Positions 1-64,000 of a stretch of DNA of 64,000 bases are shown here, piece after piece. Made by a program: the position numbers and the translations under genes. The stretch's first letter is position 1. Each line of letters begins with the position of its first letter. The DNA is taken from assembly GCA_902793465.1 (NCBI GenBank), contig CADBDT010000009.1, positions 1 through 64,000 of the forward strand, in the 5' to 3' direction. The notes under the pieces were generated by a model. The model was given only the letters and a program-made list of their open reading frames with translations. It was not told the origin of the DNA and did not search any database. This DNA comes from an uncultured Coriobacteriaceae bacterium. Its GTDB lineage: Bacteria > Actinomycetota > Coriobacteriia > Coriobacteriales > Atopobiaceae.

Positions 1-98
1 CGCCAGACGGGAGAAGCCTCGCGACCACGGCGGCCGCCATGACTGCCGCAACGCTCGCGTATCCCTGGCGGAAGCCGAACTCGCGCTCTATTCTCCTG
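1..98. repeat. Left arm of a 98-bp perfect inverted repeat
   Basis: Bases 1-98 are the exact reverse complement of 3299-3396. Both arms encode the same part of an AbiEii-like toxin gene. Identity stops abruptly at base 98/3299; the other end may continue beyond the left window edge. It marks an inverted duplication flanking the two genes at 406 and 1556. Confidence 0.9.
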
Positions 99-142
99 TC
101 TAGCTCCGCGCGCGTGCGCGGTCTGTCCTCATACCCCGCCAT
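1..142 (-). CDS. AbiEii-like nucleotidyltransferase toxin, 5' part (runs off the window)
   Basis: On the minus strand an ORF starting at an ATG at 142 runs off the left edge. It encodes about 47 residues, MAGYEDRPRTR... to ...VVARLLPSG. The last 33 match what precedes the KGGSALRLRYG nucleotidyltransferase motif in the plus-strand copy at 3299. In type IV abortive-infection systems AbiEii is a nucleotidyltransferase toxin with a KGG-T/S-AL motif and a following RF(S/T)xDxD; those motifs would lie outside the window. The assignment therefore comes from the paralogous copy. No strong ribosome-binding site is visible. It could be intact or another fragment. Confidence 0.5.
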   Translation of the reverse strand, partial: MAGYEDRPRTRAELDRRIEREFGFRQGYASVAAVMAAAVVARLLPSG

Positions 143-344
143 CGAGACACCCACGACCGAATCGTACTCGTCCGAGAGCAAAAGGCCCCTGCGGAGCGCC
201 TCGTCGGCGGCTCGCACCAGTCTCTGCCATCACCTCGGGCTAGGCCGCGGGAATCGCCAGCGCTACCGGCTGGGACGCGATGCCCTCATAGAGCGTCGTA
301 CGCTCCCCGGGGGGCACGCGGCGGAGTTCCACCTGTGCGGGCAT
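143..344 (-). pseudogene. Possible AbiEi-like antitoxin remnant
   Basis: Upstream of the toxin fragment on the same strand, two pieces of reading frame in different phases look like one damaged C-terminus. From 344 to 240: MPAQVELRRVPPGERTTLYEG, then IASQPVALAI and a stop. From about 220 down: LVRAADEALRRGLLLSDEYD. Order and position (antitoxin before toxin) fit AbiEi, whose C-terminal domain often has a VPPxERTxxxGIxxxxxxxAI-type stretch followed by an Ala/Leu-rich helix. The frame change near 240-220 and the missing N-terminus suggest a pseudogene. The family call is an inference from short stretches. Confidence 0.3.
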
Positions 345-405
345 CCGACGCCACGCCCGCCGAGGCGGTAATATGTCAAGGGGCAGACAGGGGAGTGTGG
401 TCCAC

Positions 406-1122
406 ATGGCAAAGAGCGAGCTTGCGGTCATCACGAAGGCGAAGGACCTGTGCAGCTACGTCATGACGGTGACGGAGAAGTCGCCGAAGCGCTTCCGCTT
501 CACGCTCACCTCCCGGCTGCAGAACTACGCGCTCGACGTGATAGAGAACCTGTTCATGGCCAACGAGACGTTTGAACGCGTCGAGGCGATCGAGATAGTC
601 GTGCTCCCCAAGGGCAAGACGCCAGCCAAGGAGTACGACGCGAAGAAGGCCTCCTACGTCGGCGGCACCACCTGCGACGCCCACGTCCAGACCACCGGCT
701 GGACCGGAAGGCAGATGGGCCTCTCCTTCGGAACGACCGGGAAAGCCAAGAGGCTCGAGGCCATAAAGCTCACGCTCGCCGGCGAGCCATACGACGGTGG
801 CATCGAGTACGACGTGCACTGCCAGACCACGGGATGGCAGGCCACCAAGGCAGACGGCGAGCTCGCAGGCACCACCGGCAAGGCAAAGCGCCTCGAGGCC
901 GTGCGCGTCAGGCTCACGGGTGACGAAGCGAAGAGGCATCTCTCCGTCTGGTACCGCGTGCACTCCCAGACCTTCGGCTGGCTCGGCTGGGCATGCGACG
1001 GCGATCCCGCCGGCACCACCGGCCTCGCCAAGCGCGCCGAGGCCATCGAGGTGCAGGTGCTTCCCAAGGGCGCCGTGCCCGACGGCTACGACGCCAGCGT
1101 AGCGGCCTGCAGGACCAAGTAG
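406..1122 (+). CDS. Chimeric protein: N-terminal bAvd-like four-helix domain fused to ChW repeats
   Basis: Predicted 238 aa. Residues 1-55 (MAKSELAVITKAKDLCSYVM..., KSPKRFRFTL, LDVIENLFMANE) match the first half of four-helix-bundle proteins of the bAvd type, which act as accessory proteins of diversity-generating retroelements. Residues 88-220 hold three ChW (clostridial hydrophobic W) repeats with the pattern HxQTxGW...GTTGxAKRxEAIxxxL. Residues 58-70 already look like the tail of a ChW repeat (RVEAIEIVVLPKG versus RAEAIEVQVLPKG near the end). The join thus lies within the helical bundle at about residue 55. No signal peptide is visible, odd for ChW repeats, which are usually extracellular. 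ATG 406 is preferred because GGGGAG precedes it; an in-frame ATG lies at 373. No reverse transcriptase is in the window. Confidence 0.7.
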   Translation: MAKSELAVITKAKDLCSYVMTVTEKSPKRFRFTLTSRLQNYALDVIENLFMANETFERVEAIEIVVLPKGKTPAKEYDAKKASYVGGTTCDAHVQTTGWTGRQMGLSFGTTGKAKRLEAIKLTLAGEPYDGGIEYDVHCQTTGWQATKADGELAGTTGKAKRLEAVRVRLTGDEAKRHLSVWYRVHSQTFGWLGWACDGDPAGTTGLAKRAEAIEVQVLPKGAVPDGYDASVAACRTK

Positions 1123-1152
1123 CGCAGTCGCCTATAATTGTCTCCGAAGACG

Positions 1153-1186
1153 GACCCCCGCCCAACTGCGCTGCTGGGTGGGGGTC
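1153..1186 (+). terminator. Probable terminator after the bAvd-ChW gene
   Basis: A 12-bp GC-rich stem (GACCCCCGCCCA with TGGGTGGGGGTC) lies 31 nt after the stop codon at 1122. The following T tract is short (TTCT), so termination is likely but not certain. Confidence 0.55.
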
Positions 1187-1555
1187 TTCTGCGGCGTCGC
1201 CGACCCTCCACGACCGTGGGGGACACTCCCGCCATGACGTCCGAAAACTACCCACAACCGCTTCGCAATTACCGACAGTAGATATTGCTCGGACGATGGT
1301 CGCCGAAGAGGTTGACGCCGCGGAGGAGCTGTCTTGCATGGGCGCGGACGCATCGGCGCTCATCGTGCCACCGCGTTTCGACGAGCGCCAGGCAAGCTTT
1401 CCTTTGCTCAATAGCAACGAACTTCGCTAAGGACCGCAACAAGGAGGTGAGTGAGGCCGAGACAAACGAGTAACCCCCAGCGCCTGGAACGAAGGTGCCC
1501 ATCCGCCCGTGACAGTCCCGTGCTATGATGATGCCATACGGCGGACGGAGGGCGC
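1187..1555. other. Intergenic region with a possible degraded coding fragment
   Basis: About 370 bp without a convincing gene. The plus-strand frame ending at 1430 reads MVAEEVDAAEELSC and MGADASALIVPPRF before its stop, which looks protein-like, but I recognise no family. An AAGGAGGTGAG-like ribosome-binding motif at 1440-1450 leads only into a tiny ORF. It may be a remnant of a lost gene. Confidence 0.35.
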
Positions 1556-3247
1556 ATGGCACGCACCATAAGCATAGGCGCGCAGGGCTTCGAGGACCTG
1601 CGGGCGAACGGGTGCTTCTACGTGGACAAGACCAGCTTCGTGCGGGACTGGTGGCTCGCGCGCGACCAGGTGACCCTGGTCTGCCGCCCACGCCGCTTCG
1701 GGAAGACGCTCAACCTGGACACGGTGCGCTGCTTCCTCTCCACGGAGTTCGCCGGGCGCGGCGAGGAGCTGTTCGGCGAGCTGGACGTGTGGGCGGACCC
1801 CGACATGCGCGCTCTGCAGGGTACGGTGCCGGTGGTGGCCATGAGCTTCGCCAAGTGCAAGGGTGCCACGCTGGACGAGACGCTCACGGGTCTGAAGCGG
1901 GTGATTCGCACCGCAGTCGAGGCGCACGGCTACCTGCATGGGTCGGACACACTCACCGACGGTGACCGCACGTTCCTCGCGCGCGTCTCCGATGACATGG
2001 ACAACGCCACCGCCGCCGACGCTGTGAACCAGCTCTGCTTGATGCTACGCCACCACTGGGGTGTGGCTCCCGTTGTCCTTCTGGACGAGTACGACTCGCC
2101 CATGGAGGTCGCCTGGACGCACGGCTACTGGGATGAGGCCTCCTCTTTCATGCGCCAGCTCATGAACTCGACGTTCAAGACTAACCCTGCGCTCGGCCGC
2201 GGCCTCATCACGGGCGTCACGCGCGTCAGCCGCGAGTCGATCTTCAGCGACCTCAACAACCTCTCCGTGGTCACCGCCTCCACTCCGCTCTACCAGACCT
2301 GCTTCGGCTTCACGCAGGACGAGGTCGACGAGGCACTGGCCGAGTACGGCCTCGGCGACCGCCGGCAGGACGTATGCGACTGGTACGACGGCTTCGTCTT
2401 CGACGGCCACGCCCACATCTACAACCCCTGGTCCGTCACGCAGTTCCTGCAGTACGGGGAGCTGCGTTCCTACTGGGCCAACACCTCCGGCAACGGCCTC
2501 GTCTCGGAGGTCGTGCGCCGGGGAGGAGCGCGCCTGAAGGCCGACTTCGAGGAGCTCATGCGTGGCGGTACCATCGAGAAGGTCATAGACGAGCAGGTGG
2601 TGTTCTCTGAGCTCGCTACGCGGCCCAACGCCGTGTGGGCCTTGCTGCTCGCAGCTGGCTATGTCACGACGCCGGGGCCGGTGCCCTACAACCTCGAGGA
2701 GACCCCGCGGCGTCTGCGGCTTACCAACCACGAGGTGGAGCTCACCTTCGACCGTATGGCGAAGGGCTGGTTCGCCGACGCGGAGGACGACTGGGATGAC
2801 CTAGCGCGGGCGCTCCTTGCCGGCGACGCGGAGGCCGCGACGGACTTCCTCGCGGATGTGACGTTCTACTGCATGTCGAGCTTCGATGGCGCGCGCCGTC
2901 CTGCCGAGAGCGAGCCGGAGCGCTTCTACCACGGCTTGGTGCTGGGCATGCTCGCGAGCCTTCGCGGCCGATGGTCCGTGGAGTCCAACCGCGAGAGCGG
3001 CTTCGGCCGCTACGACGTGGCGCTCGTGCCTACAGATGGCGCGCAGGGCACCGACCCGGCGGTCGTTATGGAGTTCAAGGTGTTCGACCGCCGCCGCGAG
3101 CGGACGCTGGAGGACACCGTGGCCCGCGCTCGCGCGCAGATAGAGGATAAAGACTACGTCTCCAGTCTCGCGGCCCGCGGCATAGCTCCCGACCGTATCC
3201 GCACCTACGGCATAGCTTTCCGCGGCAAGGAAGTGCTCGTGGGCTGA
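1556..3247 (+). CDS. AAA-ATPase-like / PD-(D/E)XK nuclease-like protein
   Basis: 563 aa, the usual length for proteins combining an AAA-ATPase-like N-terminus (PF09820) with a C-terminal PD-(D/E)XK-superfamily region (DUF1703, PF08011). Visible features: GAQGFEDLRANGCFYVDKTS at the start, a Walker A-like PRRFGKT near residue 47, and a Walker B-like VVLLDEYDSP near 175. The late GRYDVALVP ... VVMEFKVF pair near 485-510 has Asp and Glu-x-Lys as expected for a nuclease core. GGAGGG precedes the ATG by a few bases. The family is abundant and expanded in gut anaerobes. Its function is not established; a mobile-element or defence role is often suspected. It lies between two inverted AbiEii fragments, consistent with transfer. 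Confidence 0.85.
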   Translation: MARTISIGAQGFEDLRANGCFYVDKTSFVRDWWLARDQVTLVCRPRRFGKTLNLDTVRCFLSTEFAGRGEELFGELDVWADPDMRALQGTVPVVAMSFAKCKGATLDETLTGLKRVIRTAVEAHGYLHGSDTLTDGDRTFLARVSDDMDNATAADAVNQLCLMLRHHWGVAPVVLLDEYDSPMEVAWTHGYWDEASSFMRQLMNSTFKTNPALGRGLITGVTRVSRESIFSDLNNLSVVTASTPLYQTCFGFTQDEVDEALAEYGLGDRRQDVCDWYDGFVFDGHAHIYNPWSVTQFLQYGELRSYWANTSGNGLVSEVVRRGGARLKADFEELMRGGTIEKVIDEQVVFSELATRPNAVWALLLAAGYVTTPGPVPYNLEETPRRLRLTNHEVELTFDRMAKGWFADAEDDWDDLARALLAGDAEAATDFLADVTFYCMSSFDGARRPAESEPERFYHGLVLGMLASLRGRWSVESNRESGFGRYDVALVPTDGAQGTDPAVVMEFKVFDRRRERTLEDTVARARAQIEDKDYVSSLAARGIAPDRIRTYGIAFRGKEVLVG

Positions 3248-3298
3248 AGGGGGTGCGCCACGGCAGCCTGCCAGTCTGCAGTTCGCATCCATCGCAAA

Positions 3299-3396
3299 CA
3301 GGAGAATAGAGCGCGAGTTCGGCTTCCGCCAGGGATACGCGAGCGTTGCGGCAGTCATGGCGGCCGCCGTGGTCGCGAGGCTTCTCCCGTCTGGCG
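3299..3396. repeat. Right arm of the 98-bp inverted repeat
   Basis: Reverse complement of 1-98, identical at every base. It holds the 5' part of the truncated AbiEii-like pseudogene. Confidence 0.9.
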
Positions 3397-3719
3397 CCGT
3401 CTGGCGCGGTGAAGGGAGGCTCCGCGCTGCGGCTGCGCTACGGCGACGGCGCGACGCGCTTCACGGATGACGTCGACGTCGCCAGAACCGGCACAGAGGG
3501 CAAGTACAGGGACGCACTTGCCTTGTCTCTCCGAGACGGATGGGGAGGGTTCTCCGGCACGATCGAGGAGCTTCCCGGCCACCACATCCCCAACGGCCTG
3601 CAGAGGCGGTATGCCATGACGCCCTACCTCGTCCACCTCTCATACCTTGGGCAGTCGTGGGCCTTGGGCAGTCGTGGGCGGACGTTCGGCTTGAGGTGAG
3701 GGGAATGAAATGCGTATAA
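3299..3719 (+). pseudogene. AbiEii-like nucleotidyltransferase toxin, 5'-truncated and frameshifted
   Basis: This carries the nucleotidyltransferase signature KGGSALRLRYG followed by RFTDDVDVAR, typical of AbiEii/AbiGii toxins. It is broken in three ways. It begins mid-gene at 3299, where the inverted repeat starts. A 10-bp tandem duplication (3390-3399 and 3400-3409) shifts the frame just before the KGG motif. A 17-bp tandem duplication (3645-3661 and 3662-3678) shifts it again near the end. Removing one unit of each restores a continuous frame from RIEREFGFRQ through LLPSGAVKGGSALRL to LSYLGQSWADVRLEVRG. The protein would be short for the family, so the 3' end is probably lost too. No functional toxin is expected. 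Confidence 0.75.
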
Positions 3720-4119
3720 CACGATATGGCGACGCCATCTTGGTGACCTGCAACTATCGTCTTGGCCTCATGGCATGGGCGGACCTCAATGCAATCTCGG
3801 GCGAGGATTAGATGAAGCTCGACTGACGCCAATACCAGAGACACTATGGTCATCGAGAAGCACAAATGGGGATGCGTCCTCGATCCCTCCAAGACGGTAC
3901 GTACGCTGCTCGCGCGAGCCTACGGAGATAAGCCATACCACGAGTGGCAGGACCTTTTTGGCAGCCATGCCGAAAGAACATTGTGAATATTTGCACATGT
4001 TCTTATCGCTTCTGTTGAGATGGTTTGCGCTGTGCGTTGCACATTACTTTGCACTTTCTGCCCACACGCCTTAGGTTTGACCAGCTTGGCATGAGCGACG
4101 TTGCGCGACGTCGATCGAG
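3720..4119. other. Degraded region between the toxin pseudogene and the IS21 remnant
   Basis: No intact gene is recognised. The best candidate is a 46-codon plus-strand ORF at 3846-3986 (MVIEKHKWGC..., ending FGSHAERTL) without a clear ribosome-binding site. It could be the end of a lost gene. The rest shows no coding or repeat structure I can support. Confidence 0.4.
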
Positions 4120-4357
4120 ATGACGCCTGAGCTGTCGATGTGCCTGTGCCCGCGGCGCAAGATCAGCTTCGACGGATTCGTGAGCTACGAAGGTAGGAGG
4201 TTCGGCGTGCCCTACTGGTATTCCGGCAAGGCCTGCCGCGTCAACCGCGACGGAGGCCATCTGCACATCTACTCCGACGACAATGGGCCAAGAGCTCGCC
4301 GTCCACGTGGTGACGTGGTCCTACCGCGACAGCTTCTGCGCAGACCAATACGTCTGA
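4120..4357 (+). pseudogene. IS21-family transposase IstA, C-terminal fragment with frameshift
   Basis: The frame reads ISFDGFVSYEGRRFGVPYWY followed by CRVNRDGGHLHIYSDDNG, matching the conserved C-terminal beta-rich segment of IS21 IstA transposases. After that the sense frame moves by one phase (GQELAVHVVTWSYRDSFCADQ) and stops at 4357. Only about 80 of roughly 400-500 residues remain. It is followed 24 bp later by an istB fragment in the normal IS21 order. Confidence 0.75.
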
Positions 4358-4381
4358 ACTAACACGATCAGGCGCAACACC

Positions 4382-4585
4382 ATGGCCGCGCGCTTCCCGT
4401 ACAGGATGGACTTCGGCTCGTTCGAGACCTCCCACCTGTCGCCCGAGGTCAGGCGCGAGAGGCTCTCCACGCTGCAGTTCGTCGCCGACAGGGCCAACGT
4501 GGTGCTGGTGGGCAACCCCGGCGTGGGCAAGACCGCGCTGGCGGTGGCGTGCGGTCACGCCGCCTGCGCCGAGGGGATGCTTTAG
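4382..4585 (+). pseudogene. IS21-family helper ATPase IstB, N-terminal fragment
   Basis: 67 codons containing the IstB Walker A motif GNPGVGKT preceded by RLSTLQFVADRANVVLV. IstB is normally about 250 aa and assists IstA in transposition. Here the ORF ends in TAG at 4583-4585, soon after the Walker A motif, so Walker B and later motifs are missing. The deletion appears to join directly to the element's right end. Confidence 0.75.
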
Positions 4586-4640
4586 GAGCGAGTGGCACAC
4601 TTTTCAAGCAATTTGTGGCACAGTTTTCAGTTGACATACA

Positions 4641-4957
4641 CAGGTGGTGATTGTCTCGCTCATGGTGTCCCCTCTCGGACTCGTGAGGGGATGCCCTTCA
4701 CCCCCTCGGTGGCGCCCTTGGGCAAGCGGGTCCGCCGCGCGACGCCATGGGTGCGGGCATGGCGCGGCGTCACGCGTCGGATCCGCGTCCGGCGGAGCGC
4801 GAAAGCGTTAGGGGTGCCTGCTTTCGCGCGCATCCTGTGCCAGGGTGGTACCACCGAGGGACCGGACGTGGATCTTGGTCTTTATCTATGGGCGGGGTGT
4901 CGGGGCATGAGGGTTCCCGCGGGAACGCTGAATGAGGTGACGGGCGTTCTACCTGCG
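4641..4957. other. Intergenic region, no gene seen
   Basis: GC-rich sequence with short imperfect hairpins near 4660-4700. The open frames show no recognisable protein features or ribosome-binding sites. I see nothing functional. Confidence 0.4.
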
Positions 4958-4992
4958 AAAAAAATGGAGTAAGGCATATAGCCCTACTCCAT
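4958..4992 (-). terminator. Rho-independent terminator, minus strand
   Basis: Stem ATGGAGTA (4964-4971) pairs with TACTCCAT (4985-4992). Read on the minus strand it is followed by seven T (4958-4964). It may end transcription coming from the tRNA-Glu side. Confidence 0.7.
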
Positions 4993-5048
4993 CCATATTC
5001 TCAGAGCGAACTGATAACGGTTGAAACCGAGTTCGACTCTTCGCGGTC

Positions 5049-5069
5049 TGGTGCCCCCAGCGGGAGTCG
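5049..5069 (-). repeat. 21-bp duplicate of the tRNA-Glu 3' end (attachment-site-like)
   Basis: TGGTGCCCCCAGCGGGAGTCG here is identical to 5218-5238, the CCA end, acceptor arm and part of the T arm of the tRNA-Glu gene. Same orientation, about 170 bp downstream of the tRNA. Such partial tRNA copies are typical scars of tRNA-targeting integrases. No integrase gene is present in the window. Confidence 0.7.
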
Positions 5070-5184
5070 CCGCGTCGCGCTCCGCGCAACGCTCATAGGG
5101 TTCGCGCTCCGCGCTCACCCCGCAAGCGTCCACTGGACGCTTGCGCCCTCACGGGTTCGACTCCAGTGCGGTTGACCAAACAAG

Positions 5185-5209
5185 TAACGCCACCTCAAGG
5201 GTGGCGTTA
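5185..5209 (-). terminator. Possible terminator after tRNA-Glu
   Basis: Stem TAACGCCACC / GGTGGCGTTA with a 5-nt loop, 8 nt beyond the tRNA CCA end on the minus strand. The following CTTGTTT tract is only moderately T-rich. Confidence 0.5.
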
Positions 5210-5217
5210 ATCTCACA

Positions 5218-5292
5218 TGGTGCCCCCAGCGGGAGTCGAACCCGCCTCTGCACCTTGAAAGGGTGCCGTCCTAGCCGATAGACGATGGGGAC
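5218..5292 (-). tRNA. tRNA-Glu (anticodon UUC)
   Basis: The minus strand folds into a cloverleaf. The acceptor GTCCCCA pairs with TGGGGGC (one T-G pair). There is a D arm with GTC/GAC, an anticodon stem GCACC/GGTGC with loop CTTTCAA (anticodon TTC), and a T arm GGCGGGTTCGACTCCCGC. Discriminator A and an encoded CCA follow at 5221-5218. The 3' end is duplicated at 5049-5069, suggesting use as an integration site. Confidence 0.95.
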
Positions 5293-5336
5293 GCAAGGAG
5301 GAATTATAGCAGAATGTTTGCTCAAATAGAAGAACA

Positions 5337-5381
5337 CTCAAAAAGACAAAAGTGGGTGACCCTCGCGCGCGGGCCACCCAC
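5337..5381 (-). terminator. Rho-independent terminator, minus strand
   Basis: Stem GTGGGTGACCC (5352-5362) with GGGCCACCCAC (5371-5381). On the minus strand it is followed by TTTTGTCTTTTT. It lies about 45 nt upstream of tRNA-Glu on that strand and implies a minus-strand transcript from the gene-poor region above it. Confidence 0.7.
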
Positions 5382-5914
5382 CAGAAACTATCAACGTCTG
5401 CCGCCTCGTGCGGCTCCTCTTTGGTACTACGATCTTGCTTCTGTCAAGCTTCTAAACTTCTCTAACTCCGTGAGTTCCATCGACGCAAATCGGAACGTCA
5501 TTTGATCCTGCATAGCGTACGCGGTGACGCTTTGGCTCCTGCGCGGCTACACCGGTTCTTCCGGATGTCGATTTCTGTCTGACTTGGCGTATGTCGTTTC
5601 GCCTGCGTAAGCCTGCTATTTGCTAAGGCCTCAAAGTAAAACCGGGACACGCAATGTCAGCCGCGGGACACCTCTGTATGTTTTCTATTACCATAGGGCA
5701 CCACCTCCCCCGGTCAACCGCCCATCTTTGGTGCGGTTCCTCTTTACAGTTAGAACTATAGTCCAACATCCTAAGTTGTACATCGTATAATGTACAACCA
5801 ACGGCAAGCGGTAGGTTTAAGACTGCCAGCGGTATAGGCACCTCGTTTTCGGACGATCCGATGCGGGGCGGCACTCCTGGGGCTCGTTGCGGCAGGCGCG
5901 CAAGCACGACAACA
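5382..5914. other. Gene-poor region, possible small minus-strand transcript
   Basis: No ORF here resembles a known protein. A 28-codon minus-strand ORF (5513-5427) lacks a good ribosome-binding site. The motif GTGCGG(C/T)TCCTCTTT occurs twice (near 5408 and 5731). A palindrome at 5775 and a minus-strand terminator at 5337-5381 bracket about 400 nt that could be an untranslated RNA; this is speculative. Confidence 0.35.
5775..5798. promoter_or_regulatory. Perfect palindrome, candidate operator
   Basis: GTTGTACAT-CGTATA-ATGTACAAC, 9-bp arms with a 6-nt spacer, encloses a TATAAT hexamer (5786-5791) on the plus strand. On the minus strand, TTGTAC and TAGGAT are 18 nt apart. It looks like a repressor site over a promoter, but no dedicated regulator gene is adjacent. 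Confidence 0.4.
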
Positions 5915-6177
5915 GAGTGAACACAACTACACCCAACTTCGGTAAAACCCCAGTTGGCGGACACCTGAAAAAGCTCGTTTTGGTAGTTGTGCTCTCGTAG
6001 AAAGTTTTACGAGAGCACAACTACCAAATAGGCACATAAGAATCGGTAAAATACCAGTTGGCTCGTGCTCAGAAGAGGCAAACTTGGTAGTTGTGAACTC
6101 TCTGGTTTGCGGCAAGAGTTCACAACTACACAACGGGGCCTCAGACCTATCAAAAGGGATACTCCCTCTTGATAGGT
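5915..6177 (+). repeat. Structured compound repeat, copy 1
   Basis: One of three similar elements (others at 45103 and 63345). Order of parts: an ACACAACTAC word; box GGTAAAACCCCAGTTGGC (5941); hairpin TTTGGTAGTTGTG/CACAACTACCAAA (about 5974-6027); second box GGTAAAATACCAGTTGGC (6045); hairpin GTAGTTGTGAACTC/GAGTTCACAACTAC (about 6091-6128); and a final CTATCAA..TTGATAG hairpin. It ends about 110 bp before the alarmone synthetase start. Function unknown: a non-autonomous mobile element or a structured RNA is possible. Confidence 0.8.
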
Positions 6178-6285
6178 GATCCCGCCAGCCTTGGCAAAAA
6201 GCTGAACGCCGCTTAATGCTTGCGGTTTTACGGTGGCGATGCGGGCTTCCTGTTTCAAACGCAAGTATTGGGGTACATAGTTCGT

Positions 6286-6897
6286 ATGAGTGCGATGTTG
6301 GGAGGGAACGTGGACGACATCTATGGTGGTAAGCGCTCCGATATGGAGCTTGTCCTAAACCGGTTTGTGCAACGAATAAAGGAAGTGCGGCAAAGCATGG
6401 CCGCAGAGACCGACTTCGACACCATAGAGCACATGCTCGCGCGCGTTAAGTCCGAGGAAAGCATGCGCGAGAAGTGCCGCCGCAAGGGCCTTCCCGAAAC
6501 CGCGGAGTCCGCGCTCACAAAGATCTACGACGCGCTGGGCGTCCGCATTGTGTGTTCCTTCCTAAGCGACGTGTACGACATTCGCGACCACATTGCCGCC
6601 GAACCCGACTACGAGGTGGTGGAGGAGCGCGACTACATTCGCAACGCAAAGCCCAACGGTTATCGTAGCTATCACATGATCCTTAGGTCCGTGGAAGGTT
6701 ACTATATTGAGATACAGCTTAGAACCATTTCCATGGACACGTGGGCGGCGCTGGAGCATCATTTGCGCTACAAGAAGCCCCATGTTGGAAACCAGAAGCT
6801 CATTGTGCAGGAGCTCAAGCGATGCGCGGACGAGCTGGCCTCCACCGACGTTTCCATGCAGACCATAAGGGACATGCTGCTTGCGGAGGAGAGCTAA
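6286..6897 (+). CDS. Small alarmone synthetase (RelA/SpoT-domain GTP pyrophosphokinase)
   Basis: About 203 aa, with only the ppGpp synthetase domain and no HD hydrolase, TGS or ACT domains, as in RelQ/RelP-type enzymes. These transfer pyrophosphate from ATP to GDP/GTP. Visible motifs: ALTKIYDALGVRIVCSFLSD (about 87-106), then NAKPNGYRSYHMIL (about 130-143), and EIQLRTISMDTWAALEHHLR (about 152-171), the catalytic E-x-Q-x-R-T and W-A-x-x-E-H region. The start is uncertain: 6286 is used, ATG 6343 is an alternative, and neither has a strong ribosome-binding site. TAA is immediately followed by the ATG of the response regulator, suggesting an operon in which alarmone output is co-expressed with a sensory system. 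Confidence 0.88.
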   Translation: MSAMLGGNVDDIYGGKRSDMELVLNRFVQRIKEVRQSMAAETDFDTIEHMLARVKSEESMREKCRRKGLPETAESALTKIYDALGVRIVCSFLSDVYDIRDHIAAEPDYEVVEERDYIRNAKPNGYRSYHMILRSVEGYYIEIQLRTISMDTWAALEHHLRYKKPHVGNQKLIVQELKRCADELASTDVSMQTIRDMLLAEES

Positions 6898-7581
6898 ATG
6901 ACTGCACGACTGCTTCTTGCGGAGGACACGCGCGACCTCAACCGCGCCCTTACCACGGTCCTCGAGCACGAGGGCTACAACGTGGTTTCGGCATACGACG
7001 GCCAAGAGGCGCTCGACTACCTGTCGAGCGAGGTGTTCGACGCCCTTGTTCTGGACATAATGATGCCAAAGAAGGACGGCTTGCAGGTGCTTTCGGAAAT
7101 GCGGGCCGCGGGCAACTATACGCCCGTGCTTCTGCTAACCGCAAAGGCCGAGGTGGACGATCGCGTTGCCGGGCTGGACGCAGGCGCAGACGACTACCTT
7201 ACCAAGCCCTTTGCCATGAAGGAGCTCCTGGCTCGCGTGCGCTCCATGACGCGCCGCCACGACGACTACGCAAAGCAGCGCGTGGCATTCGAAGACGTCC
7301 TGCTGGATGCCCAGACGTTTGAGCTTTCTGCCGCCAATACCGTGCGCTTGTCTGTGAGGGAGTTCGAGCTCATGCAAACGCTCGTTTCCCATGCAAGCAG
7401 GCCGCTTACGGTGGACTACCTGCTGGACTCCGTGTGGCGCCAGGAGGACGACGCGCAGGAAGACACGGTGCAGCTGTACGTTTCGTACTTGCGCGGAAAG
7501 CTCAAGTGGGTTGGCTCGCACGTTACCATACAAAAGTCCGACGAAGGCTTTTGCCTTGCAAACGATAAGACCGAGCTATGA
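6898..7581 (+). CDS. OmpR/PhoB-family response regulator
   Basis: 227 aa. Receiver domain 1-115 has an acidic pocket at the start (LLLAEDTRD) and the phospho-acceptor Asp in LVLDIMMPKKDG near residue 54. It also has LLTAKAEVDDRVAGLDAGAD and a lysine in YLTKPF. The C-terminal winged helix (about 128-222) contains LSVREFELMQTLVSH and EDTVQLYVSYLRGKL. The gene follows the alarmone synthetase stop with no gap and overlaps the histidine kinase start by 4 bp (ATGA). It is expected to be phosphorylated by that kinase and to bind DNA; targets are unknown. Confidence 0.95.
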   Translation: MTARLLLAEDTRDLNRALTTVLEHEGYNVVSAYDGQEALDYLSSEVFDALVLDIMMPKKDGLQVLSEMRAAGNYTPVLLLTAKAEVDDRVAGLDAGADDYLTKPFAMKELLARVRSMTRRHDDYAKQRVAFEDVLLDAQTFELSAANTVRLSVREFELMQTLVSHASRPLTVDYLLDSVWRQEDDAQEDTVQLYVSYLRGKLKWVGSHVTIQKSDEGFCLANDKTEL

Positions 7582-8852
7582 ACTCGTTGGCCATCAAGCA
7601 GCTAAGGCGCAAGTTCATTCTTATTGCCATGCTGTCGTTTTTTGTCGTAATCCTGTTTACGGGCGGCATGACGGCGCTTTCTAACCAAACCTCGCTGCGC
7701 ACGCAAGCGGGCCACGTGCTCGAGCTCATAGTCAAGAACAACGGCCACCTGCCCGAGCCAGAAAACTACTCGAACCATGTGCACGCCACCGACCTGTTTG
7801 AGGGCCTCTCGCCCGAGAGCAACTACTCCGCAAGGTACTTCTCGGTAATCTTCAACCAAGCCGGCGGGGTAGAAAACGTGGACGTGAGCCACGTGGCATC
7901 GGTTACCGAAAAAGAGGCAATCGACTATGCCAGGGGAGCCTGCGAGTCGTACGACAAGAGCCTTACGGTCTCGTTGCTTAACATGGGCATGATAGACACG
8001 TTCTACTACCGCGTGGCAAAGCAGGACAACGGAAGAAAGATTGCCGCCTTCTTCGACTGCTCGTTCCAAATGCAGGTAAATCGCGAGGTTGGGTGGAACA
8101 CCATTATTATTTGCGTTCTGGGCCTGCTGGGTAGCTTCCTTTTGGTGCTGCCGCTCTCCAAGCGCGCAATACGCCCAGAGATCGAGAACACCCGCAAGCA
8201 AAAGCAGTTTATAACCAACGCAAGCCACGAGCTCAAGACTCCCTTGGCGGTAATACGGGCAAACACCGAGGTCATAGAGATGCTGCAGGGCGAAAGCGAG
8301 TGGACGCAGTCCACCATGAGCCAGGTGGATCGCATGGACGGGCTCGTGCAAAACCTCGTTATGATTACGCGTGCCGAGGAGCAGGAAGACAGGACCTCCA
8401 TGGGCGAGATCGACGTCTCCCAGACGGTAATCGATTCCACCGACCCGTTTAGGGCGCTGGCCCAGCAGGAGAAGAAGGAGCTGGTTTGCAACGTTGCCGA
8501 AAACGTAAGGATGGTGGCCGACGCCAGCGCCATCCAGCAGCTCTGCACCCTGCTGGTGGACAACGCCATTAAGTACTGCGACGAGGGCGGCTGTGTGACG
8601 GTGGAGCTTACGCAGCCGAAGTGGGGGAGAGTGACCCTGGAGGTGCGCAACACGTTTGCCGACGGCAAGAGGGCGCAGTTCAACCGGTTCTTCGAGCGGT
8701 TCTACCGCGACGACGAGGCGCACAGCGACGAGGGCGGCTACGGCATAGGGCTTTCGGTGGCGGAGAGCATATGCAAGCGGTACGGCGGAACCATACGCGC
8801 AAGCTGGAAATCCGGCGAGGCGGTTTTCACATGCCAGCTAAGAAGTGCATAG
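7578..8852 (+). CDS. Sensor histidine kinase
   Basis: 424 aa. Membrane segments at about 13-35 and 172-192 enclose an extracytoplasmic sensor of about 135 aa without a recognised fold. The H-box ITNASHELKTPLAVI (about 213-227) holds the phosphorylated His. The ATPase domain has LVDNAIKYCDEGG (N-box) and GGYGIGLSVAESICKRYGG (G2-box). It partners the response regulator it overlaps. The arrangement alarmone synthetase - regulator - kinase suggests envelope signals and ppGpp synthesis are produced together; the signal is not evident. Confidence 0.93.
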   Translation: MNSLAIKQLRRKFILIAMLSFFVVILFTGGMTALSNQTSLRTQAGHVLELIVKNNGHLPEPENYSNHVHATDLFEGLSPESNYSARYFSVIFNQAGGVENVDVSHVASVTEKEAIDYARGACESYDKSLTVSLLNMGMIDTFYYRVAKQDNGRKIAAFFDCSFQMQVNREVGWNTIIICVLGLLGSFLLVLPLSKRAIRPEIENTRKQKQFITNASHELKTPLAVIRANTEVIEMLQGESEWTQSTMSQVDRMDGLVQNLVMITRAEEQEDRTSMGEIDVSQTVIDSTDPFRALAQQEKKELVCNVAENVRMVADASAIQQLCTLLVDNAIKYCDEGGCVTVELTQPKWGRVTLEVRNTFADGKRAQFNRFFERFYRDDEAHSDEGGYGIGLSVAESICKRYGGTIRASWKSGEAVFTCQLRSA

Positions 8853-8939
8853 CTTAACGATTTTGGGTGTTATTAAGAATCAAGTATGATACATTATTTA
8901 AGGTAGCCTATCCCATGTTATCGATTGGTTGGAAAGTAG

Positions 8940-9422
8940 ATGTTTAAGAAGATTGCCGCTGTACAACCGTTCGCAGGTCACGACCTTATTGTGTGGTTCG
9001 CAGATGGTGAAGCAAGGTTATTCGACGCAAAACTATTCATTAAAAAGCATAATGAGTTTGCTGCACTTAATGACGAGAAAGTGTTTAACACGGTTCAGCT
9101 TGCAGCCGAGGGATACGGCGTCTCGTGGGGAAACGACTTGGATATAAGCTGCAAAGAGGTTCATGACGCGAGCAAGCCAATAGACGTGGTTGGCTGCGAG
9201 AGCGCCCGGGTAATCTCGGAGGTCGTGGATGCGCGTCACGAGGAGGGACTTTCGCAGGCAAAGCTCGCCTCTGCGGCCGGCGTTAAGCAGCCGGTTGTCG
9301 CTCGCTTGGAAACGCGCGTAAACTCTCCGCGTCTGGACACGCTGCTAAAGGTCCTTACCCCCTTGGGAAAGACGATAAGAATCGTGGAGCTGGGCGACGC
9401 CTTGGACATCAAGGCGAAGTAG
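8940..9422 (+). CDS. DUF2442 and XRE-type HTH fusion protein (antitoxin-like)
   Basis: 160 aa. Residues 1-80 match DUF2442 (FADGEARLFDAKLF, EGYGVSWGNDLDIS). Residues 90-150 form an XRE helix-turn-helix (GLSQAKLASAAGVKQPVVARLE). DUF2442 is often found beside DUF4160 or RelE-like proteins, and XRE domains are typical DNA-binding parts of antitoxins. An antitoxin or autoregulator role is therefore plausible. No partner toxin flanks it: icd converges from downstream. Upstream sequence is AT-richer than its surroundings. Two further DUF2442 genes are present at 47041 and 47923. Confidence 0.8.
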   Translation: MFKKIAAVQPFAGHDLIVWFADGEARLFDAKLFIKKHNEFAALNDEKVFNTVQLAAEGYGVSWGNDLDISCKEVHDASKPIDVVGCESARVISEVVDARHEEGLSQAKLASAAGVKQPVVARLETRVNSPRLDTLLKVLTPLGKTIRIVELGDALDIKAK

Positions 9423-9460
9423 GGGTGGACTTAGCTCGAATCCAGTTTTGCTAGCGAAAA

Positions 9461-9540
9461 AGGGTGCCGCTTGGGGATGCTCCCCCTGCGGTACATTGCT
9501 TGCAATGTACCGCAGGGGGAGCATCCCCAAGCGGCACCCT
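9461..9540. repeat. GTACAT palindrome 1
   Basis: A perfect 39-bp inverted repeat with a 2-nt loop, centred on GGTACATTGC/GCAATGTACC. It abuts the icd stop codon (9541) with no gap and follows the DUF2442-XRE gene, so it sits between convergent genes and could terminate both. Confidence 0.9.
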
Positions 9541-10740
9541 TTACAGGCGCTCGGCCACGGCGCGAATGAAGTCGTGCGTGTTCACGCGGGTGGGGTTCTC
9601 CATGCTGGTAATGGCGGCAAGGTCGCCCGTCATAATGCCGTCCTCTATAGTGGCGATGGTGGCCTGCTCCAGGCGGTGCGCAAAATCCACGAGGTCGGGA
9701 AGCCCGTCAATCTCGCCGCGCTTTGCAAGCGCACCCGTCCAGGCAAAGATGGTCGCGACGGAGTTGGTGCTTGTCTCCTCGCCAGCCAGGTGCTTGTAGT
9801 AGTGACGCTGAACGGTGCCGTGTGCCGCCTCGAACTCGTAGTAGCCGTTGGGGCTCACCAGCACCGACGTCATCATGGCCAGCGAGCCGAACGCAGTGCT
9901 AACCATGTCGCTCATAACGTCGCCGTCGTAGTTCTTGCACGCCCAAATAAAGCCGCCTTCGGAGCGAATTACGCGAGCCACGGCGTCGTCGATAAGGGTG
10001 TAGAAGTACTCGATGCCCGCCTCCTCAAAGCGCTCCTTGTACTCGTCTGCAAAGATCTGTGCAAAGATGTCTTTAAAGCGATGGTCGTAGGTCTTGGAAA
10101 TGGTGTCCTTAGTGGCAAACCACAGGTCCTGGTGGGTGTCGAGCGCGTAGTTAAAGCTCGCGCGCGCAAAGCTGGAAATGGAGGCGTCCAAGTTGTGGAT
10201 GCCCTGCGCAATGCCTGCTCCGGCAAACTCATGCACGGTGGCGCGTACCTCGTCTCCGCCGTCTGCGGGCGTGTATACCAGCTCCACCTTGCCCGCGCCC
10301 GGTACGCGGAGCTCGGTGTTCTTGTATACGTCTCCGTAGGCATGGCGCGCTATGGTAATGGGCTTTTTCCAGGTACGAACGTACGGCTCGATTCCCTTTA
10401 CCACAATGGGGGCGCGGAACACGGTTCCGTCCAGGATGGCGCGAATCGTGCCGTTGGGGCTTTTCCACATTTGGCTGAGGCCGTACTCCTCCACACGTGC
10501 GGCGTTGGGCGTAATGGTGGCGCACTTAACCGCCACGCCAAGGCGCTTTGTTGCCTCTGCGGAGTCGATGGTTACCTGGTCGCCGGTGCGCTCGCGCTCT
10601 TTGAGGCCCAGGTCGTAGTATTCGGTCTTAAGGTCTACGTACGGCTCAATGAGCTCGTCCTTTATCATTTTCCAAATAATGCGGGTCATCTCGTCGCCGT
10701 TCATCTCGACGAGCGGTGTGGTCATGCGGATCTTGTCCAT
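9541..10740 (-). CDS. icd: NADP-dependent isocitrate dehydrogenase
   Basis: 399 aa, matching the roughly 400-residue type II (homodimeric, eukaryote-like) NADP-IDH family. It oxidatively decarboxylates isocitrate to 2-oxoglutarate in the cytosol, giving NADPH. Visible family signatures: [20 protein letters not shown] at the N-terminus, the metal/substrate loop [15 protein letters not shown], and the nucleotide-binding [12 protein letters not shown]. The ATG at 10740 has AGGAGGAG 3-10 bp upstream. It is monocistronic, flanked by palindromes at 9461 and 10830. In an anaerobe it probably supplies 2-oxoglutarate for glutamate synthesis. Confidence 0.95.
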
Positions 10741-10829
10741 GCTCTCCTCCTGGTTTGGGAACGCTTGTATTGTAATGGAAAGACTGCGCCGGAAAGCCGA
10801 CAAGTGCCCAGGGCATCTGTCACGCTTAA

Positions 10830-10905
10830 GGTGCCGTGAGGGGATACTCCCCCTGCGGTACATCGCTTGCGATGTACCGCAGGGGGAGTATCCCCTCACG
10901 GCACC
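10830..10905. repeat. GTACAT palindrome 2
   Basis: A perfect 37-bp inverted repeat with a 2-nt loop (core GCGGTACATCGC/GCGATGTACCGC). It lies between icd (upstream, minus) and the stop of the GGDEF/EAL gene at 10928. Confidence 0.9.
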
Positions 10906-10927
10906 CCTAAGACGTATCTTGCCTTGC

Positions 10928-12838
10928 CTACAGCGCCTGGGGCATGGCCTTTTCTGCGTCGGGCTTGCCAAAGAAATAGCCCTGCGCACGGTCGCACCCA
11001 ATGGACGCCAGGAACTCAAACTGCTCCTGCGTCTCCACGCCCTCGCACAGGGTTATCATGCCAAGTTGATGTGCCAGGTCCACGATGGACTTAAGGATGG
11101 ACTTGGACTTTGGGTTGCCCTCAAAGCCGCGCAGGAACACCATGTCTATCTTTAGCACGTTAAACTGGTAGTCCTTTAGGACGTTGAGGGACGAATACCC
11201 GCTGCCAAAGTCGTCCAGCCACAGCGAGTAGTCCTCGTCGCGCAGCCTGGCCATGTTGCGCTGCAGCTCGTTGAGCTTGTCGGTAAGGGCCGACTCGGTT
11301 ATCTCCACGTCCAAAAGGGTAGGGGGGATGTCGTATTTCTTGGACATCTCGTTAAGGAAGGCGGGCACGTCGTACAGCTCGAAGTCCAGGCGGGAGAAGT
11401 TGAGCGACACCGGAACCACCGGCTTGCCGGCGTCCAGCTCGGCGCGCAGGTCCATGCACACCTGCTCGATTATGCAGCGGTCCAGCTTGTCGATCTCGCG
11501 GAACTCCTCCAGCGTCTCTATGAAGGCAAACGGTGGCATAAAGCCAAACTCGGGGTCTATCCAGCGTGCCAGGGCCTCGTAGCCACAGAGCTCTCCCGAG
11601 CCGTCCGCGCAGCGTACGACGGGCTGGTAGTATGCCTTTATCCAACCCTCCGAGGCAGCCCTCTTAATGTTGTTTATGATGTGCTGACGACGCTTTACGT
11701 CGGTGTCGAGGGTGTTGTCGAAGTAGTTCACAAACACCCCGGGGCGCTTTTTTATTTCGTTGCAGGCATAGCGGGCCTTGTCGCAGGCCTGCGATACGTT
11801 TATGCCCTCTTCCATCTTGGGTTTGTAGATGCCTGTTTTAAGATGCAAACGCACCTCGCCGCGCAAACCCTTGAGGACTTCCTGTGCGGCCGCGGCGCGT
11901 TCCTCCGCTACGCGGGACTCGCATATGGCCACAAAGTGATCGTCCGAAAAACGGGCGACCATCTCGTCGGCAAAGATCTGCAGCAGGCCATGGGCCATGT
12001 CTTGCAACAGGCAATCTCCTGCGCCAAAGCCATGCTTGTCGTTGTAGGCCTTAAAGTGCTCGATGTCCATGTACAGGATCGAGTACTGTATGTCGAAGTC
12101 GCCAATGCCCTCAAACAGCACGTTTACTGCGCCGTTAAAGCTGTGCATGTTAGGCATGCCCGTAAGCTCGTCGAACGAGGCAATATGGCGCAGCCTCTCG
12201 TTAACGCGTTTGATGTCCTCGCTCTTGTGTGCCTCCGACAACTGCTGGTTATATGCGGCTAACGCCACGACCACCGTGGAGATCCACAGGGTAAACAGGT
12301 TTACCTGCAGGCTGTAGTTGGCAGGCAGGTTGTGGTCTATGTACAGATAGAACCCGCCAAAGGTAACAATGGACGCGATGAACACCGGTACGGGCTTCCA
12401 CACCAGCATGCCAAACACAAAGAGCGTCATGGTTACGAAGGCAAGAATCTGGTCGCCCTTTACGTACGAGTTGTTGCCAAAGTGGATGCCAAACACAAGG
12501 CACGCTACCGAGAACACCACGAGCAGGATGTTGCCCACCCGCATGTTGAAGGTCTTGCCCCGCATGTAGCGAATCGCATGAATGAGCACCGCCGCGGCCA
12601 CAGCCAGAAGCACCACGTACCACGCGCCGTGGTTTACGATCCACATGAAGTCGCGCGGCTTGCCCGCTGCCGCGCTTTCCATAATGTTGCTGGCAAGGCT
12701 CAGGACCATCCATATTTCCAGGCAGATAACAATAAAGGCCATGTAGATGGCAGCACGCATGTTGCTTGAGTGGATAAACCGCGTTACGTAATCGGACTGC
12801 TTGCCGATGCCCCACAGTCTACGAAGTCGTTCGCCCAT
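10928..12838 (-). CDS. Membrane-bound GGDEF/EAL protein with degenerate GGDEF, probable c-di-GMP phosphodiesterase
   Basis: 636 aa. The N-terminal about 220 residues hold six or so hydrophobic segments. A GGDEF-like domain follows ([14 protein letters not shown], then [11 protein letters not shown] where GGDEF should be), so the cyclase signature is lost. The EAL domain (about 385-630) keeps the expected catalytic residues: [42 protein letters not shown] and GYFFGKP. It is thus likely a phosphodiesterase, possibly with an allosteric nucleotide site in the GGDEF remnant. ATG 12838 has AAGGAGGG upstream. Monocistronic. Confidence 0.9.
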
Positions 12839-13107
12839 CTTTCCCTCCTTGTTTACTGCAGCCATTCTAGTATAAAACACCCGCAGGGGCGTCTGGAGGC
12901 CCCTAAAGGAAGTCATGGTCCTCGCACACGGTGGCATTCGGCGCGACACCAGTATTAAATCGTCGGTCACCAGCGAAAGAGCTGCGGAAGGCCGTTCGAA
13001 GAAGAGGTACCGAAAGGGGATGCTCCCCTACGGTACCCCACTCCAACACGCGTTTCCGGACGGGCTGGTGGATGGGGCAGGATGTAACAGCGCGGAGACC
13101 TGCTTCG

Positions 13108-13308
13108 CTACTCCTTGAGCCTCCACATAAGCGCTGCTAGCACACCGAGACCCGTTGGGAACAAAAGGCCCCTTATGAGGTCGAACGCATACGCGCCATG
13201 CGAGATAACCACTTCCCTTACATAGATGCCAAGATTGGCGGCTGCGACTGCAACGAAGATGCAAAACAAAAGTCGCAGGAAAAAGTTTTCGATGAAGAAG
13301 CCTTTCAT
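13108..13308 (-). CDS. Small two-helix membrane protein
   Basis: 66 aa: MKGFFIENFFLRLLFCIFVA..., with hydrophobic segments at about 8-28 and 43-62 and a short C-terminal MWRLKE tail. AGAAAGGAA precedes the ATG. No family recognised. It is transcribed away from the DUF4190 gene at 13558. Confidence 0.6.
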   Translation of the reverse strand: MKGFFIENFFLRLLFCIFVAVAAANLGIYVREVVISHGAYAFDLIRGLLFPTGLGVLAALMWRLKE

Positions 13309-13557
13309 GGCCGATTCCTTTCTTTGGCGGCGGCGCTATGCCGCGCTATGTGCTAGTCGTTTCGAACCATCCTATCCTACGCATCCAGGGCGGGATCTGT
13401 CCCTAAAGGTCAAGCAATTACACGGATATCGTATTTCCATGCTCGGACATGCGCCTCCTGCTTTTCCAGCTTTCCAAACATTAGCTGGCAGCTAATGCAG
13501 GGGGCGGGCGTTTTTCTCATTATGGAAACAAGTTTTTGGCTACGTGAAGGAGGGAAC

Positions 13558-14352
13558 ATGTCGGAGTCAGTTACGCCGGAGGTACCGGCAAAAAAGACCT
13601 CGGGCTTGGCAATAGCGGGCCTGGTGTTGGGCATCTTGGCGGCGCTGGGGTCGTTTTTGCCCATAATCAACAATCTGTCGTTTATTCTCGCAGTTGTTGG
13701 ACTTATTCTTGCAATTATTGCGCTTGTGGGTGCTCTTAAGGGCAAGCATGATTCCAAGGGGATGGCAATAGCGGGAGTCGTGTTGTGCGCGGTGTCGTGC
13801 GTGGTGGTGCTGGTTACCCAAAAGGCGTACGGCGACGCTCTAAACAAGGCGACTTCGGGTTCGGAGCCGGTGGCGGTTTCGAGCGCGAGCTCAACCGCGA
13901 CCGAGGCGCAAAGTGCCTCCTCCGGTCAGGCGGCTTCCTCGGCCGAAGCGCCCAAGACGGAAGAGAAGAAAGAGGAGGAGAAGCCCGACTACTCCAACCT
14001 TGCGGTGGGTAGCTCGGTACAGCTGGACGGCGGGCTTACGGTTACCGTAAACAGCGTGGACAAGAGCCTTAAGAGCTACAACGACAAGCCCATTGTGGGC
14101 GTAAACGTAACCTACGTAAACAACGGGCAAAAATCCGAGTCCTTTAACACGTTTGACTGGAAGGGCGAAGACGCAAACGGCGCACAGCGCTCCACAACGT
14201 TCTATGGCGACTCGCAGGACTCGCTTAGCTCCGGCAAGCTTTCGCCTGGCGGGAGCGCAACGGGCAACCTGTACTTTGAGGACGGCACCGTTCGCGTGTG
14301 CTACTACAACAACGTGTTTAACGACAGCCCGACCGCGGCCTGGAACCTGTAG
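13558..14352 (+). CDS. DUF4190/DUF4352 membrane-anchored protein
   Basis: 264 aa. Residues 12-85 hold paired hydrophobic segments with GLAIAGLVLGILAALGSF and GMAIAGVVLCAVSCVVVLV, typical of DUF4190. A Ser/Ala/Glu-rich linker (about 105-145) leads to a C-terminal beta domain of DUF4352 type (VGSSVQLDGGLTVTVNSVDK; PIVGVNVTYVNNG; NLYFEDGTVRVCYYNN). It is probably exposed on the outer face of the membrane. GAAGGAGGGAAC precedes the ATG. The role is unknown; similar proteins are common and often stress-related or lipoprotein-like in Gram-positives. Confidence 0.75.
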   Translation: MSESVTPEVPAKKTSGLAIAGLVLGILAALGSFLPIINNLSFILAVVGLILAIIALVGALKGKHDSKGMAIAGVVLCAVSCVVVLVTQKAYGDALNKATSGSEPVAVSSASSTATEAQSASSGQAASSAEAPKTEEKKEEEKPDYSNLAVGSSVQLDGGLTVTVNSVDKSLKSYNDKPIVGVNVTYVNNGQKSESFNTFDWKGEDANGAQRSTTFYGDSQDSLSSGKLSPGGSATGNLYFEDGTVRVCYYNNVFNDSPTAAWNL

Positions 14353-14368
14353 GCATCGGGTTACGACC

Positions 14369-14494
14369 GACCTCTCAAAGGGGGTACTCCCCCTTGATAG
14401 GTTAAGGGTCTGGGGGCGCCGTGCACATAGGGGAGCATCCCCTTTGTGCACGGCGCTAGCTTGATGGCGGTGGGGGCATCCCCTTTGAGAGGTC
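14369..14494. repeat. Nested palindromic repeat
   Basis: Outer arms GACCTCTCAAAGGGG and CCCCTTTGAGAGGTC enclose a CAAAGGGGGTA.CTCCCCCTTGATAG unit and an inner hairpin GCCGTGCACATAGGGGA...TCCCCTTTGTGCACGGC. It shares words with the composite repeats at 53402, 60128 and 63567. Confidence 0.75.
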
Positions 14495-14549
14495 TACAGT
14501 AACGCGCCATGCTACAATGAGCACGATTAACGATACGGAGCAAGATGCC

Positions 14550-14975
14550 ATGGAAGAACCGCTTACCGAAGAGCTGCTTAACGAGCTTCTTTCCTCACAG
14601 GACCCTGCTGCCTACCTTGAGCAGCATCGGCCCGTTAAGAGGGACCTTGCCTCATACCTGCAGGAACTTTTGGATAGCAAAGGTCTCGAGCGCAAGGACG
14701 TAATAAACGAATCCCAAATAAACTATACGTATGGATATCAACTCTTTACGGGCAAGCGTAAGAATCCGGCGCGCGATATGGTGCTTCAGATTGCCTTTGC
14801 CATGCACTTGTCGCTACGCGAGACGGACCGTCTGCTTCAGGCTGCTGGCGTAAGCCGTCTGTACTGCAAGGATCGACGTGACGCAATTATCGTGTTTTGT
14901 CTGAGTCGTGGGCTGCCGCTTGCGCACGCAAACGAGACGCTCTTTGCGTATGGCGAGCGGGTTTTGGGAGACTAA
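14550..14975 (+). CDS. HTH-type protein paired with a Ser/Thr kinase
   Basis: 141 aa from ATG 14550 (an in-frame ATG at 14517 overlaps a TACAAT -10-like hexamer, so 14550 is preferred). Residues 45-105 resemble an XRE-like helical DNA-binding fold: DLASYLQELLDSKGLERKDV, INYTYGYQLFTGKRKNPARD. The C-terminus is helical (VFCLSRGLPLAHANETLFAYG). It ends 4 nt before the kinase start, so the two are co-transcribed and the protein is a likely regulator or substrate of that kinase. No partner function can be read from sequence alone. Confidence 0.7.
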   Translation: MEEPLTEELLNELLSSQDPAAYLEQHRPVKRDLASYLQELLDSKGLERKDVINESQINYTYGYQLFTGKRKNPARDMVLQIAFAMHLSLRETDRLLQAAGVSRLYCKDRRDAIIVFCLSRGLPLAHANETLFAYGERVLGD

Positions 14976-14979
14976 GCTT

Positions 14980-16287
14980 ATGAGCGACGACTCGCGCGAA
15001 CGCATGGACGCCTCTGGCGGCAAGCCGACTGGCACGGGAGCGGCAGCGTTTGACGACGAGCTCGCAAGCTGGCTAAACGCCACCGAAGACCGCTATGTGG
15101 TCAAAGAGACCCTAAAGGAGACGCCTGACGAGAAGACCGAGCTCGTGTACTTGCGATCGAGCGGGGCGGCGGCACCGGTGGGTCCCTTTGTGCGCAAACG
15201 ATTTGCGAGCGACGCCATGCGTGGCGGGGCATACAGGCAGATATTCGAGGCGCAGGTTGCCGGAAGGCCCTTGGCGCACCAACCCGTGCTATACGAATGC
15301 GTGCAGGGCAAGGACGGCCTCGAAGTCGTAATGGAATACGTGCGCGGCACGACGCTTCGCAACCTTGTTGAGACGCAGGGGGCCGGCCTCGCGGTGGTCG
15401 CACACGTTATGCCCGAGCTGTGCGATGCGGTTGGCGAGCTGCATGAGTCGTTGCAGAGCCCCATAATACATCGCGACATTAAGCCGTCCAACGTAATGGT
15501 TGCGCAAGGTCGAATTGTGCTCCTTGACCTGGGGATTGCCCGCACGTATTCCAGCGATGCCTTGCGCGATACCGTGCGATATGGCACGCCGGGATACGCG
15601 CCGCCCGAGCAGTTTGGATACGGACAAACCAGCGTTCGAAGCGACATCTATGCCCTTGGCATGACGATGGCGTTTTGTCTTATTGGGAAGGAGCCCCCAA
15701 CCGAGCTTGTGGACCGCGGCTTTGTGGATCCTCAAATTCCCGCGGCTATCCGTCCGGTGCTCGTGCGCGCCACGCAGTTTGACCCTGCACGGCGGTACGC
15801 CTCTGCCTCGGAGTTTCGTATGGACTTGGAGCGGGCGTTTTCTGGCGTGGTGGTCAACGCGGCACGTCCCGGCGCCAAGGGGATGCAGGCTCAAATGCCG
15901 CAGAAAGCCACGTCTGCGCAAGGGTCCTCGTTTTTTGCGCGTGTTAGGAGCGGGGAGGCGCTGGTGGGGCTTGGGCGCGCATGGAACGTTCTGGTCGTGG
16001 TGACCTGGGTGCTCTTCTCGGTGCTGAGCGTTGTTGGTGCGGTAAGGTTTTACACAGACGGCACCCAGCTCCCTTTGTGGTTTGTGGCCATGCAGTTTCT
16101 CTTCGTGCTAATTGTGCCTGGTGCGTTGATTGCCTACCTGCTGTTGGACAAGCGGCGGATGCGAAACAAGAGGCCGTTCGGCGCGCTTGCATGGTATACG
16201 GAGATTCCCCTGTGCGTCGGAATCGGTACGCTTAGCATCCTTTTCGTTACGCTTATTAAGGCCATCTTCTTCCGCGACGTGCAGTAG
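14980..16287 (+). CDS. Membrane-anchored serine/threonine protein kinase
   Basis: 435 aa. The kinase domain (about 25-285) has the catalytic loop HRDIKPSNVM, a metal-binding DLG (usually DFG) in LLDLGIARTY, and the activation-segment end YGTPGYAPPEQFG. It also has DIYALGMTMAFCL and a terminal Arg in FDPARRYASASEF. The N-lobe is divergent: no classic glycine loop is obvious, and the lysine is probably in VRKRFASD. After a linker there are three C-terminal membrane segments (about 335-360, 370-395, 410-430). PASTA repeats are absent, unlike PknB. It forms an operon with the HTH protein just upstream. Confidence 0.9.
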   Translation: MSDDSRERMDASGGKPTGTGAAAFDDELASWLNATEDRYVVKETLKETPDEKTELVYLRSSGAAAPVGPFVRKRFASDAMRGGAYRQIFEAQVAGRPLAHQPVLYECVQGKDGLEVVMEYVRGTTLRNLVETQGAGLAVVAHVMPELCDAVGELHESLQSPIIHRDIKPSNVMVAQGRIVLLDLGIARTYSSDALRDTVRYGTPGYAPPEQFGYGQTSVRSDIYALGMTMAFCLIGKEPPTELVDRGFVDPQIPAAIRPVLVRATQFDPARRYASASEFRMDLERAFSGVVVNAARPGAKGMQAQMPQKATSAQGSSFFARVRSGEALVGLGRAWNVLVVVTWVLFSVLSVVGAVRFYTDGTQLPLWFVAMQFLFVLIVPGALIAYLLLDKRRMRNKRPFGALAWYTEIPLCVGIGTLSILFVTLIKAIFFRDVQ

Positions 16288-16321
16288 GGCGCGAAAGGCA
16301 GGCCGAAAGCTCGTGTAGGGG

Positions 16322-16403
16322 CGGTGTGCCGTGAGGGGATACTCCCCCTGCGGTACATTGCTTACAATGTACCGCAGGGGGAGTATCCCCTCACGGCACA
16401 CCG
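16322..16403. repeat. GTACAT palindrome 3
   Basis: A perfect 39-bp inverted repeat with a 4-nt loop, 35 bp after the kinase stop; a probable terminator. Confidence 0.9.
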
Positions 16404-16551
16404 TTAACTCTGTTTGTCCAAACTGTTTTCAAGCTGCGCCAAGCTGGTTGCAATCGTGTCGCAGTTATGTAGACACCTCGTGAAGGAGGTTCGAAGCGCC
16501 TATACTGTGTGAATTGCAAACGAGCCACAAACGAACTGTTTGGAGGTCCAC

Positions 16552-17973
16552 ATGGGCGCCTTTTTTGGAGCCGCGTCGCGTCGCGACGTAACACTGGACG
16601 TATTCTTTGGCGTCGACTACCACTCTCACCTTGGCACACGTAGGGCCGGCATGGTTATGCGCGATGGCAACGGGAACTTTGAACGCCAGATTCATTCAAT
16701 AGAAAACACCCCGTTTCGTACTAAGTTCGAAAACGATCTGTCCACCTTCCGTGGCTGCACGGGAATTGGCTGCATTAGCGATTCCGACCCCCAGCCGCTG
16801 CTGGTGCGCTCGCACCTTGGCGTGTTTGCCATCTCCACGGTGGGCGCCATTGGCAATGCCTCGAAGCTCATAAAGACGTTTACGGGCGTCGGCCATCAGT
16901 TTATGGCTATGAGCTCGGGAGACGTAAATGCAACAGAGCTTGCCGCGGCACTCATAAACACACAGGCAAGCCTGCTGGAGGGCATCCAATACGCGCAGGA
17001 GGTCATAGAGGGGTCGCTTACGCTCCTTATAATGACGGAGGACGGGGCGCTTATTGCCGCGCGCGACCGCATGGGCAGGCTGCCCGTCCACATTGGCAAG
17101 GACGACGAGGGCTACTGCGTAACGTTCGAGAGCTTCTCGTACGGCAAGCTTGGCTACGTGGACGAGCACGAGCTGGGGTCGGGCGAAATAGTGCGCATTA
17201 CCGCCGAGGGCTACGAAACCTTGGCGCAACCGCGCAACGAAATGCGCATTTGCGCGTTTTTGTGGGTGTACTACGGTTACCCGAATTCCAACTACGAGGG
17301 CCAAAACGTTGAGGTCATGCGATATCGCAACGGTGCCATAATGGCGCAAAACGACAGCGCGGCAAACATGCTTCCCGACGTGGACTACGTTGCCGGCGTG
17401 CCCGACTCCGGGCTGCCGCATGGCATTGGCTACGCAACCGAGTCTGGCAAGCCCTTTGCCCGTCCCTTTGTAAAGTACACGCCAACGTGGCCGCGTTCGT
17501 TTATGCCCGCAAACCAGGAAGTACGCAACCGCGTGGCAAAGATGAAGCAGATTCCGGTGCCCGAGCTTATATACAACAAGCGGCTCCTGTTTGTGGACGA
17601 TTCCATTGTGCGAGGCACGCAGCTACGCGAGACCGTGGACTTCCTGTATGGCGCCGGTGCGGCGGAGGTGCACATGCGCTCCGCGTGCCCGCCCATTATG
17701 TTTGGGTGCAAGTACCTGAGCTTCTCTCGCTCCAACTCGGACTACGAGCTTATTGCCCGCCGCAAGATTCGCGAGCTAGAAGGCGATGACGGTGAAAAGC
17801 ACATTGAGGAATACTCCGACGGCCGTAGCGAGCGCGGCAAGTGCCTGCTGCGATCCATCTGTGAAGAGATGGGCTTCGACTCGCTTGGTTTCCAGTCGCT
17901 CGACGGCATGCTGGACGCCATTGGCATAGACAGAAAGCTCGTGTGCACCTACTGCTGGAACGGCAAGGAGTAA
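16552..17973 (+). CDS. purF: Amidophosphoribosyltransferase-like protein lacking the N-terminal cysteine
   Basis: 473 aa, the length of PurF. The N-terminal class II amidotransferase-like domain runs MGAFFGAASRRDVTL..., VDYHSHLGTRRAGM. The phosphoribosyltransferase domain carries the PRPP loop LLFVDDSIVRGTQL (about 345-358). PurF normally starts (after Met or propeptide removal) with a nucleophilic Cys followed by GVFG; here the residue after Met is Gly, and no Cys occurs in the first 60 residues. Glutamine hydrolysis is therefore unlikely; the enzyme may use ammonia or have another role. Related Cys-less homologues are known in Bacteroidetes and Coriobacteria (recollection). ATG 16552 has GGAGG 6-10 bp upstream; a TATACT hexamer lies at 16501. 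Confidence 0.8.
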   Translation: MGAFFGAASRRDVTLDVFFGVDYHSHLGTRRAGMVMRDGNGNFERQIHSIENTPFRTKFENDLSTFRGCTGIGCISDSDPQPLLVRSHLGVFAISTVGAIGNASKLIKTFTGVGHQFMAMSSGDVNATELAAALINTQASLLEGIQYAQEVIEGSLTLLIMTEDGALIAARDRMGRLPVHIGKDDEGYCVTFESFSYGKLGYVDEHELGSGEIVRITAEGYETLAQPRNEMRICAFLWVYYGYPNSNYEGQNVEVMRYRNGAIMAQNDSAANMLPDVDYVAGVPDSGLPHGIGYATESGKPFARPFVKYTPTWPRSFMPANQEVRNRVAKMKQIPVPELIYNKRLLFVDDSIVRGTQLRETVDFLYGAGAAEVHMRSACPPIMFGCKYLSFSRSNSDYELIARRKIRELEGDDGEKHIEEYSDGRSERGKCLLRSICEEMGFDSLGFQSLDGMLDAIGIDRKLVCTYCWNGKE

Positions 17974-17978
17974 CAAGG

Positions 17979-18045
17979 ACAAAGGGGACGGAGGAGTTTG
18001 TCCCGCCACGAAAGGCGGCGGGACAAACTCCTCCGTCCCCTTTGT
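17979..18045. terminator. Bidirectional hairpin between convergent genes
   Basis: 29-bp arms (ACAAAGGGGACGGAGGAG..., ending TTTGTCCCGCC) around a 9-nt loop. It lies between the stops of the PurF-like gene (17973) and the DUF3825 gene (18057). The same GGGACAAACTCCTCCGTCCC wording recurs near 46656, so it is also a repeat family. Confidence 0.75.
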
Positions 18046-18056
18046 CTGGGCGCTTG

Positions 18057-20033
18057 TTAGCCTTCGAGCCAGCGAGGTAGTTCGAAGCTCACCACGCGCG
18101 CGCAGGCAACGGCGTGCTCGGGCGACACGAGCGATCGCGCCACAAAGCCGTCTTTGGTAGGCTCGAGCACGAGGGCCATGATCCCGTTGTGTTGGACGGG
18201 CAAGAGGAGCCGCAGGTTGTTTGCTATGGGATCGTAGGCCGGGACGGCCAGGCGATAGTCGCGCATGGCGCGCCGTATGGCCACGCGCACCTCGCGTACA
18301 ACGTCTTTTCCATACGTGCTTCCGAGTTTGTGATCCAGCACGTGGGTGTTTTGCGGGGTAACCGCAATGTTGGCAAGCGAGCTTAAATACGAAGCGGGCT
18401 TTGCTTCGTCTTCGTTCACGCCGACAACCGCGGGCGTTGCAAAGTTCGCAAAGCGCCAGGGTATAGCATCGTCTTGCGTCTTGTTCATGCACATAAGGAT
18501 GGGCTCGGCGGAGCTGGTAAGAAGGCCGGTGTCAAACAGGCAGCGCTCCCCATTGTGGTCCAGCACCAGCTTGTCCTCGCACTGGATTCGGCGCAGGGTG
18601 TACGAGAGGTACGTTTGCAAGTCGTCTCCGCTTAGCGGCAGGTCGGGTCCGCCGTGGCATGTAAGAAGATTGGCCTCGAGTTCGTCCCACGACCCCAGCA
18701 GGCAAAACTGCGCCAGGTCGCGAAACGTCTGGTCGCCCGACTCGGGCAGGCCTTCGAACCCAACCTCGTCCACCTGGTCCAAATGCACAACGTTCCAACG
18801 CTTGCCATGCCGCTCCGCCGACGTTCTTTGCATGCGGACCTCAAGTGGCTTTCCGCCTAACGATTCCAAATAGCGCAGAGAAAACGACACGACGCCCTTG
18901 TCCCTTGTATACGCATGAGTCGAGCGCGCCACGCGCCAGTCCTCCGACAGGAGCTGCACCGGATCTACGTCCAGCGGAAGCATGCGGTAGAGGGAGGAGA
19001 GCTGGTCGTTGGGCACATACACCTCCTGCGCGAAGTCGTGCGGGACCAGCACCTGGGAGGTGGGGGAGTCCCCGAGCGCGGCAAGGTCCTGAGCTTGTGC
19101 CGGCGGCTCGTCCAGCATGGCCTCTTCCATTTCCTCGTAGGGGTCGTAGGTAACGGAGAGAGTTATGCTGCTCTCCGGCTGCGTGGCTACCGGAGGCTCT
19201 GGTGCGGCGGAAGGCTCGGGCGCAGCGGAAGGCGCCTGCCGTGCGTCCTGCGCGGGCGCGTCTTTAACTGGGGGCTCTTCCGTGTGCACAGGGGCTGGCT
19301 GCGCAACGGAGCTGGCATCGGCTGCGGGGACCGGATCTGTGGCCACGCGCTGCTCCTGCTCGGGTTGCCGCGCTGTGGTGGGGGAGAGCTTTGACGTCGC
19401 GCTCTGCTCGCCTTCTGCCTTGGGTTCTCGCGCGGGTTCCACCGAATGCTCTAGCAACTCGGATGGCCGCGACGTCTCCTCTAACACTGGCTCCCCTGCA
19501 GGCGAGGGGCTTGTCTGCGTCGTGGCTACCGGCTCTGGCTCGCGCTCTGTGGCGGAGTCGGGCTTGTCGCCTGCCGCCTGGGCCTCGTTTGCCGAGGCGG
19601 ATTCGGGCTCTGGCTCCGCCGCAGGCTCCGGTTCGGGCTCCGGCTCCACCGGCCGGTTCTTTGGCCGTGGCCGTACTGGCCGGAGGCTCTTCTTTGACCG
19701 CTTGTGCTTCCAGGACTTCTGGCCGCCCTTCGAGCCGCCCTTCTGCCCGCTTTTGGCAGACGCCTCCTTTTCCAGTATCTCGAGCGCCGCGTCCCATTCG
19801 GGCTGTGCCAACACCGTAGCGTACACGCGGCCTTTCTTAAAAACGGTAAGCCGCACAAACGTGCTGAGTTGCTCCAAAAGCTCGCGCACGTCCGAGCATC
19901 CCAGATCGCAGGGCCAAATGTCGTTTTCCAGCAGTACCTCTTCCACGCGAGAAAGCATTACCTGCTGTCCCACGCCGATCTTTTGCACAAGAAGCCTATA
20001 GATATACAGTTGGTTGCCCACCGAAATTGCCAT
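18057..20033 (-). CDS. DUF3825 protein with LOTUS-like N-terminus and long Pro/Glu-rich linker
   Basis: 658 aa from ATG 20033 (GGAAAG upstream; the frame stays open to 20300). Residues 1-100 may form a winged helix like LOTUS/OST-HTH domains (IYRLLVQKIGVGQQVMLSRV, DVRELLEQLSTFVRLTVFKK). A Lys-rich stretch (about 110-140) and a 230-residue linker rich in Pro, Glu and Ala follow. The C-terminal about 200 residues match DUF3825: YTLRRIQCEDKLVLDHNG, CLFDTGLLTSSAEPI, then IPWRFANF. DUF3825 proteins have been proposed to act in RNA-related processes with OST-HTH domains; a nucleic-acid role is an inference. Confidence 0.65.
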   Translation of the reverse strand: MAISVGNQLYIYRLLVQKIGVGQQVMLSRVEEVLLENDIWPCDLGCSDVRELLEQLSTFVRLTVFKKGRVYATVLAQPEWDAALEILEKEASAKSGQKGGSKGGQKSWKHKRSKKSLRPVRPRPKNRPVEPEPEPEPAAEPEPESASANEAQAAGDKPDSATEREPEPVATTQTSPSPAGEPVLEETSRPSELLEHSVEPAREPKAEGEQSATSKLSPTTARQPEQEQRVATDPVPAADASSVAQPAPVHTEEPPVKDAPAQDARQAPSAAPEPSAAPEPPVATQPESSITLSVTYDPYEEMEEAMLDEPPAQAQDLAALGDSPTSQVLVPHDFAQEVYVPNDQLSSLYRMLPLDVDPVQLLSEDWRVARSTHAYTRDKGVVSFSLRYLESLGGKPLEVRMQRTSAERHGKRWNVVHLDQVDEVGFEGLPESGDQTFRDLAQFCLLGSWDELEANLLTCHGGPDLPLSGDDLQTYLSYTLRRIQCEDKLVLDHNGERCLFDTGLLTSSAEPILMCMNKTQDDAIPWRFANFATPAVVGVNEDEAKPASYLSSLANIAVTPQNTHVLDHKLGSTYGKDVVREVRVAIRRAMRDYRLAVPAYDPIANNLRLLLPVQHNGIMALVLEPTKDGFVARSLVSPEHAVACARVVSFELPRWLEG

Positions 20034-20229
20034 AATGGAGCGCTTTCCTTCGCATGTCTTTGTATCCAGTATATCTGCCCGCAGGCCATAGTGGGATACT
20101 TCCCCAAAGCACCATGTGCCGCGCCGCTCCTTTGCGCATTCTTGCAGACGCGCGGCGGGCATTGTGGCAAAATAGTTAGAGATTCTCGCCTGCAAACGCA
20201 GCTCAAACAAACCGAAGGGGCGTGAGAAT

Positions 20230-21588
20230 ATGTCCAAGCGCAGCAAGTCGCAGGGCGCGCACTTTGCGGAGCAGCCGCTGCCCGCCAAGAGGGCCCGCAA
20301 GAACGACTACAGACAAGATCAGCGCAAACAGCCCATACCCTCGCGACACAAGAAGTCGGGAAAGCTTGTGGTCGCAATTGTTGTCGTGCTTGTCCTGGCG
20401 CTTCTGGGAGGCGGCGGCGTTATGTTCTGGCGCCACAGGCCCGTGTCGATTACCGTTAACGGGGAGCAGCGCACCGTGTTAAAGCGCTCCACGTATGCGC
20501 AGGTATTCGACGGTGAATCCATTACCACGAAGCCCGGAAACCTGGTGTCGGTTAGCGGAAACGTGCTGGAGGAGGGCAAAGGCTACCCGTACAGCGTTAC
20601 CGTAAACGGCATAGAGGTTCCCTACGAAAACGCCGCCTCTCAGCCCGTGTGGGGCGGCGAGAAGATCGAGTTTGCAGACGGCAAAGACGCCATGGAGCCC
20701 CACACCACGGAGGTCGTGGAGCTTTTGCCAAAGCTGGAGTTTAAGGTTGCCCCGGGCACCGGCGAGCGCGGGTACATGGTTCAGCAGGGATTGGTGCAGT
20801 ACGTAACGCAATGGGGGAAATCGGGAAAGCACGAGGTCATGCACGGCGAGCGCACGGGAGAGACGGCCCCGGGCAAGACGATAGAGGAGGCCCAGAACGT
20901 TGTGGTGGTGGCACAGGACATCCACCCCGACAACAACCAGAAGCTCGTGGCAATTACCTTTGACGACGGACCCTCCTACTATACCGAGCCGTATCTCAAA
21001 ATTCTGGACGAGTACGACGCCAAGGCCACGTTCTGCATTATTGGCGAGCAGCTTGCCGACGGCGGCCCCGTGGTTTCTCAGACCTCGAACTCAGGCCACC
21101 AAATAGTCTCGCATTCGTGGTCCCACCTGCAGCTAACGACGCTGGACGAGGCAGAGCTGCAGCACCAGCTGGTCGACACGGCAAACGGCCTTAAGGAATG
21201 CGTTGGCCACGACGTGCGCTACATTCGCCCGCCCTACGGCGACATAGACGAGCAGGTGTGGCTCAAGTCCAAGGGCAGCATTAGCGTATCGCTGTTTTGG
21301 ACGCACGACTCCCTGGACTGGGAAAAGCCCGGTGTCGACAAGATCGTGCAAAACAGCACCATTGCCATGAAGCCCGGCAGCGTAATCCTTATGCACGACG
21401 GCGGCGGCGAGCGCAACCAGGACCTCGAGGCGCTGCCGCAGATCCTTAAGGCATGGAAGGATGCCGGCTACAAGTTTGTGACCATAGAGGAGCTTATGAA
21501 GTCCGACAGCAGCATAAACATGAGCGTTGTTGACGCCGGCCCAATGCCCGAGGGCTCCGCTTGGCCCACCGAGCTGGCAACCGCGTAG
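20230..21588 (+). CDS. Membrane-anchored polysaccharide deacetylase (NodB/CE4 family)
   Basis: 452 aa. A basic cytoplasmic stretch (1-43) precedes one membrane helix (about 44-65). A roughly 180-residue region then leads to the NodB domain (about 235-430). CE4 motifs visible: TFDDGPS (catalytic Asp and metal Asp), SHSWSH (metal-binding His pair), RPPYGD, LFWTHDSLDW and ILMHDGGG. It is predicted to remove acetyl groups from N-acetylglucosamine or N-acetylmuramic acid outside the membrane, typically giving lysozyme resistance. It is divergent from the DUF3825 gene; a glycosyltransferase follows 85 bp downstream. Confidence 0.92.
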   Translation: MSKRSKSQGAHFAEQPLPAKRARKNDYRQDQRKQPIPSRHKKSGKLVVAIVVVLVLALLGGGGVMFWRHRPVSITVNGEQRTVLKRSTYAQVFDGESITTKPGNLVSVSGNVLEEGKGYPYSVTVNGIEVPYENAASQPVWGGEKIEFADGKDAMEPHTTEVVELLPKLEFKVAPGTGERGYMVQQGLVQYVTQWGKSGKHEVMHGERTGETAPGKTIEEAQNVVVVAQDIHPDNNQKLVAITFDDGPSYYTEPYLKILDEYDAKATFCIIGEQLADGGPVVSQTSNSGHQIVSHSWSHLQLTTLDEAELQHQLVDTANGLKECVGHDVRYIRPPYGDIDEQVWLKSKGSISVSLFWTHDSLDWEKPGVDKIVQNSTIAMKPGSVILMHDGGGERNQDLEALPQILKAWKDAGYKFVTIEELMKSDSSINMSVVDAGPMPEGSAWPTELATA

Positions 21589-21673
21589 GAATCGTGCTCT
21601 TTGTTGCGTGCTGCTGGTACCCGACGTGGCACGTAGTACTATACACAAAGCATTTCCTACAAAGAGAGGCATT

Positions 21674-22708
21674 ATGAACAAAGTTATTACGTTTGCGATT
21701 CCCTGCTACAACTCCGCCGCGTACATGGATCACTGCATCCAATCCATTTTGGACGGTGCCGAGGGAGCGGAAGACATAGAGATCGTAATCGTGGACGACG
21801 GCTCGTTTAAGGACAACACGGCACAGAAGGCCGACGAGTGGGCCGAGCGCTATCCCAGCATTATTAAGGCCGTGCACCAGGAGAACGGCGGCCACGGAAC
21901 CGCCGTGCTCACAGGTCTGAGCAACGCGAGCGGTACGTTTTACAAGGTGGTAGACTCCGACGACTGGCTGGACGAGGCCGCGCTCGCGGAGTTCCTGCGT
22001 GCAATTCGAGAGACCGAAGAGGCCCACGCCGACGTGGACCTGTTTATTGCCAACTACGTATACGAGCACACGGCCGACAACACCAGGAATGTGGTGGACT
22101 ACAAGCGCGTGCTGCCCGAGGGCCGCACGTTTGGCTGGGACCAGATAGGCCACTTTAACATGACGCAGAACCTGCTCATGCACGCGCTGTGCTATCGCAC
22201 CTCGGTGCTGCGCGACGGGGGCGTGCCCCTGCCGGCGCACACGTTTTACGTGGACAACATCTATGCTTGGGTGCCCCTGCCCCGATGCAAGCGCATGTAC
22301 TACCTGGACGTGGACCTGTATCGCTACTTTATTGGCCGCGAGGACCAGTCGGTAAACGAAAAAGTAATGGCAAGCCGCATAGACCAGCAGGTTCGCATAA
22401 CGCGCATTATGATGAACTCGTATCACCTGTACAAGGACATCGAGTACCCGCAACTGCGCAGCTACATGGTTAACTACTTCGTAATTATGATGACCATCTG
22501 CTCGGTGTTCTCCAAGCTTTCGGAGCAGCCCAACGCGCGAGAGGAGCTTGCCAAGCTGTGGAGCGACCTCCACGACTACGACAGGCGCCTGTGGCGTCGT
22601 TGCCGCCTGGGCATAATGGGCCTTGGCACCAACCTGCCCACGCCCGTTGGCGAGAAGGTAACCATCTCGCTGTATCGCCTGGCAGACAAGGTGGTCAAGT
22701 TCAACTAG
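21674..22708 (+). CDS. Family 2 glycosyltransferase
   Basis: 344 aa. The GT-A fold N-terminus reads ITFAIPCYNSAAYMDHCIQSIL, then IEIVIVDDGSFKDNT. HQENGGHGTAVLTGLSNASG and KVVDSDDWLDEAALAEFL carry the nucleotide-sugar and metal-binding DxD region (about 98-105). No membrane helix is evident. It likely transfers a sugar from a nucleotide donor to a cell-envelope glycan; the acceptor is unknown. ATG 21674 has AGAGAGG upstream. A palindrome follows the stop. Confidence 0.9.
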   Translation: MNKVITFAIPCYNSAAYMDHCIQSILDGAEGAEDIEIVIVDDGSFKDNTAQKADEWAERYPSIIKAVHQENGGHGTAVLTGLSNASGTFYKVVDSDDWLDEAALAEFLRAIRETEEAHADVDLFIANYVYEHTADNTRNVVDYKRVLPEGRTFGWDQIGHFNMTQNLLMHALCYRTSVLRDGGVPLPAHTFYVDNIYAWVPLPRCKRMYYLDVDLYRYFIGREDQSVNEKVMASRIDQQVRITRIMMNSYHLYKDIEYPQLRSYMVNYFVIMMTICSVFSKLSEQPNAREELAKLWSDLHDYDRRLWRRCRLGIMGLGTNLPTPVGEKVTISLYRLADKVVKFN

Positions 22709-22740
22709 ACACGCCTTCTGACCGCGAGAACGCGTGATGA

Positions 22741-22828
22741 CTGCGGGGCGCCGTGAGGGGATACTCCCCCTGCGGTACATTGTGAGCAATGTACCGCAGG
22801 GGGAGTATCCCCTCACGGCACCCCGCAG
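22741..22828. repeat. GTACAT palindrome 4
   Basis: 42-bp arms with one mismatch and a short loop (core GGTACATTG/CAATGTACC). It sits between convergent genes: the glycosyltransferase stop at 22708 and the trmB stop at 22834, 6 nt beyond the repeat. Confidence 0.9.
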
Positions 22829-22833
22829 CCGCC

Positions 22834-23670
22834 TTACGACAAAACGGACCGCTCGCGGCGAGCGCGCTGGTTGCGCAGGTTGATAACGGCGCCGTCCATG
22901 CCGTGCGGAACGTATCCGTTGGCAAACAGGTCGTCGGGCAGATAGTCTATAAGGCTCAGCGAGGCGGTCTGCTCGACGCTTTGCGGCAGCGGTCCCGGCG
23001 TGGCCCATACGGCATACACCGTTGCGCCCTTTGCCGCAAGACGCTCCTCGTATTCGCTGCCAGGCTCGTTTGGGCGCTCGCGGCGCGCGTCGTCGCTTTG
23101 CCAAACCACGTCGTAGCCGGCAATGCGCAGCTGGGTAAGGGTAAAGTCGCGCAACGGCTGGGAGTCGGTGCGCAGCCTTACGGTGCCCCCAGCCCGAAGG
23201 ACTTCTCGGTACTCAAGCAGCCTTTCAAGGGCAACCAGGCGCTTGTTCGCCTCTCTCTTTCGGGGGTAGGGAGTGGGAAAGTTTAGGTGGATGCACGCGA
23301 GCTCCTGCGGCCCAAAGATCTTGGCCACCGAGGAGCCCCGTGCGGGTACCACAACGGCATTGCGCAGCCCCGCCTCCGTTACGTGCTGCGCAGCGTAGGC
23401 CACGCACAGCGGCTCTGCGTCCATGGCAACGTAGAGCGTATTGGGCCTTTGCTTGGCGCATTCGACCACAAACGCGCCCTTGCCGCATCCCAAGTCCAGC
23501 CGCACCTCGTCAAAGCCGTGGGCGTCGCTGCCCGTGGAGCTGAGGTCGTGGCACGCCTGCGCCCAGCGTCCGGCATATTTCTGCGGCTCGAGCTCTATGG
23601 CGTCCGCATAGCGCTCCAGGCGCTCCTCGAGCACAAAGTTCTTTGGTAGGCGCGCGTGCATGCCGTGCAT
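22834..23670 (-). CDS. trmB: tRNA (guanine-N7-)-methyltransferase
   Basis: 278 aa, slightly longer than typical TrmB (about 210-240). SAM-binding motif I is LDLGCGKGAFVVECA, followed by LYVAMDAEP. The TrmB signature appears as HLNFPTPYPRKREANKRL (canonical FPDPWPKxRHxKRR). Later RLRTDSQPLRDFTLTQL and PNEPGSEYEERLAAKG fit the C-terminal part. It makes m7G46 in tRNA variable loops. ATG 23670 has AAAGGA upstream; an in-frame ATG lies at 23721. A C-terminal extension of about 40 residues is of unknown role. Confidence 0.88.
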   Translation of the reverse strand: MHGMHARLPKNFVLEERLERYADAIELEPQKYAGRWAQACHDLSSTGSDAHGFDEVRLDLGCGKGAFVVECAKQRPNTLYVAMDAEPLCVAYAAQHVTEAGLRNAVVVPARGSSVAKIFGPQELACIHLNFPTPYPRKREANKRLVALERLLEYREVLRAGGTVRLRTDSQPLRDFTLTQLRIAGYDVVWQSDDARRERPNEPGSEYEERLAAKGATVYAVWATPGPLPQSVEQTASLSLIDYLPDDLFANGYVPHGMDGAVINLRNQRARRERSVLS

Positions 23671-23767
23671 TTTGGTCCTTTCGCCGTTGGTCTTGCGAGA
23701 CTGAGACAATCCATCCCGCAAGGTTCCTTCGTTGCCTAGTTGGTTAATGCCGTTTGTCGCGCGGCAT

Positions 23768-23797
23768 TTGTAGAAGCTTATGGCGGGTAACTATAAT
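23768..23797 (+). promoter_or_regulatory. Probable sigma-70-type promoter
   Basis: TTGTAG (23768) and TATAAT (23792) are 18 nt apart, about 40 nt upstream of the membrane-protein start at 23839. Confidence 0.55.
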
Positions 23798-23838
23798 AAG
23801 CGCATGTATACCTTTTTTGGGCGAAGTGCGAGCCGCTT

Positions 23839-24672
23839 GTGAGCAAGTACATAGACAGAGGACGCAAAGCGTTGATAAAGGCTGTCAACGACTACCGTAC
23901 CGACCTATGGTTTAGGGCCGAGGCGTCGGTCCACATTTCCACGGGCGTAAACCTCACCTACTCCATGTACCAGGCGATGATCGGCCTTACGCGCAAGTCG
24001 GCTTGGTTCGACGCGCTTGCGGTGTACTACATACTCCTTACGGCAACGCGCGTGCTTATGCTGTACTACATTCGCAAGGAGGCCGCAGACGGCCGAGAAG
24101 AGCTGCGCAGGTACCGCACGTGCGGCATTATGATGTTCTTCCTTACGTTTACCGTTCTTATTATTGGACTTTTGGTAAACAACGGAAGCAGCGCCCCGAA
24201 GGAATACCCTGGGCACCTTGTGTTTGTTGTGGGGGTGTTTACCTTCTACAACCTTATAAACTCGTCGCGCAACTTGTGGAACTACCGCAAGCTCGAAAGC
24301 CCGCTTATATCTGCAAGCAAGTCCATTAACCTTGCGGCCTCGCTCGTCTCGCTGTACGCGTTCCAAACGGCGGTGTTCGCGCAGTTCCGCTCTTTTATAG
24401 ACCCGTCCACCATCACGCTTTTTAACGTGCTTACGGCAGGTGTTTCGTGCATCTTGGTAGGATACATGAGCCTGCACATTATTGTGCGCTCAACGCGTGC
24501 GCTGGGCGGCAAGGAGGACCTCTATATTGTTGTGGACGAGGCCAAGAAGGGCTACCAAAAGGAGTTTCGCTCCGATGTGAGCGACTGGATTGCGTCTGCT
24601 GGCGAGAACCTTCCCGATTGGGCGCGCGAGCTCTCGGACTACAGCGACCGCTACAACAACAAGGACACCTAG
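23839..24672 (+). CDS. Multi-pass membrane protein of unknown function
   Basis: 277 aa beginning with GTG. About six hydrophobic segments lie between residues 30 and 220 (AVYYILLTATRVLMLYYI, IMMFFLTFTVLIIGLLV, HLVFVVGVFTFYNLI, and others). A charged cytoplasmic tail follows (YIVVDEAKKGYQKEFRSDV..., ending DYSDRYNNKDT). I do not recognise a family. It starts 169 bp from trmB, divergently, with its own promoter. Confidence 0.65.
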   Translation: MSKYIDRGRKALIKAVNDYRTDLWFRAEASVHISTGVNLTYSMYQAMIGLTRKSAWFDALAVYYILLTATRVLMLYYIRKEAADGREELRRYRTCGIMMFFLTFTVLIIGLLVNNGSSAPKEYPGHLVFVVGVFTFYNLINSSRNLWNYRKLESPLISASKSINLAASLVSLYAFQTAVFAQFRSFIDPSTITLFNVLTAGVSCILVGYMSLHIIVRSTRALGGKEDLYIVVDEAKKGYQKEFRSDVSDWIASAGENLPDWARELSDYSDRYNNKDT

Positions 24673-24750
24673 CTGCTGCCGAGCCAGGCTGTCCGAGAAC
24701 GCGTCGGAGTGGGGCTCCGCAAGGGATGCTCCCCATCGGGTGCGGATGGG

Positions 24751-24864
24751 ATGACGTGCTCCCTGGGGATACACCCCATCGGGTACATCGTGAGAAGCCC
24801 ATCTCATTACCAGAATACAATCCGCGATGTACCCGTAGGGGAGTATCCCCTGGGAGCACGTCAT
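24751..24864. repeat. GTACAT palindrome 5 (family A, with inner insert)
   Basis: Outer arms ATGACGTGCTCCCTGGGGAT / ...TCCCCTGGGAGCACGTCAT and an inner GGGTACATCG/CGATGTACCC pair separated by about 35 nt. A partial unit (GGATGCTCCCCATCGGGT) precedes it at 24724. Lies between the membrane protein and transketolase genes. Confidence 0.85.
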
Positions 24865-24981
24865 CGTTCGTCCTTCATGCCAATTCATTCCATTTATCAA
24901 AGAACTTCGCCAATCGTCTTAATTTTGTCGGTGAACGGGTCTATACTTATGCCGTAGACACGTTTCTAAGGAGATTCGCCA

Positions 24982-25794
24982 ATGGGCAACGAACTCACAG
25001 ACATCACGTCAAAGATGCGTGCGCATATTGTAAAGATGCTCGCAGCCGCCGGATCGGGACATCCAGGCGGCTCTCTTTCTGCGACCGACATAATTGCGTC
25101 GCTCTACTTCAAACACATGCGCATAGATCCCCAAAACCCCGACTGGGCGGACAGAGACCGCTTTGTGCTGGGAAAGGGCCATGCGGCACCTGCGCTCTAC
25201 GCGGCTCTTGCCATTCGCGGCTTCTTTCCCGAGGAAGAGCTTATGACCATTCGAAAGCTGGGGTCGCGTTTGCAGGGGCATCCCTGCCGCACCGATACCC
25301 CCGGCGTGGACATGAGCACGGGTTCCTTGGGACAAGGCCTTTCCGTTGCAAACGGCATGGCGCTGGCCGGCCGCGTGGACGGACGCGACTATTGGGTGTA
25401 CTGCGTAATGGGCGACGGCGAGATTCAGGAAGGCCAGGTGTGGGAGGCCGCCATGAGCGCGGGCCACTATGGACTGGATCGCGTAATCGCCTTTGTGGAC
25501 CACAACGGTCTGCAGATTGACGGCGCAAACACCGAGGTTATGGGTGTTGAGCCCATCGACCAAAAGTTTGTTGCCTTTGGCTGGCACACGCAGCGCATAG
25601 ACGGCCACGATCTGGATGCCATCGACGCCGCCATCGAAGCAGCAAAGGCTGCCAAGGGCAAGCCTTCGGTTATCGTGTGCGAAACGACTAAGGGCAAGGG
25701 CGTCTCGTTTATGGAGGACGTCGTGGACTGGCATGGGGTTGCCCCCAGCCAGGAACAGGCTCAGGCTGCCGTAAACGAGATTCTGGCGCGCTAG
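24982..25794 (+). CDS. Transketolase, N-terminal (thiamine-diphosphate-binding) subunit
   Basis: 270 aa, equal to the first half of a normal transketolase. Residues 20-50 give AAGSGHPGGSLSATDIIASL. KGHAAPALYAAL and STGSLGQGLSVANGMALAGR follow. The ThDP motif is GDGEIQEGQVWEAAMSAGHYGLDRVIAFVDHNGLQIDG (GDG with N about 27 residues on). It carries the pyrophosphate/Mg side of the cofactor site and works with the C-terminal subunit encoded 18 bp downstream. The split form is common in anaerobic Firmicutes, Coriobacteria and archaea. AAGGAGA precedes the ATG. Confidence 0.95.
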   Translation: MGNELTDITSKMRAHIVKMLAAAGSGHPGGSLSATDIIASLYFKHMRIDPQNPDWADRDRFVLGKGHAAPALYAALAIRGFFPEEELMTIRKLGSRLQGHPCRTDTPGVDMSTGSLGQGLSVANGMALAGRVDGRDYWVYCVMGDGEIQEGQVWEAAMSAGHYGLDRVIAFVDHNGLQIDGANTEVMGVEPIDQKFVAFGWHTQRIDGHDLDAIDAAIEAAKAAKGKPSVIVCETTKGKGVSFMEDVVDWHGVAPSQEQAQAAVNEILAR

Positions 25795-25812
25795 CGCAGG
25801 AGGGGAGAGACA

Positions 25813-26736
25813 ATGAACTCTGCTACACGCGAGGCGTATGGCGCGGCACTCAAGGAGCTCGGGCGCACGAATCCCAACGTAGTCGCGCTCGATGCCGACC
25901 TGGCTGGCTCCACCAAGTCTGCGGGCTTTGGCGGACAAAACCCCGAACGCTTCTTTGATATGGGCATATCCGAGGCAGACATGATAGGAACGGCCGCAGG
26001 TCTGGCAACCTGCGGAAAGATTCCGTTTGCCTCCTCTTTTTCCGTTTTTGTTACCGGTCGTGCCTTCGAGCAGATTCGCAATTCCGTGTGCAACGCAGAC
26101 CTAAACGTAAAGGTGGTTGGCAGCCATGCTGGCCCCAGCTGCGGCGAGGACGGAAGCTCGCATCAGGCGGTGGAAGACATTGCCATTATGAGGTCGCTGC
26201 CCCGCATGACGGTGGTCGTTCCGGCCGACGACGTGGAGGCCTACGCGGCAACCATGGCGCTGGCCGACTACGAAGGCCCCGCATACCTGCGCGTGGCGCG
26301 TCTGGCGAGCCCCACCATCCACGAGGAGGACTACGAGTTCCACCTGGGCAAGGGCGATTTGCTGCGCGACGGAAGCGACGTGAGCATTGTGGCGTGCGGC
26401 ATGATGGTTCCCCGCGCGCTCGACGCTGCCAAGGCGCTTGCCGCCGAGGGCATTGAGGCTCAGGTCGTAAACATGCACACCATAAAGCCGCTGGATACCG
26501 AACTGCTTACTGCATGCGCGAAGAAGACGGGAAAGGTGGTTACCGTGGAGGAGGGCTCCATTGTCGGTGGCCTGGGATCCGCCGTCTGCGAGGCCTTGTC
26601 GGAAAGCTGCCCTGTTCCCGTTCGTCGCATTGGCATGCCCGACTGCTTTGGCACTTCTGGCGAAGGCAACCAGCTGCTCGACCACTTTGGCCTAACCGCC
26701 GACCACATAGCCCAAGCCGCCCGCGACCTCTGCTAG
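25813..26736 (+). CDS. Transketolase, C-terminal (pyrimidine-binding) subunit
   Basis: 307 aa. The Pyr domain reads DADLAGSTKSAGFGGQNPER, RFFDMGISEADMIGTAAGLA (with the catalytic Glu of the GISE motif), then GPSCGEDGSSHQAVEDIAIM. The C-terminal domain contains GTSGEGNQLLDHFGLTADHI. Together with the upstream subunit it interconverts pentose, tetrose, hexose and triose phosphates. AGGAGGGG precedes the ATG. A terminator lies at 26822. Confidence 0.95.
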   Translation: MNSATREAYGAALKELGRTNPNVVALDADLAGSTKSAGFGGQNPERFFDMGISEADMIGTAAGLATCGKIPFASSFSVFVTGRAFEQIRNSVCNADLNVKVVGSHAGPSCGEDGSSHQAVEDIAIMRSLPRMTVVVPADDVEAYAATMALADYEGPAYLRVARLASPTIHEEDYEFHLGKGDLLRDGSDVSIVACGMMVPRALDAAKALAAEGIEAQVVNMHTIKPLDTELLTACAKKTGKVVTVEEGSIVGGLGSAVCEALSESCPVPVRRIGMPDCFGTSGEGNQLLDHFGLTADHIAQAARDLC

Positions 26737-26821
26737 AGACCCTCCAGGATCCTGGCGCCTGTGTCCTTCCGCAAGTTCCACCAAGCGTGGCGTAAATTGC
26801 TAGCAAGCAAACGATTCTTCG

Positions 26822-26850
26822 AGAGGCTCCCTTGACGGGGCCTCTTTTTT
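26822..26850 (+). terminator. Rho-independent terminator of the transketolase operon
   Basis: Stem AGAGGCTCC / GGGGCCTCT with a 6-nt loop, followed by six T, 86 nt after the stop codon. Confidence 0.85.
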
Positions 26851-26900
26851 CTTGGCTATCTGTTTGCCGTTCTTGCTCGTGCCGAAAAAAGCGTTCTCAA

Positions 26901-27056
26901 GGTGTACATTCTTTCGGCGACTAAGCAGCGCCATCTGGTGTTTTACCGACTTTGATGCAAAGAATATACACCTGATAAAATATCACCTGTACATTCTTTG
27001 CATCAAAGTCGGTAAAATCGCTGTTGGCCGTTTCTTGAGGCTCAAAGATTGTACAC
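26901..27056. repeat. Variant of the GGTAAAA-box structured repeat
   Basis: A central palindrome (26941-27017) has 25 matching base pairs, TTTTACCGACTTTGATGC... with ...GCATCAAAGTCGGTAAAA. Outward from it lie two GGTAAAA boxes in opposite directions. On the minus strand the box is GGTAAAACACCAGATGGC, ending in AAAGAATGTACACC. On the plus strand it is GGTAAAATCGCTGTTGGC, ending in AAAGATTGTACACA. This matches the box plus stem-word layout of the 5915/45103/63345 elements, but with a different stem word and inverted units. Confidence 0.65.
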
Positions 27057-27434
27057 ATATGACGGCCTCTTCATCACACAGGCGCCAACGAACTTAGGTG
27101 GCTCGGACAAAAAGCCACCCCACAAAGCGCAACTTCTCACGGTTTTTGCCCCCGTCAAGTTCCGCAGCGAGCGAAAAACTATCTAAACGCGCGAAGCGCA
27201 CCAATTTTCACCTCGCCTCGGGCGACCGGTGAGAAGCGGTGGGCCGCCTTTTTTGTCCGAAGGCGAGTTCCGCAGCGAGCGAAAACCGTCCAAGCGCGCG
27301 AAGCGCACACATTTCTCCCCCGCAGGGGACCCGTGAGAAGCGGCTGGTCCCGGGCTTTTGTCGCCGGCGAGTTCCGCAGCGAAGCGAGGACTGCTTGAGC
27401 CGCCGACAAAAGCCCGGGGCCAGCCGCGCACCCC
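27057..27434. repeat. GC-rich intergenic repeat cluster
   Basis: Starts with a small hairpin GGTGGCT/AGCCACC (27097-27119). Then come three degenerate copies of a unit of about 95 bp: GTTCCGCAGCGAGCGAAAA at about 27160 and 27268, and GTTCCGCAGCGAAGCGAGGA at about 27370. In the first two copies GCGCGAAGCGCAC and GTGAGAAGCGG follow. The word GTTCCGCAGCGAAGCGAGGA is the reverse complement of part of the repeats after groEL (about 40772 and 40920). No gene seen. Confidence 0.6.
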
Positions 27435-28403
27435 TCACTCCCCAAACATCTGGCGTTCCTCGAACTCCGCCACCACCGTGCGGATCATAAGGTCAACGTC
27501 ATCGAGGCCAAGGTGGCGCTCCTTCTCGTTTGCCTTTAACGTCTTGCGCCTACGTGCCCACGTTTCCAGAGCGGCGGGTCGCGCGTCGTGTGGCAGCGTG
27601 CGTACCTCGGGGTCTATGCGACGGCAGATGTCACGCGTGTCTATGGGCACTATGCGTCCCGCCTTGCGACCCTCTGCGTATCCGTTGAGGTTGAGCATAA
27701 ACCACGAGTCCTCAAACGCCGCGTTGTGCGCCATGTAGGGAACCGTTTCCATTGCGGCAAGAAGGGCCTCCTGGAGCTTGAAGTTCTGCCTAAACGGAAG
27801 TTTGCCGTCCAAGTCCTTCCAGCTTATGTGGTGTATGTCGGCCAGGGGAACGCCCTTGGTTTCATATTCGGCAGGAAGGCCGCAGTACGCAAAGTAGCCT
27901 TTGCCACCTCGTGCCTTGGGGGCGAGGTTAACAAACTGAAGGCCCACGTTAATTATGTATCCGCGATCGGGATACCTGCTTGTGGTCTCTATGTCCACGC
28001 CGCCCACGAGGCCGCTTACGGGGGCCTCTACATAGGCCACCCCCATGTCGCGCAGGCCAGGACCGGCAGTTTTGCGCACCTCGGCTGCGTCGCGATGTTG
28101 CATTACGGCAGCGGAGCGCAGTATGTCCTCGTCGGACAGGTGCTGTGCAAGGCTGGTTCCACGCAGGTCGCGCAGACGCTGGTCGCCAATTATGTCGCAG
28201 AGCTCGCGGTTTCTGTCTGCCAGGTTGCGCACCAGGTCGAAGGTAAAGGGCTCCGCCCCAAGGGGAGCCTCCATCCACGCCTGCGAGAGCAGGCCTATTG
28301 CCTCCTCGTTCTTTTCGCGCTCCGCGGTGCGGGCGGTCTCGTCGGCAAGAAAGGCGGGGAACACCAATGCGTTGGCGTGTTCTATTGCTTGAGCAAGATT
28401 CAA
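27435..28403 (-). CDS. DnaQ-fold (DEDD) exonuclease domain protein
   Basis: 322 aa starting with TTG, with AAGGAG 7-12 nt upstream. Exo I: VGGVDIETTSRYPDRGYIIN has the paired Asp/Glu (about 138-141). Exo II: AHNAAFEDSWFMLN (about 222-235). A likely Exo III Asp lies in the final ERHLGLDDVDLMIRTV. The first 120 residues are a helical extension of unknown role. RNase T/epsilon-like 3'-5' exonucleases of this type act on DNA or RNA ends; the substrate is not evident. It lies 58 bp downstream of the HelD-like gene on the same strand. Confidence 0.75.
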   Translation of the reverse strand: MNLAQAIEHANALVFPAFLADETARTAEREKNEEAIGLLSQAWMEAPLGAEPFTFDLVRNLADRNRELCDIIGDQRLRDLRGTSLAQHLSDEDILRSAAVMQHRDAAEVRKTAGPGLRDMGVAYVEAPVSGLVGGVDIETTSRYPDRGYIINVGLQFVNLAPKARGGKGYFAYCGLPAEYETKGVPLADIHHISWKDLDGKLPFRQNFKLQEALLAAMETVPYMAHNAAFEDSWFMLNLNGYAEGRKAGRIVPIDTRDICRRIDPEVRTLPHDARPAALETWARRRKTLKANEKERHLGLDDVDLMIRTVVAEFEERQMFGE

Positions 28404-28461
28404 GAATGCTCCTTACGTACGTGCAGCATTTGTCATTTTGTCATTTTGAGCATTTGCCGTG

Positions 28462-30588
28462 CTATGCGGTCGCGAGGTATTCGTCCAAAAGGGGTGTGAG
28501 CTCGCCTTGGGCCAATACGCTTACGCGGTGCATGGCTCGCGAAAGTGCGGTGTACATGCGCCGGCGGGCCAGGGGAGTGTTTGGGTACACCTCCTGCTGG
28601 GCGTCCGGCACAATAACGTGGTCGAACTCAAGGCCCTTGGCCAGCGCGAGGTCAAGAACAATAACGCCAGTTGCGGGCAGCCTGTCGTTCTTGTGCAGCA
28701 CCGCAACGTCGTCTCCCAGCTGCTTGTGCAGCCAGCTCACGCGCCGCCCGTCGTTTGCAACGATGGCGGTAAGCCCCTCGCTTTTTCGAGCCTCGTCCAC
28801 GATCTCGCAAAGCTTGCCCAGGTACTCGTCCGTATTGTTGAATGCGCGGATAAACGGGGCAACGCCGGCACGGCGCACCGACGACAAGGTCCCGCGCTCC
28901 TCCTCCGATAGCAGCGTGCTAAACAGCTCCGTTATCTCGGGAGAAGACCTATAGCTCGTAAGCAGCGAGCACTCGTCCACGCTGCCGTGAGACGCCGTAA
29001 ACACATCGCGGATTTCCTGCCAGGAGGCGCTGCCTTCGCGTATGGCCTGGTGCTCGTCGCCCAGCAGCAGGAAGTGCGCCTTGGGGTAGAACTTGGAGAG
29101 CAGCATAAGCTGGGCGGTGGAGTAGTCTTGGACCTCGTCCACCATTACGTAGCGCGTCTCCTTGGATCCGCCTCCCGTAATAAGGAGCCAGAGCCAGAGC
29201 CATTCGGTTGCATTGAGCGAGCGGCCACCCAGCAGGCGCGCGCCAATGCGGTCTATGCGCAGCCAGTCGCAATAGTCTATGAGGTCGCGGGCCTTGCCAT
29301 AGCGGTGCTCCACGTACTTTCGCGAGAACTCGAGCAGCTTGGACTCGTTGTCTGCGTCGTCGCCAATAATGTCGCCAAAGATCTCCTCCTGCGTGCTTAT
29401 GTCCAGGGAGCAAACCTCCTCGAGCATTTCGTCGCTCTTGGCTATGGCGCCAAAGCGCCTGTTGAGGCGTGCATACAAATCGTCCAGCACAAACCCCAGG
29501 CGACGTGGCCCCATGGGATATTGCGAGAACTTGTCCAGCGCGCTCTTAATCTGCTTTGCCGTTAGGAGCACCACGTCGTCCAAGCGAATGTCGCGCAGGT
29601 CCGTTACGTCCAGCTCCAGGCCGGGAACCGCCTGCTCGAGCGTGCGCATGTCGTCCACGCTCGCCTGCGCCCCAATGTCGCGTCCGGCAAGCTCCTGATG
29701 CTCCATAAAGGTGCGCCAGGTGTACACGAGCGGGTTGGATTCGCCCAGGCTGGGCAGAACGGAGTCTATGTACTTGCCAAACACCGCGTTGGGGGTAAAC
29801 AGGCTAACCTGGCGCGGCTCGAGCCGTTCGCGCTCCTGATAGAACAGGTATGCAATGCGCTGCAGCAGCACCGAGGTCTTTCCGCTGCCTGCGATTCCGC
29901 TTACCAGCAGCACGGGCACGTCGTCGTGACGTACGACCTCGTTCTGCTCGCGCTGGATTGTGGCGGTAATGGCCTGGAGCTTTTCGGAGTGATGCCGCTG
30001 GAGCGCGCCGAGCAGCAGGGAGTCCTCGATGGCCACCGTGGTGTCGAAGTACATGTTTAGTTTGTCGCGCGTTATGTCAAACTGACGTCGAAGCTCGAGC
30101 TCCACCTTTTTGGTGCGACCGTCCACCTTGTATGAGGTGGCGCCGTTCTCCTGGTTGTAATAGGTCTCCGCCACGGGGCTTCGCCAGTCCACCACCAGCG
30201 GCATAAGGTTGTTGTTGGTGAGTCCCACCGCGCCAATGTATATGTCCTGTGCGGGGCGGTTGGGGAGCATCTTTAGCCGCACCTTGGCAAAGTACGGCTG
30301 GTTAAGAAGGGCGAGCACGCGCGACATACGCTCCTTGGCGTAGTCGCGCTGCTGGTTATACGAGTCTATTACGCTGTTGAGCGTCTCTATGGCGGCGAGC
30401 GTCTCCATAATCTCGTCGGCGTCCACGCCAAAGGTGTCGGGGCGAAGCTCGTCGCTCATTCGCTCGAGGTCCTCTGCCGCCTGCTGCTGGTGAACTTCCA
30501 GCTCCTCCGTAAGCTCGTCGCGCAGCTTGGTAATGGCGGCATACACCTCGCTCAGGTGCCGCTGCTCTTCTTCGAACGTCTTGTCCAT
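28462..30588 (-). CDS. helD: HelD-like superfamily 1 (UvrD/Rep) helicase
   Basis: 708 aa. The N-terminal arm is coiled-coil-like (1-110: DKTFEEEQRHLSEVYAAITK..., SVIDSYNQQRDYAKERM). The Walker A motif is VSGIAGSGKTSVLLQRIAYL (about 230-250). Walker B region YVMVDEVQDYSTAQLMLLSK, LLGDEHQAI, TSYRSSPEI, and the final ALSRAMHRV (motif VI) are all present. The arrangement (long N-terminal coiled coil, then DWRSPVAETYY) is that of HelD, which removes stalled RNA polymerase from DNA in Gram-positives. GGAGG precedes ATG 30588. Confidence 0.9.
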   Translation of the reverse strand: MDKTFEEEQRHLSEVYAAITKLRDELTEELEVHQQQAAEDLERMSDELRPDTFGVDADEIMETLAAIETLNSVIDSYNQQRDYAKERMSRVLALLNQPYFAKVRLKMLPNRPAQDIYIGAVGLTNNNLMPLVVDWRSPVAETYYNQENGATSYKVDGRTKKVELELRRQFDITRDKLNMYFDTTVAIEDSLLLGALQRHHSEKLQAITATIQREQNEVVRHDDVPVLLVSGIAGSGKTSVLLQRIAYLFYQERERLEPRQVSLFTPNAVFGKYIDSVLPSLGESNPLVYTWRTFMEHQELAGRDIGAQASVDDMRTLEQAVPGLELDVTDLRDIRLDDVVLLTAKQIKSALDKFSQYPMGPRRLGFVLDDLYARLNRRFGAIAKSDEMLEEVCSLDISTQEEIFGDIIGDDADNESKLLEFSRKYVEHRYGKARDLIDYCDWLRIDRIGARLLGGRSLNATEWLWLWLLITGGGSKETRYVMVDEVQDYSTAQLMLLSKFYPKAHFLLLGDEHQAIREGSASWQEIRDVFTASHGSVDECSLLTSYRSSPEITELFSTLLSEEERGTLSSVRRAGVAPFIRAFNNTDEYLGKLCEIVDEARKSEGLTAIVANDGRRVSWLHKQLGDDVAVLHKNDRLPATGVIVLDLALAKGLEFDHVIVPDAQQEVYPNTPLARRRMYTALSRAMHRVSVLAQGELTPLLDEYLATA

Positions 30589-30667
30589 TGATCCTCCGGA
30601 CACGTACGGGCAATTTGTTAAAGAATGAGTTTACCCTAACCTGGCGCGATTGTTGCACATAACCACA

Positions 30668-31075
30668 CTATGAGCGCCTAAAGCAGGTGGCGGTCATACG
30701 CGCCACAAGGGTGTTTAGGTTGTCGTGCACCTCCACGACGTAGAAGCCAAGAGAACGTCCGCTCTTGCTTGCGTCGCACGTGGCAACTAGCTTCGAGCCT
30801 CGCGTGGCACTCATAAACTCGATGGTGTTGTTTACCGATACGGTGGGGTTTTCGCCCATGTTGCAGGCAATGGCCAGGCAAAAGTCGGCGAGGGTAAATA
30901 TGGCCCCGCCCATAACGTTGCCCTGCGCGTTGCGGTGGATGTCGGCCAGCTCCAGCGAGCAGACCGCGTGCCCGTGCGATGCCTCCTCAATCTGGCAGCC
31001 GCAGGCCTGGGTGGCAAAGCGGTCCATAGAAAAGAAGTCGCGAACGTCTTCCAAGGTATAGTCTTGCTCGAACAT
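30668..31075 (-). CDS. PaaI-type hotdog-fold thioesterase
   Basis: 135 aa. The hotdog signature NAQGNVMGGAIFTLADFCLAIA (G-x-M-GG-x-x-x-x-L-x-D) lies at about 47-68, followed by SVNNTIEFMSATRGSKLVATC. Such enzymes hydrolyse acyl-CoA thioesters (phenylacetyl-CoA or similar). ATG 31075 has TTGGAGGTC upstream. The minus-strand terminator at 31090-31121 sits immediately before it, separating it from the small gene above unless read-through occurs. Confidence 0.88.
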   Translation of the reverse strand: MFEQDYTLEDVRDFFSMDRFATQACGCQIEEASHGHAVCSLELADIHRNAQGNVMGGAIFTLADFCLAIACNMGENPTVSVNNTIEFMSATRGSKLVATCDASKSGRSLGFYVVEVHDNLNTLVARMTATCFRRS

Positions 31076-31089
31076 GGTGACCTCCAAAC

Positions 31090-31121
31090 AAAAAAGATGC
31101 ATGGCCCTTGGGCCATGCATC
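31090..31121 (-). terminator. Rho-independent terminator
   Basis: 12-bp stem GATGCATGGCCC/GGGCCATGCATC with T6 on the minus strand. It ends transcription of the 79-aa gene and is directly followed by the thioesterase ribosome-binding site. Confidence 0.85.
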
Positions 31122-31157
31122 CATTAGCTGCACTCTAGCTGAGTTAGCTCGAAGTTG

Positions 31158-31397
31158 CTATGCCTGCCAGGCAGCAGCCTCGTCCTCGGAAAGCGGACGA
31201 ACATCCTCGCCCTCGGCATACGGGGAGGCGTCTCCACCCTTGCCAGCCACAAAATAGAAGCCCTGCTTGTTCTTGTAGAGGGTCTCCTCGTAGCCAGCGG
31301 GATCGCCAAACTCGCCAAAGGCGCGCGTGCCGAGCTCCGTGGACTTGTCGGTGTCATAAACGTGACGCTTACCGTCGAACACCTTTACCTTACGCAT
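31158..31397 (-). CDS. Small conserved-looking hypothetical protein
   Basis: 79 aa: MRKVKVFDGKRHVYDTDKST..., GFYFVAGKGGDASPY, ending PLSEDEAAAWQA. Composition is acidic and soluble without membrane segments. Its own terminator (31090) and an AT-rich upstream region (31440-31500, with TTGTCA on the minus strand) support a real gene. I do not recognise the family. Confidence 0.65.
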   Translation of the reverse strand: MRKVKVFDGKRHVYDTDKSTELGTRAFGEFGDPAGYEETLYKNKQGFYFVAGKGGDASPYAEGEDVRPLSEDEAAAWQA

Positions 31398-31544
31398 GAC
31401 TCAATCCAATCAATCGCTTACACGTACAACGAACTTTGTGGGATTGTATTCCTAAATGGAATTAAATACCTAGTATTTTTGACAAGTTTTTGTATTGGAA
31501 ACGTAAAACTGCACAAAGAGGTCACAAAATGCCCCTCGTTTGGG

Positions 31545-31658
31545 GCGTCGTGCCGCTTGGGGATACTCCCCATCGGGTACATCGCGGGAAGCCCACTCCA
31601 TTATGAAAGGACTATCCGCGATGTACCCGTAGGGGAGTATCCCCAAGCGGCACGACGC
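31545..31658. repeat. GTACAT palindrome 6 (family A)
   Basis: Arms GCGTCGTGCCGCTTGGGG.../...CCCCAAGCGGCACGACGC with an inner TCGGGTACATCGCGG/CCGCGATGTACCC pair and about 30 nt in the centre. It lies 10 nt beyond the stop of the tyrosine phosphatase gene. Confidence 0.9.
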
Positions 31659-31667
31659 TTGCGCACG

Positions 31668-32405
31668 TTATTCCACCGCATGCGCAACAAGAGCATCTAT
31701 GGCATCGTTGGACACGCCGCAGTCCAAAAGCAGGTTGCGGGTGGTTCCGTAGTCCTTTTGTATCCAGGCCAAGAGCTCGTACATGGCGCTTATGCGCGCC
31801 TTTACGCCGTCGTGGGGGCAATAGGGCGCGTTTAGGTCCCAGTGGGTAAGAAGCTCGTCCACTTCCTCGTCCTCGCCAAACGAGTAGGCGTAGTCTGCAA
31901 CAATGTGGTCGGGGGCAACGCCTGCACAACCAAGGATAAGGGAAGATATAAGGCCGGTGCGATCCATGCCGCCAGCGCAGTGGAAGAGCACGCACTCGTT
32001 TGGCTTGGCCTGCGCCATAAACTCAAAGATGGTCTTTACGCCCTCTTTGTCGGACAGCATGCGCTGGTAGCCCTCAACCACAAAGCCCACTACCGTGCCC
32101 TTTTGCATCCACTCGGGAGTCATGGTCCGGTCGTCGGCCATCGAGCTGTTTATCCATGCCACGCCGTCCACATGGGCCATGCGGTTGGACAGGTCGGGCC
32201 GCTCGATTGCCATGCGCAGGTCTACCACGCGCCTAACACCGTAGTCCAAAAGGGCTTGTCGCTCCTCGTCAGAGAGGAACATGGTGTCGCCAGACCGCAT
32301 GTAGCGGTGGGCCAGCACGGGCCCGGAGGGAGTTTTGTAGCCGCAAAGATCGCGAACATTAAATATCGTCGTGAATTCCAGCCTCTTGCTTCCTGCCTTG
32401 CCCAT
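31668..32405 (-). CDS. Tyrosine-specific protein phosphatase (PTP-like)
   Basis: 245 aa. The catalytic P-loop HCAGGMDRTG (C-x5-R-T/S) at about 138-147 identifies the class; NVRDLCGYKT near the start and YGVRRVVDLRMAIERPDL fit bacterial LipA/DUF442-like tyrosine phosphatases. It is predicted to dephosphorylate tyrosine or phosphoinositide-like substrates in the cytosol. ATG 32405 is preceded by GAGGAGG. The divergent neighbour is galK. No tyrosine kinase gene is nearby. Confidence 0.88.
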   Translation of the reverse strand: MGKAGSKRLEFTTIFNVRDLCGYKTPSGPVLAHRYMRSGDTMFLSDEERQALLDYGVRRVVDLRMAIERPDLSNRMAHVDGVAWINSSMADDRTMTPEWMQKGTVVGFVVEGYQRMLSDKEGVKTIFEFMAQAKPNECVLFHCAGGMDRTGLISSLILGCAGVAPDHIVADYAYSFGEDEEVDELLTHWDLNAPYCPHDGVKARISAMYELLAWIQKDYGTTRNLLLDCGVSNDAIDALVAHAVE

Positions 32406-32611
32406 AACGCCTCCTCGTTTATGCACTCTAATTCATACTATATCGACAGACGGCAAACGGCATGTGTTTTTCTGCTTGCGTACGTCAAACGGCGTTGGAA
32501 GTCGTGCTCTGCGGCAGGCTTTAGCCTCTCGTGCGTCAGTCAACGGATTGCGCTCGCGTAGCGTTGCGTACGTGATACCCTAGACTAGTAACACGTATGA
32601 AAGGGGCAATA

Positions 32612-33808
32612 ATGGACATAAAAAATATTGAATCGCTAACCAATATGTTCGAGGCAGCGTACGGGCCTGCAGATGGGCAAAAGCTCCTGTTGGTCTTGTC
32701 GCCGGGACGTACCGAAATCGCAGGCAACCATACCGACCACGAGGGCGGCCACGTTATTGCTGCTGCGGTCGATCGCTACGTGCAGGGCATATTTTGCGCA
32801 AACCAGTCGGACGTAATGTGCGTAAACAGCGAGGGCTATGGCTTGGTGGAAATTGGTACGGACGACCTGGACGCCCGCGAGGACGAGCGAGGCACCACGG
32901 CGTCGCTCATTCGTGGCATGGCCGCCCTGTTTAAGCAGCGTGGATACGAGCCCGCCGGATTTGACGCGGCTATTCGCAGCGACGTGCTAGGCGGCTCGGG
33001 CCTTTCTAGTTCCGCGGCATTTGAGCTGGAGCTTGGCCAGGCAATGAACGCCCTGTGGGCAGACGGCAAGCTTGCGCCGGAGGAACTCGCCCTTATGGCG
33101 CAGCGTGCCGAGCGCGAATGGTTTGGCAAGCCCTGCGGCCTTATGGACCAGGCGGCGGTCGCGCTGGGCGGAATCCAGCACATGAACTTCTGCGACCCCA
33201 CAAAGCTCATGGCCAACAGCCTGGACTTCGACTTCGAGGCAAACGGCTATGCCATTTGCATAGTGGCGGTGGGGGCCGACCACGCCGCAAACATAGACGA
33301 CTACGCCGCCGTGCCTGCAGAGATGCAGGCCATTGCGCACGAGCTGGGCAAGCAGGTGCTCAGCGACGTTACCGAGCAAGAGGTGGTCAAGGCGGTGCCG
33401 CAGCTGCGGGAGGCGCTGGGCGACCGCGCGGTGCTGCGTGCCCTGCACTACTTCCATGAGGAGGAGCTGGTAAGTGGCCGTGTGGGCGCGCTTCGCTCTG
33501 CAGACATGAAGTCCTTCCTTAGTCTTACGCGCTACTCTGGCATAAGCTCCGCAATGCTGCTGCAAAACGTGAGCGTGGGCGGTGCGTCCGAGCAGCCCTC
33601 CATGCTGGCAATTGCGCTTTCTGAAAGCCTTTTGCGTGGCGTTGGTGCCACGCGTGTGCATGGCGGCGGGTTTGGCGGAACCATTCAGGCGTTCGTGCCT
33701 CTTAATATGGTGGACGAGTACCGTTCAGGCATGGATGCGGTGTTTGGCGAGGGCGCATGCGGCGTGTACGGCGTGGATCACGAGGGGGCTCGCGCACAAT
33801 GGCTGTAA
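32612..33808 (+). CDS. galK: Galactokinase
   Basis: 398 aa. GHMP-kinase motifs: PGRTEIAGNHTDHEGG (galactose-binding, about 30-45), GGSGLSSSAAFELELG (ATP phosphate loop, about 127-142) and GGGFGGTIQAF (near the C-terminus). It phosphorylates alpha-D-galactose at C1 in the Leloir pathway. AAAGGGG precedes ATG 32612; an in-frame ATG at 32597 is less likely. Its end overlaps the galT start by 10 bp, showing translational coupling. galE is not in the window. Confidence 0.95.
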   Translation: MDIKNIESLTNMFEAAYGPADGQKLLLVLSPGRTEIAGNHTDHEGGHVIAAAVDRYVQGIFCANQSDVMCVNSEGYGLVEIGTDDLDAREDERGTTASLIRGMAALFKQRGYEPAGFDAAIRSDVLGGSGLSSSAAFELELGQAMNALWADGKLAPEELALMAQRAEREWFGKPCGLMDQAAVALGGIQHMNFCDPTKLMANSLDFDFEANGYAICIVAVGADHAANIDDYAAVPAEMQAIAHELGKQVLSDVTEQEVVKAVPQLREALGDRAVLRALHYFHEEELVSGRVGALRSADMKSFLSLTRYSGISSAMLLQNVSVGGASEQPSMLAIALSESLLRGVGATRVHGGGFGGTIQAFVPLNMVDEYRSGMDAVFGEGACGVYGVDHEGARAQWL

Positions 33809-35220
33809 ACAAGAACGCAAGCGATGCGGCCCGTGCGGCTGCTTGGCTCGTGGCGCATGCTACGGCGGCCAAGACCATAGAGGCCACGGATGGCGTGTGG
33901 GCATACAACAGCATGCTCGAGGCCGTGGGCGCATTTGGTCCGGCGTGTCCTAAAGTTGACGCCAGCGAGTTTGATCTCGACTCGGCGCTTGCCGCACTTG
34001 CCGAGCAGGCGGTGCAAAACGGCGTGGTAGAGGACTCGGCAACGGGACGCGATCGTGCGGCCATGCGTGTGGCCGGCTGCATAACGCCACGCCCCTCGGA
34101 GGTTGCCGCACGCTTTGAGGCCCTAAAGGCTGCCGACGGGCCAGAGGCGGCTACCGACTGGTTCTACAAGCTTTGCTGCAACGTAAACTATGTGCGCGAG
34201 TCGGCCATTGCGCGCAACGTGGAGTGGACAACTCCCACGCGCTGGGGCGACCTGGAGATAACCATAAACAAGTCCAAGCCCGAAAAGGATCCGCGCGACA
34301 TTGCTGCCGCAGGTGCGGCGCCCGCTGGCGAGGCGTATCCGGCGTGCCAGTTGTGCGTGCAAAACGAGGGCTACTCGGGTAGGCCCGCGGCATTGGGTGG
34401 GGGACATCCCGCGCGTCAGAACCTGCGCATTGTTCCCCTCGAGCTTGGCGGCGAGCGTTGGGGCTTCCAGTACAGCCCCTATGCGTACTTTAACGAGCAC
34501 TGCATTGCCATGAGCACCGAGCACCGTCCCATGCACATAGACCGCGCTGCGTTCTCGTGCCTTTTGGACTTCGTAGACAAGTTCCCCCATTACTTTATTG
34601 GCTCCAATGCGGACCTGCCCATAGTGGGTGGCTCCATTTTGAGCCACGACCACTTCCAAGGCGGGCGGCACGAGTTCCCCATGGATCGCGCGGCAGAACT
34701 CGACGCGTTTGTTATGGACAACTTCCCAGAGGTGCAGTGCTTCGTGCTGGAGTGGCCGCTTTCGGTAATCCGACTTCGCTCAAACAGTCGCGACGCTCTT
34801 TTGGATGCAGCCGAGCATGTGCTGCTGAGCTGGCGCGATTGGGACGACCCTAATGTGGGCGTTATAAGCCACGACCCAGATGGAACACGCCACAATACGG
34901 TTTCTCCCATATGTCGCAGGCGCGGCGAGGCGTACGAGATGGACCTTGCGCTGCGCTGCAACATAACAACCGACGAGCACCCGCTGGGCGTGTTTCATCC
35001 CCACGAGGACAAGTGGCACGTAAAGAAGGAGAACATCGGACTTATAGAGGTAATGGGTCTGGCAATCCTGCCGCCTCGTCTGGAGGGCGAGATGGAAGCC
35101 GGCCGACTTTCTCGCAAGGAGATAGGGCGCGTGTTCGGAGCCGTGCTGGAAGACGCGGGGGTCTTTAAGTGGGACGACTCCGGACGTGCGGCCCAGGCTC
35201 GCTTTGTTGCCGCGCTGTAG
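33799..35220 (+). CDS. galT: UDP-glucose--hexose-1-phosphate uridylyltransferase (GalT family 2)
   Basis: 473 aa, the length of the Gram-positive type (family 2) GalT rather than the roughly 350-aa HIT-type GalT1. Visible: WFYKLCCNVNYVRESAIARN, CQLCVQNEGYSGRPA, and the HIT-related catalytic stretch GGSILSHDHFQGGRHEFPM. LALRCNITTDEHPLGVFHPH lies near the C-terminus. It converts galactose-1-phosphate and UDP-glucose to glucose-1-phosphate and UDP-galactose. The start lies inside galK's last codons. A palindrome follows the stop. Confidence 0.95.
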   Translation: MAVNKNASDAARAAAWLVAHATAAKTIEATDGVWAYNSMLEAVGAFGPACPKVDASEFDLDSALAALAEQAVQNGVVEDSATGRDRAAMRVAGCITPRPSEVAARFEALKAADGPEAATDWFYKLCCNVNYVRESAIARNVEWTTPTRWGDLEITINKSKPEKDPRDIAAAGAAPAGEAYPACQLCVQNEGYSGRPAALGGGHPARQNLRIVPLELGGERWGFQYSPYAYFNEHCIAMSTEHRPMHIDRAAFSCLLDFVDKFPHYFIGSNADLPIVGGSILSHDHFQGGRHEFPMDRAAELDAFVMDNFPEVQCFVLEWPLSVIRLRSNSRDALLDAAEHVLLSWRDWDDPNVGVISHDPDGTRHNTVSPICRRRGEAYEMDLALRCNITTDEHPLGVFHPHEDKWHVKKENIGLIEVMGLAILPPRLEGEMEAGRLSRKEIGRVFGAVLEDAGVFKWDDSGRAAQARFVAAL

Positions 35221-35226
35221 GGGAGT

Positions 35227-35340
35227 GGGGGTGCCGCTAGAGGATACTCCCCATCGGGTACATCGCGAGTTGCCCATTTCGTTATGGGTGGGCTATCCGC
35301 GATGTACCCGTGGGGGAGTATCCTCTAGCGGCACCCTCCC
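35227..35340. repeat. GTACAT palindrome 7 (family A)
   Basis: Arms GGGTGCCGCTAGAGGATACT.../...TATCCTCTAGCGGCACCC and inner CGGGTACATCGCG/CGCGATGTACCC, beginning about 7 bp after the galT stop. Confidence 0.9.
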
Positions 35341-35437
35341 GTTCCGTCACTCGGCGCCATTTGGGCGTTCTGGTCGCATGCGCGTGTGTTCTGTAGCATA
35401 ATCGACTGCGTATGCATTTACGCAAAGGAGAATGGCC

Positions 35438-36868
35438 ATGGATGGCGCACAGCGACAAATAATGCGAACGCTGCTAAGCACGCACGACCAGCGAAGCGCA
35501 AAGCAGAGCAAGAAGTACGGCAAGTCGCTGCGCAAGGCAATTTCGCGCGATACCTTTGCCGCGTGGCAGCCTCCCATGGGCAGGCCCGAGGCAAACGACC
35601 TCTTGTTTGGCCAAGACAAGGCGTATTCCAAGGCGCTCGTGTCTGTGCGCCACGAGCGCATGTCGGAGTCGGCGTTCTCGTTCTTTAGGGGATCTGCCCT
35701 CGTTATGGCGTCGGACCTATCGTCGCTTCCCACTACTGGCATAGAGGTGCAAACGTGCGGCAATGCGCACGTGCTCAACTTTGGGGTCTTTCGCACGGCA
35801 CAGGGTCGCATGGTGTTTGACGTTAGGGACTTTGACGAAACGTGCCGCGGCCCGTGGGAGTGGGACTTGGCGCGTCTTGCCGCAAGCATAGAGATTCTTG
35901 GACGAGACCGTGGGTTTGAAGAAGAGCAGCGAAGCAAGGCGGTTCTTGCTGCTGTAAGGGCTTATCGCGAGGCAATGCGCGACTTTGCTTCCATGGGAAA
36001 CACGAGCATGTGGCACGCACGCATAGACGCCAAGCGTATTGCAAAAAGCATTGCGCCAAAGGATGCCACAAACAAGCAGGGCCGCTCCAAGAAGGGGCAT
36101 AAGACGCGCGAAGAACGGCGCGCCCAAGGCATTGCTCGCGAGTACACGCGCATGGACGGAACGAGGCTGGAGGCTGCAAACAGACCGCCCTACATTGTGC
36201 CGCTGCGCGACCTTACGGAAGACAAGGCCGTGGCAAGGTCGGAGGACATGGACATGGCCAAGGTTGTGTCGCTCGTGCTCCGCAAGTATCGAAGCACGCT
36301 CACCTTGGACCAGGCGCGTCTCCTAGACATGTATCGAGGCGTAGACATTGCCCGCAAGGTAATTGGCGTGGGCGGCGTGGGCCTGCGCGCGTGGCTGGTG
36401 GTCCTGCAAGGCGCCCGTGCCAACGAATCGCTTGTGCTGCAGGTGCGTGAGGCTACGGACTCGGTTATGGAGCGCTTTGTGGGAAAGGCGCCGCAAAAGA
36501 ACCATGGCCAGCGAGTGGCCGAGGGCCAGCGCGCCATGCAGGCGGCGGACGACCTTCTTTTGGGCTGGACGCGCATTAAGCATCCCGGCGGAAACACGCG
36601 CGACTATTACGTGCGCCAGCTTTGGGACAGGCAGGTGTCTGTGGATTCGGAGAACATGCGACCCAAGGAGCTTGCTCGACTCGCCTGGGCCTGCGGGTGG
36701 ACGCTTGCCCACGCTCACGCACGCACAGGCGACCGGTTTGCCATTGCCTCCTATTTGGGAGGAAGCGACGTCTTTGACAAGGCGGTCTTGTCGTTCGCAC
36801 AGCTCTACGCTTGGCAGAACCAGCGGGATTACGAGAAGTTCTGCGGCGCGCTGGACGGTGTGAGCTAA
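35438..36868 (+). CDS. DUF2252 family protein
   Basis: 476 aa, typical for DUF2252. Visible: RMSESAFSFFRGSALVMASDL, CGNAHVLNFGVFRTAQG, VFDVRDFDETCRGPWEWDL, RLAASIEILGRDRGF, and near the end AHAHARTGDRFAIASYLGG. The DxDE...W-x-WD-L-x-R-L-AAS pattern resembles aminoglycoside-phosphotransferase/kinase-like folds, so nucleotide binding is possible, but no reaction is established. AAAGGAG precedes ATG 35438; the ATG 6 bp earlier would be too close to it. Confidence 0.85.
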   Translation: MDGAQRQIMRTLLSTHDQRSAKQSKKYGKSLRKAISRDTFAAWQPPMGRPEANDLLFGQDKAYSKALVSVRHERMSESAFSFFRGSALVMASDLSSLPTTGIEVQTCGNAHVLNFGVFRTAQGRMVFDVRDFDETCRGPWEWDLARLAASIEILGRDRGFEEEQRSKAVLAAVRAYREAMRDFASMGNTSMWHARIDAKRIAKSIAPKDATNKQGRSKKGHKTREERRAQGIAREYTRMDGTRLEAANRPPYIVPLRDLTEDKAVARSEDMDMAKVVSLVLRKYRSTLTLDQARLLDMYRGVDIARKVIGVGGVGLRAWLVVLQGARANESLVLQVREATDSVMERFVGKAPQKNHGQRVAEGQRAMQAADDLLLGWTRIKHPGGNTRDYYVRQLWDRQVSVDSENMRPKELARLAWACGWTLAHAHARTGDRFAIASYLGGSDVFDKAVLSFAQLYAWQNQRDYEKFCGALDGVS

Positions 36869-36932
36869 CGCGGGGCGCAGCCGCCTTGCTGCTATTGTTG
36901 GGAAAAACGGGAGACCCGAAGGGAGCTCGGCC

Positions 36933-38033
36933 ATGAACCTCTTTATGCCAACGCGCCTTTTTACCGGCGACGAATGCATATCCAAAAATCGGGACGCACT
37001 TGAGGCCTTGGGCACAAGCTGCGTTGTAGTTACCCAAAAGGACGCAGGTCTTGCGAGTGGCGCGCTAAGCGACGTGGGCAAGGTGCTGGAGTCACTGGAT
37101 ATTAAGAGCTTCGTGTGGGACGGGGTTTCGGCAAATCCGCCCGTTGCGGACTGCGCCGAGGCGGGACGACTTGCGGCGCAGCAGCGCGTCTCGTTTGTGC
37201 TGGGCGTGGGTGGTGGCTCCTCCTTGGATGCGGCCAAGGCCGTGGCGGTGTTTGCGGCCAACCCCTTGCTTGACGAGGACGAGTTCTATGCAAAGAAGTG
37301 GACCAACGATCCGCTGCCCATTGCCTTGGTGGGCACCACGGCAGGTACGGGCAGCGAGGTTACCAAGGTATCGGTGCTCACCGATTCGGCCGCGCGCAAG
37401 CACAGCATTCACGACGACCGGCTGTATGCGGCTGTGTCGTTTGGCGACAGCCGCTACACGCATTCGTGTCCCGCGGGCGTAACGGCATCGTGCGGCGTGG
37501 ACGTGCTCGCGCATGCCATAGAGAGTTACTTTAGCAACAAGGCCGACGAGATTTCGCGCGCCTTTGCGGTTCGCGCCGTTAGGCTTGCGCTCGGCCCGCT
37601 TACGGAGGCGGCGGCTGGCAACGCGCTTGTGGACGAGGACCGCAGGCAGCTCTACGAGGCCTCAATCCTGGGTGGCCTTGCCATCAACACCACGGGAACG
37701 TGCTTCCCCCACAACGTGGGCTATTACCTTACAGAGAACTACGGCGTGCCGCACGGCTTTGCCTGCGCGGTCTTTTTGCCGCAGATGCTGCGCGTTGTGC
37801 AGGAGCACGACCCCGCATACGCGGAGGCGTTCTACTCCGAGGTCGGCGCAACTGCCGCGACGGTGGGGGAAGTCATTGTTTCCAGCCTTCCGTCCTACGA
37901 CATACGCATGACCGACCAAGAGATTGCGGCCGCGCTGCCCCGGTGGGAAAACAACGGTTCGGTAATGAACACGCGTGCAGACGTAACGACGGATGCCATC
38001 CGCAACATGCTGCACAACATGTTCGTAAAATAG
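36933..38033 (+). CDS. Iron-containing (group III) alcohol dehydrogenase
   Basis: 366 aa. NAD(P)-binding GVGGGSSLDAAKAVAVFAA (about 91-109), then GTTAGTGSEVTKVSVL. Metal ligands are expected in CGVDVLAHAIESYFS and VPHGFACAVFLPQM. It oxidises or reduces an alcohol/aldehyde pair with NAD(P); substrate unknown. ATG 36933 has AAGGGAG upstream. A small cupin gene starts 21 bp after its stop and probably shares the transcript. Confidence 0.93.
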   Translation: MNLFMPTRLFTGDECISKNRDALEALGTSCVVVTQKDAGLASGALSDVGKVLESLDIKSFVWDGVSANPPVADCAEAGRLAAQQRVSFVLGVGGGSSLDAAKAVAVFAANPLLDEDEFYAKKWTNDPLPIALVGTTAGTGSEVTKVSVLTDSAARKHSIHDDRLYAAVSFGDSRYTHSCPAGVTASCGVDVLAHAIESYFSNKADEISRAFAVRAVRLALGPLTEAAAGNALVDEDRRQLYEASILGGLAINTTGTCFPHNVGYYLTENYGVPHGFACAVFLPQMLRVVQEHDPAYAEAFYSEVGATAATVGEVIVSSLPSYDIRMTDQEIAAALPRWENNGSVMNTRADVTTDAIRNMLHNMFVK

Positions 38034-38054
38034 ACGCATAAGGAGAGGAAAACC

Positions 38055-38402
38055 ATGCTAAGGAAAAAAGAGAACCAGGTAGTTGAGCACAAGTGCATCC
38101 GCGACGGCATTGGCGAGGTGGAGATGCACAAGATTTGCGAGAGCGTGGACGAGCTGTACGGCAAGGGACGCCTGTTCAACCGCATGATAATTGCGCCGGG
38201 CAATAGCATTGGCGAGCACAAGCACGAGGGCGACAACGAGATCTTCTACTTCCTAAGCGGTACGGGCGAATACAACGACAACGGCACCAAGGTCCAGGTT
38301 GGCCCTGGCGACACCACCGTGTGCAACGACGGCGAGATGCACGGGCTGGTAAATACCGGCAACGTACCCCTGGAGTTTATTGCGCTCATTCTTTACTCGT
38401 AG
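38055..38402 (+). CDS. Small single-domain cupin protein
   Basis: 115 aa. Cupin motif 1 is GNSIGEHKHEGDNEIFYFLSGTG (about 49-71; two His, Glu), motif 2 is VGPGDTTVCNDGEMHGLVNTG (about 82-102; His). These are expected metal ligands. The reaction is unknown; such small cupins are often sugar- or polyol-related or regulatory. AAGGAGAGG precedes the ATG; it follows the alcohol dehydrogenase in a likely operon. Confidence 0.85.
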   Translation: MLRKKENQVVEHKCIRDGIGEVEMHKICESVDELYGKGRLFNRMIIAPGNSIGEHKHEGDNEIFYFLSGTGEYNDNGTKVQVGPGDTTVCNDGEMHGLVNTGNVPLEFIALILYS

Positions 38403-38428
38403 AGTGCAAAAGCCGAAATCTAACTGCG

Positions 38429-38508
38429 GGGGTGCCGCTTGGGGATACTCCCCCTGCGGTACACCGCTCGCGATGTACCGCAGGGGGAGTATCCCCAAGC
38501 GGCACCCC
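38429..38508. repeat. GTACAT palindrome 8
   Basis: A nearly perfect 39-bp inverted repeat (GGGGTGCCGCTTGGGGATAC...), 26 bp after the cupin stop. One centre base differs (GTACACCGC/GCGATGTAC). Confidence 0.9.
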
Positions 38509-38632
38509 ACCCCGACACGGTTTTCGGACGGCCTGCTGTGTTCTTGTCTGCCCTTCGAAGGCGGTGCCAGACGCAATTCATGGGCTTCTCACAAAAATCT
38601 AAGTGCCAAAAGTGAGATTTTTCTAAGTCTGG

Positions 38633-38661
38633 TTGTATAAACCCGCAAAGGTGGGTAGTAT
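38633..38661 (+). promoter_or_regulatory. Probable groES-groEL promoter
   Basis: TTGTAT (38633-38638) and TAGTAT (38656-38661) with a 17-nt spacer, about 86 nt upstream of groES. The spacer carries an inverted ACCC..GGGT. I see no CIRCE element (TTAGCACTC-N9-GAGTGCTAA) or HAIR element, so the heat-shock control site is not identified. Confidence 0.55.
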
Positions 38662-38746
38662 ACCTAGCGTTGGCTCTGAGGCGGGCAACGCAAAGGCCCG
38701 TCTCGCACATAAGGCGCCAAGGCGCCACAAGAGGAGGTAATGCAAT

Positions 38747-39037
38747 ATGACACTCAAGCCGCTGGGCGATCGCGTTCTCGTAAAGCCCGCCCCCAAAGAA
38801 GAGAAGACCGCAACCGGCCTGTACATCTCTTCGGGCGCGCAGGAGAAGCCGCAGCGTGGCGAGGTAATCGCTGTGGGAGCTGGCAAGCTTGACGACAACG
38901 GCAACCGCATGACAATGGACGTTAAGGTTGGCGACCAGGTGTTCTATGGCAAGTTTGGCGGCAACGAGGTTAAGGTGGACGGCGAGGACCTCCTCCTGCT
39001 CCGCGTTGACGACATCTACGCCGTTATTGAGGACTAG
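38747..39037 (+). CDS. groES: Co-chaperonin GroES
   Basis: 96 aa, the standard length. MTLKPLGDRVLVKPAPKEEK; the mobile loop is TATGLYISSGAQEKPQRGEV, followed by VGDQVFYGKFGGNEVKVDGE and ending DDIYAVIED. It caps the GroEL ring. GAGGAGG precedes the ATG; groEL begins 38 bp downstream. Confidence 0.97.
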   Translation: MTLKPLGDRVLVKPAPKEEKTATGLYISSGAQEKPQRGEVIAVGAGKLDDNGNRMTMDVKVGDQVFYGKFGGNEVKVDGEDLLLLRVDDIYAVIED

Positions 39038-39063
39038 TTTGGGTATTAAGACATTAGGTCTAA

Positions 39064-40719
<1,656 letters not shown>

Positions 40720-40757
40720 TCAACCTGTAGCGGGTCGGCCCCGCCCCCTCGTGCTTC

Positions 40758-41043
40758 CCGTGCTCAAACAGTCCTCGCATCGCTTCGCTCGCTGCGGAAC
40801 TGCGCGCGGGAAGTACGAGGGGGCGGGGCCGACCCGCTACGGCGGGGCTGATTCGACAGAGAGAAAATTTGTGAGGCCGGGCATAGCCCGGCCTCCTTGT
40901 ATTGGCCGTGCTCAAACAGTCCTCGCTTCGCTGCGGAACTGCGCGCGGGAAGTACGAGGGGGCGGGGCCTCTCCGTTACGGCGGGGCTGATTCGACAGAG
41001 AGAAAATTTGTGAGGCCGGGCATAGCCCGGCCTCTTTGTATAG
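40758..41043 (+). repeat. Tandem duplication of a roughly 140-bp unit carrying a terminator, after groEL
   Basis: Units 40758-40905 and 40906-41043 share CCGTGCTCAAACAGTCCTCG, then GCGGAACTGCGCGCGGGAAG, GTACGAGGGGGCGGGGCC, GGGGCTGATTCGACAGAGAG and AAAATTTGTGAGGCCGGGCA. Each contains the hairpin GAGGCCGGGC-ATA-GCCCGGCCTC (40873-40895 and 41012-41034), likely the groESL terminator, now present twice. A stretch at 40738-40757 is an inverted match to part of unit 1. Confidence 0.85.
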
Positions 41044-41100
41044 CAGCGCTTCGCGCTGGGTGGACGCGCGAACGCTTCGCTCCGCGCGAGGGTGGGGCGG

Positions 41101-41211
41101 GCCGTGCCGCAAGGGGATACTCCCCATCGGGTACATCGCGAACAAACCGTTTCATTGCAGGTCAGACTATCCGCGATGTACCCGTAGGGGAGTATCCCCT
41201 TGCGGCACGGC
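41101..41211. repeat. GTACAT palindrome 9 (family A)
   Basis: Arms GCCGTGCCGCAAGGGGATAC.../...GTATCCCCTTGCGGCACGGC with inner CGGGTACATCGCG/CGCGATGTACCC, between groEL and the convergent FIST-GGDEF gene. Confidence 0.9.
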
Positions 41212-41238
41212 GTTTTCGCAAAATCCCACTACAACGGG

Positions 41239-42933
41239 TTATGCAACCACTACTCGGTTGCGTCCTTCGTTTTTGGCGCGGTATAGGGCGTCGTCTACTG
41301 ATGTAAAGAGCGACGTTCTGTTGTCTGCGTTGGCTTCTGCTGCAGATACGGGGAGTACGCCCAGGCTTATGGTTACGTGGCCGGCCCCTATAAAGTCGTG
41401 CTGTTCCACCTTTTTGCGCAGGGTCTCGGCAACCTGGACGGCGTCTTGCGGTTCGGTGTGGGGGAGAAGCAGGAAGAATTCCTCACCGCCCCAGCGTCCC
41501 GCGGCCCCATCCATATAATTTGCAACAGCAGCTTTTAAAAGAAACGCAACGTCTCGCAACACGCTGTCTCCTACGCTGTGCCCAAAGGTGTCGTTTACGT
41601 GCTTAAAGTGGTCGATGTCTGTCATTATGAGCACGCTCGTATTGCCCAACTGTGCGGTCTTGTCCAATGCGTCGTGAATAAGCTGCTCAATCTTTCCGCG
41701 GTTATACAAGCCCGTAAGGACGTCTCGCTCGGCCATAACCGTAAGCCGCTGGTTTAGCACCATAAGATCGTTGTGCGCCTCCTGCAGTTCCCGCATTGTG
41801 GTGTTTACCAAGCTGGCCAGACGGCTCAACAAGGAGGCTTGTCCGCGTAGCAAGGTATTGTCCACATGCGGAACGTTGCCTGTGGATGTTGGCGCGTCGC
41901 CTTCGCGCATTGCAACGGAGAGCAGCGTAACATTGTGCTCCACCACCCCTCCGCTGCGCATATCGCGCATTACCTCGCCCCATGTATGGAATCCCGCGGT
42001 GCTTGCCAACTCGGCAAAGGGACTCATTTCCATGTCTACGAGGTCGCCCCAAAACTGCTTGCGCACAATGCACGAGAACATAAGGATAACTTGCGGACCA
42101 AAGCTGCTCAGTGCCTCAAGGCGTTTGTTTACAAGCTCCACGATGAGCGAGGGGTTGCCGTACGAGAGGTATACCTGCGTTTCCTCAGGTACATGCCCAT
42201 GCAGCACGAGCGCCCCGTCTTCGTCTATATGAATGGTGCTGCGCAAGTTCTTGTCACCCTCGTGGGTGGTCATAAGCGGAAACTCGTATCCCGCCAGAGC
42301 GTTGTCTATTTGTGTGCGATCGATTTGCAAAAAGCTCTCGTAGGCCTCGGACGCCGGGCGCTCGTTGAGCTCAATGAGTCGATTGCCCTCTGCCTTGGTA
42401 ACGGTAAGGGGCAGGCCCAGCGGATCCCAACCCACGAGCTTGTCCATGTTTACGTGGAGGTCTGCGCCGGCATAGGTTACCACGTACATGCTGTTTCGCA
42501 TTACGTCCTGGGTGTCAAACAAAAAGTATTGCGGCGAGTTGAGCTCGTGCCCTCCAGAATAGCCACCAAAAACCTGCACGTCTGGCCGGCACTGCGAAAG
42601 GTGCTCGTACAGCGCAAATGAGTTAACGGCGGTTCCAGGGAATAGAAGCTCGACTGCCTTGAGATCAGCAATCTGCAGCAGCTCGCTGCACAAGGCGTCG
42701 CCAATGTTGGTCTCGTTGTCCTTTACCTCGTCGTAGCGCAACACGTGGATGCTGGAAGATTCGGTCATAATCGCGCTCACAAGCACGCCTTTTGGCGTAA
42801 GTCGTCCTTCGCATATTTCTCCGGCCGACATCGTGCCTACAACCTGCGCATCTGGCATTTGGGAGCGCACGGTGCGGGCTACATCGATTGCGGGCGAGAC
42901 GTCCTTGAGGCCACAGAATATATGCACGAGCAA
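41239..42933 (-). CDS. FIST-domain sensor with GGDEF diguanylate cyclase
   Basis: 564 aa if started at TTG 42933. FIST-N (about 1-170: LVHIFCGLKDVSPAIDVART, GTMSAGEIC) and FIST-C (about 180-330: QIDRTQIDNALAGYEFPL, QVILMFSCIVRKQFWGD) form a small-molecule sensor. A short coiled linker leads to a GGDEF domain (about 400-560) with an intact signature GRWGGEEFFLLL and DIDHFKHVNDTFGHSVGD. It should make c-di-GMP. The 5' end is odd: the matching frame stays open upstream (IAREWQTGAYRC), but the only well-placed start, ATG 43028 with GGGGAG, is one base out of phase. The frame would join near 43005 if one base were missing there. Confidence 0.85.
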   Translation of the reverse strand: MLVHIFCGLKDVSPAIDVARTVRSQMPDAQVVGTMSAGEICEGRLTPKGVLVSAIMTESSSIHVLRYDEVKDNETNIGDALCSELLQIADLKAVELLFPGTAVNSFALYEHLSQCRPDVQVFGGYSGGHELNSPQYFLFDTQDVMRNSMYVVTYAGADLHVNMDKLVGWDPLGLPLTVTKAEGNRLIELNERPASEAYESFLQIDRTQIDNALAGYEFPLMTTHEGDKNLRSTIHIDEDGALVLHGHVPEETQVYLSYGNPSLIVELVNKRLEALSSFGPQVILMFSCIVRKQFWGDLVDMEMSPFAELASTAGFHTWGEVMRDMRSGGVVEHNVTLLSVAMREGDAPTSTGNVPHVDNTLLRGQASLLSRLASLVNTTMRELQEAHNDLMVLNQRLTVMAERDVLTGLYNRGKIEQLIHDALDKTAQLGNTSVLIMTDIDHFKHVNDTFGHSVGDSVLRDVAFLLKAAVANYMDGAAGRWGGEEFFLLLPHTEPQDAVQVAETLRKKVEQHDFIGAGHVTISLGVLPVSAAEANADNRTSLFTSVDDALYRAKNEGRNRVVVA

Positions 42934-43197
42934 GCACCTGTAGGCGCCCGTTTGCCATTCACGCGCAATGGGCTCCAGTTGCGCGCTAATGGCTGGTTTG
43001 ACTGCAGCTCAATAAGAACCTGTTTCATTGCCGTGTACTCCCCAATTGCCTTTCGCACCTAATATGATAGTTGTCATATTTTAATCTTCCTGCAAAGCAT
43101 GACGTAAGGCAAACGCCGCTCCGTTAGCGGTTTGGACATGTGGCAACGGGGGTATCCCCAGTCGGCACGGCTTTTGGCAGCCTGTCGCCACGCACCT

Positions 43198-43620
43198 CTA
43201 CGGAATAGATAGCATTTCCAGCGTAAGCCGGTCTGGCTCGCCGCCGTAGTACTTGTTCAGTACCGCTTGGAACACGGGGTCTGTGTTGCGGGCGCGAGAA
43301 AAAAGCGTCATGCACGAGCGCAGCTTAAGCGCATCGATTCCGCCCATTACGGCAACGGGGTCGCTTCCGTCGAGCTCGAGCAGTGCATGCGATATCTCTA
43401 TGAGCCTTGCGCGCAATGTCTTATCTGCCAGGTATGCCTCCGCCTCGCCCATGCCGTGGATGCCGTACCGTGCGCACATGGGACTGCGGCCTAGCCCTTG
43501 CAACTGCGGAAACACGTACCATATCCAATGCGAACGCTTCCTTCCTGCACGGATTTCTGCGAGCGCCGTCTGGTAGTCACGCTCCTGCGCCTGCGTAAAT
43601 CGCTGCAGATCGTATGCCAT
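43198..43620 (-). CDS. DUF1810 family protein
   Basis: 140 aa. DUF1810 signatures: LQRFTQAQERDYQTALAEIR, then AGRKRSHWIWYVFPQLQGLG, SPMCARYGIHGMGEAEAYLA and a conserved KLRSCMTLFS. The function is not established. ATG 43620 has GAGGGGG upstream. It is divergent from the 4Fe-4S gene at 43778. Confidence 0.88.
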   Translation of the reverse strand: MAYDLQRFTQAQERDYQTALAEIRAGRKRSHWIWYVFPQLQGLGRSPMCARYGIHGMGEAEAYLADKTLRARLIEISHALLELDGSDPVAVMGGIDALKLRSCMTLFSRARNTDPVFQAVLNKYYGGEPDRLTLEMLSIP

Positions 43621-43777
43621 GGCATACCCCCTCGTAACGTTTTGGCTTCTTGTCCTTAGAGTATAAGCGGGGTGGGCACGTGTGGGTCCACTTCGATTTA
43701 AGATGTCCCGGTGCGCCTTGCCCATAGCCTTCGCAAATACATGCGCTACAATGAACGACCAAGAAGAAGGAGGGGCT

Positions 43778-45061
43778 ATGGCTGCAAAGAAGCGCGACTT
43801 TTTGGACGAGATAATAGACATGCAGGAAAACTGGAACGCGTTGTCGCACACGGGCGACGATCTTGTGGAGCAGCTAACGGCCAATCCGGAGGACGCTCCC
43901 TACTACGACCCGGACGACTATCGCGAGCGTCCGCGCGTCAACTCGCTCTCGTGCGTTACCGCCGTCTCCCAGAATTCGGATACGTGCGCGAGGTGCCTGG
44001 ATGCGTGCCCCATAGATGCCATTAAGATAAAGGGTTCAACCGTACTTGTAGACGAGGCCTGTTGCAGATGCGACCTATGCGTTGCGGTGTGTCCTACCGA
44101 GGCATTTAGCGTAAACAAGAACGCCCCTCTTACGCTGTACGACAAGATCGCGCGCGTGGCCACGGCCTACGACCAGTGCTACATTACCTGCGCACGTGCC
44201 ATAGACCGCGTTCCGCAGCCAAACGAGGTGGTTGTTCCTTGCGTGGGAGCCATTGCCCGCGAGGTGTGGTTTGACCTCTTGTGCGAGTATCCCAACCTTA
44301 GCGTGTACCTTCCCCTTGGTATCTGTGACGACTGCAGGGTCGTTACGGGCGAGCTGGCGTTTTCCGATGCCATTGCCGATGCCGAAGAGTGGAGCGGCGA
44401 GACCGTGGGGCTCGAGGTCGACGAAGCCGACCTTGTACGCAGCCAAAAACGAGCCTACAAGCGGAGCCAGTTTGTGAGCAACATGACGCAGGCCGGGACG
44501 CGTCTGGTTTCACGGACGGCTCCGGCTCTTGCGGGCGCGCAGGCGGTGGCCAATCGTATGCGCGAGCACTCCGACCAAATAAACGAGCTGCAACGTACGC
44601 TCGAGCGTGCGTCTGGAGCGCAGAATGCCCAAAAGCGGCACCGCATGCTCACGCGCAAACGGCGTTTGGTTATGGCTGGCTTGCAAAAGTATCCCGACCT
44701 TGCGGACGAGATGTTATTCCTGTTTCCCGAGGTGGACTTTGAGGCTTGTACCATGTGCGAGGACTGCGTAAAGGTATGCACCGTGCACGCGCTGGAAATG
44801 GACAAGTCCGGTCGCATTCTGGTGGAGAGCTCGTACTGCACAAACTGCGGTGCGTGTGCGGTGGTGTGTCCCGAGGACGCCATTGTTATGCGCAAGCGCG
44901 ATGCGCAGGAGTTGGTTGTACCCGATCCCAAGGCGGAGGAGCGCAAGCGCCAGCGCGCGCGTGCGCAAAAGCTGAGGGAAGAGGGAAAGAAGCAGCTAGA
45001 CAAGGGCCTTAGTCTTATAGAGGGCCTAACGGAGGATGCTGGGGACAAAGCCCACAAATAG
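43778..45061 (+). CDS. Four-cluster ferredoxin-like 4Fe-4S protein
   Basis: 427 aa. Two pairs of cysteine motifs: CARCLDACP and CCRCDLCVAVCP (about 68-108), then CTMCEDCVKVCTV and CTNCGACAVVCP (about 325-370). This suggests four [4Fe-4S] clusters. Between them lies a region of about 210 residues with six further Cys (CYITCARAID, VVPCVGAIAR, GICDDCRVV). The C-terminus is Lys/Arg-rich and helical. It resembles multi-cluster ferredoxin proteins common in Coriobacteriia; the electron donor and acceptor are unknown. GAAGGAGG precedes the ATG. Monocistronic. Confidence 0.8.
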   Translation: MAAKKRDFLDEIIDMQENWNALSHTGDDLVEQLTANPEDAPYYDPDDYRERPRVNSLSCVTAVSQNSDTCARCLDACPIDAIKIKGSTVLVDEACCRCDLCVAVCPTEAFSVNKNAPLTLYDKIARVATAYDQCYITCARAIDRVPQPNEVVVPCVGAIAREVWFDLLCEYPNLSVYLPLGICDDCRVVTGELAFSDAIADAEEWSGETVGLEVDEADLVRSQKRAYKRSQFVSNMTQAGTRLVSRTAPALAGAQAVANRMREHSDQINELQRTLERASGAQNAQKRHRMLTRKRRLVMAGLQKYPDLADEMLFLFPEVDFEACTMCEDCVKVCTVHALEMDKSGRILVESSYCTNCGACAVVCPEDAIVMRKRDAQELVVPDPKAEERKRQRARAQKLREEGKKQLDKGLSLIEGLTEDAGDKAHK

Positions 45062-45102
45062 CGGCCGTTCGCTCGTTAAAGGCGAGCGGTGCGACGGATC
45101 CA

Positions 45103-45353
45103 GAGTTCACAACTACAGCCCTCGCCGGCAAAACCCCAGCTCGCGGATGCCTGTAAGAAGGCGTTTTGGTAGTTGTGTTCTCCAGAAACGTTTCCCGAGA
45201 ACACAACTACCAAACGACTACATAAATAATGGTAAAACCCCAGTTCGCGCGCTCCAAGAGATGCTGCTATGTGTAGTTGTGAACTCCGTGGACTGTGGCG
45301 GGAGTTCACAACTACATCTGGGCCTATCAAGAGGGGTACTCCCCCTTGATAGG
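45103..45353 (+). repeat. Structured compound repeat, copy 2
   Basis: Same order of parts as copy 1 at 5915: GAGTTCACAACTAC; box GGCAAAACCCCAGCTCGC; hairpin TTTTGGTAGTTGTGTTCTC/GAGAACACAACTACCAAA; box GGTAAAACCCCAGTTCGC (about 45232); hairpin GTAGTTGTGAACTC/GAGTTCACAACTAC; final CCTATCAAGAGGGG/CCCCCTTGATAGG. It lies between the ferredoxin-like gene and ychF. Confidence 0.85.
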
Positions 45354-45434
45354 CCCCAATTTGTGGTTCGGCAACGCGCCAAGTTGCCCGGTGAAGTATA
45401 CTGTTCTTTCTTGAAATTGGACGAAGGAGCAACC

Positions 45435-46508
45435 ATGGCACTATCCATCGGCATCGTGGGACTGCCCAACGTGGGCAAGTCAACGCTGTTTACGGCACTT
45501 ACCAAGAAGGGTGGCCTTGCGGCCAACTACCCCTTTGCAACCATCGATCCCAACGTGGGAATCGTGGATGTGCCCGATGCCCGCCTGCAAGTACTCGCAA
45601 ATATCGTTCACCCGGGCCGGATTGTTCCGGCAACGGTTGAGTTCGTGGACATCGCAGGCCTGGTAAAGGGTGCCAGCGAAGGAGAGGGTCTAGGCAACCA
45701 GTTTTTGGCAAACATCCGCAACACCGATGCCATCTGCGAGGTGGTAAGGTATTTTTCCGATCCAGACGTTATTCGCCACGAAAGCAGCGCCGATCCCCAG
45801 TCCGACATGGACACGATCCAAACGGAGCTGGTGCTGGCCGACCTCGGTACGCTTGAGCGCGCCATTCCCAAGCTAGAGAAGGAGGCAAAGCGCGACAAGG
45901 CCAACGCGCCGCGTCTGGCCATTGCCAAGCGGCTGGAAGAGTGGCTGGGTGCTGGAAACCGTGCCGCCACGCTGGACATGACCGACGAGGAGCGTGCCGC
46001 CGCGCACGATCTCTTCCTACTTACCATGAAGCCGATTCTCTACGTTGCCAACGTAGACGAGGATGCGCTGGGGGAGGAGCTGCCTCCCATCGACGGCTCC
46101 ACAGTGGTGCCCATTAGCGCAAAGGTGGAAGCCGAGCTGGCAGAGCTTGCCGAGGAAGATCCCGAGGAGGCCGCCGAGTACCTGGCCGATCTGGGACTGG
46201 AGCGCTCGGGTCTGGAAACGCTGGCCCAAGCGGCGTACGACCTGCTAGGTCTGCAGAGCTACTTTACCGCAGGCGAGATGGAGGTTAAGGCATGGACCGT
46301 GCGCAAAGGCGCCAAGGCACCCGAGGCCGCTGGCGTCATCCATTCCGACTTCGAGCGCGGATTTATTAAGGCCGAGGTCGCGAGCTACGACGACTACGTG
46401 AGCCTTGGCGGCGAGCAGGGCTGCAAGGCCGCGGGCAAACTGCGCATGGAGGGCAAGGAGTACGTCGTGCAGGACGGTGACGTTATGCACTTCCGCTTTA
46501 ACGTGTAG
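45435..46508 (+). CDS. ychF: Ribosome-binding ATPase YchF (OLA1 family)
   Basis: 357 aa. P-loop [14 protein letters not shown] (G1), [20 protein letters not shown] (G3), VEFVD, and a C-terminal TGS-like domain with [30 protein letters not shown] and [10 protein letters not shown]. YchF binds ATP rather than GTP (NxxE in place of NKxD; here VANVDED) and associates with ribosomes. GAAGGAGC precedes the ATG. The last about 30 bp of the gene are repeated at 47580, after an inserted two-gene module. Confidence 0.96.
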
Positions 46509-46521
46509 CCAGACAATGGAG
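46479..46521 (+). repeat. Left copy of the duplicated ychF 3' end (candidate attL)
   Basis: GACGTTATGCACTTCCGCTT through the stop codon to CAATGGAG. It matches 47580-47624, with one mismatch in the 30-bp core and small differences after the stop. Confidence 0.8.
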
Positions 46522-47040
46522 ATATTCCCCTGCCACTAAAGATGAGTCAAGAGCTGGGATTATATTCCGTTGCCGCAGGTAGGCGGACGTCCCGCAACGG
46601 TCCCCGTCGCTGCCCACGTCGGCATTTCCGCAGGATTCGCCTGGCGCTCCCGAATGGGACAAACTCCTCCGTCCCCTTTGTCCGTTCGGGGATCGTCGCA
46701 TTCTGTGGTCTGCAAAATGTGCAGCTTGCGCGCCACAGAATGTATCGGTTTTCTCGACAAGCCATCTACCTGCGGTTATACGAGACATTTGCTCGTCAAC
46801 GCATTCCGTGACCCGCAGAGTGCGCATTTTGCGACCCGCAGAATGCAGCTCCCGGGATAAACTCCTCCGTCCCCATCGTCCCGTCCAGATGACTTGTACC
46901 GACCTTCTTCCTGTGGCTGAGGATGTGGTATAAATATCTCAGTGGCCAACGCTACTTTCAAGAGCCGGGGGCTTTCCTCCGGCATTCTTTTTCTCGTCTA
47001 GGACGTTCTCTGTCCTATAAGCGTCGGGATGTGATGACTC
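46522..47040. other. Intergenic region with hairpin repeats
   Basis: No ORF here is convincing. It contains a GGGACAAACTCCTCCGTCCC word (46656) as in the 17979 hairpin. Two similar imperfect hairpins built on GCATTC..GAATG lie near 46688-46742 and 46801-46846, and a further CTCCTCCGTCCCC at 46861. A TATAAA at about 46931 may be the -10 of the DUF2442 gene. Confidence 0.5.
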
Positions 47041-47313
47041 ATGATGTACCGATATCTGACGTTAAACGATGGCACGGAAGTGGTTCATTCCGACATGCTC
47101 CCCGATGGCCGAGTGAAGGTCTTCTTTGAGCGGCCGGATGCGGTGGATGGGTTTCACGATGCGACCTGCTATCTTCCCGATTACACGTGGGAAGACGTGT
47201 CTGGCTTCTCGGATGCGGACATGGAACGCAACGAGCGCCTGATCAAAGAGGTTGCGCACATTATTATCGAGCTCTCTCAAGAGGGAGGCTTCGACAATGC
47301 CTCAGATTTTTAG
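47041..47313 (+). CDS. DUF2442 protein (module 1)
   Basis: 90 aa: MMYRYLTLNDGTEVVHSDML, then DATCYLPDYTWEDVSGFSD, with a helical C-terminus. DUF2442 proteins are frequently encoded beside DUF4160, as here (17-bp overlap with the next gene), and the pair is suspected to be a toxin-antitoxin-like module. Similar to the protein at 47923 (MYYEYVELCDGTQVAYSEVL). The ribosome-binding site is weak. Confidence 0.78.
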   Translation: MMYRYLTLNDGTEVVHSDMLPDGRVKVFFERPDAVDGFHDATCYLPDYTWEDVSGFSDADMERNERLIKEVAHIIIELSQEGGFDNASDF

Positions 47314-47575
47314 GGTTGGGGCTTACCTCGTCTATTTCTGGTCGGACGAGGGTCATCCATTGGAGCCGATTCACGTCCATGCGACACAGGGCGCTCCGCA
47401 TGAGAATGCCACGAAGGTTTGGATTACCAGCAAAGGTCACTGCCTTCTCGCCAACAACAGGTCGGAAGTTCCAGCCAGACAGCTGCGCATCATCATGCGG
47501 ACGATCGAGGCGCAGCATCGCGAAGTCGAAGAACAGTGGCTCCAGTATTTCGGGGAGATTCGCTACTACTGCTAA
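47297..47575 (+). CDS. DUF4160 protein (module 1)
   Basis: 92 aa: MPQIFRVGAYLVYFWSDEGH, PIHVHATQGAPHENATKVW and a helical end (RIIMRTIEAQHREVEEQWL). The P-x-HVHV-like motif is the DUF4160 hallmark. GAGGGAGG precedes ATG 47297 inside the end of the DUF2442 gene, so the two are translationally linked. The duplicated ychF tail begins 5 bp after the stop. Confidence 0.82.
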   Translation: MPQIFRVGAYLVYFWSDEGHPLEPIHVHATQGAPHENATKVWITSKGHCLLANNRSEVPARQLRIIMRTIEAQHREVEEQWLQYFGEIRYYC

Positions 47576-47579
47576 GCGC

Positions 47580-47624
47580 GACGTAATGCACTTCCGCTTT
47601 AACGTGTAGTGCCAAGCAATGGAG
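47580..47624 (+). repeat. Right copy of the duplicated ychF 3' end (candidate attR)
   Basis: GACGTAATGCACTTCCGCTT up to CAATGGAG. It repeats the last codons and stop of ychF (HFRFNV-stop), although the upstream gene part is absent. It keeps the adjacent hairpin at 47613, so this may be the original ychF-downstream junction. Confidence 0.8.
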
Positions 47625-47640
47625 CAAGATCCATTGCTTG
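47613..47640. terminator. Hairpin, probable original ychF terminator
   Basis: Perfect 11-bp stem CAAGCAATGGA/TCCATTGCTTG with a 6-nt loop, between the two convergent DUF4160 genes. The T tract is weak on both strands. Confidence 0.5.
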
Positions 47641-47654
47641 CTTGACGTACTCCG

Positions 47655-47930
47655 CTACTTGTAAAACGAAAGATCACCGTGGAAGTACTCGCTCCATCGC
47701 TTGCAAATCTCGTCATGGTTGAGCATGACGAAATCCATCACATCCGCCAGTTCCTTTTTATTGAGTTTGCTGCCGTTGTTTGCAAGGATGCAACCGCCGT
47801 TTCTCGTGAGCCATATTTTTGTGGCATTCGCTGAAGGATGTCCTTTTGCCACATGCACATGCACGGGTTCACCGTTCTCGGCAGTCCAAAAGAAGATGGC
47901 AAAGCCCCGAAAGAGAAAGATTCTAGGCAT
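47655..47930 (-). CDS. DUF4160 protein (module 2)
   Basis: 91 aa: MPRIFLFRGFAIFFWTAENG, EPVHVHVAKGHPSANATKIW, GGCILANNGSKLNKKELADV. Clearly related to the module 1 DUF4160 (shared VHVH, NATK-W, NN patterns). ATG 47930 overlaps the end of its DUF2442 partner by 8 bp. The gene faces module 1 tail to tail. Confidence 0.82.
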   Translation of the reverse strand: MPRIFLFRGFAIFFWTAENGEPVHVHVAKGHPSANATKIWLTRNGGCILANNGSKLNKKELADVMDFVMLNHDEICKRWSEYFHGDLSFYK

Positions 47931-48183
47931 ATGTTTTAGAGACCTCTCGAGCCAGTCGTAGTATAAGAGGGGCATTTTTGTGCACAAAGGCATCCAGCCT
48001 GGACAACTCATCCTTGGAGAAACCGTCTATGTTTGACCACTCGAAGGATGGAATTGAGCAACGGGCTGAGTTGAATCCGAGCTCTACTGGCTGCTCGACG
48101 GACACGTCTACGGTGCCGTTCTCAAGTACTTCTGAGTAAGCGACTTGCGTGCCGTCGCAGAGTTCAACGTATTCATAGTACAT
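47923..48183 (-). CDS. DUF2442 protein (module 2)
   Basis: 86 aa: MYYEYVELCDGTQVAYSEVL, VELGFNSARCSIPSFEWSN, then a helical end ILRLAREVSKTYA. AAGGAGGCC precedes the ATG. It forms a translationally coupled pair with the DUF4160 gene, the mirror image of module 1. Confidence 0.8.
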   Translation of the reverse strand: MYYEYVELCDGTQVAYSEVLENGTVDVSVEQPVELGFNSARCSIPSFEWSNIDGFSKDELSRLDAFVHKNAPLILRLAREVSKTYA

Positions 48184-48380
48184 GGCTGGCCTCCTTACTC
48201 ATTCAGTATACTCGCACGCAGGTGGTTTGCTGGGTGCGCTCCGCAGAATAAAGGTCAAGGAATCAAGGTTAAGTACTGTCAACTATAAAACGCGCGACAA
48301 GTAAAACCATACAGCACGCCGCGATTGAGGGTATAGTGTTGGGTTACAACGGCAGTGGCAAAGCGTGGTGGGGTGGTCGA

Positions 48381-50231
48381 ATGGGTGAATCGGCATACGA
48401 GGTTACGTGTCCTACGTGCGGGAAGGTGTTCTATCCCCGTGTTGCTGCGGCACAGTTCTTCTGCCCGCAATGCGGCATGCAAATTGCACAGAAGCCTCCG
48501 CTTTCCCACGAGGAGGCGCAGGCCCAGGCACTACGCGCGGTGGAGCAGGCTGCGGCAGTGGCGGAGCAGGCCGCCGAGGCGGCAAAGCTTGCCGGGCAGG
48601 AACAGGCGCGTATTCAGTCTGTGGACGAGGCAAACGAGGCAGTGCGCAAGGCCATGGAGGCAGTGCGTATGGCGCAAGAGGCCACGCGCGCCCAAGAGCA
48701 GTTTACCCAGGAACAAAAGGAGATGCTCGAGCAGAGCCGCGTGGAGTTCCAGCGCACCATGCAGGAGATAAAGCAGCGCGATGCCGAAATGGCAGCGCGT
48801 CACAAGGCGGAAGCCGAGGCGCTAAGGAAAGCACAGGAAGCCGAAAATCAGCGACTGGCACAGGAAGCCGAGGCCAAACGCCAGGCCGAGACCCAGCGGC
48901 AGGCTACGGAACGAGCGGAGGCGCAGCGAAGGGCTGCCGCCGCGGCAGCTGCCCAAACCCAGGCCCACCCCGTGGAGTATCGCAAAAACGTTGCCCTGCG
49001 TCACACCAACGGATGCGGGCTGTACATTGTTACCATTCCCACCAACTGGTCCATAAAGCAGACCCTAATCTCCCACGGGACGCGGGAATACAACCCGCTT
49101 GCCCTTCTTGTCGACGGCGAGGGCGGCGCCATAATTCTGGGGCAGGGCGATGCGGGGTCGCGTTTGAGCTCGGGTATGAAGGCGGTCATGAACACCTACG
49201 GCGCGGCAATTGCGGCTGCCGACCGCACCAACTACGCCAGCATGCCCAGCGCGCAGAAAGTCGCCGACCAGGAGATGCTGGAGTACGTTGACACCAACAA
49301 TTGCGTTAACCTCAGGCTCGTACAGGAAATCCCGAGCACCAGCCTGCAGCAGCGCCAACAGGAGGCGCGACAGCTGTACCAACAGGCGGGCAGGGCCGTC
49401 GGCAACACGCTGCTTAAGGATCCCTATGCCGCCGAGGTAATGCGCATCTACGAGTTCGAGAGCGGCGGCGTGCAAAAGAAGGCTGCGGTGTACGTGCGGG
49501 TGGTTGCAATGAAGGACGCTTCGGGCGTAGAGAACCTCAATCCCATGGGTCTTGCGTTTAACCTGGGGTCATCGCTCGGAGGGCTCTTTTCCAAAAAGAA
49601 GTCCCAGGCTCAGGCCCAGCAGACAAACCCTCAGCAGGTGGGTGCGAGTAGCGCCAGCTCAACATGGAGCCTTCCCAACTACGACGACTACATGCGCGGT
49701 GGAACCATCTATTGGGACGTTTACGCCACGCACATGCTCACCTCGCCGATCGACAGGTTTGAGGAGCGCTTCAAGAACGCGTTCCTGCCTTTGGTGCAAA
49801 CGTTTGAGGTTCATCCCGACATCCAAAACCTCGTGCTCAACTCCAAGCGCCAGGAGGCTGCGCAGATTCAGGCGGCCACCAACCAGCAAATACACGCCAT
49901 GAACATGCAAACGCAGGCCACGCTCGACGCGGCTCGTCAGGCGTCGGCAGCGCACTCGGCTATGGTCGACGACTACCTGCGTCAGAGCGACGCGCATCAC
50001 CAGGCGTTCAGGGAGCGCACGAACGCCCAGTTCAACACGGGATACGGTAGCAGCTCGCCAGACTACTCCGAGGCAATTCGCGGCGTAAACACGTTTAGGA
50101 CATCCGACGGCCGCGAGGTGGAGCTGGACGTCTCCGCCGACCGTGCCTACGAGAACCAGGCGGGAGACGTTATAGGCGGCTCTGGTGGCTTCGATCCCGG
50201 CGCCGACTGGACCGAGATTCCTCGTGCGTAG
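48381..50231 (+). CDS. Zinc-ribbon / coiled-coil protein of unknown function
   Basis: 616 aa from ATG 48381 (frame open from TTG 48336). A zinc ribbon lies at 9-33 (CPTCGKVFYPRVAAAQFFCPQC, two CxxC knuckles). A long Ala/Gln/Glu-rich coiled coil runs about 45-195. A globular region (about 200-420) has RKNVALRHTNGCGLYIVTIP and GGAIILGQGDAGSRL; a second (about 420-520) has YWDVYATHMLTSPIDRFEER. The tail is low-complexity. No membrane helix is seen. A TATAGT hexamer at 48330 may be its -10. No family recognised. Confidence 0.7.
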   Translation: MGESAYEVTCPTCGKVFYPRVAAAQFFCPQCGMQIAQKPPLSHEEAQAQALRAVEQAAAVAEQAAEAAKLAGQEQARIQSVDEANEAVRKAMEAVRMAQEATRAQEQFTQEQKEMLEQSRVEFQRTMQEIKQRDAEMAARHKAEAEALRKAQEAENQRLAQEAEAKRQAETQRQATERAEAQRRAAAAAAAQTQAHPVEYRKNVALRHTNGCGLYIVTIPTNWSIKQTLISHGTREYNPLALLVDGEGGAIILGQGDAGSRLSSGMKAVMNTYGAAIAAADRTNYASMPSAQKVADQEMLEYVDTNNCVNLRLVQEIPSTSLQQRQQEARQLYQQAGRAVGNTLLKDPYAAEVMRIYEFESGGVQKKAAVYVRVVAMKDASGVENLNPMGLAFNLGSSLGGLFSKKKSQAQAQQTNPQQVGASSASSTWSLPNYDDYMRGGTIYWDVYATHMLTSPIDRFEERFKNAFLPLVQTFEVHPDIQNLVLNSKRQEAAQIQAATNQQIHAMNMQTQATLDAARQASAAHSAMVDDYLRQSDAHHQAFRERTNAQFNTGYGSSSPDYSEAIRGVNTFRTSDGREVELDVSADRAYENQAGDVIGGSGGFDPGADWTEIPRA

Positions 50232-50251
50232 TCTGTCCCTTGCTGCGGGGC

Positions 50252-50396
50252 TTGGTGTGCCTATAGGGGATACTCCCCCGCGGGTACATCGCGGATAGTG
50301 CTCTCATAATAAGATGGGTTTCCCGCGATGTACCCGATGGGGAGTATCCCCTATAGGCACACCCACCACACGGCGCGATGTACCCGCGGGGGAGTA
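50252..50396. repeat. GTACAT palindrome 10 (family A) plus a partial unit
   Basis: Arms TGGTGTGCCTATAGGGGATA.../...TATCCCCTATAGGCACACCCA with inner GCGGGTACATCGCGG/CCGCGATGTACCC (to about 50366). A lone half-unit CGCGATGTACCCGCGGGGGA follows at 50374-50396. It lies 21 bp after the preceding gene. Confidence 0.88.
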
Positions 50397-50532
50397 ATCG
50401 GCAACGCCACGCGTACGCCGCCACCTTGCCAAAACTGTCATTGCCAGAAAATAGCATGCAAGGATAATTCAGCTTCTGTTGTCGTATGCTCTAACAATGG
50501 GAGCCTAGGAATCGCGGAAAAGAGGTATGCAT

Positions 50533-51915
50533 ATGTTCTGTCCACACTGTGGTGCTCAGCAGCCAGAAGGAACGAAGTTCTGTACGGAATGCGGTAGCCA
50601 GTTAGGGACTGCTGCAGAATCTGCGCAGCAGGAAACAACACAAGCTGCCTCAAACGCCGGCCCCACGAACCCACGGCCCGAGCCACAGCAGCCCGAACCG
50701 AAACCGCAGCCGCAGCAGCCCGAGCCACCGCAACAGCCCGCCCAGCCACAGGAGGCCGGTTTGCCAAAGCAACCCGAGCAGCCACAGCCTTCGCAGGAGC
50801 CAGGCACAAAAGAGCCGGGCAAGTCCAAGACCAACTACACGGTAGTTGCCATAGTGGGAGGTGCCGTAGCGCTTATTGTTGCCATCGCAATTGGAGTTAC
50901 CCTGGTGCTTGGCTCATCCAATGGGCCGGCCAAGTATATTGGTTGGTGGCACCTGGTAGACAGCACGATCGATGGGATGGACAGGGACAGAGTGGCGCTT
51001 GCGGCAAGCGAAGGCGAAGTTGTTACGCTGGAGATAAGGGACGACCGCACGGCTGTGTACGACTATGTACTTGAACAAATAGATGGCAAGTGGGGAGAAG
51101 ATAACCCAGGTATATGGCTGTCGTTTGGCTCAGGCAACATGAACGAGCTATCACTTATAGATAACGATTCGGTGCTCCAGGTCTACAGCAAGGGAAATAA
51201 AGAAACGTACTACTTCGAAAAGGGAAAAGAATACCCGGTTTCGGTCGATGCAGAAGGCGGCACGGGTGGTAGCGACACCATAATTACCGATGGTCTTGAC
51301 ACCATAATTACCGACGGCAACGACACCATTGTTACAAACGATAGCAACAAGGGGTCAAACAGCTCCAGCAACTCGGCCTCCAGCTCCAGCAGCTCGGCCT
51401 CCAGCTCCTCTTCGAGCTCAGCCAAAACGGACGAGAGCACAAAGTCCATTGGCAGCCAAAAGGTGGGCTCCCTTACGGTACCCAAGCTTTGGTACGACCG
51501 CACCTCCGACTTGGACCCCAACATTGTGGACGCTTACGAAACAGTGTACTTCGTGGATCCCGACTCCGTGTTTAGCTCTACGGTGTCGAATGGTCGCGTT
51601 TGGGCAAAGTCGGTCGAAATGACCGTGCAGCCAACCTCTTACGCCGAGATTGCAAACACGACCGTACAAAAGTACAAGGGCGACACAAAGACCTACGACG
51701 ACGTTAGCGTAACCGATACCGAGCTAGGCGGCCGCAAGGCAAAGCTTATTTCCACCAGCATGCCTAACGACAAGAACGTTCAGGTAAGGACCTTGGTTGT
51801 AGATCGCGATGGCGACGGCAAGGTTGCGGTTTCGCTGGCCTTTAACGCAGGCTACAACGAAACCGAGGCCAAGGAGGTCCTGGACAAAATTGCTTCTACT
51901 TGGAAGGTGAAGTAG
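50533..51915 (+). CDS. Zinc-ribbon membrane protein with Pro/Gln-rich linker and extracellular domain
   Basis: 460 aa. Zinc ribbon at the start (CPHCGAQQPEGTKFCTECG). A Pro/Gln/Glu-rich linker runs about 40-100. One membrane helix (VVAIVGGAVALIVAIAIGVTLV, about 105-127) gives an outside C-terminus. The exterior part has a lipocalin-like beta stretch, then a triple short repeat (DTIITDG, DTIITDG, DTIVTND), a Ser-rich stalk of about 25 residues, and a final beta domain (TVPKLWYDRTSDLDP..., ending DKIASTWKVK). AGAGG precedes ATG 50533 (50527 also possible). Function unknown. Confidence 0.72.
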   Translation: MFCPHCGAQQPEGTKFCTECGSQLGTAAESAQQETTQAASNAGPTNPRPEPQQPEPKPQPQQPEPPQQPAQPQEAGLPKQPEQPQPSQEPGTKEPGKSKTNYTVVAIVGGAVALIVAIAIGVTLVLGSSNGPAKYIGWWHLVDSTIDGMDRDRVALAASEGEVVTLEIRDDRTAVYDYVLEQIDGKWGEDNPGIWLSFGSGNMNELSLIDNDSVLQVYSKGNKETYYFEKGKEYPVSVDAEGGTGGSDTIITDGLDTIITDGNDTIVTNDSNKGSNSSSNSASSSSSSASSSSSSSAKTDESTKSIGSQKVGSLTVPKLWYDRTSDLDPNIVDAYETVYFVDPDSVFSSTVSNGRVWAKSVEMTVQPTSYAEIANTTVQKYKGDTKTYDDVSVTDTELGGRKAKLISTSMPNDKNVQVRTLVVDRDGDGKVAVSLAFNAGYNETEAKEVLDKIASTWKVK

Positions 51916-51945
51916 GGCATTCCCAAGACAAGAGGTGAAACCTTA

Positions 51946-53388
51946 ATGGCCGACGAGTCATTTTCTGCACGTCTTAACGACTACTGCATACGAATAGGTT
52001 GCACGAGCAAGGCGCTTGCCGATGCCAGCGGGGTATCGGCAAGCGCCGTGAGCCGCTACCGCAGCGGGGGACGCGTGCCCCATGCGGATGGCGAGGTTCT
52101 GCAAAAACTGGCGGTCGGAATTGCCCTTTTGGCCAGACAGCAGAACCTTTTGGAGGGGTTCGACGAAGTAGAGGTGCACGAGTATCTTGCCGAAGGAATA
52201 AGCCTGCAACGGCCAAATGTGGAGTCCTTTAGGCTGCGCCTCAACGACCTTATGCAGTCGCTCAACATAACCAACGTTGAGCTGGCACGCCATGCGCACG
52301 TGGACCCGTCGTTCTTGTCGCGCATTCGCAACGGACAACGAACGCCAACAAACCTGGGCGAATATGCCAGGACGTTCTCGGTGTTTGTGGCGCGCAGAGT
52401 GGGAGACCCTGCCATGGCAGAGCGGCTTGCGGAGCTCTTCTCGCAAAACGAGTTCGAAAAAGACTTGCTGGATGCGATTGGCCAGCAGAACCACGACGAA
52501 GTTGCACGCATTGTGGAAAGCTGGCTTTCGCAAGAGGAGAGCGGCGGAGCAGTTAAGGTAGAGCAGTTTTTGGAGCGGTTGGACGAGTTTGACCTCAATG
52601 CCTATATTAAGACGATTCACTACGACGAGCTCCACGTGCCAACGGCTCCCGTGGTGTTGCCCCAGAGCAAGTCGTACTACGGTTTGGACGGAATGCGTGA
52701 GGCGGAGCTCGAGTTCCTAAAGTGCACGGCAACGTCGCGCCACTCGCGCGAGGCCATCATGTTCTCCGACATGGAAATGACCGACCTGGTGGGCGACGGT
52801 GACTTTATGAAGAAGTACGCCATGAGTGTGGCCGCCATGCTCAAGCGAGGTGTGATTCTAAACGTTATACACGACGTTACGCGACCCTTTGACGAGATGA
52901 TGATGGGACTCGAGGGCTGGATACCGCTGTACATGACGGGGCAGGTGCGGCCGTACTACCTTACCGGTCTACGCGACGGCGTGTTTGGCCACCTGTGCAA
53001 CTCGTCGGACGTGGCCTCTTTGGAAGCCGAGTGCATTCGGGGGCATCACGAGGATGGCAGGTACCTGTTTAGCTCCCGCCGCGAGGACGTGGAGTACATG
53101 CGTCGTCGCGCACACCAGCTTCTTGCGCATGCGGAGCCTCTTATGAAAATATACCGAGAGACCGATGCCGTGCGCTTTGAGCACTTTATGCAGGAGGAGC
53201 GTGAGCGCAGGCACACCGGCGACGGTATACGAATTGGCGAGGATATGTTTTCCAACATGAGCATCGTAAGCTATGGCGATGAGCAGGTGGTAATACTCAA
53301 GGAAAACGACCCAAAAATCGCCTTCGTAATCTATCACCCAACGCTATGCAGTGCCATACGCAACTTGCGTCCGTACGTAAACTCGTGA
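51946..53388 (+). CDS. Double helix-turn-helix (XRE-like) regulator
   Basis: 480 aa. Two XRE-like HTH domains: about 5-55 (CTSKALADASGVSASAVSRYRSGGR) and about 85-140 (NITNVELARHAHVDPSFLSRIRNGQR). A roughly 330-residue C-terminal region of unknown fold follows (SRHSREAIMFSDMEMTDLVG, ..., ILKENDPKIAFVIYHPTLC), possibly a ligand-binding or enzymatic-like sensor. It starts 30 bp after the zinc-ribbon gene, so it may be co-transcribed. AGAGGTGAAA precedes the ATG. Confidence 0.75.
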   Translation: MADESFSARLNDYCIRIGCTSKALADASGVSASAVSRYRSGGRVPHADGEVLQKLAVGIALLARQQNLLEGFDEVEVHEYLAEGISLQRPNVESFRLRLNDLMQSLNITNVELARHAHVDPSFLSRIRNGQRTPTNLGEYARTFSVFVARRVGDPAMAERLAELFSQNEFEKDLLDAIGQQNHDEVARIVESWLSQEESGGAVKVEQFLERLDEFDLNAYIKTIHYDELHVPTAPVVLPQSKSYYGLDGMREAELEFLKCTATSRHSREAIMFSDMEMTDLVGDGDFMKKYAMSVAAMLKRGVILNVIHDVTRPFDEMMMGLEGWIPLYMTGQVRPYYLTGLRDGVFGHLCNSSDVASLEAECIRGHHEDGRYLFSSRREDVEYMRRRAHQLLAHAEPLMKIYRETDAVRFEHFMQEERERRHTGDGIRIGEDMFSNMSIVSYGDEQVVILKENDPKIAFVIYHPTLCSAIRNLRPYVNS

Positions 53389-53401
53389 CGGCAAGCTGGC
53401 C

Positions 53402-53632
53402 AATCAAGAGGGGTACTCCCCCTTGATATGTCCCTGACCGATCAAGGGGGAGCACCCCAACGCCATTTTGTTAAGGGTCCGGGGGAGCTGTGCACATTGG
53501 GGATACTCCCCATCGGGTACATCGCGAGCAGGGCTTCCGTTGGGGTCCGGCTCATCCGCGATGTACCCGTAGGGGAATATCCCCAATGTGCACAGCGCTA
53601 ACTCAATGGCGTTGGGAGTACCCATCTTGATT
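53402..53632. repeat. Composite palindrome array (includes GTACAT palindrome 11)
   Basis: An outer CAATCAAGAGGGGTACTCCC/...GGGAGTACCCATCTTGATTGG pair encloses CCAACGCCATTTTGTTAAGG/...CTAACTCAATGGCGTTGGG. Innermost is a family-A palindrome (53487-53599) with arms AGCTGTGCACATTGGGGATA / ...ATATCCCCAATGTGCACAGC. About 230 bp of nested structure. Confidence 0.8.
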
Positions 53633-53744
53633 GGCCAGCGGCCCCGCGCAGCCACCTGCCGTTTGGCAGCATCGTATACCACAGGCATGCAAATGGGTAT
53701 AAGTAATCTTGGGTCTATTACCTATAGAAAGAGAAAGGCGCATC

Positions 53745-54746
53745 ATGTTCTTCCGCACGTTGTTTCTTGAGCTTGGGCTGCTATTTCCCATTATCCTGCT
53801 CATATTCGTAATTATTGTTCTGGTCCAAGTGGCCTATGTGGTGCGTCAGCAGCACGTGGCGGTTATAGAGCGCTTGGGCAAGTTCCACGGATTCGCTGGG
53901 CCTGGCCTGCACTTCCGCGTACCCTTTATCGATCGGGTCTTCCAAATTGACCTCAAGACCGAAGACGAGCACATGACGTTTGACGCAAAGACGTCCGACA
54001 ACGTTACGATTGAGCTGGACGTGTCCATTCAATACCACGTGGACAGCTCAAACATGAACCTGCTCGAGGAGTCTGGCGTATACAAGAGCTACTACATGCT
54101 CCAAGACCCGGTATCTCAGATGCAGGACTATCTTGCAGACGCGCTCCGCTCCCAAATACCCAATCGCTCACTCGACGAGGTGTTTAGCGAGAAGGACGCC
54201 ATTGCGCACGCCATCGACGAGGTAGTGGCACACAAGATGCTCGAGTACGGCTATGTTTTGGTAACAACGCTCATTACGCGCATCAAGCTGCCCGTTGAGG
54301 TGCAGGAGTCCATGAACCACATTATTGCCTCCAAGAACAACCTGGAAAGCGCGACCAACGACGCAAACGCTGCCCGCGCCAAAACGGTTATTGCTGCGCA
54401 GGCAAAGGCCGAGGCCATGGCTGCCGAGGGCAAGGGCATTGCCGACCAGCGCATTGCAATCGCGCGTGGCATTAAGGACTCCATAGACGTAATCCAGGGC
54501 TCCACGATGACTGCCGAAGAGGCAAACCGTCTATTTGAGTTTACCCAGTGGGTCGACATGATGCGCGGTTTTGCCGACAAGGGCTCCAGCTCTGTGGTGC
54601 TTCCCAGCGACTTTCGCGAGAGCCAGTCCATGTTTGAACAGGTTCTTTCTGCCAAGGTTGCGCCCGATCCAGAGCGCGATCCCGAGCCAGTGCCTGCCTC
54701 ACATCTCCACGACGACACCGGCAACGGCAACCACCTAAGCCACTAA
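53745..54746 (+). CDS. SPFH/Band 7 (stomatin/QmcA-like) membrane protein
   Basis: 333 aa. N-terminal membrane helix at about 10-32 (LLFPIILLIFVIIVLVQVAY), then the SPFH domain RQQHVAVIERLGKFHGFAGP, GLHFRVPFIDRVFQIDLKTE. A coiled-coil-rich stretch (AKTVIAAQAKAEAMAAEGKG) matches the stomatin/flotillin C-terminal region. Such proteins scaffold membrane microdomains and often act with NfeD or proteases; no NfeD gene is adjacent. AGAAAGG precedes ATG 53745. Its stop codon lies inside a 41-bp inverted repeat shared with the convergent LCP gene. Confidence 0.92.
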   Translation: MFFRTLFLELGLLFPIILLIFVIIVLVQVAYVVRQQHVAVIERLGKFHGFAGPGLHFRVPFIDRVFQIDLKTEDEHMTFDAKTSDNVTIELDVSIQYHVDSSNMNLLEESGVYKSYYMLQDPVSQMQDYLADALRSQIPNRSLDEVFSEKDAIAHAIDEVVAHKMLEYGYVLVTTLITRIKLPVEVQESMNHIIASKNNLESATNDANAARAKTVIAAQAKAEAMAAEGKGIADQRIAIARGIKDSIDVIQGSTMTAEEANRLFEFTQWVDMMRGFADKGSSSVVLPSDFRESQSMFEQVLSAKVAPDPERDPEPVPASHLHDDTGNGNHLSH

Positions 54747-54827
54747 GGAGAGGTTGAACAGGGGACGGGTCAGGTGTTCACGCAAACGTGAACACCTGAC
54801 CCGTCCCCTGTTCAACCTCTCCTTAGT
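54742..54827. terminator. Perfect 41-bp inverted repeat containing both convergent stop codons
   Basis: Arms 54742-54782 and 54787-54827 with a CAAA loop (ACTAAGGAGAGG... / ...CCTCTCCTTAGT). The TAA of the SPFH gene (54744-54746) and the TAA of the LCP gene (54823-54825) are symmetrical parts of its base. It is likely a bidirectional terminator. It differs in sequence from the GTACAT family. Confidence 0.85.
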
Positions 54828-56193
54828 AGGTCTCTTCGTAAGATTCGGTATACTCGGTACCCGTTGTCTCGGTTGTTGCAGACGTTGCATTGGAAGTCGT
54901 GGAGGAGTCCGAATTCTTCTGGGCGTCGCCCACACCTGCGGCAATACCAGAAGTGGCGTCGCGCTCGCTCTCGTCTAAGGGCGGCAGTCCCTGGTCCACG
55001 CGCATCATCATTTTCTTCCACTTGTCAACGAGGCAGATCTCGTACCAGGTGCCATTTACAAGCGCGCCGTCCGTGGGCTCCATGCCCGTCATTATGTCCT
55101 CTTCTACGTTGAGGTCCTTCATCTGCATGGCAAGGTCAAGGATGCTGCTAACGTCCATGTCGGTGGTCACGCTATCGGCCATGGTAGATACGGTGGAGGC
55201 GAGTGTGGCAGGGTCGCTCTGAAGCACCTTTTTAATGACTGCAGAAAAGACCATGCGCTGGTTTGCGGCACGGAACACATCGCCGTCGCCGTAGGCATCG
55301 TAGCCATGGCGGCAGCGGCACAGGAGTGCGGCCTCTCTGCCGTCGAGCGTCTGCTCGCCAGCGGGGAGTTCGAGCTCGGTGTACTCCGGGTCGTAAACGG
55401 GAACCGGCAGGTCTACCGTTACGCCTCCCACCACGTCTACTATGGAAATAAACCTGTCCAAGTCAACCTCGGCGTAGTGCGAGATGGGCACGCCACAGAA
55501 CTTTGAGATGGTTTGCGTGGCATATGCGGAACCCCCAAAGGAGTAAGCCGCGTTTATTTTCTGCTGGCCATGGGAATCCATGTTTACCAGCGTATCGCGG
55601 TGAATGGAGACCATGGTTACCTTAAGGTCTTTGGGGTTAATGCGACAAAGCATTATGGAGTCGGACCGGTAGTTTGACTCATCTGCACCGTAGTTTTCGG
55701 AGTCCTCTATACGACTCTCGTCCTTGTCGACGCCAAGAAGCAGGAGGTAGAATGGGTCGCCGGCCTCTGTTTTTACCAACTGCTCGCGCAGTTCGTTTGT
55801 AACATTGGAGTTAAGCTTCTGGTTGATTCCAGAAACATAGACGGACGCAGCAATGGCAGCGCCTCCTATTAGCAAAAGCACTACGCACACGATGGCAATT
55901 ACGACTGCCTTGCGTCCGCTCTTTTTCTTCTTTGCGTTGTGGTATCGGTTAACGTCGTAGTATTTGCTCACATTGCTCGATTCCTGTGCCGGATACCTGC
56001 GCGAATAGCCATAGTCATCGTCGTAGTAATCAATGTTTTCGCCAATGCGATCGAAGCCATCCATATCGTCGGCAGGGGACTCGGAGATGCTCGGGACTGA
56101 GGGGGGCGTAGCCTTTTGCGCATCTTTTGGGCTTGGTATCGACGAAAGGTCGCGAGACCTCGAGACGTGCTTTTTGTCAGGCTGTTTAGACAA
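54823..56193 (-). CDS. LytR-CpsA-Psr (LCP) family cell-wall glycopolymer ligase
   Basis: 456 aa. A long cytoplasmic N-terminus (1-92, Asp/Tyr/Ser-rich) precedes one membrane helix (about 93-117). The LCP domain (about 145-330) shows LLLLGVDKDESRIEDSENYG, RSDSIMLCRINPKDLKVTMV, SIHRDTLVNM and RHGYDAYGDGDVFRAANQRM, with the conserved Arg and Asp residues for pyrophosphate and lipid binding. It attaches phosphate-linked glycopolymers to peptidoglycan outside the cell. The C-terminus is Ser/Thr-rich. Starts at TTG 56193 with GGAGG 6 nt upstream. Confidence 0.92.
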   Translation of the reverse strand: MSKQPDKKHVSRSRDLSSIPSPKDAQKATPPSVPSISESPADDMDGFDRIGENIDYYDDDYGYSRRYPAQESSNVSKYYDVNRYHNAKKKKSGRKAVVIAIVCVVLLLIGGAAIAASVYVSGINQKLNSNVTNELREQLVKTEAGDPFYLLLLGVDKDESRIEDSENYGADESNYRSDSIMLCRINPKDLKVTMVSIHRDTLVNMDSHGQQKINAAYSFGGSAYATQTISKFCGVPISHYAEVDLDRFISIVDVVGGVTVDLPVPVYDPEYTELELPAGEQTLDGREAALLCRCRHGYDAYGDGDVFRAANQRMVFSAVIKKVLQSDPATLASTVSTMADSVTTDMDVSSILDLAMQMKDLNVEEDIMTGMEPTDGALVNGTWYEICLVDKWKKMMMRVDQGLPPLDESERDATSGIAAGVGDAQKNSDSSTTSNATSATTETTGTEYTESYEETY

Positions 56194-56323
56194 AACTGCC
56201 TCCGATTGCGTCTGATGTACATTTAGAACATTCCCATATTACACCAGCATCAATTTGCCCACACAAATGACGTAATACTGGAGCGGACTTTAAGCTGGGT
56301 TGAATGGGGTTGAATGGGGAGCG

Positions 56324-56431
56324 CCGTGCCGTTAGGGGATACTCCCCTACGGGTACATCGCGGAGAGCCCTCTTATAATGAGACGGGTATCCTGCGATGT
56401 ACCCGATGGGGAGTATCCCCTAACGGCACGG
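56324..56431. repeat. GTACAT palindrome 12 (family A)
   Basis: Arms CCGTGCCGTTAGGGGATACT.../...AGTATCCCCTAACGGCACGG with inner CTACGGGTACATCGCGG/...GCGATGTACCCGATG. It lies between divergent genes (LCP and the binding protein), so here it cannot be a simple 3'-end terminator. Confidence 0.88.
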
Positions 56432-56537
56432 TATCCCTCGCACAGGGCGCGACGTTTGACTAAATCCTAGCTTGAGACTAGTATTAACCATCTGAGTATG
56501 ATACTTGGGTAATCGACTATTCCGAGGAGGGACTGTT

Positions 56538-57524
56538 ATGAGTTTGCTCGACAAAGCCATGCTCGACCGTCGCCAGCTCTTTGCGCTGGGTCTTGGTACC
56601 ACCGCCGCACTCGGACTGGCCGCATGTGGTGGCGGCTCTGCGGCTAGTGGTTCCGGAAGTGCTGCAAGCAGCGCCGCGGCCAGCGGTTCGGCTGCAGAAG
56701 CCACGCAAAAAGTGGACCCCACTGCGTTCGACTCGCTGGTTGCCAGCGGACCGAAGGCCGACGAGGCGGCCATTACGGCCAGCACGTGGGCAAACAAGGT
56801 AAAGAGCGCCGGCAAGCTGCGCGTGGGCGCCGTAGACACCTCCGCCTTGTTCTCGCAGCTCGACGAGAAGGACGGCAGGCATCGTGGATTCGACGCTGGC
56901 CTGTTCCAAATGCTGGCAAACTACATACTGGGTGATCCCATGGCCTACGAGCGCACCCTCGTACAGTCCTCCACGCGTGAGTCCGTACTGCAAAACGACA
57001 CCGTGGACGCCGTGTTTGCTACCTACACCATCAACGACAAGCGCAAAGAGGTTATCTCGTTTGCAGGCCCTTACTATGTGGGCCACCAGGGCATCTTGGT
57101 AATGTCCAACAACTCCGACATTGCAAGCGTAGACGATCTTGCCGGCAAGATCGTGGGCGTGCAGGAGGGCTCGCAGCAGTCCAAGGAGGAGTACATTTCC
57201 AAGTACTTGTCCAAGGCCGAGGTTCAGACGCTTGGTACGGACGGCGAGCTGCGCCGCGCGCTCGAGCAGGGTCGCATAAACGCCTACGTTACGGACGCCG
57301 CGCTTCTTAAGAGCGATATGGTAGAGAATCCCGACAAGTACAAGCTTGCCGCCGAGTACGGCGATCCCGATCCGCTGGGCATTGGCCTGCCGCTTAACTC
57401 CGACGGCGTTAAGTTTGTCAACGACTTCCTCAAGAAGATTGAGGACGAGGGCCTGTGGACCAAGCTCTACCAGCTGTACTTTGGCGAGGAGGGCTCCAAC
57501 AATCCTCCCACCATCGAGGGCTAG
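56538..57524 (+). CDS. Polar amino-acid ABC transporter, substrate-binding lipoprotein
   Basis: 328 aa. The signal has a twin-arginine-like LDRRQLFALGLG and a lipobox LAAC (Cys at about 33), then a Ser/Ala-rich linker. The SBP family 3 domain reads GKLRVGAVDTSALFSQLDEK, RGFDAGLFQMLANYILGD, DAVFATYTINDKRKEVISFA and VGVQEGSQQSKEEYISKYL. This fits glutamate/glutamine-type binding proteins; the ligand is not proven. GAGGAGGG precedes the ATG. Two permeases and an ATPase follow after a palindrome at 57596, which may lower downstream expression relative to the binding protein. Confidence 0.92.
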   Translation: MSLLDKAMLDRRQLFALGLGTTAALGLAACGGGSAASGSGSAASSAAASGSAAEATQKVDPTAFDSLVASGPKADEAAITASTWANKVKSAGKLRVGAVDTSALFSQLDEKDGRHRGFDAGLFQMLANYILGDPMAYERTLVQSSTRESVLQNDTVDAVFATYTINDKRKEVISFAGPYYVGHQGILVMSNNSDIASVDDLAGKIVGVQEGSQQSKEEYISKYLSKAEVQTLGTDGELRRALEQGRINAYVTDAALLKSDMVENPDKYKLAAEYGDPDPLGIGLPLNSDGVKFVNDFLKKIEDEGLWTKLYQLYFGEEGSNNPPTIEG

Positions 57525-57595
57525 GATACAGTTCCTTTAAAACAAGACGCGCGTAGGGGGCGCCACCCAAGCCGTCCGAAAACTCGTGAAGGAGC

Positions 57596-57706
57596 GGGGT
57601 GCCGCAAGGGGATGCTCCCCATCGGGTACATCGCGAGTAGGCTATTCCCCTATGAGGAGGCCCATCCGCGATGTACCCGTAGGGGAGCATCCCCTTGCGG
57701 CACCCC
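57596..57706. repeat. GTACAT palindrome 13 (family A)
   Basis: Arms GGGGTGCCGCAAGGGGATGC.../...GCATCCCCTTGCGGCACCCC with inner TCGGGTACATCGCG/CGCGATGTACCCG. It sits inside the ABC transporter locus, between binding protein and permease genes. Confidence 0.9.
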
Positions 57707-57852
57707 TTTTCTGACGGCTTGGGGGGACATCCCCTAGGCGCGTCTCATGTCCTGTACACGCTTTCGTATAAGTTAACGGGCGCTCAATTTTGGCAGCTCG
57801 CTCCGTCGCATGCCGTACTATGGGTAGAGTTAAACGATGAGAGGAGGCGAGC

Positions 57853-58512
57853 ATGGGAGTAGGGGAAGTTGTTGCGGAGTTTGGCGGCGTCTATGTGCAG
57901 TCGCTTTTGTCCACATGGCTCATGACCATCGTCTGCTTTTTGGGCGGCTTGGCGCTTGGCGTCTTAATAACCGTAATGAGGGTGTCGCCCATTAAGCCGC
58001 TAAGGGTGGTAGGCGACTTTTACGTGCAGGTGTTTCGCAACATCCCTACGATTTCGTTGCTGGTCATATTTGTGTATGCGTTGCCGTACCTGGGGCTTTT
58101 GCTCGAGTATCGCGCATGCCTTATTGTGTGCATAATCCTCGTGGTGTCGTCGTTTGCGTCCGAAAACTTTATGAGCGGCATCAATGCCATTGGCGTAGGC
58201 CAAATTGAGGCGGCGCGCTCGGTGGGTCTCTCTTTTGTGCAAATTGTGCGCCTTATTGTTATTCCGCAGGCGCTGCGCACCACGGTTCTTCCCATGACAA
58301 ACCTGCTTATTGCAACGCTGCTTACCACGGCAATGGGTTCTCAGGTGCCGCTTACCCCACCCGAGCTTACAGGCATGGTTAACTACGTTAACGCGCGCTC
58401 TGTTGCGGGTATTTCTGCGTTTGTGGTTTCGGCCATCTGCTACGCGGGCACCGCGCTCGTTATTGGGTTCTTGGGCAATAAGCTGGACAAGAAGGTGAGG
58501 ATTGTACGATGA
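57853..58512 (+). CDS. Amino-acid ABC transporter permease (HisM/GlnP type), subunit 1
   Basis: 219 aa with about five membrane helices. The permease EAA-like loop is INAIGVGQIEAARSVGLSFV, followed by IVIPQALRTTVLPMTNLLI. AGGAGGCGA precedes the ATG. It overlaps the next permease by 4 bp (ATGA), so the two are translationally coupled and probably form a heterodimer. Confidence 0.93.
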   Translation: MGVGEVVAEFGGVYVQSLLSTWLMTIVCFLGGLALGVLITVMRVSPIKPLRVVGDFYVQVFRNIPTISLLVIFVYALPYLGLLLEYRACLIVCIILVVSSFASENFMSGINAIGVGQIEAARSVGLSFVQIVRLIVIPQALRTTVLPMTNLLIATLLTTAMGSQVPLTPPELTGMVNYVNARSVAGISAFVVSAICYAGTALVIGFLGNKLDKKVRIVR

Positions 58513-59354
58513 GCGCACAAACCACCTCCATGCGAGATGCCCTTTACGAGGCGCCGGGACCAAAGACCAAGCGACGCACCGCCATAGGAACAGTGGTGTC
58601 GCTGGTGCTTCTTGGCGTTGCCATCTTCTTTATAATTAGGCAGTTCTACATTACGGACCAGCTCAACGAGCGCTACTGGAGCTTCCTTTTGGAGTGGACC
58701 ACGTGGCGGTTTTTGCTCGAAGGCCTGTGGGGAACCGTGCGCGTTGCCGCTGTGTCGGGCGTTATTTCCATGGCGCTGGGCCTGTTGCTTATGCTGGGTC
58801 GCATAAGCAATAGCAAGGTCCTTAGTGCAATTTGCCGCGTGCTCACGGACCTGTTCCGCAGCTTGCCCAGCCTGCTGCTTATCTACTTCTTCTTTTTGGT
58901 TATCCCAAAGTATGGCCTGCGCATGCCGCCGTTTTGGATGCTTACGATTCCCATCTCCCTTGCGGCTTCGGGCGTGCTGGCCGAGGTGTTTAGGGCAGGC
59001 GTTAACGCAGTGCCCAAGGGCCAGGTGGAGGCGGCAATGTCCATTGGCCTTACGCACGGAAAGATTGTTTGGAAGATCGTGTTGCCGCAGGCGCTGCGCA
59101 TTGTTATTCCCTCGCTCGTGTCGCAGCTGGTGGTTGTGGTTAAAGACACGACCGTTGCCTACGTGGTGAGTTTTCCCGACCTCATGCAAAACGCGCGCGT
59201 GCTTATATCCAACTACGACGCGCTGGTATCCATGTACTTTGTGGTTGCCATTATCTACATCCTTATTAACTATGCAATCAACCATCTGTCCATCTACCTC
59301 GCGCACCGATCCGGGAACAAAATTATTTCGCGCGAGACCGAAAACCCGCTGTAA
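58509..59354 (+). CDS. Amino-acid ABC transporter permease (HisM/GlnP type), subunit 2
   Basis: 281 aa. A cytoplasmic N-terminal extension (1-30) precedes a first helix (about 31-50), then four or five more. The EAA loop is VFRAGVNAVPKGQVEAAMSI, GLTHGKIVWKIVLPQALRIV. LTDLFRSLPSLLLIYFFFLV is typical of the family. It pairs with the overlapping upstream permease. The ATPase follows 9 bp downstream. Confidence 0.93.
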   Translation: MSAQTTSMRDALYEAPGPKTKRRTAIGTVVSLVLLGVAIFFIIRQFYITDQLNERYWSFLLEWTTWRFLLEGLWGTVRVAAVSGVISMALGLLLMLGRISNSKVLSAICRVLTDLFRSLPSLLLIYFFFLVIPKYGLRMPPFWMLTIPISLAASGVLAEVFRAGVNAVPKGQVEAAMSIGLTHGKIVWKIVLPQALRIVIPSLVSQLVVVVKDTTVAYVVSFPDLMQNARVLISNYDALVSMYFVVAIIYILINYAINHLSIYLAHRSGNKIISRETENPL

Positions 59355-59363
59355 GGAGCAACC

Positions 59364-60113
59364 ATGGCTGCAAGCGACACCGCAATTATTCAGATGCACC
59401 ACGTTGACAAGCACTATGGCCAACTCCACGTGCTGCAAGACATTAACCTGGACGTTCACAAAGGAGAGGTGGTCGTGCTCATTGGGCCTTCTGGCTCGGG
59501 CAAGTCCACGCTGTGCCGTACCATAAATCGCCTGGAGACCATAGACTCGGGCGAGATTCTGTTTGAGGGTAAGCCTCTGCCGCAGGAGGGCAAGGAGCTC
59601 GCGGCGTATCGTGCCGAAATTGGCATGGTGTTCCAGAGCTTTAACCTGTTTGCGCACAAGAGCATTTTGGACAACGTTACGCTGGGGCCGCGCGAGGTGC
59701 TAAAGACCCCCAAGGACGTTGCCGAAAAGGAAGCCATGGAGCTGCTCGAGCGCGTGGGTGTGGCCGAGCAGGCGCACAAGGTGCCCGCGCAGCTTAGCGG
59801 TGGCCAGCAGCAGCGCGTGGCCATTGCGCGCTCGCTTGCCATGCACCCCAAGGCAATGTTGTTTGACGAGCCCACCTCTGCGCTCGACCCCGAGATGATA
59901 AACGAGGTGTTGGAGGTTATGGTTGAGCTCGCGCGTGAGGGCATGACCATGGTGGTGGTTACCCACGAGATGAACTTTGCCCGTCGCGTATCCAATCGCG
60001 TGGTGTTTATGGCCGATGGCCAGATTATGGAAGAGGCCTCGCCCGACGAGTTCTTTGACCACCCCAAGACCGACCGTGCCAAGGACTTCCTGGACTCCAT
60101 CCGCGGACACTAG
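59364..60113 (+). CDS. Amino-acid ABC transporter ATP-binding protein (GlnQ/HisP type)
   Basis: 249 aa. Walker A is [15 protein letters not shown], followed by the Q-loop VFQSFNLF. The signature is [16 protein letters not shown], Walker B is [14 protein letters not shown] and the H-loop is [20 protein letters not shown]. It drives import by the two permeases. AAGGAGC precedes the ATG. It is the last gene of the transporter operon; a composite palindrome array follows. Confidence 0.96.
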
Positions 60114-60127
60114 CGCGACTCCTGCAG

Positions 60128-60466
60128 GCCGTGCCGCTTGGGGATGCTCCCACCGCCATTTAGTTGAGGATCCGGGGGAGCTGTGCACATAGGGGATACT
60201 CCCTCCAGTTCCGCCGTGCTCGTAGCTGCGATGGGCACGCATGGAACAGGAGGGAGTATCCCCTCAGTTTCGCTATCTTCAAGGGGGAGTACCCCACCGC
60301 CATTTAGTTAGCGCTGTGCACATTGGGGATACTCCCCTACGGGTACATCGCGGATGAGCCGGCCTCCAACGTAAGCCCTGCTCGCGATGTACCCGATGGG
60401 GAGTATCCCCAATGTGCACAGCTCTCCCGGACCCTTAACTAAATGGCGCTGGGAGTACCCCTATTG
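60128..60466. repeat. Composite palindrome array (includes GTACAT palindrome 14)
   Basis: Pieces in order: GCCGTGCCGCTTGGGGATGC; CACCGCCATTTAGTTGAGGA; a hairpin on GGGGATACTCCCTCC/GGAGGGAGTATCCCC (about 60193-60266); CACCGCCATTTAGTTAGCGC; a family-A palindrome (about 60304-60420) with CTGTGCACATTGGGGATACT.../...AGTATCCCCAATGTGCACAG; and an inverted TTAACTAAATGGCG. It lies between convergent genes. Confidence 0.8.
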
Positions 60467-60471
60467 CTTGG

Positions 60472-61485
60472 TCAGCCCAACCGTGGTCCCTGCGCTCCCT
60501 CGTTCCAGTCGCGCCATTCAAAGCCGTTGCGCGAGCAGAAGCTCTGGGCCGATGCTAGAAAGTCGGGCTGGTCGGATGCCCAGGCGGCAAAGTCGGGGGT
60601 GTCGCAAACAACGGGGTCGGCCTCGTGGAGGCACAGTATGGACTCCTCAAAGCTGCCCGGCTCAAACGTGGGACGGTCGGGCAGGTAGGTGTCCACGTAC
60701 ATGGGTTGCAGCAGCAGGTAGGCGCCACCTGTGCAAAGCTGGTCGAAGCCGCGCAGCGCCCGTCGTGCGGCGGGCACGCGGCCAAGCTTGTACATAAGCA
60801 AAACGCGGCTTAGGTGGAACCATGCGTTGCCGTGCCGACCCTCGCGCGCGTCGAGCCAGTTAAAGCCGTCCTCGTCCTCCAACCGCGCCATGGCAAGAGC
60901 GCAGGTGTAGCGTGCGCCAAGCGCGTCTAGGGGCGCGCGTGCCATAAGGTCTGCGCAGTAGTCCGCGGCTATCCTAAAGCGGGCGGTGTTTATGCAGGTG
61001 CGGGCGAGGGCAGCCTGGAGGCGAAGCCGCGGACGCGCAAAAACGTTGGCCCATGCGTCGCCGGCTGCCGGAATCTCAATTTCTCCCTGCTCCTTTGCAA
61101 GATCCTCGTGCAAGCTGCACAAGCGCTCAAACAGATCGTTTTGCGGAAGGTCGGAGGCAAGCAGTTGCAGCGTTTGCGCATCCACACAGTTCTGGTCTAG
61201 GGCAAGGGCGTTCTGGCATGCCTTAACGAGCGCCTTGTTTCTGCGGTCGCGTTCTGCGGCATACTGCATGTCGTCCAGAAGGTCGTCGTCCTTGCGCGAT
61301 TCCGCATGCGCGGCCAAGGCGCGGGCAACGAGCAAGAAAGCCTGCTCCTCGTTGTCGTCCACAAAGTCTGCGGGCTTGTTGTGCACTGCCAGCTCCAGCT
61401 CTTCAAACGCCTCGTCCGACATATTGCCGAGCGAGCGTCGGCGTTTGAGCGCCAAACGTTGTTCGAGCTCTTTGCGTGCGTTCAC
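60472..61485 (-). CDS. TPR-like helical repeat protein, second of a coupled pair
   Basis: 337 aa, starting with GTG 61485 (GGAGG upstream), whose GTGA overlaps the upstream gene's TGA stop. The protein is almost entirely helical, Ala/Leu/Arg/Asp-rich, with TPR-like pairs (KALVKACQNALALDQNCVDA, TRFRIAADYCADLMARAPLD-type units). No enzymatic motif. It may be a scaffold or stress-related protein; similar pairs of TPR-like proteins are of unknown function. Confidence 0.65.
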   Translation of the reverse strand: MNARKELEQRLALKRRRSLGNMSDEAFEELELAVHNKPADFVDDNEEQAFLLVARALAAHAESRKDDDLLDDMQYAAERDRRNKALVKACQNALALDQNCVDAQTLQLLASDLPQNDLFERLCSLHEDLAKEQGEIEIPAAGDAWANVFARPRLRLQAALARTCINTARFRIAADYCADLMARAPLDALGARYTCALAMARLEDEDGFNWLDAREGRHGNAWFHLSRVLLMYKLGRVPAARRALRGFDQLCTGGAYLLLQPMYVDTYLPDRPTFEPGSFEESILCLHEADPVVCDTPDFAAWASDQPDFLASAQSFCSRNGFEWRDWNEGAQGPRLG

Positions 61486-62537
61486 CGTTTGCCTCCGTCG
61501 ATGTTGGGATCGCCTGGCATTTGCTGGGCCATTACGGTTAGCATGGCCTGAGGTGCAATTTGCGCGGTCTTCTCTATAACCCAGCTGCTTAGCACTCCGC
61601 GGCCTTGCAGGTCCACGCCCTCCTGCAGCAGTACCGTTGCCTCGGATAACGCGAGTATGAGCTCGTCTTCGCTGTAGGGCGCTACAGCCAGACGCGCAAA
61701 CACTCCGTCGGGCAGCTCGTTTTGGCGTATGAGCGCCTCGGCGGCGTGCGGGTAGCGCAATATTATGTTGCGGATGCAGGTGAGCGCCCGATCCTCCTGG
61801 TGCCGCTTGAACGCAATTGCAAGAAGTGCAAGCTGCGACCAGGCATCGTCGCAAGCTCGCATTGTTCTTTTGCCGCAATCGTTAAAGTGACGGATAAGCC
61901 CAGCCTCGTCCTCGAGCTTTGCATAGGCGAGCGATGCGGTAAAGCGCACGTCGGCCTTGTCGTGTGGGTCCAGCTCCATTGCCTTGTTGCAGAGTCGTAT
62001 GGCCTCGCGGTTGCGTCCGCATATGAGCGCTTCCTCGGCCTGCGTGGCAATCCAGCGCAGGTAGGGGCGCATGGCGAGGTCTGCCAACAGGCGACGCCGC
62101 TCGTCCAGCTCCTCTTGCTCTGCGGCAGCCCGCTGTTCCTCGCAGTAGGAGCGTACCTCTGGGGCATTTTGGTCCAAAAAGGTTAGGAACGTATCAAACG
62201 ACTGGCTTGTGGCGGCGGTCTTCATGCGTAGCGCATCGTAGCAGTGCGGATCAATTTGGATGGCCTCGTCCAAGATGCGGTGCGACTCCTCAATAATCTC
62301 CTTGGCCCGCGCCTCTTCGGCAAAGGGGAGCTCGTAGTCTATGTTCTTGGATGCTAGAACCACCAGGTGAAAGGCGCGGTCGCTGTCCGACTGCGGTAGC
62401 GAGTCGCGGTCTTGGGCAAAGCGACGACCAAACGAAGCAAAGGCGCGCGTTGCCTCGCCAACGTCGCTGATGTCCAACGAGCTTGCAAAGCGAAGACCAA
62501 GCCGTGTGTAGTCTTCTCGTTGTGGGTCGAATGCCAT
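61482..62537 (-). CDS. TPR-like helical repeat protein, first of a coupled pair
   Basis: 351 aa. MAFDPQREDYTRLGLRFASS..., with TPR-like units such as IIEESHRILDEAIQIDPHCY and AEEALICGRNREAIRLCNKAMELDP. It overlaps the following gene by 4 bp. Similar composition and length suggest the two are paralogues or partners. It starts 92 bp from the divergent pentapeptide-repeat gene. GAAAGGGGG precedes the ATG. Confidence 0.68.
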   Translation of the reverse strand: MAFDPQREDYTRLGLRFASSLDISDVGEATRAFASFGRRFAQDRDSLPQSDSDRAFHLVVLASKNIDYELPFAEEARAKEIIEESHRILDEAIQIDPHCYDALRMKTAATSQSFDTFLTFLDQNAPEVRSYCEEQRAAAEQEELDERRRLLADLAMRPYLRWIATQAEEALICGRNREAIRLCNKAMELDPHDKADVRFTASLAYAKLEDEAGLIRHFNDCGKRTMRACDDAWSQLALLAIAFKRHQEDRALTCIRNIILRYPHAAEALIRQNELPDGVFARLAVAPYSEDELILALSEATVLLQEGVDLQGRGVLSSWVIEKTAQIAPQAMLTVMAQQMPGDPNIDGGKR

Positions 62538-62629
62538 GGTCCCCCTTTCGCTCTGCAGAGGCGTTTACCAAACAGGTTTTGTATCCTAGCATGGTAGCTT
62601 ATTGGTGTGCAATGGGGGAGGAGCGCTAC

Positions 62630-63259
62630 GTGGATACGCTAATAGACGCGTTTGAGCGTGCTCGGAACGCGGACGACCTGTACGTGGAGGGCATTCAAGC
62701 GACGGGCCAGCAGGTAGACCAGCTTGCCGACCTCTCGTTTTTTGAGCTTCATGGGGTCGAGCTGGAGCACTGCTCGTTTGTGGGCGCAAGCATGGCCAAG
62801 GTGAGCCTGTACGATTGCACGCTTGTTGGCTGCGACCTGTCCAACGCAAACTTGGAACAGGCCTACTTTGCGCGAACGCGTTTGGTGGGCTGTAAGCTGG
62901 AGGGCGCCCAACTGCATAAGGCTTTCTTTCGCTCCACCCGTCTTACGGACTGCATGTGCAGGTACGCCAATCTTGGTGAGGCAAAGCTCGAGGGGTCGAG
63001 TCTTACTGGCTGCGACCTGCGCGAGTCGTTTGTTAACGAGGTTCGCTTTGTGCGTGGTGCGAGGCTGGAGCATTGCAACTTGGAGCGGGCGGACCTCTTT
63101 GGCACGCGACTTCGGGGCATGGATGTATCTACCTGCAACATTGCAGGGATTATGGTGGGCGACAACCACCTTGAGCTGCAAGGAATGCGCATTTCGCCCG
63201 ACCAGGCCGTGGACCTGGTGGGTCTTTTGGGCGTAAAGGTGCTGGACGCCGACGTGTGA
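62630..63259 (+). CDS. Pentapeptide-repeat protein
   Basis: 209 aa from GTG 62630, chosen because GGAGGAG lies 7-13 nt upstream; ATG 62612 in the same frame is possible. Residues about 45-190 are pentapeptide repeats of the A(D/N)Lxx type: LSNANLEQAYFARTRL, CKLEGAQLHKAFFRS, YANLGEAKLEGSSLTGCDL. These build a right-handed beta-helix. Some such proteins mimic DNA and protect gyrase (MfpA/Qnr), but many have no known role. The cysteines spaced through the repeats (ten or so) are notable. Confidence 0.85.
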   Translation: MDTLIDAFERARNADDLYVEGIQATGQQVDQLADLSFFELHGVELEHCSFVGASMAKVSLYDCTLVGCDLSNANLEQAYFARTRLVGCKLEGAQLHKAFFRSTRLTDCMCRYANLGEAKLEGSSLTGCDLRESFVNEVRFVRGARLEHCNLERADLFGTRLRGMDVSTCNIAGIMVGDNHLELQGMRISPDQAVDLVGLLGVKVLDADV

Positions 63260-63344
63260 GGTGCACCCCACGCACGCGGGCGATCAAGGACGTTCCTAGC
63301 AAGGGCCAGTTCCTGGCAGCCGCTTCTTAGAGCGGTATCGGGTA

Positions 63345-63589
63345 CACAATTGCGATGCGCTTCCGAAAAACCCCAGCTCGCAGACAGTTGTAAGGGGGTG
63401 TTTTGGTAGTTGTGCTCTCGGCAAACTTTTCCGGAGAACACAACTACCAAACCGCAACATAAAATGTGGTAAAAGGCCAGTTCGCACTCGTTAATTAGCG
63501 ATGGCTTTTGTAGTTGTGCACTGTCTGAATTTTGGTAAGAGTGCACAACTACATCTTGGGTAGTAACCTATCAAAAAGGGTACTCCCCA
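63345..63589 (+). repeat. Structured compound repeat, copy 3
   Basis: Same layout as at 5915 and 45103, with a degraded left end (CACAATTGC). Box CCGAAAAACCCCAGCTCGC; hairpin TTTTGGTAGTTGTGCTC/GAACACAACTACCAAA; box GGTAAAAGGCCAGTTCGC (about 63469); hairpin GTAGTTGTGCACT/GAGTGCACAACTAC. A last CCTATCAAAAAGGGTACTCC half-unit follows. The stem word in this copy is GTTGTGCACT rather than GTTGTGAACT, with the partner arm changed to match. Confidence 0.82.
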
Positions 63590-63835
63590 CCGCCATTAAG
63601 TTAGCGCTGTGCACATTGGGGATACTCCCCTGCGGGTACATCGCGGATGAGCCGGATCCCAACGAAGGCCCTGCTCGCGCTGTGCACATTGGGGATATTC
63701 CCCTGCGGGTACATCGCGGATGAGCCGGATCCCAACGAAGGCCCTGCTCGCGATGTACCCGATGGGGAGTATTCCCAATGTGCACAGCGCCCCCAGACCC
63801 TTAACTAAATGGCGCTGGGTACTCCCCCTTGATAG
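63590..63835. repeat. Composite palindrome array (includes GTACAT palindrome 15) with an internal direct duplication
   Basis: CACCGCCATTAAGTTAGCGC starts it. Then GCTGTGCACATTGGGGATAC through GCCCTGCTCGC occurs twice in direct order (63606-63678 and 63679-63751). The right half CGATGTACCCGATGGGGAGT...AATGTGCACAGCGC follows. Finally comes inverted TTAACTAAATGGCG and GTACTCCCCCTTGATAGG. It lies between the pentapeptide gene and the convergent Mur ligase. Confidence 0.8.
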
Positions 63836-63847
63836 GTTAATAGCCTG

Positions 63848-64000
63848 CTACAACAGGCTGCGCACGAGCTCGCCGTCGGGAACCATGGCCGCGGGTCCGT
63901 TGGCGCGCAGCTGCCGCGCCTCGTGGCCTTTGCCCAGCACGCATACGACGGCGGGGCGGCCGGCGTTGCGGGCAAGCTCCATCGCACGGCGTACGGCTTG
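63848..64000 (-). CDS. Mur ligase C-terminus (MurE-like), partial
   Basis: 50 codons at the right edge on the minus strand, ending in TAG at 63848: QAVRRAMELARNAGRPAVVC, VLGKGHEARQLRANGPAAMV, PDGELVRSLL. The GKGHE motif is the hallmark of the C-terminal domain of MurE-type UDP-N-acetylmuramyl-tripeptide synthetases, which add the third peptide residue in peptidoglycan synthesis. Only the end is visible, so the exact enzyme and added amino acid cannot be told. Confidence 0.72.
   Translation of the reverse strand, partial: QAVRRAMELARNAGRPAVVCVLGKGHEARQLRANGPAAMVPDGELVRSLL

What the first reader, a model, noticed from the sequence alone, without database searches (positions are those of the whole stretch)
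5915..6177. Three-copy structured element of about 250 bp with paired stem words and GGTAAAA boxes
Elements at 5915, 45103 and 63345 share a strict order. A box GGTAAAA-nn-CCAGTT-(G/C)GC is followed after about 25-30 nt by a hairpin whose arm is GTAGTTGTG-nn-CTC; then the box and hairpin come again; then a CTATCAA/TTGATAG hairpin. The variable nn bases in the stems change together (AA/TT in copies 1-2, CA/TG in copy 3), indicating selection for pairing. No protein is encoded. The box could be a protein or RNA target and the hairpins its structural partner. A non-autonomous transposable element, a structured RNA or a multi-site operator are all open.
Basis: partly seen in the sequence, partly recalled or inferred. 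Interest (0 to 1): 0.65.

Follow-up and report, generated by a model that had tools for sequence, protein, structure and literature searches.

The report
Hairpin repeats paired with nuclease genes
This is a short, protein-less DNA element scattered through the genomes of a group of gut bacteria, and each variant carries the same short code word as one particular uncharacterised DNA-nuclease-like gene in the same genome, which suggests a previously undescribed kind of gene-and-repeat pair that spreads like mobile DNA.

Summary
The three window copies belong to a dispersed family: 10 clear copies in this genome, present in 15 of 16 species of its genus and in none of 44 genomes of other genera. 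The core (~215 nt) is half-site, box, hairpin 1, box, hairpin 2, with near-invariant spacing over 56 copies. The terminal CTATCAA hairpin is a separate repeat that also flanks the genome's single RAYT gene. Stems covary strongly, but wobble pairs are not favoured and the stem word also matches between the two hairpins. That points to one DNA-binding partner rather than to a functional RNA. The likely partner is an unannotated ~340-aa protein, a DUF559/Vsr/EDxHD-type PD-(D/E)XK nuclease by conserved residues and fold. Its gene ends directly in a full copy of the element, and gene-linked words match the dispersed copies of the same genome (2 of 40,320 pairings as good). Gene plus element recurs as a 1.3-kb unit at unrelated sites; dispersed copies have empty orthologous sites. 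Distant paralogues across the order carry their own gene-specific flanking words. Best reading: REPIN-like non-autonomous elements with a nuclease in place of the RAYT. Mobilisation and chemistry are inferred.

The parts
5915..5930 (+). copy 1, half-site (GAGTGAACACAACTAC), left end of the core
5941..5958 (+). copy 1, box 1 GGTAAAACCCCAGTTGGC
5983..6024 (+). copy 1, hairpin 1 (arms 5983-5996 and 6011-6024, loop 14)
6045..6062 (+). copy 1, box 2 GGTAAAATACCAGTTGGC
6087..6129 (+). copy 1, hairpin 2 (arms 6087-6100 and 6116-6129, loop 15), right end of the core
6146..6178 (+). adjacent CTATCAA..TTGATAG hairpin: separate RAYT-type repeat, not part of the element
45103..45116 (+). copy 2, half-site GAGTTCACAACTAC
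45127..45144 (+). copy 2, box 1 GGCAAAACCCCAGCTCGC
45169..45210 (+). copy 2, hairpin 1
45231..45248 (+). copy 2, box 2 GGTAAAACCCCAGTTCGC
45273..45315 (+). copy 2, hairpin 2; this copy lies upstream of ychF (ATG 45435), and the site is empty in the other 15 genus members
45321..45355 (+). adjacent CTATCAA..TTGATAG hairpin (separate repeat)
63340..63353 (+). copy 3, half-site GGGTACACAATTGC
63364..63381 (+). copy 3, box 1 CGAAAAACCCCAGCTCGC (degenerate)
63406..63447 (+). copy 3, hairpin 1
63468..63485 (+). copy 3, box 2 GGTAAAAGGCCAGTTCGC
63510..63552 (+). copy 3, hairpin 2
63567..63836 (+). CTATCAA..TTGATAG hairpin split by inserted copies of another palindromic repeat (separate)

Best explanation
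The element is a non-autonomous, REPIN-like mobile DNA module of ~215 nt: half-site, box, hairpin 1, box, hairpin 2. Its cognate trans-acting protein is a DUF559/Vsr/EDxHD-type PD-(D/E)XK nuclease whose gene carries the same module at its 3' end (stop codon at or just before the half-site). Shown: the gene-module linkage, the word match between gene-linked and dispersed modules in each genome, the conserved spacing and covariation, recurrence of the gene-module unit at unrelated loci, and presence/absence of modules at orthologous sites. Inferred: the protein recognises the stem word (five occurrences per module) as an inverted repeat or DNA hairpin, nicks or cuts at or near the constant AAAANNCCAG box, and so moves or copies both its own gene-module unit and module-only derivatives into intergenic sites. 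For this genome the gene at G000:C19:85478-86488 is the likely partner of the GTAGTTGTG copies, and the gene at C10:97906-98910 the partner of the TAACACGTGAAC copies.
For: Ten full copies in this genome, E 1e-31 to 1e-40; 15 of 16 genus genomes, 0 of 44 others. In 56 copies the loops are 14 (56/56) and 15 (55/56) and the hairpin offset is 104-106. Covariation: 21 pairs change on both sides, score 0.448 against 0.146 shuffled. Word agreement between hairpins 0.914 against 0.567 shuffled. The same protein family ends in a full module in G006, G015, G002 (two), G001 (two), G004, G013, as a remnant in G005, and in G000 C10 and C19, where the contig ends inside hairpin 1. Word match to own-genome genes: 545 against a permuted mean of 335, 2 of 40,320 permutations as high; for example GGCGGTTCGTGTAC occurs at the G001 C96 gene and at its dispersed C60 copy. 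Gene-module homology between G006, G015 and G002 stops ~50-70 nt before the start codon and at the end of hairpin 2 or earlier; flanks are unrelated. Empty sites: ychF locus 15 of 16; two G002 copies absent in G001. Protein: invariant E179, D224, E235, H241; DUF559 in 16 and MTES_1575 in 15 of 71 members; I-Bth0305I profile hit E 1.3e-4, fold match TMt 0.67. Distant paralogues: 18 of 59 share a word of 15 nt or more between their own two flanks, 0 of 50 controls; one such word is dispersed 19 times in its genome and absent from two others.
Against: No precise insertion junction or target duplication could be defined, because the intergenic DNA of even the closest genome is diverged. G007 and G008 have modules without a detected close gene, and G005 has only a gene remnant; all three are fragmented MAGs. 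No known DUF559/Vsr protein is a transposase to my knowledge, the fold matches are weak (no hit at E <= 0.001), and activity is untested. Word matching shows recognition or shared descent, not movement. Some dispersed copies could be old decayed gene-module units.
Confidence: 0.6

Rival explanations
1. Homing-type selfish element: the nuclease cuts at or near its word in element-free or diverged alleles, and host recombination copies the gene-module unit or the module into the break. There is no transposition chemistry of its own.
For: The closest solved relative by sequence is the EDxHD homing endonuclease I-Bth0305I; viral fold matches include homing endonucleases and DUF559 proteins; gene-module units differ in location between species.
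Against: Homing normally targets one allelic site. Here there are about ten unrelated intergenic sites per genome, flanks of copies share no visible target sequence, and module-only copies outnumber gene units.
Confidence: 0.18
2. The modules are chromosomal binding sites (operator, decoy or architectural sites) for the nuclease-like protein, which regulates itself or marks self DNA. Copies spread passively by recombination and are kept by selection on binding.
For: Fixed spacing near 10 helical turns, inverted word pairs and agreement of all five word positions fit a duplex-binding protein. Distant paralogues flanked by their own words would fit autoregulation.
Against: Module-only copies lie at unrelated loci with empty sites in sister species; a gene-specific word dispersed in another genus also looks like spread rather than regulation.
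Confidence: 0.15
3. Structured RNA (3' UTR element or small RNA) that was duplicated around the genome.
For: Stable stems with strong covariation; the module directly follows a coding gene.
Against: G.T deviations are not favoured over A.C (29 against 41), the word agrees across hairpins that do not pair with each other, loops vary, no Rfam match, and there is no common downstream gene.
Confidence: 0.05

Closest known systems
REP/REPIN elements with RAYT (TnpA-REP), e.g. PMC2817692, PMC3116915, PMC8049555
   Same: Dispersed extragenic palindromic modules; the cognate gene is linked to the same repeat; word and gene coevolve; gene presence goes with repeat abundance; several cognate pairs can coexist in one genome.
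   Different: Cognate protein is a PD-(D/E)XK/Vsr-type nuclease family without an HUH Y1 domain; the module is ~215 nt with two hairpins and two constant boxes; in this genus the repeat lies only 3' of the gene; ~10 copies instead of often >100; GTAG is not invariant and lies inside the stem.
EDxHD homing endonucleases (I-Bth0305I, PDB 3r3p)
   Same: Closest solved sequence and fold relative of the C-terminal nuclease domain.
   Different: Not inside an intron or intein; has ~170 additional N-terminal residues; linked to dispersed hairpin modules.
IS200/IS605-family non-autonomous derivatives
   Same: Subterminal hairpins and small protein-less derivatives of a one-gene unit.
   Different: No Y1 transposase at the modules; the only Y1 gene of the genome is flanked by a different repeat.
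BOX/ERIC-type mosaic repeats and classical MITEs
   Same: Short structured intergenic repeats.
   Different: No terminal inverted repeats or target duplication found; cognate gene identified.

Membership tests
REP/REPIN-RAYT (REPtron) | cognate gene encodes an HUH Y1 (PF01797) transposase | tested here: not met
   No PF01797 match in the linked protein; Pfam finds DUF559/MTES_1575 in the family. The genome's one Y1 gene is flanked by another repeat.
[quoted passage not shown]
   In this genus words lie only on the 3' side; in 18 of 59 distant paralogues a word is shared by both flanks.
REP/REPIN-RAYT (REPtron) | dispersed extragenic palindromes matching the gene-linked repeat | tested here: met
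REP/REPIN-RAYT (REPtron) | repeat and gene coevolve; gene presence correlates with copies | tested here: met
   Word match 2 of 40,320 permutations. Strong modules and a close gene in 7 genomes, strong modules only in 3 (one with a gene remnant), a close gene only in 0, neither in 6.
Homing endonuclease EDxHD | Vsr-like catalytic core with E-D-x-H-D residues | tested here: met
   Invariant E179, D224, E235, H241 and near-invariant D248; 3r3p hits. Assignment of roles to residues is from memory.
Homing endonuclease EDxHD | resides in an intron, intein or allelic site that it cleaves | tested here: not met
   Free-standing genes at unrelated loci; cleavage not testable here.
Classical MITE/IS | terminal inverted repeats and target-site duplication | tested here: inconclusive
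   Ends are half-site and hairpin 2, no TIR; junctions not resolvable.
Structured RNA family (Rfam) | match to a curated covariance model | tested here: not met
   Only a tRNA in the window at gathering thresholds.

The most novel reading that the evidence does not exclude
A previously undescribed class of prokaryotic mobile DNA: free-standing Vsr/DUF559-type nucleases of Coriobacteriales, diversified into many paralogues per genome, each with its own DNA word, that copy or move their gene and protein-less hairpin modules using a nuclease chemistry not known to drive transposition.
Probability: 0.42. Interest if true: 0.87.

Novelty: new variant of a known kind. Interest (0 to 1): 0.72.

Why it matters
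REPINs are, as far as I know, the main bacterial example of short sequence populations kept by a cognate single-copy gene, and that gene has always been an HUH transposase. An independent pair built on a restriction-like nuclease would show that the arrangement arose twice. It would give an annotation-free family, up to 15 paralogues per genome in a major gut lineage, a testable function, and it offers natural sets of matched proteins and DNA words for studying how recognition specificity evolves.

Tried and rejected
Strict hairpin pattern over 85k GTDB genomes: no hit (it fixed this species' word, and near kin are left out), so it says nothing about other words. RNA hypothesis: disfavoured by the wobble test. 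Y1/RAYT as the partner: rejected, because the only Y1 gene carries another repeat. CTATCAA hairpin as a component: rejected. Contig C31 pair of hairpins around DUF4160/DUF2442-like genes: a diverged duplicated segment, not the autonomous unit. AlphaFold with 5 sequences failed (pLDDT 36); with 71 sequences it succeeded (pLDDT 94.9). NCBIfam and PADLOC: no match. Word of paralogue L256 in G020: only two hits away from the gene, near chance, so not every paralogue has dispersed copies. Literature searches found no report of DUF559 or Vsr proteins linked to dispersed palindromes in the open-access library.

Full report
CHECK. The three elements are present at the stated places. The stem word GTAGTTGTG occurs 14 times in the window against 0.33 expected, and the internal offset of 104 nt is identical in all three copies. 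The core runs from a half copy of the stem word (5915, 45103, 63340) through box 1, hairpin 1 and box 2 to hairpin 2. The CTATCAA hairpin is a neighbour, not a part: seven further genomic copies lack it, it occurs alone in the window, and it resembles the repeats on both sides of the genome's only RAYT gene.

FAMILY. A pattern search found seven more full copies in the same 3.1-Mb genome. A covariance model built from the ten copies gives E 1e-31 to 1e-40 for them and finds more distant copies with another word. In 60 relatives it matches 15 of 16 genomes of the genus and none of 44 others. Named relatives are MAGs labelled Atopobiaceae or Coriobacteriaceae, several from sheep jejunum.

ANATOMY. 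In 56 copies from ten genomes, aligned without a model, the loop of hairpin 1 is always 14 nt, that of hairpin 2 is 15 nt in 55, and the two hairpins start 104-106 nt apart. Pairing is kept through 227 double changes (55 in shuffles; slid controls 25-56), and 94% of cells pair. The five variable word positions also agree between hairpin 1 and hairpin 2 of the same element (0.914, shuffled 0.567), although these do not pair with each other, and single-sided deviations do not favour G.T over A.C (29 against 41). Inference: selection acts on recognition of one word at several places by a DNA-binding factor; RNA folding is not needed. The box (A)AAANNCCAGNT is nearly constant while the word changes from TAGTT to TAGAT, CAACC, TAATT, GGCAC, AACAC or GGTTC.

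COGNATE GENE. Comparing ORFs around 51 copies showed a ~340-aa protein directly upstream of one copy in G006, G015, G002 (two), G001, G004 and, as a remnant, G005. In G000 two such genes exist: C10:97906-98910 ends in a module with word TAATACGTGAAC, matching dispersed copies at C11 and C22; C19:85478-86488 is followed by half-site, box and the first bases of GTAGTTGTGCTCTC, where the contig stops. G001 has a second gene whose word GGCGGTTCGTGTAC recurs in a dispersed copy. Over eight genomes, dispersed words match gene-linked words of their own genome better than under re-pairing (545 against a mean of 335; 2 of 40,320 as high, including the true pairing). Among 16 genus members, strong modules and a close gene co-occur in 7, modules alone in 3 (one with a gene remnant), a close gene alone in none, neither in 6.

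MOBILITY. Gene-plus-module loci of G006, G015 and G002 align only from ~50-70 nt (G006 pairs) or ~13 nt (G015-G002) before the start codon to the end of hairpin 2, or hairpin 1 in the more diverged pairs; flanks are unrelated, so the unit sits at different places. The ychF-upstream copy of this window is absent in all 15 other genus members although the locus is syntenic. Two G002 copies are missing from orthologous G001 sites. Exact junctions cannot be read because intergenic DNA is diverged. Shared sequence beyond the core is found only in some subgroups.

PROTEIN. The family has no NCBIfam or PADLOC match. In 71 paralogues from the order, S176, E179, N203, D224, E235 and H241 are invariant; 16 members match DUF559 and 15 MTES_1575 REase. 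A profile search of the PDB gives I-Bth0305I at 1.3e-4. AlphaFold2 gives pLDDT 94.9. Foldseek finds no PDB match at E <= 0.001 but lists the I-Bth0305I catalytic domain (TMt 0.67) and, weakly, TnsA, and in viral models homing endonucleases, Vsr and DUF559 proteins. Conclusion: a Vsr/EDxHD-like PD-(D/E)XK nuclease domain behind a large domain without a clear match.

BEYOND THE GENUS. Paralogues are common in the order (94 of 120 genomes). Of 60 distant ones, 13 have a 10-mer three or more times in the 3' flank, against 1 of 112 control stretches (P 4.5e-6); 18 of 59 share 15 nt or more between their own 5' and 3' flanks, against 0 of 50 controls. Words are gene-specific. The word of the G093 paralogue occurs 19 times in that genome and never in two others. 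Another word was not clearly dispersed. The box motif is about 4.5 times enriched in flanks of distant paralogues (12 hits in 49 kb against 5 in 91 kb).

MECHANISM. Most likely a REPIN-like system with a nuclease in place of the RAYT. Binding of the word, cleavage near the box and copying of the module are inferred, not shown. Homing and a pure binding-site role remain possible. RAYT features from PMC2817692 and PMC8049555 are met for dispersal, cognate linkage and coevolution, and not met for the HUH protein and two-sided flanking in this genus, so this is not filed as a REP/RAYT.

Noticed in passing
G000:C10:73102-73428 (L024:1111-1857, minus strand): Single Y1_Tnp/RAYT gene of the genome, flanked on both sides by CCTCTCAAGGGGGAGTACCCCTCTTGATTGG palindromes; the CTATCAA hairpins at 6146, 14369, 45321, 53398 and 63567 look like its REP family.
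   Followed up: partly
window 9463-63819, 17 sites (e.g. 31610, 41165, 53550, 60376): Another abundant palindromic repeat, CGATGTACC(C)G..GGGGAGTATCCCC, often in inverted pairs; its cognate gene was not sought.
   Followed up: no
window 63567-63836: A CTATCAA hairpin is split by inserted copies of the GGGGATACTCCCC/CGATGTACC repeat: nested insertion of one repeat family into another.
   Followed up: no
L020:2021-3434 (G000:C31): Two near-identical diverged module pieces 1.2 kb apart flank DUF4160- and DUF2442-like genes (by eye; a possible toxin-antitoxin pair); the contig ends inside the second piece.
   Followed up: no
L221 and L222 (G002 and G001): A segment of ~6 kb around one nuclease gene-module unit is 98-100% identical between two species whose other flanks compared were 82-95% identical, suggesting recent transfer.
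   Followed up: partly
window 1-99 and 3298-3396: Perfect 99-nt inverted repeat around an AAA-ATPase/PDDEXK_9 gene (1556-3247) and a ChW-repeat gene with a weak bAvd-like match (373-1122): a possible mobile unit or assembly feature.
   Followed up: no
L233 and L235 (G001, G002), 3' of the nuclease paralogue: Arrays of AAAGTCTGTA with 21-nt period in direct and then inverted orientation, another architecture of gene-specific words.
   Followed up: no
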